DNA of 64,000 bases, from NCBI RefSeq assembly GCF_032854445.1, contig NW_027017953.1:1242501-1306500 (forward strand), in the 5' to 3' direction. How positions within the stretch are numbered: the stretch's first letter is position 1; every line of letters begins with the position of its first letter. This document shows, in pieces, positions 1 to 64,000 of the stretch. The stretch is from Liolophura sinensis. Lineage: Eukaryota; Mollusca; Polyplacophora; Chitonida; Chitonidae. The translations under genes were made by a program, and so were the position numbers. The notes beneath the pieces are model-generated. The model was not told where the DNA came from, ran no database searches, and saw nothing but the letters and a program-made list of their open reading frames with translations.

Positions 1-352
1 TCAAGTTCGATTTCGTTGAAGTCAAATTAGTCCGACAAATGGCATCGTGCGAATACGACTGTACCAATCACATCCATTTAACTGTGACTTCATACAATCT
101 ATTAAGCACCGGAATTGGTTTGGCATCTCTACTGTAGCCTAATTAGGATAACCACAAGTATAAGTATAATGCATGACGTCATGCCGAACACTATACGTGG
201 CTATCAGCTGTGACGTCGTTTAATCTGACGTCACGTTGACGTGTAGACGCGAACAACGTCATAACAAAACTCGGGCGTCAACATTCAAACCGGAACTGCT
301 GATGTAACGATACAGGACAAAGTTGGCTCCACTTCTGCAGTCATAGCCAATC

Positions 353-796
353 ATGTTCAGAAAAGTCATGGGATTCAAGTTATACTTTGACGAGCCGATG
401 TCGACCGCAGAGTCCTTATTTTCTCGGATAGAAGAGGACAGTGTGGGACCGGAACCAAACCCCGTGGCCGGCGCCTCCAAAGACGAGTGTCTGTTAGAGA
501 TGGAGCGGTTACGGGCACGAGTGAAAGCTTTACAAGCCGACCTGGGTTCATTGAGGGGTCAGTCCAGGGATTTGTACCGAGAGTTCATGTTCCTTAACGG
601 CAGTGTTGACCGCTCAGCCAGGCAGCTAGAGGAGGTACAGGTTCTGAGGGAGCGTCTGGATGACAACTACAGACAGAGTCGCTATCTGGACCGACTTCTC
701 AACTTTCTCAGGTATAGCGGACACGGAATCCGCCTTGTGCCATACGAACTTCGTCGTCCAGGGGAGACAACTGATGAGGGAGACTCACCTGTGTGA
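353..796 (+). CDS. Hypothetical coiled-coil protein, 147 aa, intronless ORF
   Basis: An uninterrupted ORF of 147 codons starts at an ATG that follows an in-frame TAG at 344-346 and ends at TGA 794-796. I do not recognise the family. Residues about 43-120 are rich in Leu, Glu, Arg and Gln with heptad-like spacing (for example LLEMERLRARVKAL and REFMFLNGS... RQLEEVQVLRERLD), which suggests a coiled coil; the N-terminal 40 residues are acidic and Pro-rich and the C-terminus is polar. No signal peptide or membrane segment is visible. The composition is not repetitive, unlike most other open frames here, which argues for a real gene. It could be a single-exon gene or the last exon of a longer one, since AG acceptor-like sites (cttctgcag at 331-339) lie just upstream. 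Confidence 0.5.
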   Translation: MFRKVMGFKLYFDEPMSTAESLFSRIEEDSVGPEPNPVAGASKDECLLEMERLRARVKALQADLGSLRGQSRDLYREFMFLNGSVDRSARQLEEVQVLRERLDDNYRQSRYLDRLLNFLRYSGHGIRLVPYELRRPGETTDEGDSPV

Positions 797-1289
797 ACGA
801 CACACAGTCCTGTATTTACGTAATTGCTAATGAGTACTGCTGCACTGATTGAGTGTAACATATACTATAGAGACGAAAAAGTCAATATTAGGCCACCGGA
901 TGTGACACAAACTGGCCTCATAACCAAACGTTCTCAATGGATATAAAAGCAAGGGAAAACTGACGATAGCTAGATCAATGTTCCTCAATATTCATATAAA
1001 GTGTGCGTAACTTTATCATAGGCACAACTGTTATGGCATTGTTTCTCTTCAGTATGTGTTACCATTATAATTATGCTCGCACGCGCTTTGTTGTCCGTTG
1101 ACGTTTGTTAATCGTACATGCCAGCTCACGTAGCGACACTCTGTCTGACAACATAGACAACGTGCTAACAGCCTGAACAAGGCGTTTATTTGTTCACTGA
1201 CAGATAAGAAAAAGTCATTTGGAAATTAAAATGGCCACATTTAACTGCCGTTGCACTGTTAAATTTGTTATTTGTTGCTGCTCTCTCTG
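797..1289. other. Intergenic, nothing recognised
   Basis: AT-rich sequence after the coiled-coil ORF. I see no repeat array, SINE or convincing exon, and no clear AATAAA signal close to the stop codon. Confidence 0.4.
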
Positions 1290-1432
1290 GACTAGGGACC
1301 TCCGTTGCCGAGGTCGTTAGCACGCCAGCGCGGCGCAGTGACCCTGGAGCCTCTCACCAATGAGGTGGCTGTCAGTTCAAGTCCAGCTCATGCTGGCTTC
1401 CTCTCTAGCTGTACGTACAGTACAGCCCAAGC
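1290..1432 (+). mobile_element. SINE head fragment (tRNA-derived)
   Basis: Matches the 5' part of the window's main SINE family: a diverged box A region, then 'gagcctctcaccaatg', a box B-like 'cagttcaagtcc' and 'agctcatgctggcttcctctc'. It breaks off after the 'cgtacgta' segment; the canonical tail is missing. The GC-rich sequence that follows (about 1440-1580, 'gcggtctgg' and 'ttcgcgctcggg' motifs) resembles a segment at about 5340-5450. Confidence 0.75.
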
Positions 1433-2646
1433 CCAACGGCAAGTCGGGCGCGCATTTCACGCGGTCTGGCGGCGCTTCGTCAGTAATGTGTTCGCGCTCG
1501 GGCTGTGCACCGTTCGTGGTCTGTCGCTGCTCTGTACGCGCCCTGGTCACGCTCTGGCCGCTTCCCGACAGGCCTAATCAGCGAGACATGGCCGTGACGC
1601 ATCACCGCGGTAACAATATACATGTGCGTCCGCGATTGAAGGACGGTAATCTGTTAAATAGTTCTGTGAACGATTGCGTTAGTATTGATATCACCGATGA
1701 TATAAACGTATTTCGGTGGAAAAAAAAACGCGTGAATGAATGGTTCCAGTTATATATGGCTGTAAAATGCAGGAACAATTATAGCTTGTCATGATTATTT
1801 TGGAATCATTCCTGCGAACAACAGAAAACCGTTAACAGAATGCGGTCATGCGCAGATGGGGATGACAGTGTACCTGCGGAAATGTGTGTATATGAAACTA
1901 CTCACACTACATGTAGCTCTGAATGACCTGTTTTGCTTGTTTTTCATTTTCTGATCACTTTCAGAAAATATCTATATTTTGTTTTTACTGTTAACTTTGT
2001 GGTTTATAATACAGATAGAACGGTCAAAAATGAGTCTTACCACATCATGGCGACTTAATAATTGGAAATTAAAATTTAATATGTAGAAAGTTTACCTGTA
2101 ACGAAGTAGAATTATTTACTATTGGCGTGATCTGTATTATATTTATATTACGCGATGTATGCATCAACTGCAGAACGGGGCGGAAAAGGCAGTGACTCGA
2201 TGCCCTGAGTTTGTCCACACGCAACATTTCGTATTATAGAGTTTCACCATGCAGAAGTTAAACGAGCTATACTTGTCAATTTAAGTGGTGTTATATTGGT
2301 AGGTCATTGGTATACATATGCTGCAGTACTGTTCTTTGTTATGTTGTTTTGTTCTACAAGTACAGTAATGCACACTGGCACCCGACAGGAGTCTCAGCGA
2401 TCCAAGTTTGGCCGGCGTGGGAGATTATTATTTCAAGACAATTACAGACCATTCTGAGGCCATGAACAGAAGTGAAAGACAGCATACGTGCAGAAATATA
2501 TATATATGTATATAAACCTACTCACACTAGCTTTCAAATGATTTGTTTTGTTTGTTTTTGCTTTGTTTGTTTTGCATTTGTTTTGTATTTTCATGCTGAT
2601 CACTAAATTAGGTTTACACCTGACGACAGACCTAAAAGATTAACGC
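1433..2646. other. Intergenic, mostly unique AT-rich sequence
   Basis: A GC-rich stretch to about 1600 shares short motifs with about 5340-5450. The remainder is AT-rich. The two overlapping ORFs here (90 and 144 codons) run through the SINE fragment and are not credible genes. Confidence 0.35.
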
Positions 2647-2647
2647 T

Positions 2648-2745
2648 TGGCGTGGAGGAGGTGGAGGAGAAGGGGAGGAGGAGGAGGGGGGAGGAGGAGG
2701 AGGAGTGAGGACGCGGGTGGACAAATAAATAAATAAATAAATCAA
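2648..2745. repeat. Purine-rich (GGA)n tract followed by (AAAT)n
   Basis: Positions 2650-2712 are nearly pure purine on the + strand with many GGAGG runs, capable of triplex or G-quadruplex formation. An (aaat)n microsatellite follows at 2722-2743. Confidence 0.85.
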
Positions 2746-3904
2746 ATATATATATTGCTTTCTTTTCTGATATCTGTTACCTGCACATTCCATTTCCATT
2801 TGCTTTTCCAATTTAACACACAAAGTCGCTACACCCGTACAAAGACATTTTGTCCATGCCTGATTGGTAAATAGTTGAAAGAAGTTCTGCTTTTCCAGAA
2901 GATTGCTGTGTCGCTGAGATAGAGCCATGATGTCCAGCCCCACACAAATGTAAAGTCTAGGACTCATAATATTTCGTCATGTAAAGATTGGATTATTTAG
3001 TTCAGTTTGCTGTGTAATCTTTTCGTTTAAATCTGCTTGATTTCCTAGTTTAAGAACAAGACATCTGACTAGCATATTATCGCAAAGCGTTAATAGTGGT
3101 TGAACGAACTCCCGTTGCAGTTTCTAAATGTGATTTTGTGAAGTTCCGGTGCGACGGGAAGGCGTTACAGATGAAGACAAAATACATTAGGATGAGTATT
3201 TACAATGTAGGGGTGTAATGGATCGACAACTCTATGCAGGTCTGGTTTTAAGGATTAGCAAAACTGATCACACCATAAACCCTGTATAAGGTTTAGATTT
3301 GTATTCATGCGTCAGTGGTGACCTGCAGTAAATTTATCTTTTCTGCAAGGTACATAAACAAGGGAAACGACCACGTTTAGCGAAAGTTCTACAAGCATGC
3401 AATTTACCACCTTCTGCTTGGCAAAGCACCTTATACCTTTCCGATTGCCCTTTATCATAAGATATAAATTTTAACTGTCATAAATATTTATAGATAAAAA
3501 GTTATATATACATATAGATTTCTTGATATACTATTTTTGAAATATACGGGTTTTCGAGTTTTAACTGTTTTTGGTTGTTCTTATCTGTTTTTAAACATGT
3601 CCGAACATTTATGTTTCATTGTAAATATCGAGAACATGTGGCTAGGGTAGTGGCATGTATTGTATATAACAGTGTTTTACGTCAGTACTCATGGCTCGGC
3701 ATTCAGCATGTTAATGTTTAGCATGTACGACAACAAAACTATGCAGCTCTGGCCCAGGTGCAGATGCTCTGTCTATTAGAGCATGGTCTTTCTAGACATC
3801 CAGACGTCGGTATAATAATATCAGTGTATCCTTATCATGCTTTGATGTTCTCACCACCACATCGGAAACCTCAACCGCCTCGTGTTTTCGCCTTGTTCTC
3901 GCCA
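2746..3904. other. Intergenic, nothing recognised
   Basis: AT-rich single-copy sequence with no exon-like open frame or tandem array that I can support. Confidence 0.35.
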
Positions 3905-3998
3905 CGATATGGCTAAAATATTGCCGATGTGGCGTTAAACCATATTCATTCATTCATTCATTCATTCATTCATTCATTCATTCATTCATTCATTCATT
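3905..3998 (+). mobile_element. SINE-like tail with (CATT)n microsatellite
   Basis: 'atatggctaaaatattgccgatgtggcgttaaacc' is followed by 13 or so CATT units. It resembles the 3' end of a SINE of a different family from the main one (tail motif 'gtggcgttaaacc' rather than 'ggcgtaaaacacc'). The CATT run could equally have grown from that tail. Confidence 0.6.
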
Positions 3999-4335
3999 AT
4001 ATCTTTCCTTATCATTATGGAAATAATAGCATGATGATAAACTGCCGTGACAACTAATATTACAGTATACACTTGTATAGGCCGTAGTAAACCAAAGCGG
4101 CGAAGGCCTCTCAAGTTAAGTATTGAATTAATTCCACATGTATCTGCCAAAGTAATTAGATATTCCGTTTGTAGTATTGATGTCATCCATTAAAATCTGG
4201 AATTAGAACAGTTGTACAGCTTCCAACTTTTGACTTGGTAGAGTATGTAAGACGAAGGGAAAATGTCGAACGCATTCAAGTTCGTGAATTCTGGATGTGA
4301 TTGCCCTAATCTTGTTTATACTTAGAGCCAGTATA

Positions 4336-4452
4336 CATTTATTTATCTGATTGGTGTTTTACGCCTTACTCAAGAATACTTCACTTATACGACGGCGGCA
4401 AACATTATGATGGGAGGAAACTGGGCATAGCCCAGGGGAAATCCACAATCAT
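4336..4452 (-). mobile_element. SINE 3' part, reverse orientation, 5'-truncated
   Basis: Starts with 'atttatttatctgattggtgttttacgcc', then the conserved body 'tactcaagaatacttcacttatacgacggcgg' and 'atgggaggaaactgggca', ending at 'atccacaat'. The tRNA-like head is missing, as expected for a 5'-truncated retrotransposed copy. Confidence 0.85.
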
Positions 4453-5436
4453 ATTTTAGTCATAGGATCATATACCTGTACATACGCCAACTCGTTTTTA
4501 AAATGCTATCATGTATATTGAAGTTTCACAAGCAACAAATTGGCTATGTTTTTCTATTGTTTGTTTTCTGTAAGGCATCACTAGACATAATTCTACCGAT
4601 GGGTCTACGATCAAAACTCGCACACTGTATTGGCTTCTCAAAACATTTGCGTTAGTGTCAATGGACAAAGGCTGTTTTTACCCCAAATACCTACATGTAC
4701 CGGTACCTTAAAATATAAACATTAAAATAGTTTCATTAACTAAAACAATGAAACAATATTAATGACCTACATAACTTCCGACTTAGACTTATACGATGTG
4801 GCCTTATAGATAATCTTGATCACTCTAGAGGTCTTTAAGCGTATTGGCGGCTTGTGTCATTCTCTGACTTGTAATCCTCAAGGCAGGTTTTACAGCCACA
4901 TTGTCACGGTAACCCGAAGCTTGACAGCCGAACTACATTTATTTCCAGGGCACAGATAAGTTATATTGTTTATTTTCTGTAAAGGCATCACACAACTGAC
5001 TGTAATCCGGCGCAAAACTGTAGTGTAGCCGGCCAAAGATCGTGTACACTGGACTGGCATCCTGCCAGTATATCCCAGTTCACACAAGCACCTGAAAACA
5101 AACCTTGAAAATAAATTATGTTCATGAATTGGATCAATAAAAACATATCAACAGCATAGATAGTCTTGATTTCAAGTAAGTGTGTGAGCGTATTTATGGA
5201 TCGTGTGATTCTAATTCTCCCGACAGGTTTCACCGTCAGATGGTCGCGGTAAGCTGCATATTACCAGCCGAACTACATTTATTTTCTAGGCACAGACACA
5301 TGCCTACGCTAGCCCTACGCCGTAGGCGACGGCGGGCTGGTCATCGATTTTCCGCGGTCTGGCCGCACTTTGTTTGCGGTCTGGATGAGCTTTGTTCGCG
5401 GTCTGGGCTTGCCCAGTTTGCCGTTGAGCATGGGCT
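4453..5436. other. Intergenic with a diverged duplicated segment
   Basis: Two related copies of about 70 bp are visible near 4886-4955 and 5227-5300; both contain 'cagccgaactacatttattt' followed by a 'cacagac/t' motif. GC-rich sequence at about 5335-5440 ('gcggtctggccgc', 'gttcgcggtctgggc') resembles that at about 1450-1580. No gene supported. Confidence 0.5.
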
Positions 5437-5530
5437 GTACTGTAGGTAAGTCTTGCAGCAACCTAGCGGATGATCGTGGATTTCTCCCGTGATTGGTAAA
5501 ACACCAATCAAATAAATAAATAAATAAATC
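5437..5530 (+). mobile_element. SINE fragment with internal deletion
   Basis: 'gtaagtcttgcagcaacctagcggatgatcgtgg' runs directly into a tail 'attggtaaaacaccaatcaaataaataaataaataaatc'; the middle part of the element ('ctcccaccataatgctggccgccgtcg') is missing. Confidence 0.75.
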
Positions 5531-5817
5531 ACTCTCACTGGACTATTGATTCTGTTAGTCGCACTGTAGAATCTCTTATTCACTGCTATACTGTACTCAC
5601 ACGTGCAACTGAACCTGTATAGATCCATCACCAAAAGCGGCCATACCGGAGATTTTTGGCAAAAAATCCATATTTTGCTAATGAATTCAAATTTTCTTTC
5701 GCTTAAATTAATTTCCGACTCGTCACTATAGCTTTAAAACTATTGTCGAATGCGAAAAAAAGTTATAAAACGACCTACCCTATAAATGTTACGAACTTTT
5801 ACACACACATTTACACA

Positions 5818-5966
5818 ATGATTTCAAGTCACAGCTAAACACAAGCAACACTGGTCTCAAGTCACAGTTAAACACAAATACCATTGATATAAAGTCACGG
5901 CTAAACACAAGCACCATTGATCTCAAGTCACAGCTAAACACGAGCACCACTGATCTCAAAGCATAG
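5818..5966. repeat. 33-bp minisatellite, left part (about 4 units)
   Basis: Units of the form 'tctcaagtcacagctaaacacaagcaccactga'. The array resumes at 6166-6232 on the far side of a SINE, so the SINE has split it. Confidence 0.8.
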
Positions 5967-6170
5967 TTCACTGTGAGTTCAGCTCATGCTGTCTTCCTCT
6001 CTGGGCGTAAGTGCGAAGGTCTGCTAGCAACCTGCGGATGGTCGTGGGTTTCCTCCGGGCTCCGCCCGATTCCCTCCCACCATAATGCTGGCCGCCGTCG
6101 TATAATTGATATATTTTTGAGTACGGGATAAAACACCAATCAAATCAAATCAATCAATCAATCAATCAAC
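5967..6170 (+). mobile_element. SINE inserted in a 33-bp minisatellite
   Basis: From 'cactgtgagttcagctcatgctgtcttcctctctgggcg' to 'gggataaaacaccaatcaaatcaaatcaatcaatcaatcaatc'. The body contains all landmarks (gcaacctgcggatggtcgtgg, ccaccataatgctggccgccgtcg). The head is truncated. Flanked on both sides by units of the same 33-bp repeat. Confidence 0.85.
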
Positions 6171-6232
6171 CACAGCTAAACACGAGCACCACTGATCTCA
6201 ACCCAGAGTTAAACACACGCACCACTGATCCA

Positions 6233-7854
6233 CTGATCACATATGATCTTAACAGCCATGTGCGACAGCCTACCTGCCATTTGACAACCTTGTCCTTGGG
6301 ACCTTTTCGCACTGATTGTCATTCGCTCATTTATTCATTGGTATAAGATTTTATTGAAGAAATCTGTTTGCTTTTCCCTGTGGGATCTTCAGTGGACAGC
6401 CAATGCAGCATGATGAATAATGTGGCTCGTATTCCCCATCTTAAAAGTTATCCTTAAATCGGCCTCTTAACCCGCTTTCTCTCGGCTATTGGCAACATTC
6501 TCTAAAGAGAGAACTTGTGAGAGCACGTTTCCTTGTTCTCAATATATGCGTATTGACACGAATAAGGAGTTTCAAGTTGAGCGGCTTTCAAATGTCAGCT
6601 TGCTACAGAAGACATTTAACAAACGGACGGTATGGAAATTGTATGTGTATTGTGAGGGTTCACGTTTGTACAGAACTGGACAAAACAACATGTTCTTTAA
6701 CAAATCTTTCTGACATCAATTGATGGTATGTATTTGCTCTGGAATGAGCATCAATATGTCATTATAATACATGTTTGAGTATTCAACACTGCGGAACCGT
6801 AAAATGGAAATAAATGGTAAAAATAAAGTGAAGCTAAATTTATTTAGAATATTTTCCTGAATCTTGGAGGTGATCGTTCTTGTAACTATTTTTGGAAACA
6901 TCATCTTAAGCTCCGTACAAAACAGACTCGAATTGCAAAACAAGGCCTTACTTCTGTCAAATTCTAGGGTAATTTTAGCATGACAGGAATAAAAATTTTC
7001 AACTATAAATTTATTTTTTAATTGTCGAGAAAACTTATCATCACCAACATAAACTATCAAGAGGTATTTACCCTACATAGAGACGTTGTGAATGCTTTCT
7101 GAAGCATTAGAAAAAACTATCAATTTATTACCGTTTTTCAATTAAACTTTCAAAATAGGTTTGGTTGTATATGTCGTACTACATCTGCATAAGGTTTCAG
7201 TTAGTGCTTGGGGGTTTAACGTCGTACTATATCTCCATAAGGAGCTTACATCCTCAAGGCAGCATTTACGACAAAATTACAACAAAACATCTTTTCGGTT
7301 TTTTCTTGTATAAAAAGTAACGACAAAATGGCCATAGTGAATACTGAACCAATATCCGAGTTCATTTTTCTGATGTAGACGAGAGTGAGTTCAGTTTGGT
7401 GAGTCATGGCCTGTTGTCGGCCGTGTTATGGTAACATGCGGAAACCTTGGATCTCCCGCTGCTCTGTTTCCGTGGCCAGCATCCTTTCAGAACATGTAAG
7501 GCTGGTAGCACCTGTCGTTCAACTGATCAACTGATTTAACCTCACCGATCGACTTCAGATCTATTATACTCACTGTCAGTTTATCAGCTGCTGTGATGCC
7601 TAGGGCTATATACCCTAACAGACATACATGTGTCGAACTCCCAGTCCGCTATCAACCAGGTTTCTTCACCATAGTGCTAAGTCTGTGTTAATCCCATAGG
7701 CTCAAGTCCAGGCACAGCCATAATGGAAGATCTCGGCATAGCCATGGGTTTATATGCCCACTTATAGACGCCTGTTTGACGAACTTTACCAGTCCAGTGG
7801 CATGTACAAGGAGAGTCGATACAGAGAGATCAGCATAATGTCTGTATTCATTCT
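6233..7854. other. Intergenic, no gene supported
   Basis: AT-rich sequence. Short ORFs (up to 114 codons on the minus strand at 6716-7060) show no motif, no splice context and no recognisable composition. A tail-like motif 'agtgcttgggggtttaacgtcgtac' at about 7203 resembles the reverse complement of the SINE-like tail at 31955-31998. Confidence 0.35.
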
Positions 7855-9535
7855 AGCTCAACGTATTCTACATATGGTGTAGATAAGACATCTATATTTG
7901 TGTCAAATCACTGTAATCCACATTTGGTACAGGTAAATAATTTGTATTCGTCTTAGCTCCTCGTAATCTACATTGTGTCCAGCTAAATCATCTGTACTCG
8001 CCTTCGCTCACCATGTCCTACATTGGGTATAGGCAAATCATCTGTATTCGTGTTAGCTCACCCTAATCTACATTGGGTACAGGTAAACTATCTGTACTCG
8101 TGTTAGCTCACTGTAAACTTTATTGGGTACAGGTAAATCATCTGTATTCGTGTTAACTCACTGTAAACTTTATTGGGTACAGGCAAATCATCTGTATTCG
8201 TGTTAGCTCACTGTAAACTTGATTGGGTACAGGTAAATCATCTGTATTCGTATTAGCTCACTGTAAACTTGATTGTATACAGGTAAATCATCTGTATTCG
8301 TGTTAACTCACTGTAAACTTCATTGTGTACAGCTAAATCATCTGTATTGGTGTTAGCTTACTGTAAACTTCATTGTGTACAGGTAAATCATCTGTATTGG
8401 TGTTAGCTTACTGTAAACTTCATTGTGTACAGGTAAATCATCTGTACTCATGTTATCTCACTGTAAACTTCATTGTGTACAGGTAAATCATCTGTACTCA
8501 TGTTATCTCACTGTAAACTTCATTGTGTACAGGTAAATCATCTGTATTCGTGTTATCTCACTGTAAACTTCATTGTGTACAGGTAAATCATCTGTATTCG
8601 TGTTAGCTCACTGTAAACTTGATTGGGTACAGGTAAATCATCTGTATTGGTGTTATCTCACTGTAAACTTCATTGTGTACAGCTAAATCATCTGTATTCG
8701 TGTTATCTCACTGTAAACTTCATTGTGTACAGGTAAATCATCTGTATTGGTGTTAGCTCACTGTAAACTTCATTGTGTACAGGTAAATCATCTGTATTCG
8801 TATTAGCTCACTGTAAACTTGATTGGGTACAGGTAAATCATCTGTATTCGTATTAGCTCACTGTAAACTTGATTGTATACAGGTAAATCATCTGTGTTCG
8901 TATTCGCTTACTGTAAACTTCATTGTGTACAGCTAAATCATCTACATTCGTGTTAGGTCGTGTAAACTTCATTGTGTACAGCTAAATCATCTGTATTCGT
9001 GTTAGCTCACTGTAAACTTGATTGGGTACAGGTAGATCATCTGTGTTCGTATTCGCTTACTGTAAACTTCATTGTGTACAGCTAAATCATCTGCATTCGT
9101 GTTAGGTCGTGTAAACTTCATTGTGTACAGCTAAATCATCTGTATTCGTGTTAGCTCACTGTAAACTTGATTGGGTACAGGTAGATCATCTGTGTTCGTA
9201 TTCGCTTACTGTAAACTTCATTGTGTACAGCTAAATCATCTACATTCGTGTTAGGTCGTGTAAACTTCATTGTGTACAGCTAAATCATCTGTATTCGTGT
9301 TAGCTCACTGTAAACTTGATTGGGTACAGGTAGATCATCTGTGTTCGTATTCGCTTACTGTAAACTTCATTGTGTACAGCTAAATCATCTGCATTCGTGT
9401 TAGGTCGTGTAAACTTCATTGTGTACAGCTAAATCATCTGTATTCGTGTTAGCTCACTGTAAACTTCATTGGGTACAGATAAATCATCTGCATTCGTGTT
9501 AGCTCACCACAGTCTACATTTGGGACAGGTATATT
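7855..9535. repeat. 50-bp minisatellite, about 33 units, with a 149-bp higher-order unit
   Basis: Unit of the form 'gtaaatcatctgtattcg' + 'tgttagctcactgtaaac' + 'ttcattgtgtacag'. From about 8894 to 9470 three monomers, one with a 2-bp deletion ('ttaggtcgtgtaaac'), form a 149-bp unit repeated about four times ('gtgttcgtattcgc' recurs at 8894, 9043, 9192 and 9341). Confidence 0.95.
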
Positions 9536-9639
9536 CTTGTTAGTTCACCGTAGTCTACACTTTGAACACGAAAATCATCTGTATCATCTGCAGAATCTAC
9601 ATATTCTACAGGAAAACTTTCTGTATTTATCCGGCTCCC

Positions 9640-9965
9640 ACAATTCTATACATCGCACCTGTCATGTCTGTAGTCTTGCTAACTCACCCAATTCTGTACA
9701 TATCGTACCTCTAGTGCATCTGTATTTATGCTAACTTACCCATTTAAATAAGTGTTGTACCTGTAGTGGATCTGTGTTCGTGGTAACTCACCCAGTTGTA
9801 TACATATCGCACCTGTACTCGTGCTAACTCACCTAATTGTACCGGTATACATATCGCACCTGTAGTGTACCTGTAGTCGTGGTTACTCACCCAACTGTAT
9901 ACATATCGTATCTGTAGTGTGTCTGTAGTCGTGCTAACTCACCCATCTGTATACATATTGCATCC
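9640..9965. repeat. Degenerate minisatellite, units of roughly 55-60 bp
   Basis: Recurring 'gtgctaactcacccaattgtatacatatcgcacctgtagtg' motifs, about five imperfect copies, following the 50-bp array and probably related to it. Confidence 0.7.
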
Positions 9966-10060
9966 TAGTCGAATAAGCAAGGCCTGGATTTGAACACACT
10001 ACCTCATGGGTGAAGGTCTAGTTGCATTCACTGAGACACTGTGTACCAGTGGCCCAGGGA
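9966..10060 (-). mobile_element. Possible tRNA-derived SINE head, reverse orientation
   Basis: 'ggcctggatttgaacacactacctcatgggtgaaggtctagttgcattcact' read on the minus strand gives a box B-like 'gtgttcaaatcca' with tRNA-like spacing. Short and diverged, so the call is tentative; a similar segment lies at about 20600-20680. Confidence 0.4.
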
Positions 10061-10700
10061 TAGCGTTCTGTCTTCCCTCAAATAACTGGCCTGTTATAGA
10101 TAATGTCGTCTTTACAGTTTCATGTGTCGAATTGTCTGATTTCATGTAATTGCGTTTTGATTACATAACCTATGCTAGATGGGTCTTAGCTTTAAAACCG
10201 CTTATTTTTGTCTTTGGCAGTTTTATGAGCATGAGAGAAACATCGAAACGTTGAATGTAGCGTGTTGGTTTTGCTGCATCGGTGTACCCGGTAAGCCTGG
10301 AAAGCCGGGTTTATGCCAAGGGTGGAAAAAAGACTTCAGCAGATACTCCCTATCCCCCTCCCCCACGGATGTGTGACTTGAATACACAAGTCCGTATGTC
10401 ATTATGCAAAATATATCACTCTCTTATAAAACCTGAGGCTGCATTTTCACTGCGCATGCCTCTCGGACACGTCTGACTGAACTCTATGGGACACGTCAGG
10501 TATATCTAGTCTGAGGAAGGTCAGGCAAATAGAAAACATTGATCTGATCTCCTAACATCGTCTGGCAGCATTTCGTCGACAGGGAACTTTTGACGCAGAA
10601 GTATTTGCAGCTACACGTGGCTTGGCTAGCTTGTAGAGAGACGACTTCAGGTGATACGTTTACAAACTTCACCAACTTGCTAATAGGTAAAGTTTGCAAG

Positions 10701-11191
10701 ATGTCGACGGCGAGTGAGCTTCCAACGGACTACGACCAAACGTCCAAATTTTCTGATGAGGAATCATGTGGGCAGAAGGCAAAACGTTTTTTTCGGAAGA
10801 ACTTGTTGTTAGTGTTGTTGATACTGGCCATGTTCCTGGGGATAGGGATGGGGGCTGGGCTAAGGTACGTCCAGCCACCGTTCAACAGCCGACAGATCAT
10901 GTATCTGAGGTTCCCCGGGGATCTCCTCATGCAGATGTTGAAGATGCTGATCTTGCCCCTCATCGTGTCCAGTCTCATCTCGGGTCTAGCGGCTCTGGAC
11001 ACCCGGTCATCGGGCCGGATCGGCCTCAGGGCAGTTGTCTACTACATGACCACCACACTAGCAGCTGTCATCTTAGGCATCATCCTCGTGGTGGCTATCC
11101 GGCCAGGAGACTACGGACGGAAAGACAACATCGAACGGAGCGGTGAAGCCAAGAACGTCAACCCGGCCGACGCCATGTTGGATCTTGTTAG
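10701..11191 (+). CDS. EAAT: EAAT exon 1 (N-terminus, TM1-TM3)
   Basis: Encodes residues 1-163 plus two bases: cytosolic N-terminus, TM1 ([20 protein letters not shown]), TM2 with the symporter signature and TM3. Ends GTTAG|GTGAGG in phase 2. An (ATC)n-rich tract begins almost at the donor. Confidence 0.93.
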
Positions 11192-14100
11192 GTGAGGCAA
11201 GTAAATGGTCATCATCACAGTTATCATCACCGTCATCATCATTATTGTAATCATTTCCCTTATCGTTGTAATGATATCACCATCATCATTATCACCATCA
11301 CTGGTCTTATCACCACCATTATTATCACCATCACTGGGGTTATCAGCATCATCATTATTACCATCAGTTGGGTTATCACCATCATCATTATCACCATCAC
11401 TGGGGTTATAACCATCATCATTATCACCATCAGTGGTGCTATCACCATCATCATTATCACCATTACTGGGGTTATCAGCATCATCATTATCACCATCACT
11501 AGGATTATAACCATCATCGTTATCATCATCGGTGGGGCTATCACATCATCATTATTACCATCAGTGGGGCTATCACCATCATCATTATCATCATAAGTGG
11601 GGTTATCAACATTATCATCCCAATCATACTTATTGACTTAAGGGCAGTGTGACGGAAACATGGCACGATGGCGTTCATTCCCTCACAAGCTTCTTAAGGA
11701 GAGACTGAAGTTAACAGCGAGTTAGTTATTAGTTATTCGAAGCCTCAATTGTTGTGATGAGATGGTACTTATTAGTGTACAACATAGAGGCGTACAACAT
11801 GTACGATGTCCCCTTCACTAGGCTTTATCAGTATACACTGATATAAGAGACACGAACTGTGAGTTTTATGAAAGCAGCAACTCTTCGGGAAGATAAGCAA
11901 TGATCTTGTGGTCAGTAGTCATTTCGCAAGTTAACTATGTACATTCTCTTAGTCGTGTACGCATGCGCATTGCGATAGATTTTCCATTAATGCATGTATT
12001 CCTAAATCTAATGATCAGCAGTAATCTAATATTGGAAGTTTGACGGGTTAAAAAGCGACAGAGTTTTCGATTTGTACTGGAATATCGGGAACTAATTATG
12101 GCTCTAATATTGCTTACAGCAAGACGTGAGTATTAGGGGTAAAATGTCCACGCCAAGCATAGATAGGCAATACAGAATAAGGGATCATCAGAAAATCCAT
12201 TGTTAGATTGATTAGGGGTAAAATGTCCACGCCAAGCGTAGCTGGGCAATGCAGAATAAGGGATCATCAGAAAATCCATTGTTAGATTGATTAGGGGTAA
12301 AATGTCCACGCCAAGCATAGCTAGGCAATACAGAATAAGGGATCATCAGAAAACCCATTGTTAGATTGATTAGGGGTAAAATGTCCACGTCAAGAATAGC
12401 TAGGCAATACAGAATAAGGGATCATCAGAAAATCCATTGTTAGATTGATTAGAGGTAAAATGTCCACGCCAAGCATAGCTAGGCAATACAGAATAAGGGA
12501 CCATCAGAAAACCCATTGTTAGATTGATTAGGGGTAAAATGTCCACGTCAAGAATAGCTAGGCAATACAGAATAAGGGATCATCAGAAAATCCATTGTTA
12601 GATTGATAAGGGGTAAAATGTCCACGCCAAGCATAGGTAGGCAATACAGAATAAGGGACCATCAGAAAACCCATTGTTAGATTGATTAGGGGTAAAATGT
12701 CCACGTCAAGCATAGCTAGGCAATACGGAATAAGGGATCATCAGAAAATCCATTGTTATATTGATCCAGCTGCTTACGTCATAGAAATGTCATCAACACA
12801 TAACTGGACAGAAATCCTTCAATACTTTATAATAAATGAATGACAAAGCGTTTACCGGTGATGTTAATCATTTTGGGAATATTATATGCAGTTGCTTTAT
12901 ACAGAAGCTGTTAGACAATACTTCTATAATTTTATTCTGGTATAACGTACTGTTGGGCTATATATACTTATGATTTATGTACCCAAACGTATGTATACAG
13001 ATAGCGTATTTTATTTTGTTTCTAATACTAATACCTTTCAACATTAGTTAGAATATTACTTTCACTAAACATCACAGATCAATTTCTGTTATACAGTGCT
13101 GATAAACCTCGTGCCCTCATGGTACTGTCATTTCCAACAAATATCACGAGAAATTGTATTTACGAGTTGTTGTGAAATGGATCCAGAGCAATGGTCAATC
13201 ATTCTGTAAATCAGAAAAAAAATCATAGTTAAGGACAGTAATTAGTATTTATGCCAGTTAAGGACAGTAATTCGTATTTATGCCATCTCTGTTTGGCAGA
13301 GTTATGTTTCCTGACAACTTAATACAAGCCTGCTTCTCAAGGGTAAGTAAGGCCAATAACCCTCTCCAGCAACTCTCAATCTTCTACTAGACCATCTCTA
13401 CATCGCATTTCAACTAACATAACAACCCATGCAATTCCGTTACCGCAATCACACTGCCGCCAAAGTGCTTCCACCACTGAAGTATCATGCTGAAGACACC
13501 GGCCATGACACCGCACCCAGTCACATTATACTGACACCAGGCCAACCAGTTCTGTTTCGTTGCTCCAGCTTGCCATATACTCTGCCATACCTTCATGGAG
13601 CACATACAAGGTATATAAAAATATATATATATATAAAGGACCCCTTGTTACACCCCTTGTGCTTCACATTCAAGTTGGGGGCCCCCGTGGCTCAGCTGGT
13701 TAGCGCAGCGTAATGAGCCTCTCACCAATGCGGTCGCTGTGAGTTCAAGTCCAGCTCATGCTGGCTTCCTCTCCGGCCGTACGTAGGAAGTTCTGTCAGC
13801 AACCTGCGGATGGTCGTGGGTTTTCCCCGGGCTCTACCATAACGCTGGCTGCCGTCGTATAAGTGAAATATTCTTGAGTACGACGTAAAACACCAATCAA
13901 ATAAATAAATAAAATCATATTCAAGTAAGTTTTACTTGTTTTTCTGCATGAAAAAATACAATGCTACATGGAAGATTTCCTATCTACTTGCAAGGGGTCC
14001 TTTACGTAGCCTAATTCTCCGTCAGAGGACAGCTGTCAATCATTTGTGTAAGTTAAAGCCTGGTCAGGACACTTGTTGTGTATTATCTTGTGTACATATT

Positions 14101-17100
14101 GCCTTGTCAGGACACTTGTTGTGTAATGTCTTGTGTACATATAGCCTGGTCAGGACACTTGTTGTGTGTTGTCTTATGTACATATAGCCTGGTCAGGACA
14201 CTTGTTGTGTTTTGTCTTGTGTACATATAGCCTGGTCAGGACACTTGTTGTGTATTGTCTTGTGTACATATAGCCTGGTCAGGACACTTGTTGTGTGTTG
14301 TCCTATGTACATATAGCCTGGTCAGGACACTCGTTTTGTATTGTCTTACGAGTGTCCTGACATAACCTGGTCAGGACACTTGCTGTGTGTTGTCTTATGT
14401 ACATATAGCCTGGTCAGGACACTTGTTGTGTATTGTCTTGTGTACATATCGCCTGGTCAGGACACTTGCTGTGTAATGTCTTGTGTACATATAGCCTGGT
14501 CAGGACACTTGTTGTGTATTGTCTTGTGAACATATAGCCTGGTCAGGACACTTGTTGTGTTTTGTCTTGTGTACATATAGCCTGGTCAGGACACTTGTTG
14601 TGTATTGTTGTGTATTGTGTATTGTTGTGTATTGTCTTATGTTGTGTATTGTCTTATGTACATATAGCCTGGTCAGGACACTTGTTGTGTGTTGTCTTAT
14701 GTACATATAGCCTGGTCAGGACACTTGTTGTGTACATATAGCCTGGTCAGGACACTTGTTGTGTATTGTCTTGTGCACATATAGCCTGGTCAGGACACTT
14801 GCTGTGTAATGTCTTGTGTACATGTAGCCTGGTCAGGACACTTGTTGTGCAATGTCTTGTGTACATATAGCCTGGTCAGGACACTTGTTGTGTATTGTCT
14901 TGTGTACATATAGCCTGGTCAGGACACTTGTTGTGTATTGTCTTGTGTACATATAGCCTGGTCAGGACACTTGTTGTGTATTGTCTTGTGTACATATAGC
15001 CTGGTCAGGACACTTGTTGTGTTTTGTCTTGTGTACATATAGCCTGGTCAGGACACTTGTTGTGTATTGTCTTGTGTACATATAGCCTGGTCAGGACACT
15101 TGTTGTGTATTGTCTTGTGTACATGTAGCCTGGTCAGGACACTTGTTGTGTATTGTCTTGTGTACATATAGCCTGGTCAGGACACTTGCTGTGTAATGTC
15201 TTGTGTACATGTAGCCTGGTCAGGACACTTGTTGTGTATTGTCTTGTGTACATATAGCCTGGTCAGGACACTTGTTGTGTAATGTCTTGTGTACATATAG
15301 CCTGGTCAGGACACTTGTTGTGTATTGTCTTGTGCACATATAGCCTGGTCAGGACACTTGCTGTGTAATGTCTTGTGTACATGTAGCCTGGTCAGGACAC
15401 TTGTTGTGTATTGTCTTGTGTACATATAGCCTGGTCAGGACACTTGCTGTGTAATGTCTTGTGTACATGTAGCCTGGTCAGGACACTTGTTGTGTAATGT
15501 CTTGTGTACATATAGCCTGGTCAGGACACTTGTTGTGTATTGTCTTGTGTACATATAGCCTGGTCAGGACACTAATTGTGTCTTGCGTACGTATAGCAGT
15601 ATACTAATGTCCCATAGGCGGACATATCGACCTACATTTGTGTTAACTACGTGACACTTACACTCTCTTTCATCCCCTAGGGGAAGGACTCGCTATATTT
15701 GCCAATCGCTACTTTATGTACAATGCCAGTATACACGCTTTATGAACTGTCCGCACATTCGAATCGGTGTGAAAGTATTTGTGCAAGTGTGAGCGCGTCG
15801 CATTGGCTGCATCAGGGTCGTACGCCCAATTATTGTTTTTCTCAAGGAGTTTTCTTTTAAGCATGAATGCCATCTTAGCCTGCCTGTCATAGTGGTCAGC
15901 ACAATCAACGTCACATGTCCACGTAGGCTGGGTGGTATGTGTAGAAACTGACCGATTTACGGTGGAGACCACCTAGTGGGATAAGCAAATAAAATTATAC
16001 GAATATCATGATTGACTGTTTTTATTATTTATTTTGTTGCCGCTTTTGACGCCCTATAAAAGAAAATTTCCCATGTATGACGGAGTCGGATTTTTGGTGA
16101 GGTGGGTGCTCAAAACTATCGCACCACTGTAATAACACTGTAACGTTCACCACTGTAAAAAAACCACCACGTTCACCACTGCAATAGCACTGTAACGTTC
16201 ACCACTTTGATAACACTCTAATGTTTACCACTGTTATAACAATGTTAAGTATGGTGTTGAACAATAATAAAAAAGCATGTTAATCATGTTTTCAGACAGT
16301 TACAGAGCAAATTCCTGTGAACCAAACTGATGACGTAAACCTGACGTCAGTGGCGAACATGAGCGTCTTTGTGGAGCAAACCTCGGACTTGATACAGAAT
16401 GCTACAAACAAGACAGCAGGTGATCCTCGTTGGTTCTTGTTGTAATCATAACATGACAATGGTCTCGCATATAAGGGTCCTTGTACTTACAATGGGGATA
16501 TATATGTACGTGCCTATTCGAGGGTCCTGTGGTGCATGAATGAGCGGCTCTTTGTCATGAAGTTTGTCGGCATATGACTGTTGTGATGAAGCTCCATTGT
16601 CGGTTTATGTTCGTTGTGATGGAGCACCATTGCCGGTATATTTTTGTTGTAATGAAGATCCATTGACGGTATATGGCTGTTGTGATGAAGCTCCATTGTT
16701 GGTACATGTTTGTTGTGATGAAGCCCCATTGTCGGTATATGCCTGTTGAGAATAAGCGCCATTGTCCGCATATGGCTGTTGTGATGAAGCTCCATTGTCG
16801 GTATATGGCTGTTGTGATGAAGCTCCATTGTCGGTGCATGCTTGTTGTGATGAATCACCCTTGTCGGTATATGTTTGTTGTGATGAAGATCCATTGTCGG
16901 TATATGCTTGTTGTGATGAAGTTCCGTTGTTGGTACATGTTTGTTGTGATGAAGCTCCATTGTCGGTATATGCCTGTTGTGATGAAGCTCCATTGTCCGC
17001 ATATGGCTGTTGTGATGAAGCTCCATTGTCGGTATATGGCTGTTGTGATGAAGCTCCATTGTCGGTGCATGCTTGTTGTGATGAATCACCCTTGTCGGTA

Positions 17101-20100
17101 TATGTTTGTTGTGATGAAGATCCATTGTCGGTATATGCTTGTTGTGATGAAGTTCCGTTGTTGGTACATGTTTGTTGTGATGAAGCTCCATTGTCGGTAT
17201 ATGCCTGTTGTGATGAAGCTCCATTGTCCGCATATGGCTATTGTGATGAAGCTCCATTGTCGGTATATGGCTGTTGTGATGAAGCTCCTTTGTCGGTATA
17301 TGGCTGTTGTGATGAAGCTCCTTTGTCGGTATATGGCTGTTGTGATGAAGCTCTATTGTCGATATATGTTTGTTGTGATGAAGTTTATTGTAATGAGGCT
17401 CCACTGTTGGTATATATTTGTTGTGATGAGGCTCCATTGTCGGTATATGCTTGTGGTGAAGTTCCGTTGTTGGTACATGCTTGTTGTGATGAATAAAAGA
17501 TGAATGGGTAAAGAAATGAAGGAAAGAATGAATGAATGAATAAAAACTAAACAATTGAATGAATGAGTAAATAAGTAAGTAAGTAAGTAAGTAAGAAAGC
17601 AAATAAATAAAGAAATAAATAAATGTGAACCCTGTATCTTTTTGGTAACAGCCCCTCAGGAGTTCGAGCCCAAACTGGTAACCGTGGACGGCATTAACAT
17701 TATGGGTTTGGTTGTCTTCTCCATCTTCTTTGGCATCATCATCGGCCGGATGGGAGAAAAGGGGCGTCCTCTGGTGGAGCTGTTTGACTCGCTCAACATC
17801 GCTACGATGAAACTGATCAGTCTTGTTATTTGGTAGGACTAGCGCATAGCCTGATTAACTTCATTCATATCTGCCGCGCGATGTAGCCTAAATGGGAAAC
17901 CTTAGTGTGGTCATTCGTACAGTATTCATTCCACAGTGTGCAAGGAAAGTGTGCAGGTGAAAGTGTGTAAATAAAAGTGTGCAAGTAAAAGTGTGCAAGA
18001 AAAAGTGAAATATTGGTAACGTCACCATTGCATGCCTAATTTCAATACGCAATACGCATTTCTCGGCACTGTGCATTCTTCATTTGGTCTTAAGGAATAC
18101 TGTCGACCAGGTTTAGCATGTAGCATGAAAGCCTGTTGACAAGATGATAGCATATCCTACTAGCGTATGACCTTTCTACTTTTACCATGTGAATCACTTC
18201 AGATTAGTAAAGAGGATATATACTCTTCCTGTATAATCGTGGTAAAGTGTACTCTGAAAAAGGCGACATGACCCTGTATGATTGTGGTAAGGTGTACTTT
18301 GAAAAAGGGGATATGGCCCTGTATGATTGTGGTCAAGTGTACTTTGAAAAAGGGGATATGGCCCTGTATAATTGTGGTAAAGTGTACTCTGAAAAAGGGG
18401 ATATGGCCCTGTATGATTGTGGTCAAGTGTACTTTGAAAAAGGGGATATGGCCCTGTATAATTGTGGTAAAGTGTACTCTGAAAAAGGGGATATGGCCCT
18501 GTATGATTGTGGTAAATTGTACTCTGAAAAAGGGGATATGGCCCTGTATGATTGTGGTAAAATGTACTCGGAAAAAGGGGATATGGCCCTGTATGATTGT
18601 GGTAAAGTGTACTTTGAAAAAGGGGATATGGTCCTGTATAAATGTGGCAAAGTGTCCTTTGAAAAAGGGGATATGGCCCTGTATGATTGTGGTCAAGTGT
18701 ACTTTGAAAAAGGGGATATGGCCCTGTATGATTGTGGTAAGGTGTACTTTGAAAAAGGGGATATGGTCCTGTATAAATGTGGCAAAGTGTCCTTTGAAAA
18801 AGGGGATATGGCCCTGTATGATTGTGGTAAAATGTACTCGGAAAAAGGGGATATGGCCCTGTATGATTGTGGTAAAGTGTACTTTGAAAAAGGGGATATG
18901 GTCCTGTATAAATGTGACAAAGTGTCCTTTGAAAAAGGGGATATGGCCCTGTATGATTGTGGTAAAGTGTACTTTGAAAAAGGGGATATGGTCCTGTATA
19001 AATGTGACAAAGTGTCCTTTGAAAAAGGGGATATGGCCCTGTATGATTGTGGTAAAGTGTACTTTGAAAAAGGGGATATGGCCCTGTATAAATGTGGGAA
19101 AGTATACTCTGAAAAAGGAGATATGGCCCTGTATACTTGTGGTAAAGTGTACTCTGAAAAAGGGGATCTTTCTAACTTTCCATTGAAGATATACACATAA
19201 ATATTATTCCTGTCGGGCCATTTCCATGATACGCCTAAAAGCGACTAGTTCATTGTACGAAATGGAATACAACTCATGAGTCACTTTTGCATGCATGTCT
19301 CAGTATGCATGATGTTTACCTGTGTACCCGATACTTCCCAGATATTCTCCTATCGGCATGATGTTTACCTGTGTACCCGATACTTCCCAGGTATTCTCCT
19401 ATCGGCATGATGTTTACCTGTGTACCCGATACTTCCCAGGTATTCTCCTATCGGCATAATATTTACCTGTGTACCCGATACTTCCCAGGTATTCTCCTAT
19501 CGGCATAATGTTTACCTGTGTACCCGATACTTCCCAGGTATTCTCCTATCGGCATAATGTTTACCTGTGTACCCGATACTTCCCAGGTATTCTCCTATCG
19601 GCATAATGTTTACCTGTGTACCGATACTTCCCAGGTATTCTCCTATCGGCATAATATTTACCTGTGTACCCGATACTTCCCAGGTATTCTCCTATCGGCA
19701 TGATGTTTACCTGTGTACCCGATACTTCCCAGGTATTCTCCTATCGGCATGATGTTTACCTGTGTACCCGATACTTCCCAGGTATTCTCCCATCGGCATG
19801 ATGTTTACCTGTGTACTCGATACTTCCCAGGTATTCTCCTATCGGCATGATGTTTACCTGTGTACCCGATACTTCCCAGGTATTCTCCTATCGGCATAAT
19901 GTTTACCTGTGTACCCGATACTTCCCAGGTATTCTCCTATCGGCATAATGTTTACTTGTGTACCCGATACTTCCCAGGTATTCTCCTATCGGCATGATGT
20001 TTACCTGTGTACCCGATACTTCCCAGGTATTCTCCTATCGGCGTGACCTTCCTCATTGCCGCCAAGGTCGTGGAGATGGAAGACCCAGAGGCTGTCATCC

Positions 20101-23020
20101 AGCAGATCGGCATGTACGCCCTCACCGTACTCTCCGGCCTCGCCATCCACGGGCTCATCGTCCTTCCACTCCTCTACTTCGTCATCGTCCGTAAAAATCC
20201 GTTCAAGTACCTGTACGGAATCATACAGGCCCTGGTCACGGCGCTGGCCACTTCCTCAAGGTGATTAGGTTGATCAAAAGCGATCACTCCTCATGCATAT
20301 TCACACACCAATCACGTCAGTGATTTCCAAAGCCTTACAGTTACACACACTCGGGCACTCAACCTCAGCCAGTTGCCAAAGTTTCCTTGGCACAGCGCCA
20401 TCAGTGTTTTTACTAGCTCCTGGCGAGGCTCCCATGTAGCATCAGACAATATCCACATTAAGAGAATATACATGTACCTGTGTTGAACGTGTTACCCTCA
20501 TATATAATGGCTGTCAGGTTTACGGGGGACAAAAATGTAGCGTTGGGAATCAACAACCGGCCATCGCCTTGGATGTGATCACCATAGTAACTTCAAGCCG
20601 CAGCCAAAGCATCGAGAGGTGGATTCGAACACGCGACCTCATTTGACAATCGAGGATAGACCCTTAACAGTAGCTCGTATTGATGATTAGGACTGAAACT
20701 AATATGTGGTTCGGAAGAATCAGAGATTGGAACTGTTATCATTTTATAATTAAACAGCCTTCAACATTTTTGAAAACGTCTAATGTTGCACGGATCAGCT
20801 TGGACATCTGATTACATGACATATTCTCTGTTTTTGCAGTTCTGCCACTTTGCCACTAACGATGCAATGTTTGGAGGAAAACAACGGCATAGACCCGCGT
20901 ATAATAAAGTTTGTGGCGCCTGTAGGAGCTACGATCAACATGGATGGGACGGCGCTGTACGAAGCGGTGGCCGCCATATTTATAGGGCAGATCAACCAGA
21001 TGTCTATGGACGTCGGTAAAGTCATCACTGTCAGGTAAACTATCCCAGGTCCCCACTATCTTCTTCGTCCTTGATTTACTCTTATCATCTGTTGTCTTCT
21101 CAAAACAGGCGGCAAATCTCCACTCATCATTTGTCACGTGACCAGTCCACTTCACTCTTGGGTGAGGTCAAACCTCAACAAAGCTACATGTATTTGAGGT
21201 GTGGTAAAATTAAGTGCACTTTCAGGGATATCTGATTATCTGTGATAACTTAGTGCCTAATGTTTCAAACTAGAGTCAAATCGTCTCAATTAGTGTATAC
21301 ACTGAAAACCTACTTTGTTACTGTTAACAAAGAACTTTGTTCTATGTGTCAACAAAGTACTTTGTTAAATTAATTTTAATTAAGTAATTTATTTATTTAT
21401 TTGATTGGTGTTTTACGCCGTACTCAAGAATATTTCACTCATACGACGGCGACCAGCATTATGGTGGGTGGAAGCTTGGCAGAGCCCGGGGAAACCCACG
21501 ACCATCTGCAGATTAAATTAATTTTAACTAAGTGGCTTTGTTAATTCATTTATAAAAGTAATGTTTTTATTTAACAAAGAACAATTTAATCTTTTAGCAA
21601 ATTGTGTTTCGCTACGATATTTCACTACGGTCTTGATAACGATAGTTTTCACCAATTTGATTGATCTTTCCATGCTGATTCCAGAAGTTAGTTAGATTTC
21701 CCCTTCAAGCTGCACCAAATTAGTTATACACAACTGGACTGAAAAACAGAATCTTGTCTCTTCCACCTATCCAGACAGTCGCTAAATTGTTGCAGAATCA
21801 CAGCGCGCCATTGTAGAGGGCGCTGTCGGTTCAAGTGACTTTGTTACCTATTCCCAGAGTACAGTCAGTAACAGAGTAGTTTGTTAGTTTAAACAAACAA
21901 TTTGTTAAAAGACGGTTAACAAAGTAAATTCTCTTAAAATTTAACAAAGCAGCATTTTCAGTGTACTAACATTCTCTTCCAAATCAACTAGAGAATAAAA
22001 TCCCTGCTTTACAGATTTCGATTTCATTTCAGTATAACGGCTACAGCAGCTGCTATTGGGGCGGCAGGAGTGCCACAGGCGGGGCTTGTTACCATGGTGA
22101 TTGTGCTCTCAGCGGTTGGTCTACCCACTGATGACGTCACATTAATCTTAGCAATCGACTGGTTTTTGTGAGTAATCGGTTTTAAGTGTTAGATACTGTA
22201 CCGTCCATTTCCCAAATTTTATACGTTAGGGCGATACTAAGTTTACTAGGCGATACTAAGGTAACTAGGCGATACTAAGGTTACTAGGCGATATTAATTT
22301 TACTAAGGTGTTTACTAATACTCCTAACCAACAATTTTCAGAAAATGCGAGGGGATAAACTCATTAGTGTTATAAATGCACAGAATAGGCGTCAGTACCA
22401 TATTTCAGTAAGTGCACGCTATTTTTTCGTTAAAATTGTAGTTACAATGCAAGTCAAAAAATAATTAATTACATAGCCTATAACATCTCCACCAAATAAA
22501 AAAATACGCATTATCGCCTTGCCCGTGTTACTTTTACATAAATCCTCCGTATACGTGCACATCTTGACCTTTGTGGCAGTATTCAGTCAAACATTTTATT
22601 TGACACTGTAATACTACCACGCGTACATTGTAATCTTCAATTCGTCATATGATTCGTCATTCGTCATATGAGTGGAGCGGGTGAGTGGGTGAGTAGTGAG
22701 TAGGTGAGTGGGTGAGTGCGTGAGAGGGTAAGTGGGTAAGTGGTGATTGGGAGGGTGCGTGAGTGGGTGAACAGGTGAATGGATAAGTGCCTGAGTGGGT
22801 GAGCGGCTCTGTGGGAGAGTAGGGACTTAAGTCTTGGTGTTTGTTCTGATTGATCAGGGATCGTTTCCGGACGATGATCAATGTCCTCGGTGACGGCTTC
22901 GGCTGTGGAATCGTCGCTCACCTGTCCCGGGGAGAAATGGCCAAGATGGACACCGCGTCGGAGATGGAGAAGGACATGAGCAATGGCCATCACAATGATG
23001 GTTATGAGACTGGGTTTTGA
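10701..23020 (+). CDS. EAAT: Excitatory amino acid transporter (SLC1 family), 8 coding exons, 521 aa
   Basis: Sodium-coupled glutamate/aspartate transporter of the plasma membrane. Exon model: 10701-11191, 13300-13342, 16296-16419, 17652-17832, 20027-20260, 20840-21034, 22033-22167, 22858-23020. All junctions are GT/AG, phases agree, and the total is 1566 nt. Visible family hallmarks: the family signature [17 protein letters not shown] in TM2; the HP1 serine-rich motif TSSSSATLP (355-363); NMDGT in TM7 (391-395); the HP2 loop [12 protein letters not shown] (429-440); and TM8 with D469, R472, T473 and N476. The Arg in TM8 is the residue associated with acidic rather than neutral substrates. 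The TM3-TM4 loop exon carries five N-glycosylation sequons. I chose the ATG at 10701 because MSTASELP precedes the cytosolic N-terminus; an upstream in-frame ATG at 10590 would add 37 residues with no family resemblance. Length is normal for animal EAATs; the exact orthologue cannot be assigned. Confidence 0.95.
11200..11625. repeat. (ATC)n-rich microsatellite in EAAT intron 1
   Basis: 'atcaccatcatcattatcaccatcactggggtt' type units of about 33 bp made mainly of ATC/ATT triplets. Begins about 10 bp after the exon 1 donor. Confidence 0.9.
12126..12765. repeat. 79-bp minisatellite in EAAT intron 1, about 8 units
   Basis: Unit runs 'gattaggggtaaaatgtcca' ... 'aggcaatacagaataaggga' ... 'ccattgttagatt' with few substitutions between copies. 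Confidence 0.95.
13300..13342 (+). CDS. EAAT: EAAT exon 2 (43-nt microexon)
   Basis: After the acceptor 'ctgtttggcag', phase-2 entry gives [15 protein letters not shown], matching the family's conserved 'NMFPxN' segment after TM3. Donor AGG|GTAAGT, leaving phase 0. Missed by any ORF search because of its length. Confidence 0.88.
13676..13916 (+). mobile_element. Near full-length tRNA-derived SINE
   Basis: Complete element: 'gcccccgtggctcagctggttagcg' (box A), 'gtgagttcaagtcc' (box B), central body, 'cgtcgtataagtgaaatattcttgagtacgacgtaaaacaccaatc' and an (AAAT)n tail. It lies in EAAT intron 2. The tRNA-like head makes it a pol III type element, not a functional tRNA gene. Confidence 0.92.
14056..15590. 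repeat. 43-bp minisatellite in EAAT intron 2, about 35 units
   Basis: Unit 'tagcctggtcaggacacttg' + 'ttgtgtattgtcttgtgtacata'. Variants of the central part (tgtaatg / tgtattg / tgttttg) are interspersed. Confidence 0.95.
15591..16295 (+). other. 3' part of EAAT intron 2, no exon found
   Basis: Single-copy AT-rich sequence with a short ~30-bp repeat of 'cactgtaataacactgtaacgttcac' at about 16120-16250. The short minus-strand ORFs here show no motif. Confidence 0.4.
16296..16419 (+). CDS. EAAT: EAAT exon 3 (glycosylated extracellular loop)
   Basis: Acceptor 'catgttttcag', phase 0 in, phase 1 out (GCA G|GTGATC). Encodes 41 residues between TM3 and TM4 with five N-X-S/T sequons (NQT, NLT, NMS, NAT, NKT). 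This loop is variable in the family, so the exon is supported mainly by frame, splice sites and sequon density. Confidence 0.85.
16555..17500. repeat. 33-bp minisatellite with a 231-bp higher-order unit, EAAT intron 3
   Basis: Unit 'gatgaagctccattgtcgg' + 'tatatggctgttgt'. Seven monomers form a 231-bp block: 'gtccgcatatggct' recurs near 16765, 16996 and 17227. Because 33 is a multiple of 3, long open frames exist on both strands (for example 362 codons on the minus strand); they are artefacts. Confidence 0.95.
17505..17626. repeat. Tetranucleotide microsatellites before EAAT exon 4
   Basis: Runs of (TGAA)n, (GTAA)n and (AAAT)n; the (gtaagtaagtaag) stretch creates several GTAAGT donor-like words. 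Confidence 0.85.
17652..17832 (+). CDS. EAAT: EAAT exon 4 (TM4c-TM5)
   Basis: Acceptor 'tttggtaacag'. Encodes [19 protein letters not shown], a TM segment, the motif [10 protein letters not shown] and the start of TM5. Leaves in phase 2 at ATT TG|GTAGGA. Confidence 0.93.
17833..18231 (+). other. Start of EAAT intron 4, nothing recognised
   Basis: Includes a few 'aaagtgtgcaagt' short repeats at about 17938-18005 and otherwise single-copy sequence. Confidence 0.4.
18232..19172. repeat. 45-bp minisatellite in EAAT intron 4, about 21 units
   Basis: Unit 'gtgtactttgaaaaagggga' + 'tatggccctgtatgattgtggtaaa'. The 15-codon period keeps frames open on both strands, including a 317-codon + strand frame repeating [15 protein letters not shown]. 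No splice site, start context or domain supports translation. Confidence 0.95.
19308..20040. repeat. 49-bp minisatellite containing the EAAT exon 5 acceptor, 15 units
   Basis: Each unit reads 'atgtttacctgtgtacccga' + 'tacttcccag' + 'gtattctcctatcggcatg'. The last unit is the real acceptor (tacttcccag|G at 20026/20027) plus the first 16 nt of exon 5, which encode the end of Trp and YSPIG. All earlier copies keep the acceptor AG and the exon start; the first has G to A just after the AG. Confidence 0.95.
20027..20260 (+). CDS. EAAT: EAAT exon 5 (TM5-TM6 to HP1)
   Basis: Phase 2 in and out. Encodes (W)[18 protein letters not shown], a TM segment [13 protein letters not shown] and the start of HP1 ([10 protein letters not shown]). 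Its first 16 nt are shared with every unit of the upstream 49-bp array. Confidence 0.94.
20500..20690 (-). mobile_element. Possible second-family tRNA-derived SINE, reverse orientation
   Basis: 'gtggattcgaacacgcgacctcatttgacaatcgagg' read on the minus strand gives a tRNA-like box B 'cgtgttcgaatccac'. Similar in type to the fragment at about 9966-10060. No tail or target duplication found. Confidence 0.45.
20840..21034 (+). CDS. EAAT: EAAT exon 6 (HP1-TM7)
   Basis: Acceptor 'tgtttttgcag'. Completes TSSSSATLP across the junction and encodes [26 protein letters not shown] and [14 protein letters not shown]. Phase 2 out at GTC AG|GTAAAC. Confidence 0.95.
21292..21967. mobile_element. MITE-like element with ~25-bp terminal inverted repeats, EAAT intron 6
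   Basis: Left end 'tatacactgaaaacctactttgtta' and right end (reverse complement) 'gtacactgaaaatgctgctttgtta' match with few differences. Internal sub-terminal 'ttaacaaag' / 'ctttgttaa' words repeat on both sides. About 670 bp including a nested SINE. No transposase frame; probably a non-autonomous DNA element. Confidence 0.7.
21387..21512 (-). mobile_element. 5'-truncated SINE nested in the MITE, with target duplication
   Basis: Tail 'tttatttatttatttgattggtgttttacgcc' to 'aaacccacgaccatctgcag'. It is flanked by 'taaattaattttaattaagt' on the left and 'taaattaattttaactaagt' on the right: a ~20-bp target-site duplication with one mismatch. Confidence 0.88.
22033..22167 (+). CDS. EAAT: EAAT exon 7 (HP2)
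   Basis: Acceptor 'tttcatttcag', phase 2 in and out. Encodes the HP2 hairpin [17 protein letters not shown] and [17 protein letters not shown], then the start of TM8 (AIDWF). Confidence 0.95.
22222..22308. repeat. 21-bp tandem repeat, about 4 units
   Basis: 'ttactaggcgatactaagg' repeated with small changes, in EAAT intron 7. Confidence 0.8.
22672..22812. repeat. GTGAG-rich array just upstream of EAAT exon 8
   Basis: 'gtgagtgggtgagt' style units repeated over about 140 bp, ending 45 bp before the exon 8 acceptor. Many words fit the 5' splice-site consensus GTGAGT. Confidence 0.85.
22858..23020 (+). CDS. EAAT: EAAT exon 8 (TM8 end, C-terminal tail)
   Basis: Acceptor 'tgattgatcag', phase 2 in. 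Encodes [16 protein letters not shown], then a cytosolic tail ending ...DGYETGF and TGA at 23018-23020. Confidence 0.95.
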
Positions 23021-23376
23021 CCGGACAACACATTACTCTTCATATCTTACAAAGTGGTATAACCGCTGGCATTTGTGGGATTCCTCTTAAGCGTTATGTT
23101 CAAACTCATAGAATGCAATGTGACTTGGAACTACACAAGGTTATGAAACACAAGCAAGCACAGTATGCCCATGTAGTACGGTGTCTGCGCACTAGTGTGA
23201 TCCTCTCTCAGGGGGAGACAAATCCTTGGATAATAAAGCTATATGATGTTACATTAACAAGAATCGACCTTGATGCTTTCACGAGACGCCCACCAGAACA
23301 TTTTCCAAGGCCATATTATCACCCCAACTCAGTAATCCTCATGACGGACGTCAGTACAGATTTCAGATTTTCAAAC

Positions 23377-23600
23377 CTGGGGCCGATTCCACAAAGCCGT
23401 TTCTGGCTTAAGTCAGAACTTAAAAACCTCCTCACAACGCTTAGTGTATGATACTAGAAAATGAAATTCTGACAAATTCGTCTTCCAATTATATTTATGA
23501 AGTGGTAAAAATCCTAATTTATAGAGCTCTAATATTAACTCCAAAATCGTATTTCAAATTCTGACTTAAGTCAAAAATAGTTTTCAGGAATCTGACCCTC
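23377..23600. mobile_element. MITE-like inverted-repeat element in the EAAT 3' UTR
   Basis: Left end 'ggggccgattccacaaagcc' followed by 'gtttctggcttaagtcagaac'; the right end, reverse-complemented, reads 'gagggtcagattcctgaaaa' followed by 'ctatttttgacttaagtcag'. The inverted repeats of ~45 bp are imperfect. It is about 225 bp long, with no coding capacity. Confidence 0.65.
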
Positions 23601-23703
23601 AACATTTTCTGAATTAAGTGAATTCTACCTGAGTAGCTCTTAAGGATTCCAGGTAACTACCATCTGTAATGTGCAAGTCGTAGTGGCCACAAAGAATGAC
23701 AGC

Positions 23704-23709
23704 AATAAA
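23704..23709 (+). terminator. Poly(A) signal AATAAA, likely EAAT
   Basis: AATAAA on the + strand about 685 bp after the EAAT stop codon. It faces the minus-strand AATAAA of gene B at 23806-23811. Confidence 0.55.
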
Positions 23710-23805
23710 ATCTTTTCTACCTCTGTTTGGTTGCATCTTGAATGAATTACTCACTAAAGTAAGCGAGAACAGTATTTATTTTCAGAAGGAATTGCAAACG
23801 GTTTC

Positions 23806-23811
23806 TTTATT
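23806..23811 (-). terminator. Poly(A) signal AATAAA, likely gene B
   Basis: 'tttatt' on the + strand, about 135 bp downstream of gene B's proposed stop codon. A second minus-strand AATAAA lies at 23775-23780. Confidence 0.5.
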
Positions 23812-23891
23812 AATGCAATAGATAATACACATTATGAGTGAGACTCAGTGAAACCGCGTCCCACTGATTTCCAAGAGGCTTCATTGTACCA

Positions 23892-23990
23892 TCATGGCAC
23901 TCCCATCAGGAAATCCTGGCTTTAGAGATCTGGGAATCCTGGCTTTAGAGATCTGGGAATCCTGGCTTAAGAGATCTGGGAATCCGTGCT
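23892..23990. repeat. 23-bp repeat forming gene B's last exon
   Basis: 'ggaatcctggctttagagatct' is present three to four times and spans the proposed terminal exon of gene B. Confidence 0.75.
23945..23988 (-). CDS. Gene B exon 6 (C-terminal tail)
   Basis: On the minus strand a long pyrimidine tract (ttttttgtttttttatcag) and 'tcttacag' acceptor precede a phase-1 frame encoding (S)RIPRSLKPGFPDL and TAA. The tail is made of a 23-bp repeat. Supported by the splice site, frame and a downstream AATAAA, not by homology. Confidence 0.55.
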
Positions 23991-26900
23991 GTAAGACTGA
24001 TAAAAAAACAAAAAACAAAAGCGATAAAACATAAGTGAACAAAATTAAAATCTGGTGGTGATACAACACCCTGTTGGCCATGGATTTAGCTCGGTTTGAT
24101 TGCTAATTAATTAATTGCTAATAGGTACCTGACAAACCTTACATAAAGCCGGGGCTGATAAGCAGGTACCTTACAAACCTCCTGACATAAAGCCAGAACT
24201 CAAAAGCAAGAACCCGACAAACCTCCTGATATAAAGGCTCAGCTCATAATCAGGCACCTGACAAACCTCCAGACATCAAGCCACAGCTCATAAGCAGGTA
24301 CCTGACAAGCCTCCAGACATCAAGCCACAGCTCATAAGCAGGTACCTGACAAACCTCCTGACATCAAGCCACAGCTCATAAGATGGTATCTGACAAACCT
24401 CCTGACATAAAGTCGCAGCGTATAAGCAGGTACCTGACAAACCTTCTGATATAAAGGCTCAGCTCATAATCAGGCACCTGACAAACCTCCTGACATCAAG
24501 CCACAGCTTATAAGCAGGTACCTGACAAACCTCCTGACATCACGCCACAGCTCATAAGCACGTACCTGACAAACCTCCTGTCATAATGTCGCAGCTCATA
24601 AGCAGGTACCTGACAAACCTCCTGATACAAAGGCTCAGCTCATAATCAGGCACCTGACAAACCTCCTGACATCAAGCCACAGCTTATAAGCAGGTACCTG
24701 ACAAACCTCCTGACATAAAGTCGCAGCGTATAAGCAAGTACCTGACAAACCTCCTGACATAAAACCACAACTCATAAGCAGGTACCTGACAAACCTCCTG
24801 GCTTTAAGCTGCAGCTCATAGGCAGGTACCTGACAAACCTCCTGACATCAAGCTACAGCTCATAAGCAGGTACCTGACAAACCTCCTGGCTTTAAGCTGC
24901 AGCTCATAGGCAGGTACCTGACAAACCTCCTGACATAAAGCCTCAGCTCATAAGCAGGTACCTGACAAACCTCCTGACTTAAAGCCACAGTTCATAAGCC
25001 GGTAGCTGACAAACCTCTTGACTTAAGTTGCACTCAGTCTAGCACCTGTCTAGATTGCCTAGAATTTAAAGTAATTATCATCAAGGAATAACACCACTGT
25101 GAGCCTGTCCTACTTACAAGGGCATCTGATGTTACAACACCTTTGTACGCCATCAGTTTCGACTGACTGTGCGATAAAGCAACCTCTTGGCAGCTGGGCA
25201 GACAAGCACCTAAAAATAAGCAGACATTTTATCAAGTACACAAACTATCACAAGTACGACAGGGAATCGGTTTTATGAATGACAAAAACCACCGACCTTT
25301 ACCTACAAGCAGCTGCATAGAAACTTGTAATCATGTGCCGAGAAACAGCTGCATAGAGACTTGTAACCATGTAACGAGAAGCAGCTGCATAGAAACTTGT
25401 AATCATGTACTGAGAAGCAGCTGCATAGAAACTTGTAATAACGTACTAAAAAGTAGTTGCATAGAAACTTGTAATCATGTACGGAGAAGTAGCTGCATAG
25501 AAACTTGTAACCATGTAACGAGAAGCAGCTGCATAGAAACTTGTAATCATGTACAGAGAAACAGCTGCATAGAGACTTATAACCATGTAACGAGAAGCAG
25601 CTGCATAGAAAATTGTAATCATGTACTGAGAAGCAGCTGCATAGAAACTTGTAATCGTGTACTGAGAAGCAGCTGCATAGAAACTTGTAATCATGTACAG
25701 AGAAGCAGCTGCATAGAAACTTGTAACCATGTACTGAGAAGCAGCTGCATAGAAACTTGTACTCGTGTACTGATAAGCAGCTGCATAGATACAGGTGCAT
25801 AGAAACTTGTAATCATGTACCGAGAAACAGCTGCATAGAGACTTGTAACCATGTAACGAGAAGCAGCTGCATAGAAACTTGTAATCATGTACTGAGAAGC
25901 AGCTGCATAGAAACTTGTAATAACGTACTAAAAAGTAGTTGCATAGAAACTTGTAATCATGTACGGAGAAGTAGCTGCATAGAAACTTGTAACCATGTAA
26001 CGAGAAGCAGCTGCATAGAAACTTGTAATCATGTACAGAGAAACAGCTGCATAGAGACTTATAACCATGTAACGAGAAGCAGCTGCATAGAAAATTGTAA
26101 TCATGTACTGAGAAGCAGCTGCATAGAAACTTGTAATCGTGTACTGAGAAGCAGCTGCATAGAAACTTGTAATCATGTACAGAGAAGCAGCTGCATAGAA
26201 ACTTGTAACCATGTACTGAGAAGCAGCTGCATAGAAACTTGTAATCATGTACTGAGAAGTAGTTGTATAAAAACTTGTAATCATGTACGGAGAAGTAGTT
26301 GCATAGAAATTTGTAAGAAGGTACCGAGAAGCAGCTGCATAGAAACTTGTAATCATGTACTGAGAAGCAGCTGCATAGAGACTTGTAACCATGTAACGAG
26401 AAGCAGCTGCATAGAAATTTGTAATCATGTACAGAGAAGCAGCTGCATAGAAACTTGTAATCATGTACTGAGAAGTAGTTGCATAGAAACTTGTAATCAT
26501 GTACAGAGAAGCAGCAGCATAGAGACTTGTAACCATGTAACGAGAAGAAGCTGCATAGAGACTTGTAACCATGTACTCAGAAGCAGCTGCATAGAAACTT
26601 GTAATCATGTACAGAGAAGCAGCTGCATAGAAACTTGTAATAAGGTACTGAGAAGTGGCTGCATAGAAACTTGTAATCATGTACGGAGACGCAGCTGCAT
26701 AGAAACTTGTAAGAAGGTACCAAGAAGCAGCTGCATAGAAATTTGTAATAAGGTACTGAGAAGTAGTTGCATAGAAACTTGTAATCATGTACGGAGAAGC
26801 AGCTGCATAGAAACTTGTAACAAGGTACCGAGAAGCAGCTGCATAGAAACTTGTAATCATCTACCGAGAAACAGCTGCATAGAGACTTGTAATCATGTAA

Positions 26901-29900
26901 CGAGAAGCAGCTGCATAGAAACTTGTAATAAGGTACTGAGAAGCAGCTGCATAGAAACTTGTAATCATGTACTGAGAAGCAGCTGCATAGAAACTTGTAA
27001 TCATGTACGGAGAAGTGGCTGCATAGAAACTTGTAAGAAGGTACCGAGAAGCAGCTGCATAGAAACTTGTAATAAGGTACTGAGAAGTAGTTGCATAGAA
27101 ACTTGTATTCATGTACAGAGAAGCAGCTGCATAGAGACTTGTAACCATGTAACGAGAAGCAGCTGCATAGAAACTTGTAATCATGTACTGAGAAGCAGCT
27201 GCATAGAAACTTGTAACCATGTAACGAGAAGCAGCTGCATAGAAACTTGTAATCGTGTACTGAGAAGTGGCTGCATAGAAACTTGTAATCATGTACAGAG
27301 AAGCAGCTGCATAGAAACTTGTAATCATGTACTGAGAAGCAGCTGCATAAAGACTTGTAACCATGTAACGAGAAGCAGCTGCATAGAAACTTGTAATCAT
27401 GTACTGAGAAGCAGCTGCATAGAAACTTGTAATAAGGTACTGAGAAGCAGCTGCATAGAAACTTGTAATAAGGTACTGAGAAGTAGTTGCATAGAAACTT
27501 GTAATTATGTACGGAGAAGTGGCTGCATAGAAACTTGTAAGAAGGTACCGAGAAGCAGCTGCATAGAATTTTGTAATCATGTACTGAGAAGCAGCTGCAT
27601 AGAGACTTGTAACCATGTAACGAGAAGCAGCTGCAATGAAACTTGTAATCATGTACTGAGAAGCAGCTGCATAGAAACTTGTAATAAGGTACTGAGAAGC
27701 AGCTGCATAGAAACTTGTAATAAGGTACTGAGAAGTAGTTGCATAGAAACTTGTGATCATGTACGGAGAAGTAGCTGCATAGGAACTTGTAAGAAGGTAC
27801 CGAGAAGCAGCTGCATAGAAACTTGTAATCATGTACAGAGAAACAGCTGCATAGAGACTTGTAACCATGTAACGAGAAGAAGCTGCATAGAAATTTGTAA
27901 TCATGTACAGAGAAGCAGCTGCACAGAAACTGGTAATGTATTGAGAAGCAGCTGCATAGAAATTTGTAATCATGTACAGAGAAGCAGCTGCACAGAAACT
28001 GGTAATGTATTGAGAAGCAGCTGCATAGAAACTTGTACTCGTGTACTGATAAGCAGCTGCATAGATACAGGTGCATAGAAACTTGTAATCATGTACCGAG
28101 AAAACGCCGCGGGACAATTTGTAAAAATGCGAAAAAAAGCCACAAGGAACAGTTGTAAACTTTATCCACTGTCATTATTTTACTGCACAGTTTCCACAAC
28201 TCGATAAACACTCTTTCTTTTCAATCTCTTTCTAAAAACGTGGATTAAAACACTTCTTGCACCATGTGTGGAAGGATGATGAGGGCTGCAATTAAATATT
28301 CTTCAAAACCTCACAGATACCTCGGCTGGTAGTCTCCAGTCCTTTCCCACTTGCACCGGCCCATTGATACCTCAGCAAGTGGTCTCAGGCCTTCACGCAC
28401 TTAAACTGGCCGACTGATAGCTTAACAGCTGGTCCCCTGCTTTCACACACTTACACCGGCCCATTGAAACCCCATCAGGTGATCCCCGACTCTCACACAC
28501 TTACACCGGCCCACTTATACTCCAGCAGGTGGTCCCCCGACCCTCCCACACATACACCGGCCCACTTATACTCCACCAGGTGGTCTCCGGCCCTCACACA
28601 CTTACGCCGACTCAGTAAAAAATCAACAGGTGGTCCCCGACTCACACACACTTACACCAGCCAACTTAAGCCCCAGCAGGTGGTCCCGGCTCTTACAGAA
28701 TTATCCCTGCCAACTGATACCCCAGCAGGTAGTCCCCTGTCCTCTCACACTTAAACTGACTAACAGATACCCCAGCAGCTGGTCTCTGTGATTCTTACAC
28801 CGAGCGATAACCCACCATCACACACTTACTTTGGCTCACAGATACCTCATCAGATGATAACCGACCGTCACATACTTACTCTGGCTCACAGAACCCAACA
28901 GGTGATAACCGACCGTCACACACTTATTCTGGCTCACAGAACCCAACAGATGTTAACCAACCGTCACTCTGGCTCACAGAACCCAACAGATGATAACCGC
29001 CCGTCACACACTTACTCTGGCTCACAGAGACTCCAGCAGGTGATAACCGAGCGTCACACTTAGTCTGCCTCACAGAATCCAACCGATGAGAACCAACCTT
29101 ACTTACTCTGGCTCACAAAACCCAACAGGTGATAACCGACAGTCACACACTTACTCTGACTCACAGATACTCAGCAGATAATATCCGACAGTCACACTTA
29201 CTCTGGCTGACAGGCCCAATAGGTGATAACCGACCGTCACGCACTTACTCTTGCTCACACACTCCTAGCAGATGGTTCCCGGCCCTCACACACTGACAGT
29301 TTCTCCAACAACATCCCTGGTCAAGATTACACTCCGTCCAGCGCTCTCCTTCCCCAAAATGTCGTCCACTGGATGATTGGCATGTTTGTTCTGGAAGGTA
29401 AGAAATGAATAAGAATGAATGTGCATCAAGGAAATCTTTCAGAGCTTATAAAACTGGGAAGAACTAGGAGATAACCAGCACACCTGGTTCCAGATACCTG
29501 ACAACAGCTGATTCAATCTGGCAATGGATCGAGTAGGATCTGGATAAGAACCCACCAGCTCACTGGTCTAAGGCTAGTCCCCTTTCTGGAGTACCTGTCT
29601 AACGGAAATCAGTTCCATTTCTAGATGCTCTTCCAAGCAATTTCTTCGTCCCCAGTATTTGTTACTCGGTTTGAAAGATGTTAATTAGCTAACAAAACAT
29701 TTCGCGAATGGGGCAGGTCTGATCCAACGCATTCTTTGGCATAACATTTTAAGGACAAATGAACTTAAAAGCATAGCAGTGTTACTAAAACATCCATCAC
29801 CGGTGGAATCCCTTTCTATCAAACCATACTCCCAACGTATTTCTAGCATTTGAGTTTCGTATTACAGGTCTGGCCGTAGGTGGGTTGTGATAAAGTCAAA

Positions 29901-31665
29901 CATCCTGCAATCTCACCTGTGCATTCCGTTCTGCAGCAGTCCATATGTGTGGAGTTCTGGAACGGTTCGAGGAGGCGACATCCGGGTCTCAAGGCGATGC
30001 CTGCGCAGCTGGCAAGGGAGGTAACAACTAAAATTTAAGCTTTGCTATATTCCCAGGATACATTGTAAACTCTGTAATTTTGCGAGTGACCATCACCTCG
30101 TCAGAGAGAAACTTCTTACAGATTACGTAGTTCTGGAAGTCACCTCAGTATCTTCCGGACAGAACACCTTGTATATGAAGAGCTGAATAGACAGTCTATC
30201 GTCGTAAATAAACGTGGTCGTATTTATTTTATCAGTGAAGATTCACCACAATTACATAATTTCAGAACAACAAATATTAAGTGTGCATATTTCCAAACAG
30301 TTTGCTCAAACTGCTCAAACTGGGGAGTGTCTTGAAAGAAGAGCAGGGAGCCTTCTCAAAGGTAGCAAATCTCCAAAACGAAATAACAAATTTTAAGAAA
30401 TAATTTCCCCAAAAGACCTATAGAAATCGCGTGGTGTCACCTGTTCATGATGCAGAGGTTCCATACTCTATCCACTACACAATGTGAAATGTCCCATTAT
30501 ACTCAGACGCTTTCTACCCTAACCATTGTAGTACAGAACTGACCTACATTTTACATGTTTATGGTATGGTGTACTACTTACATGACTTGGCAGTCGGCCT
30601 GAGGTTCTCCATCCACGTTAATACATGAACATCGTGCCGAGCAGCAAGAACCCTGGCAGCGCTGCCATTCTGATGCAGGCGCTCCGGTGACGTCAACACA
30701 GGGCTCTTGAACAACAAAGACAAAATACAGCGCACTTCAAGAATAGGTACCATATTCCATTGAGACAATGTATAAACCTTCTGTGGCTCTGAGGGAAAAC
30801 GACAGAATACAGCGCAGGTGAACAACATTTACCATATTCCGATGATGCAATGTAACCACACACTGGCGCCCACCCTGGGTGCGACGGAAACAAAGACAAG
30901 ATACAGCGCACGTGGAAAACATCTATCATATACCGATGAGACAATGTAACCACACATTGGCGCCCACCCTGGGTGCGGCGGAAACAAACATGAGAAACAG
31001 AGCCAATGAAAAACATCTACCATATACGGATGAGACAATGTAACCACACCGTGGCGTCTACCCTGGTTGCGGCGGAAACAAAGATGAGAAACAGAGCCAG
31101 TGAATAACATCTACCATATACCGATGAGACAATGTAACCACACCGTGCAATCTACCCTGGGTGCGGCGGAAACAAAGACGAGATACAACGCACACCTATA
31201 CATCTGCTTTGTAATCAACACTTATGTGTCTCTACAAGCCCCAATTCAATCTGGTCCCAAAGGTTATGAAATAACATGAGGGTTTTTTTATGAAAAGCGC
31301 ACACTTTTCTTAGAGCTCACCTATAGTTTGAACCAAAGCCTAAGGACAACAAAAACTGCTAATTTAGGAGAGAATGTCAGGAAAGACAACTGCTGGCCAA
31401 AAAGACAAACGTCTTCATGTCACGGACAGAAAGATTCATCATTTCACTGTTGGTGATCTTTAGTCGTCATGATAAGTACACGCGTACCGAAGGCAACACG
31501 TGCCGCAAGGGAAAATGACTATTGTAATCTCTGGACAAATTTTTTAAAGCAGAAATTAGAGATCAAACTCCAAATAAAGAAAAGCAGATTTTTACCACCG
31601 GCGAGAGTTGCCTCGGCGAATGTTGTTAAAAGTGCCCACAGAATGGTAATGGTTGTCCACTCCAT
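23945..31665 (-). CDS. Gene B: secreted protein with two VWC-like 12-cysteine domains, 187 aa
   Basis: Six coding exons on the minus strand: 31665-31596 (signal peptide), 30705-30582, 30008-29917, 29390-29249, 25209-25118 and 23988-23945; total 564 nt. Signal peptide MEWTTITILWALLTTFAEA. Domain 1 begins EPCVDVTGAPASEW and ends MDCCRTEC; domain 2 begins TCQSSSGRHFGEGERW and ends RCCNIRC. Each has 12 Cys in the pattern C..W-x2-C-x(n)-CC-x3-C-x-C..C-x3-C..GC..CC-x3-C, similar to von Willebrand factor C domains; no finer family name is justified. An N-glycosylation site (QNST) lies in domain 1. Exon phases (1-2-1 per domain) and lengths match genes A and C. A TATA-like box lies about 45 bp upstream. 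The last exon is less certain: reading through the exon 5 donor gives Lys then TAG at 25112-25110, a possible alternative end of 175 aa. Confidence 0.82.
24120..25025. repeat. 44-bp minisatellite, about 20 units, gene B intron 5
   Basis: Unit 'ctcataagcaggtacctgac' + 'aaacctcctgacatcaagccacag' with variants of the 'acatcaag / ctttaag / atataaag' part. Confidence 0.95.
25118..25209 (-). CDS. Gene B exon 5 (second half of domain 2)
   Basis: Acceptor 'tatttttag', phase 2 in, donor CCT T|GTAAGT, phase 1 out, 92 nt. Encodes ECLSAQLPRGCFIAQ and VQRCCNIRCP. The length is identical to the equivalent exons of genes A (40346-40437), B (29917-30008) and C (52903-52994). Confidence 0.82.
25306..28100. 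repeat. 36-bp minisatellite, about 77 units, gene B intron 4
   Basis: Unit 'agcagctgcatagaaacttg' + 'taatcatgtactgaga'. A block of about 483 bp at 25314-25797 is repeated almost exactly from 25797, and the same odd junction ('ctgataagcagctgcatagatacaggtgcatag') occurs at about 25770 and 28045. The 12-codon period creates a spurious 773-codon + strand frame (SSCIETCNHVLR repeats) and 499- and 418-codon minus frames. Confidence 0.96.
28310..29300. repeat. ~50-bp minisatellite overlapping gene B exon 4
   Basis: Units such as 'ccccagcaggtggtcccc' + 'gactcacacacacttacac' (28310-28780) and a 48-bp variant 'ggctcacagaacccaacaggtgataaccgaccgtcacacacttactct' (28790-29250). The final unit, 'cctagcagatggttcccggc' + 'cctcacacac', lies inside exon 4, and each unit contains a minus-strand GTAAGTGTGTG donor-like word. 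Confidence 0.9.
29249..29390 (-). CDS. Gene B exon 4 (first half of domain 2)
   Basis: Acceptor 'ttaccttccag', phase 1 in, donor CAAGA|GTAAGT, phase 2 out, 142 nt. Encodes TCQSSSGRHFGEGERWTEC and GCCWRNCQCVRAGNHLL. Its last ~50 nt are one unit of the adjacent minisatellite. Confidence 0.85.
29917..30008 (-). CDS. Gene B exon 3 (second half of domain 1)
   Basis: Acceptor 'ctcccttgccag', phase 2 in, donor ACAG|GTGAGA, phase 1 out, 92 nt. Encodes CAGIALRPGCRLLEPFQNST and HMDCCRTECT, closely matching gene A exon 3. Confidence 0.88.
30582..30705 (-). CDS. Gene B exon 2 (first half of domain 1)
   Basis: Acceptor 'tttgttgttcaag', phase 1 in, donor TCAT|GTAAGT, phase 2 out, 124 nt. Encodes EPCVDVTGAPASEWQRC and SCCSARCSCINVDGEPQADC. 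Confidence 0.87.
30722..31190. repeat. ~93-bp minisatellite, about 5 units, gene B intron 1
   Basis: Unit from 'gaacaacatttaccatattcc' through 'cgcccaccctgggtgcggcgg' to 'aaacaaagacgagatacagcgcac'. The edge next to exon 2 ('cttgaacaacaaagacaaaatacagcgcac') is itself a partial unit, so the array reaches the exon 2 acceptor. Confidence 0.9.
31596..31665 (-). CDS. Gene B exon 1 (signal peptide)
   Basis: 70 nt from ATG at 31665 to GGTG|GTAAAA, phase 1 out. Encodes a signal peptide with hydrophobic core TITILWALLTTFAEA. Same length as gene A exon 1. Confidence 0.83.
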
Positions 31666-31705
31666 GGTAATTCGTCAGTTAAATGCCAGTGGTATGGGGA
31701 CAGTC

Positions 31706-31715
31706 CTTTATTACA
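31706..31715 (-). promoter_or_regulatory. TATA-like box of gene B
   Basis: Minus-strand 'TAATAAAGGAC' about 45 bp upstream of the ATG, at a position comparable to the TATA boxes of genes A and C. Confidence 0.45.
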
Positions 31716-32285
31716 TCCACGGCGCAGCCGACGGCGACTATTATATTATGTCTATGGTCTTAATCATTAAGACTATCAGATTAACCTTTCCGCAAAAGCC
31801 CTTCTGCGGGAAAACTGGAATTAAATTAGTATTTGAAAACATATAAGATAACTGAACTGTTACATGTGTGTAACATAAACGTGGCATTCATTAATGACCC
31901 ACATTATTTAGATTTAATCTCTTTTAATATGCTCGTCGTATTATTACTGAAAAATTGCTAAGTACGACGTTAAACCCCAAGCACTCACTCACTCACTTCT
32001 AATATGCCACTTTACTCCAGTGCATTCAATTACCCTGTCGGTAAAAAGCTTGTTTTTGAGTCTGTGCTGAACGACCAATCATTAAAATGTATCATTTTCT
32101 AAAGTGATTTTCATAGCATCCACATATCACATAGCTTAGTTTTGTGAATTACGAATATTTCCAACATTAAAATCATGTTGGTATAAAAAATAATAAGCTA
32201 TTTCGGTATGATATAAGCCTATCATTACACCCATACATGGTTCATTGCGGTATTCTGGTATCTGCATTCCGGTTTGATTTCTAGC
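31716..32285. other. Intergenic between genes A and B
   Basis: Single-copy AT-rich sequence apart from a SINE-like tail 'ctaagtacgacgttaaacccc' with (CACT)n at about 31935-31998. Confidence 0.45.
31935..31998 (+). mobile_element. SINE-like tail, second family
   Basis: 'gctcgtcgtattattactgaaaaattgctaagtacgacgttaaaccccaagcactcactcactcac'. Same layout as the main SINE tail but ends in 'gcactcactcactcac' rather than (AAAT)n. Confidence 0.65.
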
Positions 32286-32289
32286 TGTG

Positions 32290-32705
32290 TCATACATGTT
32301 GTCATAGAGCTGAGTGAGTGTAGCACTGTCATATTGTCATAGAGCTGAGTGAGTGTAGCACTGTCATGTTGTCAGAGCTCAGTGCGTGTAGCAGTGTCAT
32401 GTTGTCAAAGAGCTCCGTGAGTGTAGCAGTGTCATGTTGTCATAGAGCTCAGTGCGTGTAGCAGTGTCATGTTATCATAGAGCTCAATATGTGTAACAGT
32501 GTTATGTTGTCAATGAGGTCACTGAGTGTAGCAGTGTCATGTTGTCAATGAGCTCAGTGCATGTAGCAGTATCATGTTGTCAATGAGCTCAGTGCATGTA
32601 GCAGTGTCATGTTGTCATCGAGCTCAGTGTGTGTAGCAGTGTCATGTTGTCAAAGAGCTCCGAGAGTGCAGCAGTGTGATGTTGTCATGGAGTTCAGTGC
32701 GTGTT
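32290..32705. repeat. 35-bp minisatellite, about 12 units
   Basis: Unit 'gtcatgttgtcatagagctc' + 'agtgcgtgtagcagt'. Confidence 0.93.
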
Positions 32706-33164
32706 TGTATACAAACTGATCACGTCGTAAAGGAAGTTACTCCTTTGCTCTGTTGAGGCGATTTTAATCTCCGCATAGGCATGGAGTGTGAGTGACATTC
32801 TGCTGTTTATGACCCCAGAGATCGGACGGAGAAACTTACTACACTAACTCCATGAGATACGCGCGATCAGATATGAGCGGTGTAGAAGACCGAAGCAAAG
32901 ATCTGAAGTCAGCAGGATGATGACTGTTGAGAACTGTTGAGCTTATGTGCCATAAACAAGTAACAACTGTATTATGCAAGAATGCTTTAAACGCATGCAT
33001 TCTATTTATTTATTTATTTATTTTCGTTTATTTACCGAACGTCCTGCTTTCGTTCCTCTGGAATTCCTAAATCTGTTTTTTTTCAGACTATTTCCTATAT
33101 TTAATGCTTTAAACACTTCTGCCAAGAAATGTAATAAATTAAAATTACTGTGTGTAACATTAAG

Positions 33165-33315
33165 CCTATTAACATTAAGTAATATTAGGCATACACCTTG
33201 AATGTATAGTGTGTAATATTAGGCCTACACCTTGAATGTACGGTGTGAAGTGTTAGCTTGCGCCTTGAATGTATGGCGTGTAATATTAGGCCTACACATT
33301 GAATGTAAGGTGTAT
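33165..33315. repeat. ~45-bp tandem repeat, about 3 units
   Basis: 'taatattaggcctacacctt' + 'gaatgtatagtgtg' repeated with changes. Confidence 0.8.
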
Positions 33316-33349
33316 AATATAGGGATGGGGATATAACATGTGGGTGAAA

Positions 33350-33742
33350 CATTCTGGAGTGAAAGGACGGTTAGTACGATCCAGCTGATGGAGTGAAAGA
33401 ACGGTTAGCGCGATCCAGCTGATGGAGTGAAAGAACGGTTAGTGCGATCCAGCTGATGGAGTGAAAGAACGGTTAGTGCGATCCAGCTGATGGAGTGAAA
33501 GAACGGTTAGTGCGATCCAGCTGATGGAGTGAAAGGACGGTTAGTGCGATCCAGCTGATGGAGTGAAAGGACAGTTAGTGCGATCCAGCTGATGGAGTGA
33601 AAGGACGGTTAGTGCGATCCAGTTGATGGAGTGAAAGAACGGTTAGTGCGATCCAGTTGATGGAGTGAAAGAACGGTTAGTGCGATCCAGTTGATGGAGT
33701 AAAAGAACGGTTAGTGCGATCCAGTTGATGGAGTGAAAGAAC
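33350..33742. repeat. 34-bp minisatellite, about 11 units
   Basis: Unit 'gatggagtgaaagaacggtt' + 'agtgcgatccagct', very uniform; it joins directly to the next array. Confidence 0.95.
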
Positions 33743-33744
33743 GT

Positions 33745-36062
33745 GTTTTTCTAGATATAGAGACACAACAAAGGCATGATTTCAGAGTGTAAGTCAGGTA
33801 TTTTTCTAGATATAGAGACACAACAAAGGCCTGGTTTCAGAGTGTAAGTCAGGCATTTTTCTAGATATAGGGACACAACAAAGGCCTGATTTCAGAGTGT
33901 AAGTCAGGCATTTTTCTAGATATAGGGACACAACAAAGGCCTGATTTCAGAGTGTAAGTCAGGCATTTTTCTAGGTATAGGGACACAACAAAGACCTGAT
34001 TTCAGAGTGTAAGTCAGGCATTTTTCTAGATATAGGGACACAACAAAGGCCTGATTTCAGAGTGTAAGTCAGGCATTTTTCTAGATATAGGGACACAACA
34101 AAGACCTGATTTCAGAGTGTAAGTCAGGTATTTTTCTAGATATAGGGACACAACAAAGACCTGATTTCAGAGTGTAAGTCAGGTATTTTTCTAGATATAG
34201 GGACACAACAAAGGCCTGATTTCAGAGTGTAAGTCAGGCATTTTTCTAGATATAGGGACACAACAAAGGCCTGGTTTCAGAGTGTAAGTCAGGCATTTTT
34301 CTAGATATAGAGACACAACAAAGGCCTGATTTCAGAGTGCAAGTCAGGCATTTTTCTAGATATAGGGACACAACAAAGGCCTGGTTTCAGAGTGTAAGTT
34401 AGGCATTTTTCTAGATATAGGGACTCAACAAAGACCTGATTTCAGAGTGTAAGTCAGGCATTTTTCTAGATATAGAGACACAACAAAGGCATGATTTCAG
34501 AGTGTAAGTCAGGCATTTTTCTAGATATAGGGACACAACAAAGGCCTGGTTTCAGAGTGTAAGTCAGGTATTTTTCTAGATATAGGGACACAACAAAGGC
34601 CTGATTTCAGAGTGCAAGTCAGGCATTTTTCTAGATATAGGGACACAATAAAGGCCTGATTTCAGAGTGTACATGTAAGTCAGGCATTTTTCTAGATATA
34701 GGGACACAACAAAGACCTGATTTCAGAGTGTAAGTCAGGCATTTTTCTAGATATAGGGACACAACAAAGGCCTGATTTCAGAGTGTAAGTCAGGCATTTT
34801 TCTAGATATAGGGACACAACAAAGGCCTGATTTCAGAGTGTAAGTCAGGCATTTTTCTAGATATAGAGACACAACAAAGGCCTGGTTTCAGAGTGTAAGT
34901 CAGGCATTTTTCTAGATATAGGGACACAACAAAGGCCTGATTTCAGAGTGTAAGTCAGGCATTTTTCTAGATATAGGGACACAACAAAGGCCTGATTTCA
35001 GAGTGTAAGTCAGGCATTTTTCTAGATATAGGGACACAACAAAGGCCTGGTTTCAGAGTGTAAGTCAGGCATTTTTCTAGATATAGGGACACAACAAAGG
35101 CCTGGTTTCAGAGTGTAACTCAGGTATTTTTCTAGATATAGGGACACAACAAAGGCCTGGTTTCAGAGTGTAAGTCAGGCATTTTTCTAGATATAGGGAC
35201 ACAACAAAGGCCTGGTTTCAGAGTGTAAGTCAGGCATTTTTCTAGATATAGGGACACAACAAAGGCCCGGTTTCAGAGTGTAAGTCAGGCATTTTTCTAG
35301 ATATAGGGACACAACAAAGGCCTGATTTCAGAGTGTAAGTCAGGTATTTTTCTAGATATAGGGACACAACAAAGGCCTGGTTTCAGAGTGTAAGTCAGGT
35401 ATTTTTCTAGATATAGGGACACAACAAAGGCCTGGTTTCAGAGTGTAAGTCAGGTATTTTTCTAGATATAGGGACACAACAAAGGCCTGATTTCAGAGTG
35501 TAAGTCAGGCATTTTTCTAGATATAGAGACACAACAAAGGCCTGGTTTCAGAGTGTAAGTCAGGCATTTTTCTAGTTATAGGGACACAACAAAGGCCTGG
35601 TTTCAGAGTGTAAGTCAGGTATTTTTCTAGATATAGGGACACAACAAAGGCCTGATTTCAGAGTGTAAGTCAGGCATTTTTCTAGATATAGGGACACAAC
35701 AAAGGCCTGATTTCAGAGTGTAAGTCAGGCATTTTTCTAGATATAGTGACACAACAAAGGCCTGGTTTCAGAGTGTAAGTCAGGTATTTTTCTAGATATA
35801 GGGACACAACAAAGGCCTGGTTTCAGAGTGTAAGTCAGGCATTTTTCTAGATATAGGGACACAACAAAGGCCTGATTTCAGAGTGTAAGTCAGGCATTTT
35901 TCTAGATATAGGGACACAACAAAGGCCCGGTTTCAGAGTGTAAGTCAGGTATTTTTCTAGATATAGGGACACAACAAAGGCCTGGTTTCAGAGTGTAAGT
36001 CAGGTATTTTTCTAGATATAGGGACACAACAAAGGCCTGGTTTCAGAGTGTAACTCAGGCAT
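33745..36062. repeat. 55-bp minisatellite, about 42 units
   Basis: Unit 'tttttctagatatagggaca' + 'caacaaaggcctgatttcag' + 'agtgtaagtcaggca'. Copies differ at only a few sites (g/a in 'ggcctg', c/t in 'aggca'). Confidence 0.97.
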
Positions 36063-36985
36063 GTTTTCGTTCTATGACTCACTGAGTCATCGTAATAGCA
36101 TAAGTTAAATTGTTATCGGAACCACATTTAGAAAGTTTCCGTTTGATCATATGTGTCACGAGGAGGCAAAGACTTATCTGACTTAGTACAAATAAAAAGG
36201 ATTTAAAAAAAATTCTTGCAGTGTAGCTTGACCGTACGAGTGTAACCTACTGTCACTTTAATAGGGGAACTCGTAAAACTCCTGCCTGTATTAAGACGAT
36301 CCATAGGTGTGAACTTATTCGTTATTTCCTTTATTACGTCACAATTATCGGTGTGCTTGTGCTCATAAAACATATATGAAGTACACACGCACTGCAACGT
36401 CACAAAAGAAAACGATGTGTTCTAATTTGATCATATGGATCGCCTGTGTACCTCGTCATCGAGTCTCCGAATGAGGCTTTATGGTGGGAGATTTCTTCAG
36501 GGCATTCCCGCCAGACTCTGCAATATTCGCGCATAGTGCGAAATCCTTCTGGGTATGGCGTAAGCATCACTGAACTACATAAATAAACATAACGTATATC
36601 TACATTTTCAGCATATGGACAAGGTCATAGTCTGTCATATTACATCCAACCATTTTCAGCACTGGAAGCGTACCGTCGGCTGCTGTCCTGTATAAACTAT
36701 TATTCAAATTCTATATACCGGTACATGTCGTTATAGTGCTGTCGTCATCCATGTCTAAACATGCATCTCAGATGTGGCAGATTCAAACATCTTTGAAACT
36801 GCTGTCTGCTTCTCTTTGCATGATTTCGTCATAGCTTCGTACTTTACTTACTTTCTTAGTTCTTTTGTGTTGTACGTCGTTTTGCGGATTCGGCCTGCTA
36901 TTATTGACTTGGAACGTTCGTATTGTCGAAAGCCACAGATGTCTCTTTAGATGTATAGATTCACACCTACATGGACGCTGTATAT
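36063..36985. other. Intergenic, nothing convincing
   Basis: Contains a possible very degenerate SINE body (reverse) near 36478-36515 ('ttatggtgggagatttcttcagggcattcccgcc'). No exon supported. Confidence 0.35.
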
Positions 36986-36987
36986 TG

Positions 36988-37102
36988 GCCTCGATTGATG
37001 AGATGGCTAAGGCGCTGTCTCGAAGCAGCTATAAGGCTGAGGTGGTGGGCTCGAATCCAGCTCTTGCTCTGTCGGCTGCGGCATTAAGTCTAGGGTTTTT
37101 TT
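36988..37102 (+). mobile_element. tRNA-derived SINE head, different family
   Basis: 'gatgagatggctaaggcgctg' (box A-like) and 'ggtgggctcgaatccagc' (box B-like) with tRNA spacing. The sequence after it does not match the main SINE body. Confidence 0.6.
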
Positions 37103-37282
37103 AAAGTACGCGGGTGCTCTGTTTTCCATTACCCATAAACCTGACCACCGTCAAAGTATTGAATACAGCTTTTCTGTATGGCGCTTACCAACAACGGAAT
37201 AAATATATAAACCTATACTGTATAACTCAGTGTGTGTGCCTCAGGTGTAATGCTTTTACACACATACTATATAACTCCCTTT

Positions 37283-37486
37283 GGCCTCCATGGCATAGTG
37301 GTTAGTGAGTTCAAGTTCAGCTTTTAGTGGCTCCCTCTCAGATCGTACGTGAGAGGGTTTGCCAGCAACCTGTTGATGGTCGAGTGTTGATAGTTCTCCC
37401 ACCATAATACTTGTGGTCGTCGTATAAGTGAAATATTGTTGAGTACAGGACGGTGTGAAACACTAATCAGATAAATGCATAAATAA
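37283..37486 (+). mobile_element. Diverged SINE of the main family
   Basis: 'cctccatggcatagtggttag' head, then 'gccagcaacctgttgatggtcg' and 'cgtcgtataagtgaaatattgttgagtacagg' body with tail 'gtgaaacactaatcagataaatgcataaata'. The box B region is shortened. Confidence 0.8.
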
Positions 37487-37539
37487 TCAGCTGCGAAAGG
37501 GGCACTGTAGAAGACTGAAGCAGGAGAACACTTTGTCAG

Positions 37540-38395
37540 GAGCACTGTGTCAAGAGAACGTTGTGTCAGGAGAACGCTGTGTCAATAGAAGATTGTGTCA
37601 GGAGAAGATTGTGTCAGGAGAACGCTGTGTCAGGAGAACGTTACGTCAGAAGAACGCTGTGTCAGGAGAACGTTGTGTCAGGAGAACGCTGTGTCATAAG
37701 AATGTTGTTGTCAGGAGAACGTTGTGTCAGGAGAACGTTATGTCAGGAGAACATTGTTGTCAGAAGAACGTTATGTCAGGAGAACATTGTGTCAGAGAAC
37801 GTTGTGTCAGGAGAACATTGTTGTCAGGAGAACGTTGTGTCAGGAGAACGTTGTTGTCAGGAGAACATTGTGTCAGGAGAACGTTGTTGTCAGGAGAAAG
37901 TTGTTGTCAGGAGAACGTTATGTCAGGAGAACATTGTGTCAGGAGAACGTTATGTCAGGAGAACATTGTGTCAGGAGAACGTTGTGTCAGGAGAACTTTG
38001 TTTCAGAAGAACGTTGTGTCAGGAGAACATTGTTGTCAGGAGAACGTTGTGTCAGAAGAACGTTGTTGTCAGGAGAACGTTGTGTCAGGAGAAGGTTGTT
38101 GTCAGGAGAACATTGTGTCAGGGGAACGTTGTTGTCAGGAGAAAGTTGTTGTCAGGAGAACGTTGTGTCAGAAGAACGTTGTGTCAGGAGAACGTTGTTT
38201 CAGGAGAAGGTTGTGTCAGAAGAACGTTGTGTCAGGGGAACGCTGTGTCAGGAGAACGTTGTGTCAGAAGAACGTTGTGTCAGAAGAACGTTGTGTCAGA
38301 ACGTTGTGTCAGGGGAACGCTGTGTCAGGAAAACGTTGTGTCAGAAGAACGTTGTGTCAGGAGAACATTGTGTCCAGGGAACGTTGTGTCAGGAA
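37540..38395. repeat. 16-bp minisatellite (15-17 bp variants), about 54 units
   Basis: Unit 'ttgtgtcaggagaacg'. Length variants shift the frame, yet all three + strand frames remain open (up to 310 codons) because the unit has no stop in any frame. Not a gene. Confidence 0.95.
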
Positions 38396-38399
38396 AGAA

Positions 38400-39734
38400 A
38401 AATGCAAACACTTCCTTTTTAGCACCATGACAACTTTATTTGGGACAATTGTCTTGTATGTATAAAGTTTACACCAATTGCACAGAGGTGTGAGTAAGCG
38501 AGAAATACAAGCTGCTTTCAGGAGAGCAACGGGTCACCGGTATTGTCTGTCAGATCTTCATCAAGCTGAAAATGATGAGGGTAAACAATATCATTATACA
38601 TGTATAGCGATTTGACGAGTTTTGATTGGCTACACGACGGCGGATTTTTACATACAGTTGGTTCAGCGTATTCAGTGTGCCTGGAAGTTGGTCAGGCAAA
38701 ACAGTGGTTTTGACTCTGATTGTCCTGGAAACATGGTCTGCCCGGAAATTAAAAACATTAAACTTTTATGATCTATCAACCAACTAGGCGTGTTACTCGG
38801 TGATATACAATGTTTTGTCATGCCCTCTTCGCGGTCTCTGTTGACCCCACTGACAGCTACATTTGCACACTTTTCATTGCTACGACAGGAATTACGACAT
38901 CTCATATTGCTTGTAAAAGTTACAACCGGCGAGGGCGTTTAGAATGACGTCTTTCATTGTATAACTTGAGTCTGGCGTTGATGTAGTATAATATACAAAC
39001 ATCGAGAGTAAAAGTGGTGTTGGCAAATGTTTACAAGAATCCGGTGAAATTCAGCCCCCATTCGTCAGTTTATATCATTAAGATTTGAACCTAGCTCTGT
39101 ATGTCAATTCTTAAATTGTAGTAGCTTTGTACCCATCCCCTCCCCCCAGCACAGTGTGATCTACAAAATTTGGTAGGTACAAATGCAAGAATTGCTCATA
39201 TTGCTTTGTCATCGTCACATTCATAAACATCAACATGGACGTCCGTCGTAAGAAAGCCCAACTTTGACAGACAACCCTCAGATGACGTCATGGCTGCTAA
39301 CAGCGAAGATGGGGGCGGAATTAGGGTGCTGGCGACCCTAAGATACGAACTACAAAATTAATCAAATGCGTTATTGCTAAGATGCTTAACAGTATCATGT
39401 CATTTGTGTTATTATGTTGTTGCTGGTTCTGTTTTATATACCAGTCTGATAATTGTGACTGGACTGAGACAACACATGTAATGCTACTGAATATCAACAG
39501 GCACTCAGAACATTTTCATTGGGCTTCCTTGGTATTTTTCCAAACATGCGATATCTATGAAGTGTACTATGTAATTAGTTAAAAGGTTAAATGTTTTGCC
39601 ACAGAGCGTTACAGGATGATAATTATTTGATGGGGAAAGTTGATATATGAATATATCGGAATCATGCACTTAGAGTCACGGTCACAAAGTACAGACAAAC
39701 AAGCCAATTCTAAAAGCTGTTTTGCAATGCAATT
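38400..39734. other. Intergenic downstream of gene A
   Basis: Single-copy sequence. A minus-strand acceptor-like site followed by a short open frame is present at about 38515-38565 but does not continue gene A in phase. No other exon supported. Confidence 0.4.
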
Positions 39735-39739
39735 TGTCG

Positions 39740-39745
39740 TTTATT
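39740..39745 (-). terminator. Poly(A) signal AATAAA, gene A
   Basis: Minus-strand AATAAA about 190 bp downstream of gene A's stop codon. Confidence 0.55.
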
Positions 39746-39934
39746 ATCAATGAGTGACTCAGTCCAGCGAATCATGACCTCTTCCCAGGATCCAGCTATT
39801 GTGATGACGTCACCATAAAGGATTTGTCGCCTATTCCCGCGATATTTGCTTTACCTTAATATATTAAGGTCTGTATTTTCTTAACACCAGTAACGACATG
39901 TAGAAATATAAAAATAAGTCAACTCACACGTACT

Positions 39935-39966
39935 CTATAGTCTGAGCGGCTCCTCCAACTGTGGCA
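39935..39966 (-). CDS. Gene A exon 4 (C-terminal tail)
   Basis: Acceptor 'ctctcgttgttgtag', phase 1 in. Encodes (V)PQLEEPLRL and TAG at 39937-39935. Supported by splice site, phase and downstream AATAAA only. Confidence 0.6.
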
Positions 39967-42148
39967 CTACAACAACGAGAGGTTATTTGTTACAAAGTGG
40001 TTTGTTCCATGTAACCTTTTGGTTCACATGTAAGGTTACCAAAGCCCCAATTCTGCCAAGTTAAAATAATATGTGTGACCTTCATTTAGTTCATTTAACT
40101 TAAATTAAATTTGTTGGTGTTTAATGGCGGATTGAAGATTATGGGGTGGGGGAAAACTGCGACAAAGCCAAATAGACCTCCCTGACAAACCTCTTCACAA
40201 AAACCCAAGGCCCATTGAAGGATTTATTTATTTATTATTTTGTTGGTGTTTTACGCTGTGCTCAAGAATATTTCACTGATACGACGGCCGCCAGTATCAT
40301 ATAAGGGCTTATAGATACTACAAAAGGTAGATAAAGTAATCTCACCTGTGCACTCAATTCTACAGCAGTCCATGTGCGTGGCGTTGTGAATGGGTTCTAG
40401 AAACTTACATCCGGGCAATGGCATAAAGTATGGGCATCTGTGGAGAGAGAGACGACGACGATATTACCCTAGCCCTCTACATGGGAGTTTGGTTTGGTGT
40501 TTGAGATATTAGTCAGTCCCCGTTCTACCTGGGAGTATAGTCCCATAGGCCTTCTCACTTGACGTCAAGCCAGCAGTTTGGATACGTGAAAATTCTACTT
40601 CTTTGTTTGACCGTTGTTTAACATTATAAAAGCATCCCCCTGAACAAGTCGACGACCCTAACAATGGAGAGTTTAAAATACACCACCAGCCTTTCAAGGC
40701 ATCAGTGGATTCTGATTAGCTATAACTGACTAGGCCAAACTAAAGAGACCTCGAGGACGGATAAATTCTTGTCGGATGATTTAACCAAACCCCAGAAATC
40801 ACTTCATCACTTCACAGATACATTTCTTCTTTACATTAAGAAATAGGCAAAATCCATTGCAGCCGTATTCCATGAACTATTGTCCTGGGCACAAAGTCAC
40901 TAGCAAACGTTGAATAAATATGTTCCTGATGGATAATGCCCATAAAGGTTACATGTACAGCATGGCTTCAGTGAGTGAGTGGGTGAGTGCTTGGGATAGC
41001 ATGGCTTCAGTGAGTGAGTAAGTGAGTGCTTGGGGCAGCATGATGAGTGAGTTCTTGGGGCAGGATGGCTTCAGTGAGTGAGTGAGTGCTTGGGGCGGCA
41101 TGGCTTTAGTAGTGCGTGAGTGCTTGGGGCAGCATGGCTTCAGTGAGTGAGTGCTTGGGGCAGCATGGCTTCAGTGAGTGAGTGCTTGGGGCAGCATGGC
41201 TTCAGTGAGTGAGTGCTTGGGGCAGCATGGCTTCAGTGAGTGAGTACTTGGGGCAGCATGGCTTCAGTGAGTGAGTACTTGGGGCAGCATGGGTTTAGGC
41301 CACATGCCTATGTATCTATAGAGAGGATTTATGTGGTCCTTTCCTCGGGTTGAGCTCTCATGCATCATTGTGGAGAGTGAAACGTTTGCTTAACCTGTGT
41401 TAAGAGTTATGTATGACTTACGCTTGTCGGCAGACGGCCTGGCGCACTCCGTAGATCTCCAAACAGCTACACTGAACAACGCAACATGGACTGGACGAAC
41501 AGAGACTCCATTCCGTCGCAGGTTGCCCGAGAGCGTCTACGCAGGGTTCTGTGAGAAATGAATTTATCTGATGAATAAATGAGCCTCTATTTCACGCCTT
41601 CAGCTTCTTTTCGTTACAATGGTGTACCACTGACAATATAAGCTGACAGGTGTCACTGTTTCATCAATCTCCGAGATAAAGTGCAGGAGCAGAGTTTTTC
41701 TCAAGAGTGAATGCTCCTGAAGTTGACATGCGCCTAATATTCTGACAAAGGTTACGGGTGACTTCTGATTCCATATTGTAGAGTAGCATATTGATAAATG
41801 GACGAATGATAGAGACATGGATACTGTGAATACAAAGTACTGACAGTGTCCGCCATCTTTCTGCCTGATCCCGATTAAACATGCATAGTTGGAGAGACAA
41901 TATTTACTATTATAAATGTTACTGACGTGTTCAGTGTGAATATTCGAAAATAGCAACATTTTCTGTTTAACTTTAAACTATTTGTCTTGTGCATCTACCA
42001 ATTATTTACGCTTTAATTAAAACAAGAAAACGAGATGCTTAAGTTTAAAAGAAAAAAGAGAAAATGTAATGTAGTTACCTGGAGTTGGATTCGCCTTTGA
42101 GAATACTGTAAAAAGTGCACAGAGCAGGAAACAAAGGGCAGTCTTCAT
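39935..42148 (-). CDS. Gene A: secreted single VWC-like 12-cysteine domain protein, 106 aa
   Basis: Four coding exons: 42148-42079 (signal peptide), 41548-41422, 40437-40346 and 39966-39935; total 321 nt. Signal peptide MKTALCFLLCALFTVFSKA. The mature chain is one domain, from EPCVDALGQPATEWSLC through PCCVVQCSCLE and PGCKFLEPIHNATHMDCC to RIEC, with 12 Cys and an N-glycosylation site (NAT). The tail is VPQLEEPLRL then TAG. The domain is paralogous to those of genes B and C, with identical splice phases. A TATA-like box lies about 50 bp upstream and AATAAA about 190 bp downstream. Function unknown; VWC-type modules are usually extracellular and often bind growth factors or matrix, but nothing here shows that directly. 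Confidence 0.82.
40222..40302 (-). mobile_element. 5'-truncated SINE, gene A intron 3
   Basis: 'atttatttatttattattttgttggtgttttacgctgtgctcaagaatatttcactgatacgacggccgcc': tail and distal body only, in reverse orientation on the + strand. Confidence 0.85.
40346..40437 (-). CDS. Gene A exon 3 (second half of domain)
   Basis: Acceptor 'tctctctccacag', phase 2 in, donor ACAG|GTGAGA, phase 1 out, 92 nt. Encodes CPYFMPLPGCKFLEP and HMDCCRIECT. Confidence 0.88.
40965..41290. repeat. ~31-bp minisatellite, about 10 units, gene A intron 2
   Basis: Unit 'agtgagtgagtgcttggggc' + 'agcatggcttc'. The 'gtgagtgagtgcttgggg' part equals the reverse complement of the second-family SINE tail at 31975-31998. Confidence 0.9.
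41422..41548 (-). CDS. Gene A exon 2 (first half of domain)
   Basis: Acceptor 'tttctcacag', phase 1 in, donor CAAGC|GTAAGT, phase 2 out, 127 nt, the same length as gene C exon 2. Encodes EPCVDALGQPATEW and SPCCVVQCSCLEIYG. Confidence 0.88.
42079..42148 (-). CDS. Gene A exon 1 (signal peptide)
   Basis: 70 nt, ATG at 42148, donor CCAG|GTAACT, phase 1 out. Encodes the hydrophobic leader MKTALCFLLCALFTVFSKA. Confidence 0.85.
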
Positions 42149-42193
42149 GATGATTCGTGTGTGGGTAGTCTGTAACTAAAGGGAAAAATTCCT

Positions 42194-42205
42194 GCCTTTT
42201 TATGG
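42194..42205 (-). promoter_or_regulatory. TATA-like box of gene A
   Basis: Minus-strand 'CCATAAAAAGGC' about 50 bp upstream of the ATG. Confidence 0.5.
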
Positions 42206-43058
42206 AGCCCTGACTGACCAGGTCACATCGCTGGCAGCCAGATGCCCGTGTGACCTTGCTTGTATGATTGATTTGACATTCATAAAGTTGTATAGGATGA
42301 AATTGTAATCTAAATTTGCTTAAGCCTTGAATTTGATAAACGTGTTGATGACATTTACAGTTAAGAGATGATAGCTTTGAACTGGTCAACAGATTAAGCA
42401 CCATTTGTAACACACGTGAACAACTTGTCAGTCAGACAGAGAATGGCATCTATAAAATGTATGTTCGCTGAATCGGTCGGTCCGTAGGTGGGTCTTTATG
42501 CCAAGTTTGGTAATTTTTGATAACTTTAATAGTTTGGTGATAATAAACAGTGGCAAAGAAACCAGACCTACGTAGTTTGATATACTAGCACCGAACACGA
42601 CTTTGATATTGATTATATTTATGGGGCTTGAATATTCTGTAAGTTTTAGACATCATTGAAAACTCTTAACTGCTTCTGTGTACAGTCTTAATTTCTTACT
42701 TTGTATACTTTCTTCCTTTCATTACGAAGGTTAATGTATGCAGGATAATCTATGCACATCTGATGAAGAAAACCGTTCGGCTTAGTTCTTGCAAAACGGA
42801 CGCCTACTTTCATACCTATCTGGGCGTCACAGAAGATATGTAATCAACGTGGGGGATAATCGCATGGCCTTCTTGAAACGATGATTGGTCAAATGCTCGT
42901 TCTCAGTTGACAGCTTGAAGACAGTCAGCCAGTTGAATATTTATGAGCCTTGATGTCCTTACATGCAGTATTCTAGTTCATATCGTGCACATCAACGAGC
43001 CTGCTCGTACATATCGCAGAAGAGTGCGTATGAACGAGGTTGCTCGTGCACATCGCAG
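42206..43058. other. Intergenic, nothing recognised
   Basis: Single-copy AT-rich sequence upstream of gene A; contains its likely promoter region. Confidence 0.35.
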
Positions 43059-43340
43059 AAAGGTGCACACCAACGAGGTTCCTCCTGCATATAGCAGAAA
43101 AGTGCACATGAACGATGCTCCTCCTGCATGTCGAGGAAAGGTGCACATGAACGATGCTCCTCCTGCATGTCGAGGAAAAGTGCACATGAACGATGCTCCT
43201 CCTGCATGTCGCGGAAAAGTGCACATGAACGATGCTCCTCCTGCATGTCGCGGAAAAGTGCACATGAACGATGCTCCTCCTGCATGTCGAGGAAAAGTGC
43301 ACATGAACGATGCTCCTCCTGCATGTCGAGGAAAAGTGAA
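43020..43340. repeat. 39-bp minisatellite, about 8 units
   Basis: Unit 'gtgcacatgaacgatgctcc' + 'tcctgcatgtcgaggaaaa', more diverged at the left end. The 13-codon period opens frames on both strands (169 codons on +). Confidence 0.95.
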
Positions 43341-43774
43341 CGAGGTTGCTCAGTCTAATTCGTCTTCAGATATAGCAGCCTACAGCAGGCGAATCTGCTT
43401 TAGCAATATAAAAACATATGCACATGCTAAATATTTAACAAAACAACAGTAGCTTCTTCTGCAGCGAAGTTAAGTGAAATTACTCAATGCACCATGCGTC
43501 TGAATACGAACAAGTCAACCCTGTACAGAATGTTCAATGTATTCACTGATCTCTAATTAGCTATCTGAACCAGTGCACAACCAGAGACCAGCATGGCTGA
43601 TGGGTTTTCACAGAATTATAAAATGCCCTCGACACAAATATACCTCTACACGTATATATCGCTACACATATATGCCTTGTAATGGCTCAAATACCTGGAA
43701 CGTCCTTCTTGGTTCACGACTACGAATGACTGCTTCGAGGCCCAGATTCACATTGACTTGTGCAGATGACCAGA

Positions 43775-45335
43775 GCAACCCCAACAAGTTCATCACTACG
43801 TGTATATTTAAGTACAGGCATTTGACCAGAGCATCCACAACAAGTTCATCACTACGTGTATATTCAAGTACAGGCGTTTGACCAGAGCATCCACAACAAG
43901 TTCATCACTACGTGTATATTTAAGTACAGGCGTTTGACCAGAGCATACCCAACAAGTTCATCACTACGTGTATATTTAAGTACAGGCGTTTGATCAGAGC
44001 ATCCCCAACAAGTTCATCACTACGTGTATATTTAAGTACAGGCGTTTGACGAGAGCATCCCCAACAAAATCATCACTACGTGTATATTCAAGTACAGGCG
44101 TTTGACCAGAGCATCCCCAACAAGTTCATCACTACGTGTATATTTAAGTACAGGCGTTTGACTAGAGCATCCCCAACAAGTTCATCACTACGTGCATATT
44201 TAGGTACAGACGTTTGACCAGAGCATACCCAACAAGTTCATCACTACGTGTATATTTAAGTACAGGCGATTGACCAGAGCATTCCCAACAAGTTCATCAC
44301 TACGTGTATATTTAAGTACAGGCGTTTGACCAGCGCATCCCCAACAAGTTCATCACTACGTGTATATTTAAGTACAGGCGTTTGACTAGAGCATACCCAA
44401 CAAGTTCATCACTACGTGTATATTTAAGTACAGGCGTTTGACTAGAGCATCCCCAACAAGTTCATCACTACGTGTATATTTAAGTACAGGCGATTGACCA
44501 GAGCATACCCAACAAGTTCATCACTACGTGTATATTTAAGTACAGGCGTTTGACCAGAGCATCTCCAACAAGTTCATCACTACGTGTATATTTAAGTACA
44601 GGCGTTTGACCAGAGCATACCCAACAAGTTCATCACTACGTGTATATTTAAGTACAGGCGATTGACCAGAGCATACCCAACAAGTTCATCACTACGTGTA
44701 TATTTAAGTACAGACGATTGACCAGAGCATCCCCAACAAGTTCATCACTACGTGTATATTTAAGTACAGGCGTTTGACTAGAGCATACCCAACAAGTTCA
44801 TCACTACGTGTATATTTAAGTACAGGCGTTTGACCAGAGCATCCCCAACAAGTTCATCACTACGTGTATATTTAAGTACAGGCGTTTCACCAGAGCATCC
44901 CCAACAAGTTCATCACTACGTGTATATTTAAGTACAGGCGTTTGACCAGAGCATCCCCAACAAGTTCATCACTACGTGTATATTTAAGTACAGGCGTTTG
45001 ACCAGAGCATCCCCAACAAGTTCATCACTACGTGTATATTTAAGTACAGGCGTTTGACCAGAGCATCCACAACAAGTTCATCACTACGTGTATATTTAAG
45101 TATAGGCGTTTGACTAGAGCATCCCCAACAAGTTCATCACTACGTGTATATTTAAGTACAGGCGTTTGACCAGAGCATACCCAACAAGTTCATCACTACG
45201 TGTATATTTAAGTACAGGCGATTGACCAGAGCATCCACAACAAGTTCATCACTACGTGTATATTTGAGTACAGGCGTTTGACTAGAGCATCCCCAACAAG
45301 TTCATCACTACGTGTATATTTAAGTACAGGAGATT
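43775..45335. repeat. 56-bp minisatellite, about 28 units
   Basis: Unit 'gcatccccaacaagttcatc' + 'actacgtgtatatttaagta' + 'caggcgtttgaccaga', highly uniform. Confidence 0.97.
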
Positions 45336-45742
45336 AACTTTTTAGTCATATACACGTTCTGCTAATAGCCACTCGACGCATCAGAAGTAGGCCTAAGGCA
45401 AATCCAGTTAAGTCGAAACGTAGATGCGTTTGTGTTCTTAGATTCGATTGTAAGCAGGAATTTAAATCAACATATTCACGAATGAAAAGAATAAAGACAA
45501 AAAAGAAAGAAAAGTGATGAAAAAATGAAAAAAAATTGTTTTCAGATGAGGACGTCTTCGAACTTATCACTAAAGGCCATCTGACAATCGTCACCTGAAA
45601 GCTGAAACATAGAATCTCGGGGTATGTTATTCAGGATACAGATTGCCCACAGACTGTTTTCTGACAGCTATTTCAAGTTCATTAATACAGTTAATATATC
45701 CCTGGTAGTGGAAAAAGATTAGTTGTACAGGCTGACCATATC
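45336..45742. other. Intergenic, nothing recognised
   Basis: AT-rich, with an A-rich/GA-rich stretch at about 45482-45540. Confidence 0.35.
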
Positions 45743-46020
45743 TGACAGCAGTACATGTATGTGACTCGTAATATCCAAAGCAGTATATTTATGTGACTCG
45801 TAATATCCACAGCAGTATATTTATGTGACCGGTAATATCCGCAGCAGTATATGTATGTGACCCGTAATATCCACAGCAGTATATGTATGTGACCCGTAAT
45901 ATCCACAGCAGTATATGTATGTGACCCGTAATATCCGCAGCCATATATGTATGTGACCCGTAACATCCACAGCAGAATATGTATGTGACCGGTAATATCC
46001 ACAATAGTATATGTACATAT
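45743..46020. repeat. 32-bp minisatellite, about 9 units
   Basis: Unit 'agcagtatatgtatgtgacc' + 'cgtaatatccac'. Confidence 0.93.
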
Positions 46021-46821
46021 CTCATACAGCAGTTTATTTATGAGACCCGTATTATCCTGTGTTACTCCTAGCCCACTGTGTTTTACCTTATTAAGTATAG
46101 TTTATCAGTGAATTAATATTTTGTTTATTGGACCGTTTGGTATGCATTACGTATACCAAACGTCAATTTCACTTTTAGATATCTTAAACCCGTCAATATA
46201 ATTTCTCATTTTCACATACACCAAATATGCAGCTCTTTTATATTCCTAAGAAATGGTTTGAAGTAAGAACGTGAAGAAGGCAACTGACTTTCTATCTCGA
46301 CGTCACGGGAGACTTGAGCTTATCCCCGGTTCTCTATTCGTAATGGATAGATCCCCCACTCCCTGTTTGCTAAGCCTTGTTGACAATAAAACTTGTGGAC
46401 AATAAACTATCAACGGCAGTCGTGTGGCCATTCGCATAGTCATACATTCGTAACAGATCAACTGTCTGTCTCATGAATGCATTCTGTGCGTATTTGTGAA
46501 TGATGACAGGATGAAGTGTGTCACTGCTGATTTCACCTTGTCCGCTATCTCACAGAGCGTACTCCTGGGTCTGTAAGTGCTGGTACGCTTGCTGTGCCTT
46601 TGTGGACACACGGTAATGCGAAACAAGGGGCGCTTTGAAAGACTAACTAAGCACCTAACTAAAGACAACTCTTAATGATAGAAACTTTCTGAATGAATGT
46701 ATATTTTCGTAAGTTCAACAAGGACATGATGTTTTAAATGTGTTTGATTGTCAAGACACAGTAATTTAAATGGGATGGAATGTTGCCTAAGAGTTGGTAT
46801 TTCAACGGTTATGTACAAAGG
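46021..46821. other. Intergenic downstream of gene C
   Basis: Contains one short perfect hairpin (10-bp arms 'cgtttggtat' / 'ataccaaacg' at about 46132-46161). No gene supported. A poly-G run lies just beyond at 46851-46862. Confidence 0.4.
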
Positions 46822-46827
46822 TTTATT
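46822..46827 (-). terminator. Poly(A) signal AATAAA, gene C
   Basis: Minus-strand AATAAA about 195 bp downstream of gene C's TAA. Confidence 0.55.
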
Positions 46828-47021
46828 ATGGATACAGAAAGCATTCATCATGGGGGGGGGGGGAGGACAAACACCGGAAATGAGCTGTGTGATAAGAGGA
46901 AATTACCACGATAAGAGAAAATACTGCGATAAAAAGCAAATTATCCAAAAATTATACTAAGGAATTATAAGAAAATTAGCGTACTGCAGAAAAGGGAAAT
47001 GGTGATGGATTGCGACGGCAT

Positions 47022-47130
47022 TTATGCGCCACGCTGGGTGGAGCACTGAGTTCGGCAGCATTCTCTGTGTGTGGCGTTCTGGAAAGGCTCGATGATGGTA
47101 CATCCTGGAAGTAGCTGTATTCCGGGGCAC
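47022..47130 (-). CDS. Gene C exon 7 (second half of domain 3, stop)
   Basis: Acceptor 'gcggttccag', phase 2 in. Encodes CPGIQLLPGCTIIEPFQNAT, HRECCRTQC and STQRGA, then TAA at 47024-47022. Confidence 0.87.
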
Positions 47131-50100
47131 CTGGAACCGCAGTGGAAACATGTGATATAGAATACAGAACATACCCACTTCCCCGGGGAGAGTGCTAAAA
47201 GAAGGTTTATGTGGAAGTCTGTATATTTTCTTAAAAAATTATTTCTTATAAATACTACGGAAGTTTGAACTCAAACTGACATTGCTTTATTAACTTGGAA
47301 TACGACACTCGTGGCTCATGAATATCTGCATGGGATTTAAATATAATAGGGGCGTTTCGAACTCTCTTGTCGTTAAAGGTAGAAACAGTTGTACTGTATC
47401 ATGTGACTGGTGGAAAATGTTAGGTAACCATTGTTGACATAAATTTACCAATCACTTATCTCACCGTGTTACAGAGGCACAGATGACACCTTTTTTTTAC
47501 TGTAGAAAATTCTCAAGTTCACAAATGTTCAGCTGCTCAGTTTTTACATCGACCCTCTACTCTGAATAACTCTTCGTGAAACTTTTTTCAGACACTCATG
47601 TTATAGTAAATACGATCAATAATAGTTGCCTAACACATCTGACAAGTCACACGATACAATAGGCCTTTGTTTACCTCTATCTATGAAAGAGTTCTAACTC
47701 GAAACTCCCCTATTAAAACTTTTAATTTAGACGAATTAAGCCCGGATCTGTCTTCAAGTCATTTGGGTCGGATAGGCGGCTATGTTCAGCTGGTAGACAG
47801 AGCACTGTGCTGCGGCTGTGGGGATAAGCGTTCAAATCCTAGCTTACTTAGCATAACCTACAGAGTAATTCGTTCAAACATTAAGATTTACATCAAGGTC
47901 GCTACATGGAGAGTGGAATGGTAAAGGACCCAGTTGTTCAAAACTGTCTTGAGACTTAATACCAGATTTAACTATAGGTCAAGTTTTCAATTTTGCCCAT
48001 TGCCCCAATATAATTGCGTAACAGCTTATCAAAGATGAACTTAGTCTTCTGCTGTTAAACTTTGGGTAACTACATTGGCTGCTAAGTTGCACTAAAATTT
48101 GAATAAATGACTGAAAACCATTTTTAGCTAATGCACTTTAGAATAACCGGGTCTGGACTCGTAACGGATTAAATTCGGCGTCGGTAAAACATTATTAAGG
48201 TAATACAACTTACGCCTCAAAGCAGAGAGGAGAAAGTGTGCTTCCTTGTCGGACGCATTCGCAGGATTTCGTGCAACAACTCCTACCCGGGGAACATTCT
48301 GTCCAGGTCTCGGACTCTTGGAAGCGCTCTCCGAACGAGGAGACACATGTTTCAAGAGCTGAAAGTCAATACAAACAGACCTACTAGTGGCGTATAACGT
48401 ATAGTTGTCAAGCCATTCTGAAATAGCGTATGTCATAGAGTTTTTAATAAGCTGACAACTTTTTGTTCAGTTCCGTTCAGACTTGTTGGATTACGCACTT
48501 TGATTCTGTCAGTTTCTCAAAATAAGGAAAACTTTACTTTGAAATGCCTATACTCTTATTGTGACATATACACAATGGCCTAATAATTATGTTATACGCA
48601 AAATTTTAGAGTACCAAAGAAAATGGAAAGAGCTGACTTTGAAAGTCAAACTGTTATCTTTGTAAAATTTTCTGTATCGTTTTACTTTGAATGTAAGAAT
48701 TTTTGAAAGGAGAGAATATTAGAATGTGAATAAAATATCGACAGATATATCTTGATTTCATTTACACAATCAGTGCTGAGTAGGGAAAGTGCACTTAGGT
48801 CACTATCTTTGACTACACTACGTTTTAAGCGATGAAGATAACGACACGAACATCGTAGACATTGTCACAAACATTAACGGTTGTTTTATATTGAATGAGA
48901 CAAGTTTGTCAAGTTACGATATGTTACTGGAGGGCTGCATTTCATCAATCAACTGTTTATAAATCGTTACATGCTATTTATACATGTGGAATTGTATTTT
49001 CAGAAAGAAACAATTTTCAATCCTGTTATTTTTAGCCGTCTGATTACCTCCCATACTATAATAATTGCAGCAAACCAGTCATCAGGCCAGCATCTCATTT
49101 CGTTCTATATTTAGATGAGCTTACTGATTTCATACTTACGCATTTGTGTAGTCAGTACTTTTCACAAAACGTGTATTTTGGAAAACACAGAGAACACATA
49201 GCGTTATGATTAAATCCATTTGAAGTAGATTTGCAATATAACTCGTTTTAGGTCTTCTCTATGGCAAACGTTTCACTTTCCGCAACCCCCTTCCCCCCTG
49301 CCCCCCAAATTTTGATTGCGCAAATCAGTACCTGTAGTGGGACATTCTACACGGCAACAATCTCGGACTGTGGAGTTCTGGAAGGGCTCCACAATTCGAC
49401 ATCTTGGATCAGAGATTTCTACACGATGACACCTGGACGAAATAATGACATCTTAAAACCTCAATGAGTGCAAGAAGTGTTAAAGTAATCCCCCATGAAA
49501 AACACAAGAAGGACAGTATCATAAACACATTGAGCACCAGCTTAACAGGAAGATTGCGTGTGTATTTTAGGATAACTTAGAATAATTCACTTCTTCAATT
49601 ACTGAGAAGTCCGGAATCATTAATTAGTTCTAATTATAGCACAAATGGTGATAGGACAGTATGAATATCTGTACGTTTACTCTGATTGTCAAAATAAGGG
49701 AGAAAACAAAGTTATAAAATTGATTGTATTTATAACATAAAGATTACATGTTAATATCGCTTTTTTCGTTTTTTTTTTAAATAATGTTCTCCTCAGGTTG
49801 AATGACAATCCTGGATATTCCAAATGAAAAGAAAACGACATAGTAACGCCATCTGTGTTTGGCACTGGTATGCCGTTACAAATGAAAATTGTGGAAAACA
49901 ACATTTACATGTATGGTGGCCCCGTAAAACTTACTAAAGGAAAAATGTTCGACTGATTGTGTGAAGATGACTGAAGCCCATAATTCGTCGATAACAGGCA
50001 AGAAGACAAATGGTCCTTAGTTTGTTTGAATACTCACCTCTCTTCACACTGTCTTGTAAGCCTGGCGTTGATTCGGACACATTCACACCTCAGGGAACAA

Positions 50101-53100
50101 CAGTTTTTTCCGGGAATACACTCTCCCCATGTCTCACCTTCACTGAAGGACGTCCCGAATGATGACAGACAGCTTTCTAACAGAGGATTTTCTGCGTTCA
50201 GAAAGAAAACATTTCAGAAATGCCTGAATGTTTCGTTCGGATGACCAGAGGACAAATGTTTAGAAAATGTTAGTATGACCAGAGGACACATGTTTACAAA
50301 TGTTAGTATGGCCATAGGACAAGAGGACACATGTTTAGGAAATGTAAGTATGACAAGAGGACACCTGTTTAGGAAATGTTAGTAGGACTAGTTAGGAAAT
50401 GTTAGTATGACAAGAGGACACCTGTTTAGAAAATGTTAGTATGACCAGAGGACACATGTTAGGAAATGTCAGTATGACAAGAGGACACCTGTTTAGGAAA
50501 TGTTAGTATGACCAGAGGAAACCTTTAGGAAATGTTAGTATGACCAGAGGACACTTGTTTAAAAAATCTTAGTATGACCAGAGGACACATGTTTAGGAAA
50601 TGTTAGTACGACCAGAGGACACCTGTTTAGGAAATGTTAGTACGACCAGAGGACACCTGTTTAAAAAATGTTAGTATGACCAGAGGACACCTGTTTAGGA
50701 AATGTTAGTATGACCGGAGGACACCTGTTTAGGAAATGTTAGTATGACCAGAGGACACTTGTTTAGAAAATGTTAGTAGGACTAGAGGGACACATGTTTA
50801 GGAAATGTTAGTAGGACTAGAGGACACATGTTTAGAAAATGTTAGTACGACCAGAGGACACCTGTTTAGGAAATGTTAGTACGACCAGAGGACAGATGTT
50901 TAAAAAACTCTTAGTATGACCAGAGGACACTTGTTTAGAAAATGTTAGTATGACTAAAGGCACATGTTTAGAAAATGTCAGTATGACAAAAGGGACACTT
51001 GTTTACAAAATGTTAGTATGACCAGAGGACACATGTTTAGGAAATGTTAGTTTGACCAGAGGACACTTGTTTAGAAAGTATCAAGAGTTAAATCACTGCT
51101 TGGATTTCTTGCCAGTCTATGAAATCATTTTGCACGTGATACAATAACATGACAGTAGGGCCTGCTGATCAACGCACAGCCAAGCATGTAAGTAGTTGTA
51201 TGTGACGTGAGAACATGTAACAATGATGCACAAAACGCACAGCCAGGCATGTAAGTAAAACGTATGTGACGTGACAGCATGTTACTATGATGCACAAAAC
51301 GCACAGCCAAGCATGTAAATAGATGTATGTGACGTGACAGCATGTTACAATGATGCACAAAACGCACGGCCAAGTAGTTGTATGTGCCTTGACAGTATGT
51401 TACAATTATACACAAAACGCACAGCCAAGCATGTAACTAGTTGTATGTGACGTGACAGCATGTTACAATGATACACAAAACGCACAGCCAAGCATGTAAG
51501 TAGACGTATGTGACGTGACAGCATGTTACAATGATACACAAAACGCACAGCCAAGCATGTAAGTAGTTGTATGTGACTCGAGATCATGTAACAATGATAC
51601 ACAAAATGCAGATCTAAGCATGTAAGTAATTGTATGTCACGTGACAGTGTGTTACTATGATACACAAAACGCACATCCAAGCTTGTAAGTAGTTGTATGT
51701 GACGTGAGAAAATGTAACAATGATACACAAAACGCACAGCCAAGCTTGTAAGTTGTTGTATGTGACGTGACAGCATGTTACAATGATGCACAAAACGCAC
51801 GGCCAAGCATGTAAGTAGTTGTATGTGACGTGACAGCATGTTACAATAATGCACAAAACGCACGGCCAAGCATGTAAGTAGTTGTATGTGACGTGACAGC
51901 AAGTTACAATGATGCACAAAACGCACAGCCAAGCATGTAAATAGATGTATGTGACGTGACAGCATGTTACAATGATGCACAAAACGCACAGCCAAGCATG
52001 TAAGTAGACGTATGTGACGTGACAGCATGTTACAATGATGCACAAAACGCACAGCCAAGCATGTAAGTAGTTGTATGTGCCTTGACAGTATGTTACAATG
52101 ATACACAAAAAGCACAGCCAAGCATGTAAGTAATTGTATGTGACGTGAAAACATGTAACAATGATACACAAAACGCACAGCCAAGCATGTAAGTAGCTGT
52201 ATGTGACGTGAGACCATGTAACAATGATGCACAAAAAGCACAGCCAAGCATGTAAGTAATTGTATGTGACGTGAAAACATGTAACAATGATACACAAAAC
52301 GCACAGCCAAGCATGTAAGTAGCTGTATGTGACGTGAGACCATGTTACAATGATGCACAAAACGCACAGCCAAGCATGTAAATAGATGTATGTGACGTGA
52401 GTATATGTTACAATGATGCACAAAACGCACAGTCACGCATGTAAGTAGTTGTAAGTGACGTGACAGCATGTTACTATGATTCACAAAACACACATCAAAG
52501 CATGTAACTAGTTGTATGTGACGTGACAGCAAGTTACAATGATGCACAAAACGCACAGCCAAGCATGTACGTAGTTGTATATGACATGACGGCATGTAAC
52601 AATGATGCACAAAACGCACAGCCAAGCATGTAAGTAGTTGTATGTGACTCGAGAACATGTAACAATGATACACAAAACGCAGATCTAAGCATGTAAGTAG
52701 TTGTATGTGACGTGACAATTGTTACAATGATGCACAAAACAAAAGGTAGAGTTTAGGTTTAAGTAAAGCCTTCCATCACTTTAACAAAATACTAACTATC
52801 AAAGAGAATATGAGACATGGGGATGCTTTTGAACAAGAATACTTTCATTTGGAAAGTTATTAGTCATTGCTGACGAAGGTGACTCAGAGACAGACCATTT
52901 ACCTGAGCACAGAATCGGGCAGCAGTTGATATCCGCACCGTCGTAGACTGGCCCACCTACATGGCAACCCGGAGGTGGACGCACACTTGTTGCCCTAGAA
53001 ACAATAGTATTTACAATATCTTGAGGAAGGTTTGACAGAGGAGTGTGCAGACAAACTGTGTGAGGAATGTGTGGGGTCATTACGTACTTATGTCGCCTAT

Positions 53101-54088
53101 GACTCATTGTGAGCCCTTCTGTTATATCATTTCATACACGCCAGAAGAAAGCTTCTTGCTTAATTGAAAGATGTGTATATATTGGGTGTCAAAAACTTGA
53201 CTGACAAACCGACCTACTGAAAGACAGAGCGACGTATAGAGCTGATACTAGCAGATAATGAACAAGTAAATCACTACATCCGGTTATGGGACTGAGAACT
53301 GACCTTACTCTGTCACAGTCGGCCCGGAGGCCGTGTCCGTAATGCAGTACACAGCGACAGGTTTGGACAGAGCAGAGATGGCACTGCGACCAGCGGTATG
53401 CGAAGCGCCCATGGGGATCCCGACAGGGTGCTAAAACAAAGTCATCGTTGATATTGGAATCATTCAATGAACTAGTGATTTATTGATTACTTGCCTACTA
53501 ATAATTAAGACAGGTAAGATAGTTATGTAACTTAAATCTTTTCCCACCGATTGCATTCAGTCAGAATAAGGTAACACAGCCGTTATATATAGTCAAACAA
53601 AAAAAATCTATTAATGTTTATTAATGTTAATTAATACATCACTAAAAAATAATCTGTTTGTTTTAACAGAAAGTCCGTTGTCTGGGTGATGGTAGAATGT
53701 ATTCTGTTGTTGCAGCAAATTGTTCTGTTAAATATAACACACATATTCCAGTAATTCGGCACAAAGATACTATTAGACTAACATGATATTATGTTCCAGA
53801 TGACATATTATTTATTAAGCTATAATAAAAGAATACATTCTATCATCTCTCAGACAACAGACTTTCTGTTAATATTATCAGAGTAATTTTTTAAGTGGAC
53901 GAAGTACTACCCTGGAGAATGAATGTTGTGATGAATATAAACTCGGTTACACGTACAAACGTTCACAAATAGATATAGGCCTTGCTTCAGCAAGTGTGTA
54001 GAGCGTAGAACAAAGACTTACCTCCTGTGAGATAAGCATGCGCACAGCATAGTATGACAGCGGCTAAAACTAACCGTAATAGCTCCAT
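47022..54088 (-). CDS. Gene C: secreted protein with three VWC-like domains, 264 aa
   Basis: Seven coding exons: 54088-54022, 53430-53304, 52994-52903, 50191-50038, 49432-49332, 48358-48214 and 47130-47022; total 795 nt, all phases consistent. Signal peptide MELLRLVLAAVILCCAHA, then domain 1 (about 23-95), domain 2 (96-180) and domain 3 (181-258) and a short tail STQRGA. Domains 2 and 3 have the cluster's 12-Cys pattern (for example TWGEC, NCCSLRCECV, RDCCRVEC; TWTEC, SCCTKSCECV, RECCRTQC) and glycosylation sequons in PFQN-S/A-T. Domain 1 has only 10 Cys. Each domain is encoded by two exons, phase 1-2-1. TATAAATAG lies about 60 bp upstream. Closest recognised architecture is the von Willebrand factor C type; the gene is not otherwise identified. 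Confidence 0.85.
47765..47855 (+). mobile_element. tRNA-like SINE head, gene C intron 6
   Basis: 'ggctatgttcagctggtagacagagca' (box A-like) and 'agcgttcaaatccta' (box B-like) with tRNA spacing. No matching SINE tail seen. Anticodon arm is not convincingly folded, so not called as a tRNA gene. Confidence 0.5.
48214..48358 (-). CDS. Gene C exon 6 (first half of domain 3)
   Basis: Acceptor 'attgactttcag', phase 1 in, donor GAGGC|GTAAGT, phase 2 out, 145 nt. Encodes TCVSSFGERFQESETWTEC and SCCTKSCECVRQG. Confidence 0.87.
48440..49331 (-). other. Gene C intron 5, nothing recognised
   Basis: AT-rich single-copy sequence; a C-rich stretch (cccccttcccccctgcccccc) at about 49284-49306 lies just below exon 5. 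Confidence 0.4.
49332..49432 (-). CDS. Gene C exon 5 (second half of domain 2)
   Basis: Acceptor 'tatttcgtccag', phase 2 in, donor ACAG|GTACTG, phase 1 out, 101 nt. Encodes CHRVEISDPRCRIVEPFQN and STVRDCCRVECPTT. Confidence 0.86.
50038..50191 (-). CDS. Gene C exon 4 (first half of domain 2)
   Basis: Acceptor 'tttctgaacgcag', phase 1 in, donor AGAG|GTGAGT, phase 2 out, 154 nt. Encodes SCLSSFGTSFSEGETWGEC and NCCSLRCECVRINARLTRQC. Confidence 0.87.
50232..51085. repeat. 34-bp minisatellite, about 25 units, gene C intron 3
   Basis: Unit 'gtatgaccagaggacacctg' + 'tttaggaaatgtta'. Begins about 40 bp from the exon 4 acceptor. Confidence 0.94.
51165..52740. repeat. 63-bp minisatellite, about 25 units, gene C intron 3
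   Basis: Unit 'acaatgatgcacaaaacgca' + 'cagccaagcatgtaagtagt' + 'tgtatgtgacgtgacagcatgtt'. The 21-codon period gives an artefactual 457-codon minus-strand frame. Confidence 0.96.
52903..52994 (-). CDS. Gene C exon 3 (second half of domain 1)
   Basis: Acceptor 'attgtttctag', phase 2 in, donor TCAG|GTAAAT, phase 1 out, 92 nt. Encodes ATSVRPPPGCHVGGPVYDG and DINCCPILCS. Confidence 0.85.
53304..53430 (-). CDS. Gene C exon 2 (first half of domain 1)
   Basis: Acceptor 'tttgttttag', phase 1 in. Encodes APCRDPHGRFAYRWSQCHLC and QTCRCVLHYGHGLRADC. Donor taken as GTAAG|GTCAGT, because it restores phase 2 and the same 127-nt length as gene A exon 2; the stronger-looking GTAAGG five bases earlier would break the frame with exon 3. 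Confidence 0.82.
53636..53898. mobile_element. MITE-like element with ~65-bp terminal inverted repeats, gene C intron 1
   Basis: Left arm 'cactaaaaaataatctg...aacagaaagtccgttgtctg...gatggtagaatgtattct' is matched by a right arm 'agaatacattctatcatc...cagacaacagactttctgtt...cagagtaattttttaagtg'. About 260 bp, no coding capacity. Confidence 0.75.
54022..54088 (-). CDS. Gene C exon 1 (signal peptide)
   Basis: 67 nt, ATG at 54088, donor CAGGAG|GTAAGT, phase 1 out. Encodes MELLRLVLAAVILCCAHA-YLTG. Confidence 0.87.
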
Positions 54089-54147
54089 CGTGTACTTATG
54101 GCTGTCAGTAGGAGGAGCATAGAATGACGAAAAGGCTCGTGTTCTGC

Positions 54148-54155
54148 TATTTATA
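54148..54155 (-). promoter_or_regulatory. TATA box of gene C
   Basis: Minus-strand 'GGTATAAATAGC', a near-perfect TATA box about 60 bp upstream of the ATG, implying a short 5' UTR of roughly 30 nt. Confidence 0.65.
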
Positions 54156-55170
54156 CCTTAGTTGGTTTTGCTGTGGGAAGGTCATGAACGCGGATATATG
54201 CAAATCATATCCTGTATAATCGAGCGATTCAGGCTAAATTCCTGATCAGCCGACGTTTATATGGAAGGAGGCTGGAGTGCTGGGTTTGGACGGTAGAGGA
54301 TGAATGGAGAGATATAGGCCTAACAAGAGTCTGCATGACGACATAAAACACCGCCGCTACCCTCACCCTCCTCCAACTCATCCGTTATCCACGAGCTAAC
54401 CCTGCACGAGTAATGTTCTCAAGAAGCAATTCTGTTTGTAAAGTATATACCTTATAACATTCTTCGTGTAGGTGTTGTTGATCCGGTCAACGCTACGTAT
54501 AGTACAAAAACATAGACACTCCGAAAGTGTTTACGCCTTCGCACTACGTGTGTATGTCTTGACGGGATCAAAATATTATCTCAAATATATGTGTTTTCTG
54601 CTCCATGCATTCACCATCTTCAAGCTATTTATGTAAACATTTTATTTTCTTTCCCGTCAGCCAGAAAACCTTTTGTCAACACAAAGAACTAAAGCTGTTA
54701 AAATAATAAAATCTCAAAAGGAAAAGACTCAATGCACGTTTTCAAAATAAGTGCGAAGGATAGGTCATTTTTCATTAAGCAAAGATTGTCTTCTCGAAGT
54801 TAATGAAATTTCACTCTCTGTATTATAATATTTTCATATATATTTATCAAGTACGGAAAATTCACGTATTCCTATTTTGTCTTATTATTCATAATATATG
54901 AGCTACCAATATTTGTAAAGAGTTTAAAATGGTATGGCCCACCCTATTGCAAAATTATTTTTTGTTTGTTATTCTATCCAGTAAATTAACGTAAGTGTTG
55001 ATCTGGTTTTCGTATTAACCCTAAAACTGTTGACTAGTTGAACACTATAGTTTATTTCTTTTAGAGAGTCGCCCATATTCAGCTGTCTGTAAATCAATCA
55101 TACTCACTACCAAAATTGAAGTTAGAACATTTTTTCTACTTCATAATGTTAATGTTAAAGTATGCTGCTT
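54156..55170. other. Intergenic upstream of gene C
   Basis: AT-rich single-copy sequence; no repeat array or exon supported. Confidence 0.35.
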
Positions 55171-55171
55171 A

Positions 55172-55735
55172 TGGTAACAGGATATGTTTACTGTGCCTTA
55201 TACCGCAGATGGTATGTTTATTAACGTATACCACAGAGGATATGTTTGCTGTACCGTATACCGCAGAGGATATGTTTGCTGTAACATATATTACAGAGGA
55301 TATGTTTGCTGTAACGTATACCGCAGAGGATATGTTTGCTGTAACGTATACCGCAGAGGATATGTTTGCTGTACCGTATGCCGCAAAGGATATGTTTGCT
55401 GTAACATATATTACAGAGGATATGTTTGCTGTACCGTATACCGCAGAGGATATGTTTGCTGTACCGTATACCGCAGAGGATATGTTTGCTGTACCGTATA
55501 CCGCAGAGGATATGTTTGCTGTAACGTATACCGCGGAGGATATGTTCGCTGTGACGTATACCGCAGAGGATATGTTTGTTGTACCGTATATCGCAGAGGA
55601 TATGTTTGCTGTAACGTATGCCGCAGAGGATATGTTCGCTGTGACGTATATTGCACAAGATATGTTTACCCTGACGTATGCTACATGGGATATGTTTGCT
55701 GTGACTTTTACTGCAGAGGGTATGTTCGCGGTTAC
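55172..55735. repeat. 30-bp minisatellite, about 19 units
   Basis: Unit 'gaggatatgtttgctgtacc' + 'gtataccgca', diverging to the right. The 10-codon period opens frames on both strands (234 and 202 codons); not genes. Confidence 0.95.
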
Positions 55736-56590
55736 GTGTACTACAGCACTAGTTTCTGCCATGGATGTCTTCATCACAATGCCACATGAGAAACATTTGC
55801 TGTGTAAGTTACAGATATAAATACTGAGGGTGGGAGACAGTCAGAGTTGTCTCCCATGAAAATGCTTTACACACTTATGACTTTTGCAAAAAGAACAATG
55901 CAACAACAATGTGTTTTTTAAAAATATTAAAAAAAAGTGCGGTTGTCATCCACATTCAAATCTTATTTCCGATTTAAAAAAGTTAACATCTTCAAAGCAT
56001 ATTCCTATTTAAGCTTAAAGAGGAAGTGAACATTATAAGACTTGCTATGGGCTGCATATATAGAAATTGGCCGCGCCCATAACCCGATATGTTTGGAAAA
56101 AAAATAATTCAACTGAAACTCTTGCCTTCCTCACAGCAATACGATTAAATCTCAAGAGGATATAGTGAAACCCAAAGGACTAGCTGACAAAATACAAAAC
56201 CTTACTCCTGGTGCAAAGACTATTAAATCTAATACGAAACTGGCCAAGTCGATTGCTTGGTTATTTTGAAATTAAGATGTCTACATCTTCAAAATTTATC
56301 TTTCCTTGCCCATTAAGTCTCCTGAAAACTGTGAATTGTTGAACAAAACCTAAGCCTTACTCTGGGGTTACAAAGCCTAAGCCTTACTCTGGGGTTACAA
56401 GGCCTAAGCCTTACTCTGGGGTTACATGCACAGAAGTACAAACCATGTTTGGGAAACATAATTCATATATAATCTCAGAATTAAGAGATCTCTGCCTTCA
56501 AAGCATGGTCACCAAGAAGATGTACTGAAAACTAAACATAAACATAAAATCTTACTCTGGGGCTTAATGTAACTAGAATAGCTGACCTTA
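55736..56590. other. Intergenic with a short 27-bp tandem repeat
   Basis: 'cctaagccttactctggggttacaa' occurs three times at about 56350-56430. Otherwise nothing recognised. Confidence 0.5.
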
Positions 56591-56609
56591 ACAAAAGGGG
56601 AGTGGGAGG

Positions 56610-56875
56610 GGGGTGCTCCGTGGCTGAGTTGGTTAGCGCGCTAGCGCAGCGTATGACCCAGGAGCCTCTCACCAATGCGGTCGTTGTCAGTTCAAGTCCA
56701 GCTCATGCTGGCTTCCTCTCCGGTCGTTCGTGGGAAGGTCTGACAGCAATTTGCGGATGGTCGTGGGTATTCCCCTGACTCTGCCCTGTTTTCTCCCACC
56801 ATGATGCTGGTGGCCGTCGTATAAGTGAAATATTCTTGAGTACGGCGTAAAACACCATTCAAATAAATAAATAAG
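56610..56875 (+). mobile_element. Full-length tRNA-derived SINE
   Basis: 'tgctccgtggctgagttggttagcg' (box A), 'tgtcagttcaagtcc' (box B), complete body and 'gagtacggcgtaaaacaccattcaaataaataaataa' tail. About 265 bp. Confidence 0.93.
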
Positions 56876-57029
56876 ATGTCTGAAGGTTGGTCCATGTAGA
56901 ATTATAATATGGCTCCCGGGTTAAGCCACACATTATTGATTTTATTATTGATTCAGCTTTTTCTTCTGATTGGTGCGTAGGCGTAAAATATTGTAATAAA
57001 TAAATAAAAAAAGTTATTCTGGGAAAATG

Positions 57030-58025
57030 TCAAATCCGATAACGTATAATCTCGCAACATGTCTAATCTGGGAACACGCACAATCTGGGAAGATGTATAA
57101 CCTCAGAACATGTGTGGGGAGATGTCTAATCTGGGAACATGTCTAGTCTGGGGACATGTCGAATCTGGGAAGAAGTACATGTCTAATCTGGGGACATGTC
57201 TAATCTAAAAACATGTCTAACTTCGGAATATGTCTGATTTGGGGACATTTGTAATCCTCACATATGACTAATCTGGGGATATGTCCAATCTGGGGACATG
57301 TTTCATCTCGGGATAGGTCTCATCTGGGGATATGTATAATCTGGGAACATGTGTAATCTGGGGACATGTGTAATCTGGGGTCATGTGTAATCTGGGAACA
57401 TGTGTAATCTAGGAACATGTGTAATCTGGGAATATGAGTAATCTGTGAACTTGTGTAATCTGGGAACATGTGTAATCTGGGGACCTGTAAACTGGGAACA
57501 TTTGTAATCTGGGGATATGTATAATATGGGGATATGTCTAATCTGGGAACATGTGAAATCTGGGAACCTATATAACCTGGGGACGTGCAATCTGGGGACA
57601 TGTGTAATCTGGGGTCATGTATATTGTGAGAACATGTCCAATGTGGGGACATGTATAATGTGGGGATACGTCTAATCTGGGAACATGTGTAATCTGGGAA
57701 AATCTGTAATCTGGAAACATGTCTAATGTGGGGACATGTCTAATGTGGGGACATGTATAATGTGGGGATATGTCTAATCTGGAAACATGTGTAATCTGGG
57801 AACATCTGTAATCTGGGAACATGTGTAATCTGGGAACATCTGTAATCTGGGAACATGTGTCATCTGGGAACATATAATCTGGGGACATGTATAATGTGGG
57901 GATATGTCTAATCTGGGAACATGTGTAATCTGGGAACATCTGTAATCTGGGAACGTGTGTAAATCTGGGAACTTATATAATCTGGAGACATGTATAATGT
58001 GGGGAAATGTCTAATCTGGGAACAT
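57030..58025. repeat. ~17-18-bp minisatellite, about 55 units
   Basis: Unit 'aatctgggaacatgtgt' with 'ggggacatgtc', 'gggatatgtcta' and 'gtggggacatgtataatgt' variants. Confidence 0.93.
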
Positions 58026-58123
58026 TGTAAACAAAAAATATTGCCTCTGGATTACAATGTTGTTGCTTTAAGAAAATAGCCGTTATCTCAGCGAAGTACA
58101 TACATGAAAAGTTAAGTTTGCTA

Positions 58124-58250
58124 ATTTATTTATTTATTTGATTGGTGTTTTACGTCGTCCTCAAGAATATTTCACTTATACAACACCGGACAGCATTATG
58201 GTGGGAGAAAACCGGGCAGAGCCCGGTGAAACCCACAAACATCCCTAAAG
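58124..58250 (-). mobile_element. 5'-truncated SINE downstream of the phosphatase stop
   Basis: 'atttatttatttatttgattggtgttttacgtcg' through 'aaccgggcagagcccggtgaaacccac'. On the minus strand its (AAAT)n tail supplies AATAAA words about 185 bp after the phosphatase TAA. Confidence 0.88.
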
Positions 58251-58316
58251 CTTGTTAATGGTTGCCAAAACAAAGTAACAAGAGTTATATTAACTGAGGA
58301 AATCCCGATGAACACC

Positions 58317-58391
58317 TTAACTGAAAGTGACGTAGGTTTGATAATTCTCCAAATAGCTGATCACGATCTGGTGGAGAAATCTATACTGCTC
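58317..58391 (-). CDS. Phosphatase last exon
   Basis: Acceptor 'ggattttctttcag', phase 0 in, 24 residues then TAA at 58319-58317. EQYRFLHQ is the conserved C-terminal helix of PTP domains. Confidence 0.8.
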   Translation of the reverse strand, partial: EQYRFLHQIVISYLENYQTYVTFS

Positions 58392-59349
58392 CTGAAAGAA
58401 AATCCAAATCATCAATATAACAAAAAATGAGGACAAAATCATAAAACACAATAGTTTCATTCATTTGTTTATTTGGTGTTTTACGCCGTACTCAAGAATA
58501 TTTCACTTATACGACAGCGGCCAACATTATGGTGAGAGGAAACCGGGCAGAGCCTGCGGGAAACCCAAGACCATCCGCAGGTTGCTGACAGACCTTGCCA
58601 CGTACGGCCGGACTGTAAGCCAGCATGAGTGGACTTGAACTGACAGCGATCGCAATGGTGGGAGGCTCCTGGGTTATTGTGCCGTGCTGGCGTGCTCGGC
58701 CCCTCGGCCACGGAGGTCCCAACAATAGTTTTAAACCTACATGCTATCATCTCCTACACTCAATGCAAACTATCTATGTAAATAGTTAGAACTTCATTTC
58801 TGCCTTAGAAAGTTAAAGTGCTTGTTCGCTGCCACTGTCAACACTCTGAAAATCTGTAGTCATTTGTTCAAATTTAGCCCTCGTTTATATGAGTTTTGTA
58901 CATGTGTTTTTTGCCAAAGGCGATAATTTAATCCAAGTACTCTGGTTTCCTCCACACTTCGCCGGCACTGATTTCTTCACACTTCACCGGCACTGATTTC
59001 TTCCGACTTCACCGACGCTGATTTCTCCACACTTCACCGGCACTGATTTCTTCCGACTTCACCGACGCTGATTTCTCCACACTTCACCGGCACTGATTTC
59101 TTCACTCACAAACCTAACCATAGTTACATAAGTGACGTATTCCTGAGTACGGTGCAACAAGTACATTGGGTAAAATAACCACAACAAAATTACACTATCC
59201 ACACATTTCATAGAAAATCAGTAATGATCTCCGGTCTGTTGTTCTTCATCTGTCTGACAGTCTGTAAGATATTGACGTCCTGGTCAACCTTCAGTCTCTC
59301 TAGCACAGACCAAGCCACAGAGAACAACCCACTTTTGGTCACCCCGTCC
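58317..59349 (-). CDS. Receptor-type protein tyrosine phosphatase, end of D2-like domain, 3' partial
   Basis: Two exons. 59349 down to about 59211 encodes DGVTKSGLFSVAWSVLERLK and VDQDVNILQTVRQMKNNRPE, then IITDF. 58391-58317 encodes EQYRFLHQIVISYLENYQTY and VTFS, then TAA. This matches the region after the catalytic P-loop of PTP domains, followed by the terminal 'EQYxF...Y' helix. The Asp-Gly-Val-Thr-Lys context and C-terminal position fit the membrane-distal (D2) domain of a receptor-type enzyme. The P-loop Arg (CX5R) is Lys here, so catalysis is unlikely. Two problems: the first exon shows no canonical GT donor before an in-frame TGA at 59210-59208, and no exon for the preceding P-loop Cys is visible up to 64000. 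Possibly a partial gene whose 5' part lies outside the window, or a pseudogene. Confidence 0.75.
58463..58728 (-). mobile_element. Full-length SINE, phosphatase intron
   Basis: Tail 'gtttatttggtgttttacgccgtactcaag' to head 'ggcccctcggccacggaggtccc'; complete element on the minus strand, inside the intron between the two phosphatase exons. Confidence 0.92.
58940..59105. repeat. ~25/50-bp tandem repeat, phosphatase intron
   Basis: 'cactgatttcttccgacttc' + 'accgacgctgatttctccac' + 'acttcaccgg', about three copies. Confidence 0.85.
59211..59349 (-). CDS. Phosphatase penultimate exon
   Basis: Acceptor 'ttctctcctcag', entering after two bases of a codon (xxG GAC GGG GTG). Open to DF-L then TGA at 59210-59208. 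The 3' boundary is uncertain because no GT lies where the family's exon normally ends (just before EQY). Confidence 0.75.
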
Positions 59350-59635
59350 CTGAGGAGAGAAATTTAGGTCTACACTTGCGTTCCACAGCCATTTGCTAGT
59401 ACTTTCTACAGGTTCTCCTCAACTTTATATCGATCGAAAAAAAATGAATTAAATAACTGCACACATGAAATGAGGTTACTGTTAAATCCTGCAATAGTCG
59501 TGTACGTCTGTGTCAAATTTAAACTGTAGAATTTGCCTTTCAATTTTATTGCATTGAATACGAATAAAAACTTTCTTAGAACAAAATTAGGAAAAGACAC
59601 GTTAACTGATGGTGAACAGTCAACCAATAATTTGA

Positions 59636-59905
59636 TTTTATTTATTTATTTGATAGGTGTTTTACACCGTACTCAAGAATATTTCACTTATACGACAGCG
59701 GACAGCATTATGGTGGGAGAAAACCGGGGACAGCCCGGGGGAAACCCACGACTATCCGCAGGTTGCTGACAAACCTTCCCACTTACGGCCGGAGAGGAAG
59801 CCAGCATGAGCTAAACTTGAACTGACAGCGACCACATTGGTGAGAGGCTCCTGGGTTATTACGCTGCGCTAGCGCGCTAACCGACTGAGCCACGGAGGCC
59901 CCCAT
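59636..59905 (-). mobile_element. Full-length SINE, reverse orientation
   Basis: Tail 'attttatttatttatttgataggtgttttacacc' to head 'cgctagcgcgctaaccgactgagccacggaggccccc'. All landmarks present. Confidence 0.93.
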
Positions 59906-60244
59906 TCATTTCAAGCACATGCGTTGTGAATTAAAATTATTCTCCACAGCTAACAGACAAACCTGCAGTGTGCCAAGAAAGGCGCATTTTCAGGACCTTT
60001 TTGCCAGATTTCTACGCTTTGTAGAAGTGTCAAAAATGACTGTATTGATTCTTTTATAGGTTTGTTTGACTATTTCTGATAGCGGAACTGTTTAATGTGT
60101 TGATGTGTTTGAGATGTAACAAAAGAGTATTTTTCTCTCCAAAAACGACACCGGTCACTGCCGCGGCAACCACACAAAGTCGGTGCTTTGGCAGCGACAC
60201 AAGATCAGTGCTTCGATATTGTCACAATGCTTCGGCAACGACAT

Positions 60245-61880
60245 AGAAGGACACAGTGTCAACACTTCAACAAGGGCACAAAGTCAACATTTCAGCAAGG
60301 ACCCAAAGTCAACATTTCAGCAAGGACAAATAATCAACTTCAGCATGACATAGTCAACAAGTCAACATTTCAAAAAAGGACACAAACTCAACACTCCAGC
60401 AAGGACACAAAGTCAACACTTTAGCAAGGTTACAATTTCAACACTCCATGATGGACACAAAGAGAACCCTTAAGCTAGGACACAAAGTCAGTCATTCAGC
60501 AAAGACACAAAGTCAACATTTCAGTAAGGACACAATGTAAACTTCAGCAAGGACACAAAGACAACACTTCAACCAAGGACACAATGCCAACACCTCAGCA
60601 AATTACACAAAGCCTACACTTCAACAGGGACACAAAGTCAACACTCCAACAAGGACACAAAGCCGAAACACTTCAGCAAGGACCCAAAGTCAACACTTCT
60701 GCAAGGACACAAAGTCAACACTTCAGCAAGGATACAAAGTCAACACTTCAACAAGGACATAAAGGCAACACTTCAACAAGGACACAAAGTCAACACTTCA
60801 ACAAGGACACAAAGTCAACACTTCAGCAAAGGACATAAAGTCAACACTTCCACAAGGACACAAAGTCAACACTTCAGCAAGGACACAAAGTTAACACTTC
60901 AGCAGAGATACAAAGTCAACACTTCAGCAAGGATACAAGTCAACATTTCAACAAGGACACAAAGTCAACATTTCAACAAGGACACAAAGTCAAACACTTC
61001 AGCAAAGGACATAAACTCAACACTCCACCAAGGACACAATGTCAACACTTCAACAAGGACACAAAGTCAACACTTCAGCAAGGACACAAAGTCAACACTC
61101 CAGCAAGGATACAAAGTCAACACTTCAACAAGGGAATAAAGGCAACACTTCAACAAAGACACAAAGTTAAGACTTCAGCAAGGACAGAAAGTCAGTCCTT
61201 CAGCAAGGACACAAAGTCAACACTTCAGCAAGGATACAATGTCAACACCTCAACAAGGACATAAATTCAACACTTCAGCAAGGATACAATGTCAACACTC
61301 AACAAGGACACAAAGTCAACACTTCAGCAAGGACACAAAGTAAACACTTTAACAAGGACACAAACTCAAAACTACAGCAAGGACACAATTTCAACACTTT
61401 AGCAAATTACACAAAATCAACACTTCAACAAGGACACAAATTCAACTCTTCAACAAGGACACAAATTCAACACTGTAACAAAGGACACAAACTCAACACT
61501 TCAGCAAAGGACACAAACTCACCACTCCACCAAGGACACAAAGTCAACACTTCAATAAGGACCCAAAGCCAACTCTTCAATAAGGACACAAAGTCAACAC
61601 TTCAGCAAAGACACAAAGTCAACACTTCAGCAAAGGACATAAAGTCAACACTTCTGCAAGGACACAGTGTCAGCACTTCAACAAGGACACAAAGTCAACA
61701 CTTCAGAAAGGACACAAAGTCAACACTCCAGCAAGGATACAAAGTCAACATTTCAACAAGGACACAAAGTCAACATTTCACCAAGAAGACAAAGTCGACA
61801 CTTTAGCAAGAACACAAAGTCAGTTTTTCAGCAAAGGACACAAAGTGAACACTCCAGCAAGGACACAATGTCAACACTTT
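60245..61880. repeat. ~25-bp minisatellite, about 65 units
   Basis: Unit 'caaggacacaaagtcaacac' + 'ttcag', with frequent 1-2-bp length variants so that open frames stay short. Confidence 0.94.
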
Positions 61881-62184
61881 ACTGTCCAATTGTACTTTCA
61901 CCACAGGAGTTTTTTTCTCACTGCAAATACGGTAAATGCTTTGTTCACAAACATGACAATAAGGTAACAGGTCGCAAATGTCAGACCAGATGCCATAAAT
62001 CCTGACTGACTATGAGTCACCATTGTAAAGTGACTCGTTTTGGAATGGAAACAGCTCAAGCTGGGATTGTCTCCGTGTTGGGTACTAACATTTTTCAAAC
62101 AATTCTTTACTACTCGTACATATGACATAAAACAAGATTTTCTTATTTTCCCTCTATGTGTAGTGACCGGGAGAATTTGTACAT

Positions 62185-62330
62185 TTTGATTGCTGTTTCC
62201 CGTCGTACTCAAGATTATCTCACTCAAGTGGCAACGATCAGTTTTATTTGTAGAGGAAATCGGACAGCTCAGTGTAAGCCTCCTCCCGTGACATAGTAAC
62301 TGGAAAACCTTCCTACTTAAGCCCTATTTA
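62185..62330 (-). mobile_element. Degenerate SINE, reverse orientation
   Basis: 'tttcccgtcgtactcaagattatctcactcaagtggcaacgatc' and 'gaggaaatcggacagctcagtgtaagcc' resemble the SINE body; strongly diverged, tail lost. Confidence 0.6.
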
Positions 62331-62447
62331 CCTCACTTTTGAGAGGTACTTGTATTACTAGCTGGCTGGCTGACTGACCCAGTGACAAGGAATGTAGGCC
62401 TGCAGTATGTCTGAATACGTACAACACCTGGCCAGTCTATTCTAATG

Positions 62448-62505
62448 GTACTATAGTCGTGAAATATTCCCGAGTCGGGCGTAAAACAAAAATGAAATAA
62501 ATTTT
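62448..62505 (+). mobile_element. Degenerate SINE tail
   Basis: 'atagtcgtgaaatattcccgagtcgggcgtaaaacaaaaatgaaataaat' matches the tail with 10-15 changes. Confidence 0.6.
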
Positions 62506-63108
62506 TCAAGGTCAAACGATTTCAAAGTCAAACTTCTATTTTCGCCAAAGGAAACCTACACCCTTGCACAGTCATGTGATCACACAGGTTAATACACAAA
62601 ACATAACCCACAATTGTACCGACTGTATAAGTGTAGGACTTCACACTTTCCTAGATCTTTAGTGGTTTCTGTTATACGTCGTTTTGGGAATTGATCTTGC
62701 GATTATTAACCTGTAAATTTCTTATTGTTTGACGGCTCGTATGCAAATGTCTGTTTCGACGCATAGACTTACAGGCACACAATGTAATACCTTAACCCAG
62801 GGAGATATTCGATATCATTTCACTGGAAAATATGGGACAACAATAAGCCCGTTGTATAGTTCGGCGTTAAGTTTGCGCATGCGCGTTGCATGGTTGAAAA
62901 TAAATTATAGCAAGCAATTCACAAAAGATAAGGCTGTTCGCGGCAAGAGTGTATTATAAAATAAAAATCTAAACACACAAAATTGACAAAAGTAACTTTA
63001 GAACCTGTGAAAAGCGTTTCTATACCAGTGCTGAATATCAGGAAGTGGAGAGCTAGCTAGCCCTGTACCTGGGGTGGTGTAAATTATTGAGCTGCTGCAT
63101 GGTGTACA
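62506..63108. other. Intergenic, nothing recognised
   Basis: Single-copy sequence; a 76-codon ORF at 62729-62959 (+) has no recognisable features. Confidence 0.35.
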
Positions 63109-63109
63109 G

Positions 63110-63745
63110 CCAGTCAGCTAAAATATACAGCCTGACAACTGCCATGCACAGCTTGTCAAGTATCATGTACAGGCTGCCAACTGCCATATACAGCCTGTCA
63201 ACTGTCATACACAGCCCGACAACTGCCACATACAGCCTGTCAACAGCCATATACAGGGTGTCAACTGCCATATACAGGCTATTACCTGCCAGTTACAGCC
63301 CGTCAACTGCCATATACAGCATATCAACTGTCATATACAGCCTGTGAACTGTCATATACAGGATGTCATCTGCCACATGCAGCCTGTCAACTGCCCCATA
63401 CAAGCTGTCAACTGCCATACATAGGCTGTCAACTGCCATATACAAGCTGTCTGAGGCCATATACGGCATGCCATCTGTCATATAGAGCCTGTCAGCTGTC
63501 ATACACAGCCTGTCATCTGTCACATGCAGCCTGTAAACTGCCCCATAAGGGGTGTCACCTGCCATATACATGCTGTCAACTGCCATATGGAACATGTCAG
63601 TTGCCATATACAGTCTGTCAGTTGCCATATACAGCCTGTCAACTGGTTTTTAACTGCCATATACAGGCTGTCAACTGCCACACACAGCCCCTTAACTGCC
63701 ACACACAGCTCCTTCACTATCATATACAGGCTGTCAAATACGGAC
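63110..63745. repeat. ~21-bp minisatellite, about 30 units
   Basis: Unit 'cctgtcaactgccatataca' + 'g'. The period keeps both strands partly open. Confidence 0.94.
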
Positions 63746-63756
63746 AGCTGGCACAT

Positions 63757-64000
63757 GAGGGCCTCCGTGGCTCGGTTGGTTAGGGCGCTAGCGCAGCGTA
63801 ATGACCAGGAGCCTCTCACCAATGCGGTCGCTGTGAATTCAAGCCCTTGCTGGCTTCCTCTCCGACCGTAAGTGGGAAGGTCTGCCAGCAACCTGCGGAT
63901 GGTCGTGGGTTTCCCCCGGGCTGTCCCCGGTTTCCACCTACCATAATGCCGGCCGCCGTCGTATAAGTGAAATATTCTTGAGTACGGCGTAAAACACCAA
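63757..64000 (+). mobile_element. SINE, cut by the window end
   Basis: 'gggcctccgtggctcggttggttagggcgctagcgcagcg' head, full body and 'gagtacggcgtaaaacaccaa', where the window ends before the (AAAT)n tail. Confidence 0.93.

Follow-up and report, generated by a model that had tools for sequence, protein, structure and literature searches.

Fifteen acceptor-like repeat units at an intron-exon boundary of a chiton EAAT gene, with similar arrays in other gene families

How can an intron end in fifteen near-identical acceptors while the gene that holds it still encodes an intact protein? The question is raised by a 64,000-nucleotide stretch of DNA (the window), at positions 1242501-1306500 of contig C14, from a chiton whose genome was published as Liolophura japonica together with RNA-seq from five tissues, according to the sections of that paper drawn on here (PMC11068029); the name has since been corrected to L. 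sinensis (PMC12441733). The window holds an EAAT gene with the following features, in which a caret marks the splice boundary:

10701..11191, plus strand: EAAT coding exon 1, with the ATG at 10701 (gene model)
13300..13346, plus strand: EAAT coding exon 2 (gene model)
17652..17832, plus strand: EAAT coding exon 3, with the donor TTTG^GTAGGA (gene model)
17833..20026, plus strand: intron 3, phase 2 (TG^G), GT...AG, which holds both minisatellites (gene model, TRF)
18228..19167, plus strand: second minisatellite, within intron 3, 45 bp x 20.9 copies, without exon contact (TRF)
19307..20046, plus strand: minisatellite of 15 units (49 bp, one of 48) (TRF and reading of the units)
19342..19993, plus strand: 14 decoy acceptor units (exon-like starts; AG in 14/14, AG^GT in 13/14)
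20027..20260, plus strand: EAAT coding exon 4 of 7, with AG before it and GT after it, its first 16 nt being the last repeat copy (gene model, EAAT1 alignment)
20840..21034, plus strand: EAAT coding exon 5 (gene model)
22033..22167, plus strand: EAAT coding exon 6 (gene model)
22858..23020, plus strand: EAAT coding exon 7, with the stop codon (gene model)

The gene itself is intact, as the seven coding exons join into a product of 481 aa that matches the Pfam SDF profile (E 1.2e-117) over profile positions 1-386 of 387, and the best solved relatives of this product are EAAT1 constructs. The alignment to EAAT1 passes through the ...LISLVIW^YSPIG... junction without an insertion; thus, the normal EAAT protein needs the last acceptor, at 20027, and the anatomy of the locus likewise calls for the copy that adjoins the exon.

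The minisatellite at this boundary was the only array called there by TRF (19307-20046, 15.1 copies, 97% matches, score 1375), and reading its units gives 15 of them, each 49 bp except one of 48 bp, for a total of 740 bp. The motif CAG^(G/A)TATTCTC occurs 15 times with a spacing of 49, once 48, and places decoy exon-like starts at 19342, 19391, 19440, 19489, 19538, 19587, 19635, 19684, 19733, 19782, 19831, 19880, 19929 and 19978, followed by the real start at 20027. TRF and the motif positions agree with a preliminary description of this DNA that had recognized 15 tandem units carrying the acceptor and the first 16 coding nt, of which only the last joins the real exon; the exon at 20027-20260 does adjoin unit 15 alone. 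The number of units and the boundary at 20027 given there stand, and some small details are amended: one unit is 48 bp rather than all being 49, and the exon, taken to be the fifth, ranks fourth among the seven coding exons of the present model. In the window as a whole, tandem repeats with a period of at least 10 make up 41% of the sequence (48 merged arrays), seemingly a high minisatellite load. The stretch at 21388-21500 (TTTGATTGGTGTTTTACGCCGTACTCAAGAATATTTCACT...) presumably resembles a dispersed molluscan repeat.

In each unit, about 33 nt from the end of the intron are joined to the first 16 nt of the exon, and one of the units reads CTCCCATCGG. AG is present in 15/15 units and AG^GT in 14/15, the exception being the first, which reads CAG^ATATTC. 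Read by eye against the splicing consensus, the intron part holds a branch-point-like TTTAC, with its A at -24, and then the pyrimidine-rich CTTCCCAG, no other AG being seen between the branch-point-like element and the acceptor of the unit. On this reading, each unit appears to be a complete 3' splice site in its own right. The duplication junction, again by eye, is flanked by two GCRTGA stretches, in the intron and in the exon, that lie 49 bp from each other. When the genome (609,464,459 bases in 632 contigs) was searched at the DNA level with a 201-base query running from the last units into the start of the exon, six matches fell in this array and one elsewhere, a result that does not prove the array rare, as the search skips very common words. 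The single outside match is the exon of a paralog, at 78%.

The 14 upstream acceptors were compared with the real one both in what they would encode and in their sequence. Translation from each gave a premature stop in 14/14 cases, in line with the expectation of the preliminary description that any earlier acceptor would shift the frame or meet a stop codon. The stop comes at once from the first acceptor, the penultimate one shifts the frame and runs for 72 residues before its stop, and the others end at a TGA or TAA, mostly in the third unit. In sequence, four decoys (19391, 19440, 19733 and 19880) are identical to the real site at 49/49 positions (-33 to +16), nine others match it at 47 or 48 of 49, and the remaining one, put out of register by a 1-nt deletion, at 34/49. 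As four decoys are identical to the real site, the local sequence from -33 to +16 cannot mark the right one, and the choice of acceptor must come from outside that stretch. The real acceptor scores 3.69 with a matrix trained on this genome, less than all 180 other sampled acceptors (median 10.92), whose values are inflated, this score having also served to pick the sampled edges.

A precedent for such an arrangement exists in amphioxus, in which the arrays called mirages are minisatellite-like tandem repeats that straddle the boundary of intron and exon, on the acceptor or the donor side, with AG or GT in many units. They are described in Adh3, the globins BflGb6 and BflGb9, troponin C and PGBD5, with regular splicing reported although many of the repeats hold AG or GT (excerpts of PMC3087553 and PMC3902484). 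The EAAT array shares with them the boundary-spanning unit, the AG and GT kept in many units and the homogenized copies. It differs in size, with 15 units compared to 6 and 3 in the two BflGb6 haplotypes, and in its host, a mollusc rather than a cephalochordate, in which mirages were found in 17/260 further exons of four families and are known from one assembly. Among titles and abstracts of openly licensed PMC papers, no report of mirages or boundary minisatellites in molluscs was recognized. The main text of the eLife chiton genome paper, searched by word, contains neither tandem repeat nor minisatellite, and a cone-snail paper, in the portion consulted, concerns simple repeats.

Taken together, the EAAT array is best read, with a probability of roughly 0.7, as a mirage, that is, a tolerated duplication in which the exon-adjacent copy is used through exon definition. 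Judging from the sequence, the first duplication probably arose between the two GCRTGA stretches, reaching 33 nt into the intron and 16 nt into the exon, after which slippage or unequal exchange would have multiplied the unit and kept the copies alike. The intron ends in 15 near-identical acceptors because the amplified unit amounts to a whole 3' splice site. By analogy with amphioxus, the last acceptor is most likely chosen as the only one with an exon body and a donor behind it, helped by exonic signals beyond +16, and the other 14 would be removed along with the intron. The array would be tolerated and not selected, as one of many in the chiton genome. Some use of decoys may occur, and two findings speak against this account: the real acceptor, the weakest of those sampled, would predict leaky recognition, and an excess of YAG^GT among mirages, set out below, is not predicted by simple tolerance.

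The premature stops admit a different reading, in which splicing to the decoys is regulated and conditionally adds a stop codon that lowers the output of the transporter. This use of the decoys, leading to mRNA decay, had been raised in the preliminary description, and 14/14 stops agree with it; the paralogs of the gene do not. An SDF profile search of the genome gave at least 78 exon matches, five of them inside the window, and 17 copies of the array-bearing exon were compared (the window and 16 paralogous ones, with 14/16 acceptors read directly by script and the exon starts of loci L024 and L028 placed from translations). In this one genome, a boundary array is found in 2/17 copies, the window and L022, and the units of the two are unrelated, the splice site being all that they share by eye. 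The other 15/17 lack an array across the acceptor. L022, on contig C1, has about 10 units of 42 bp (one of 39) that end 11 nt into the exon, and its decoys are in frame and open in 9/9, each unit adding about 14 residues, so that their use would not lead to decay. Genes of the SNF, myosin and kinesin families likewise carry arrays of this sort. With the arrangement unconserved among paralogs, open in L022 and present in unrelated genes, regulated decay becomes a very unlikely account of the EAAT decoys.

Several further observations concern the EAAT paralogs. Use of the L022 decoys (L022:1270-1688) would insert mostly hydrophobic repeats of about 14 residues into the transporter instead of a stop. 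An upstream acceptor of the same gene on C1, L044, carries a second mirage of about 8 units of 53 bp. At the other end of the L022 intron, an 18-bp array of about 37 copies (L022:273-930) starts 6 nt into the intron after the donor, and as this array does not hold a copy of the donor edge it was not accepted as a mirage; the intron is built largely from the two arrays. A 13-bp repeat of 2.1 copies overlaps the acceptor at L020:263-289, uncounted here and possibly a nascent mirage or chance. EAAT genes that closely resemble one another lie clustered in tandem at C7:9084550-9147250.

Mirages were surveyed in 260 further exons, comprising 73 SDF matches outside the window, 60/109 SNF, 52/81 myosin-head and 75/132 kinesin matches. 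The match lists of all four families are lower bounds, the SNF and myosin picks are mostly the tops of their lists, the kinesin picks form a later sample without internal stops, and the samples are small and partly related. Near-match arrays were listed by TRF at a minimum score of 36-40 and at distances of up to 50 nt (SDF), 60 nt (SNF, myosin) or 70 nt (kinesin and L001-L008), and most were read by eye. A boundary-copy scan was added afterwards, in which the 26 nt round the boundary were sought a second time within 420 nt at 441 edges (225 acceptor, 216 donor). At 20/26 identities or more, the scan returned 14/441 edges (6 acceptor, 8 donor) and none with reversed or reverse-complemented flanks; at 18/26 it returned 17 edges compared to 2 reversed and 0 reverse-complemented, and at 16/26 the 48 edges, against 42 reversed and 24 reverse-complemented, are noise.

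For 17/260 exons, the intron next to the exon was found to repeat the boundary between the two, namely SDF 5/73, SNF 2/60, myosin 6/52 and kinesin 4/75 (13/185 before the kinesin sample). Seven lie on the acceptor side: L022 and L044 (SDF), L107 (SNF), L127 and L137 (myosin), and L152 and L153 (kinesin). The ten on the donor side are L040, L049 and L060 (SDF), L082 (SNF), L121, L125, L133 and L148 (myosin), and L185 and L186 (kinesin). Twelve of the 17 are clear; the five weaker ones are L060 with 2 copies, L185 with 2.4 copies, the diverged L040 and L049, and L082, which has only about 3 nt of exon. By eye, the exon part of the mirages ranges from about 3 nt to more than 100 nt. The total is the union of the TRF reading and the scan and probably a lower bound: the TRF lists missed the diverged L049, L049 and L133 were found by the scan, L040 stayed below its cut-off (19/26), and it missed L107, L060 and L185, for which the edge had been set on a decoy or elsewhere. 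The L127 donor, at 20/26 in the scan, was ambiguous on reading and stands outside the 17, though it is included in the YAG test below. A count by TRF alone on stop-free matches gave 6/225 edges, with the window included and one locus (L005) wrongly oriented. None of L001-L008 had an array within 70 nt of the match.

Other candidates were rejected. Arrays near an edge showed no edge copy by eye in L143, L090, L075, L117, L131, L142, L079, L095, L150, L158, L184, L194, L206 and L024, and only short repeats of 13-15 bp in about 2-3 copies were present in L065, L076, L078, L084, L202, L017 and L020. Among the mirages that were counted, L148:499-1101 repeats the last ~110 nt of a myosin exon and its donor about five times in a 124-bp unit, and the downstream copies re-encode the exon tail. 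L049:1148-1550, also counted, is an old, diverged donor array, missed by TRF, in which some copies have a decayed GT, and the count may underestimate how common decayed mirages are.

As for where arrays lie, they cover ~11-14% in the intron at 200-400 nt from the edge; coverage is 4.5% at acceptors and 0.9% at donors, and does not exceed 1% at a depth of 50-60 nt in the exon (these figures, like the decoy and period counts that follow, include L005 read in the wrong orientation). A preference of arrays for splice sites was thus rejected, there being no peak at exon edges; arrays land broadly in introns and sometimes run into an exon. Mirage periods are multiples of 3 in 6/16 (L133 and L049 left out), about chance. 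That unrelated genes carry arrays on either the acceptor or the donor side, with periods about as expected by chance, looks like mutational turnover and not like a dedicated switch.

The decoys were also examined for loss of their splice signals. AG or GT is kept in 89/96 decoys counted (L082, L133 and L049 left out; the non-units L022:1261, L060:684 and L185:707 excluded; L022:1304 re-registered by one base and intact), a retention for which no p-value is given as the units are related by duplication. AG is lost in 7/69 acceptor decoys (one in L044, four in L152, and two in L153 with the same change) and GT in 0/27 donor decoys. Silencing of decoys by mutation was therefore rejected as a general explanation, since most are not being mutated away. 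By eye, GT is lost in one L133 decoy and at least two L049 decoys, so old arrays do decay. The idea that weak acceptors allow mirages was rejected as well: the window has the weakest, yet L022 scores 16.4, L044 12.9 and L127 9.3, so this is not general. For L107, the score of 11.4 belongs to a decoy copy at 414, the genuine edge being at 467.

The sequence CAG^GTATTC of the unit, an acceptor with a possible donor immediately behind it, raises the possibility of self-correcting recursive splicing, in which an acceptor used too early would be re-spliced to a later AG. AG^GT is present in 13/14 decoys, and CAG^GTATTC has a donor score of 5.76 in the matrix from this genome, with 26/184 sampled donors lower. 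The juxtaposition of acceptor and donor recalls the recursive ratchet points of Drosophila (PMC8605326), from which the chiton array differs in that the donor half is a coding start and weak, the intron is 2.2 kb long and the arrangement is present in 14/15 units. Mirage boundaries also have, more often than others, a form that could serve as both donor and acceptor. One-sided Fisher tests that leave the window out, and that were framed after seeing it, give exon-start GT in 5/7 acceptor mirages compared to 44/165 other acceptors (p 0.021; 4/6, p 0.053, with two mirages from one gene counted once) and exon-end YAG in 5/11 donor mirage edges, L127 donor included, compared to 38/167 others (p 0.095). 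Pooled, YAG^GT is found at 10/18 mirage edges and 82/332 others (p 0.0065; 9/17, p 0.014, with one gene counted once), a modest excess at mirage boundaries.

Against recursion stands the fact that this test was framed with the window in view: the first 15 mirages gave 10/15 (p 0.001), the later edges L133, L049 and L127 donor, none of them YAG, weakened the excess, and the later kinesin sample alone gives 2/4 (p 0.26). Donor-like AG^GT scores are poor elsewhere (L044 2.78, L127 1.93, L107 1.51), and in the 14 directly read paralogs it is the W^Y codons that dictate the exon-start GT of EAAT, array or not. Recursive splicing of the EAAT array is accordingly judged unlikely, and the broader proposal that chiton genes hold very many arrays across splice boundaries, those at YAG^GT persisting since each copy is both acceptor and donor, with re-splicing returning the same mRNA, is held to be similarly improbable. 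If it were true, the arrays would be splicing-neutral and self-correcting, free to grow without harm to the gene.

A further possibility is that the array is raw material for a new intron or exon by way of AGGT duplication, an origin of introns proposed for mirages by the amphioxus authors (excerpts of PMC3087553) and compatible with the AGGT of 13/14 decoys. In the potato RdRp case (PMC4974935, where the AGGT model is also named), a duplicated segment crosses the boundary and carries splice signals, as in the chiton, and the duplication gave a new intron whose donor derives from exonic sequence in the upstream copy, an outcome that would also suit recursive splicing. The potato case is a single duplication with a new intron; in the chiton, the intron is old and the copies number 15. 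The age of intron 3 is apparent from the 14 paralogous exons read directly, which share the same start at the same codon position after AG, and none of the units is known to serve as an exon, making intron birth under way highly improbable here.

Tandem arrays are error-prone in assembly, and an artefact was considered for this reason. The 740-bp array is short compared to the HiFi reads of the published assembly (mean 8,347 bp at 14X; sections of PMC11068029), its unit variants are ordered and include one indel, and the same kind of array is seen at unrelated loci, leaving an artefact exceedingly improbable. The internal tandem repeats of human segmental-duplication genes share with the chiton array the placing of minisatellites at exon-intron boundaries, and are able to change splicing; they are tied to recent primate paralogs and alternative transcripts, and arrays of whole acceptors were not met in the parts of PMC2812944 drawn on.

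The kind of array is known from amphioxus, and what is new here is its recurrence across genes of a chiton. The 15 acceptor copies of the EAAT gene form a natural experiment in which the local sequence is constant and only the position relative to the exon body varies, and mirage arrays in general offer many replicates for the study of exon definition, recursive splicing and intron origin. Their presence in 17 of the 260 exons sampled from one mollusc suggests that mirages are not a cephalochordate oddity.
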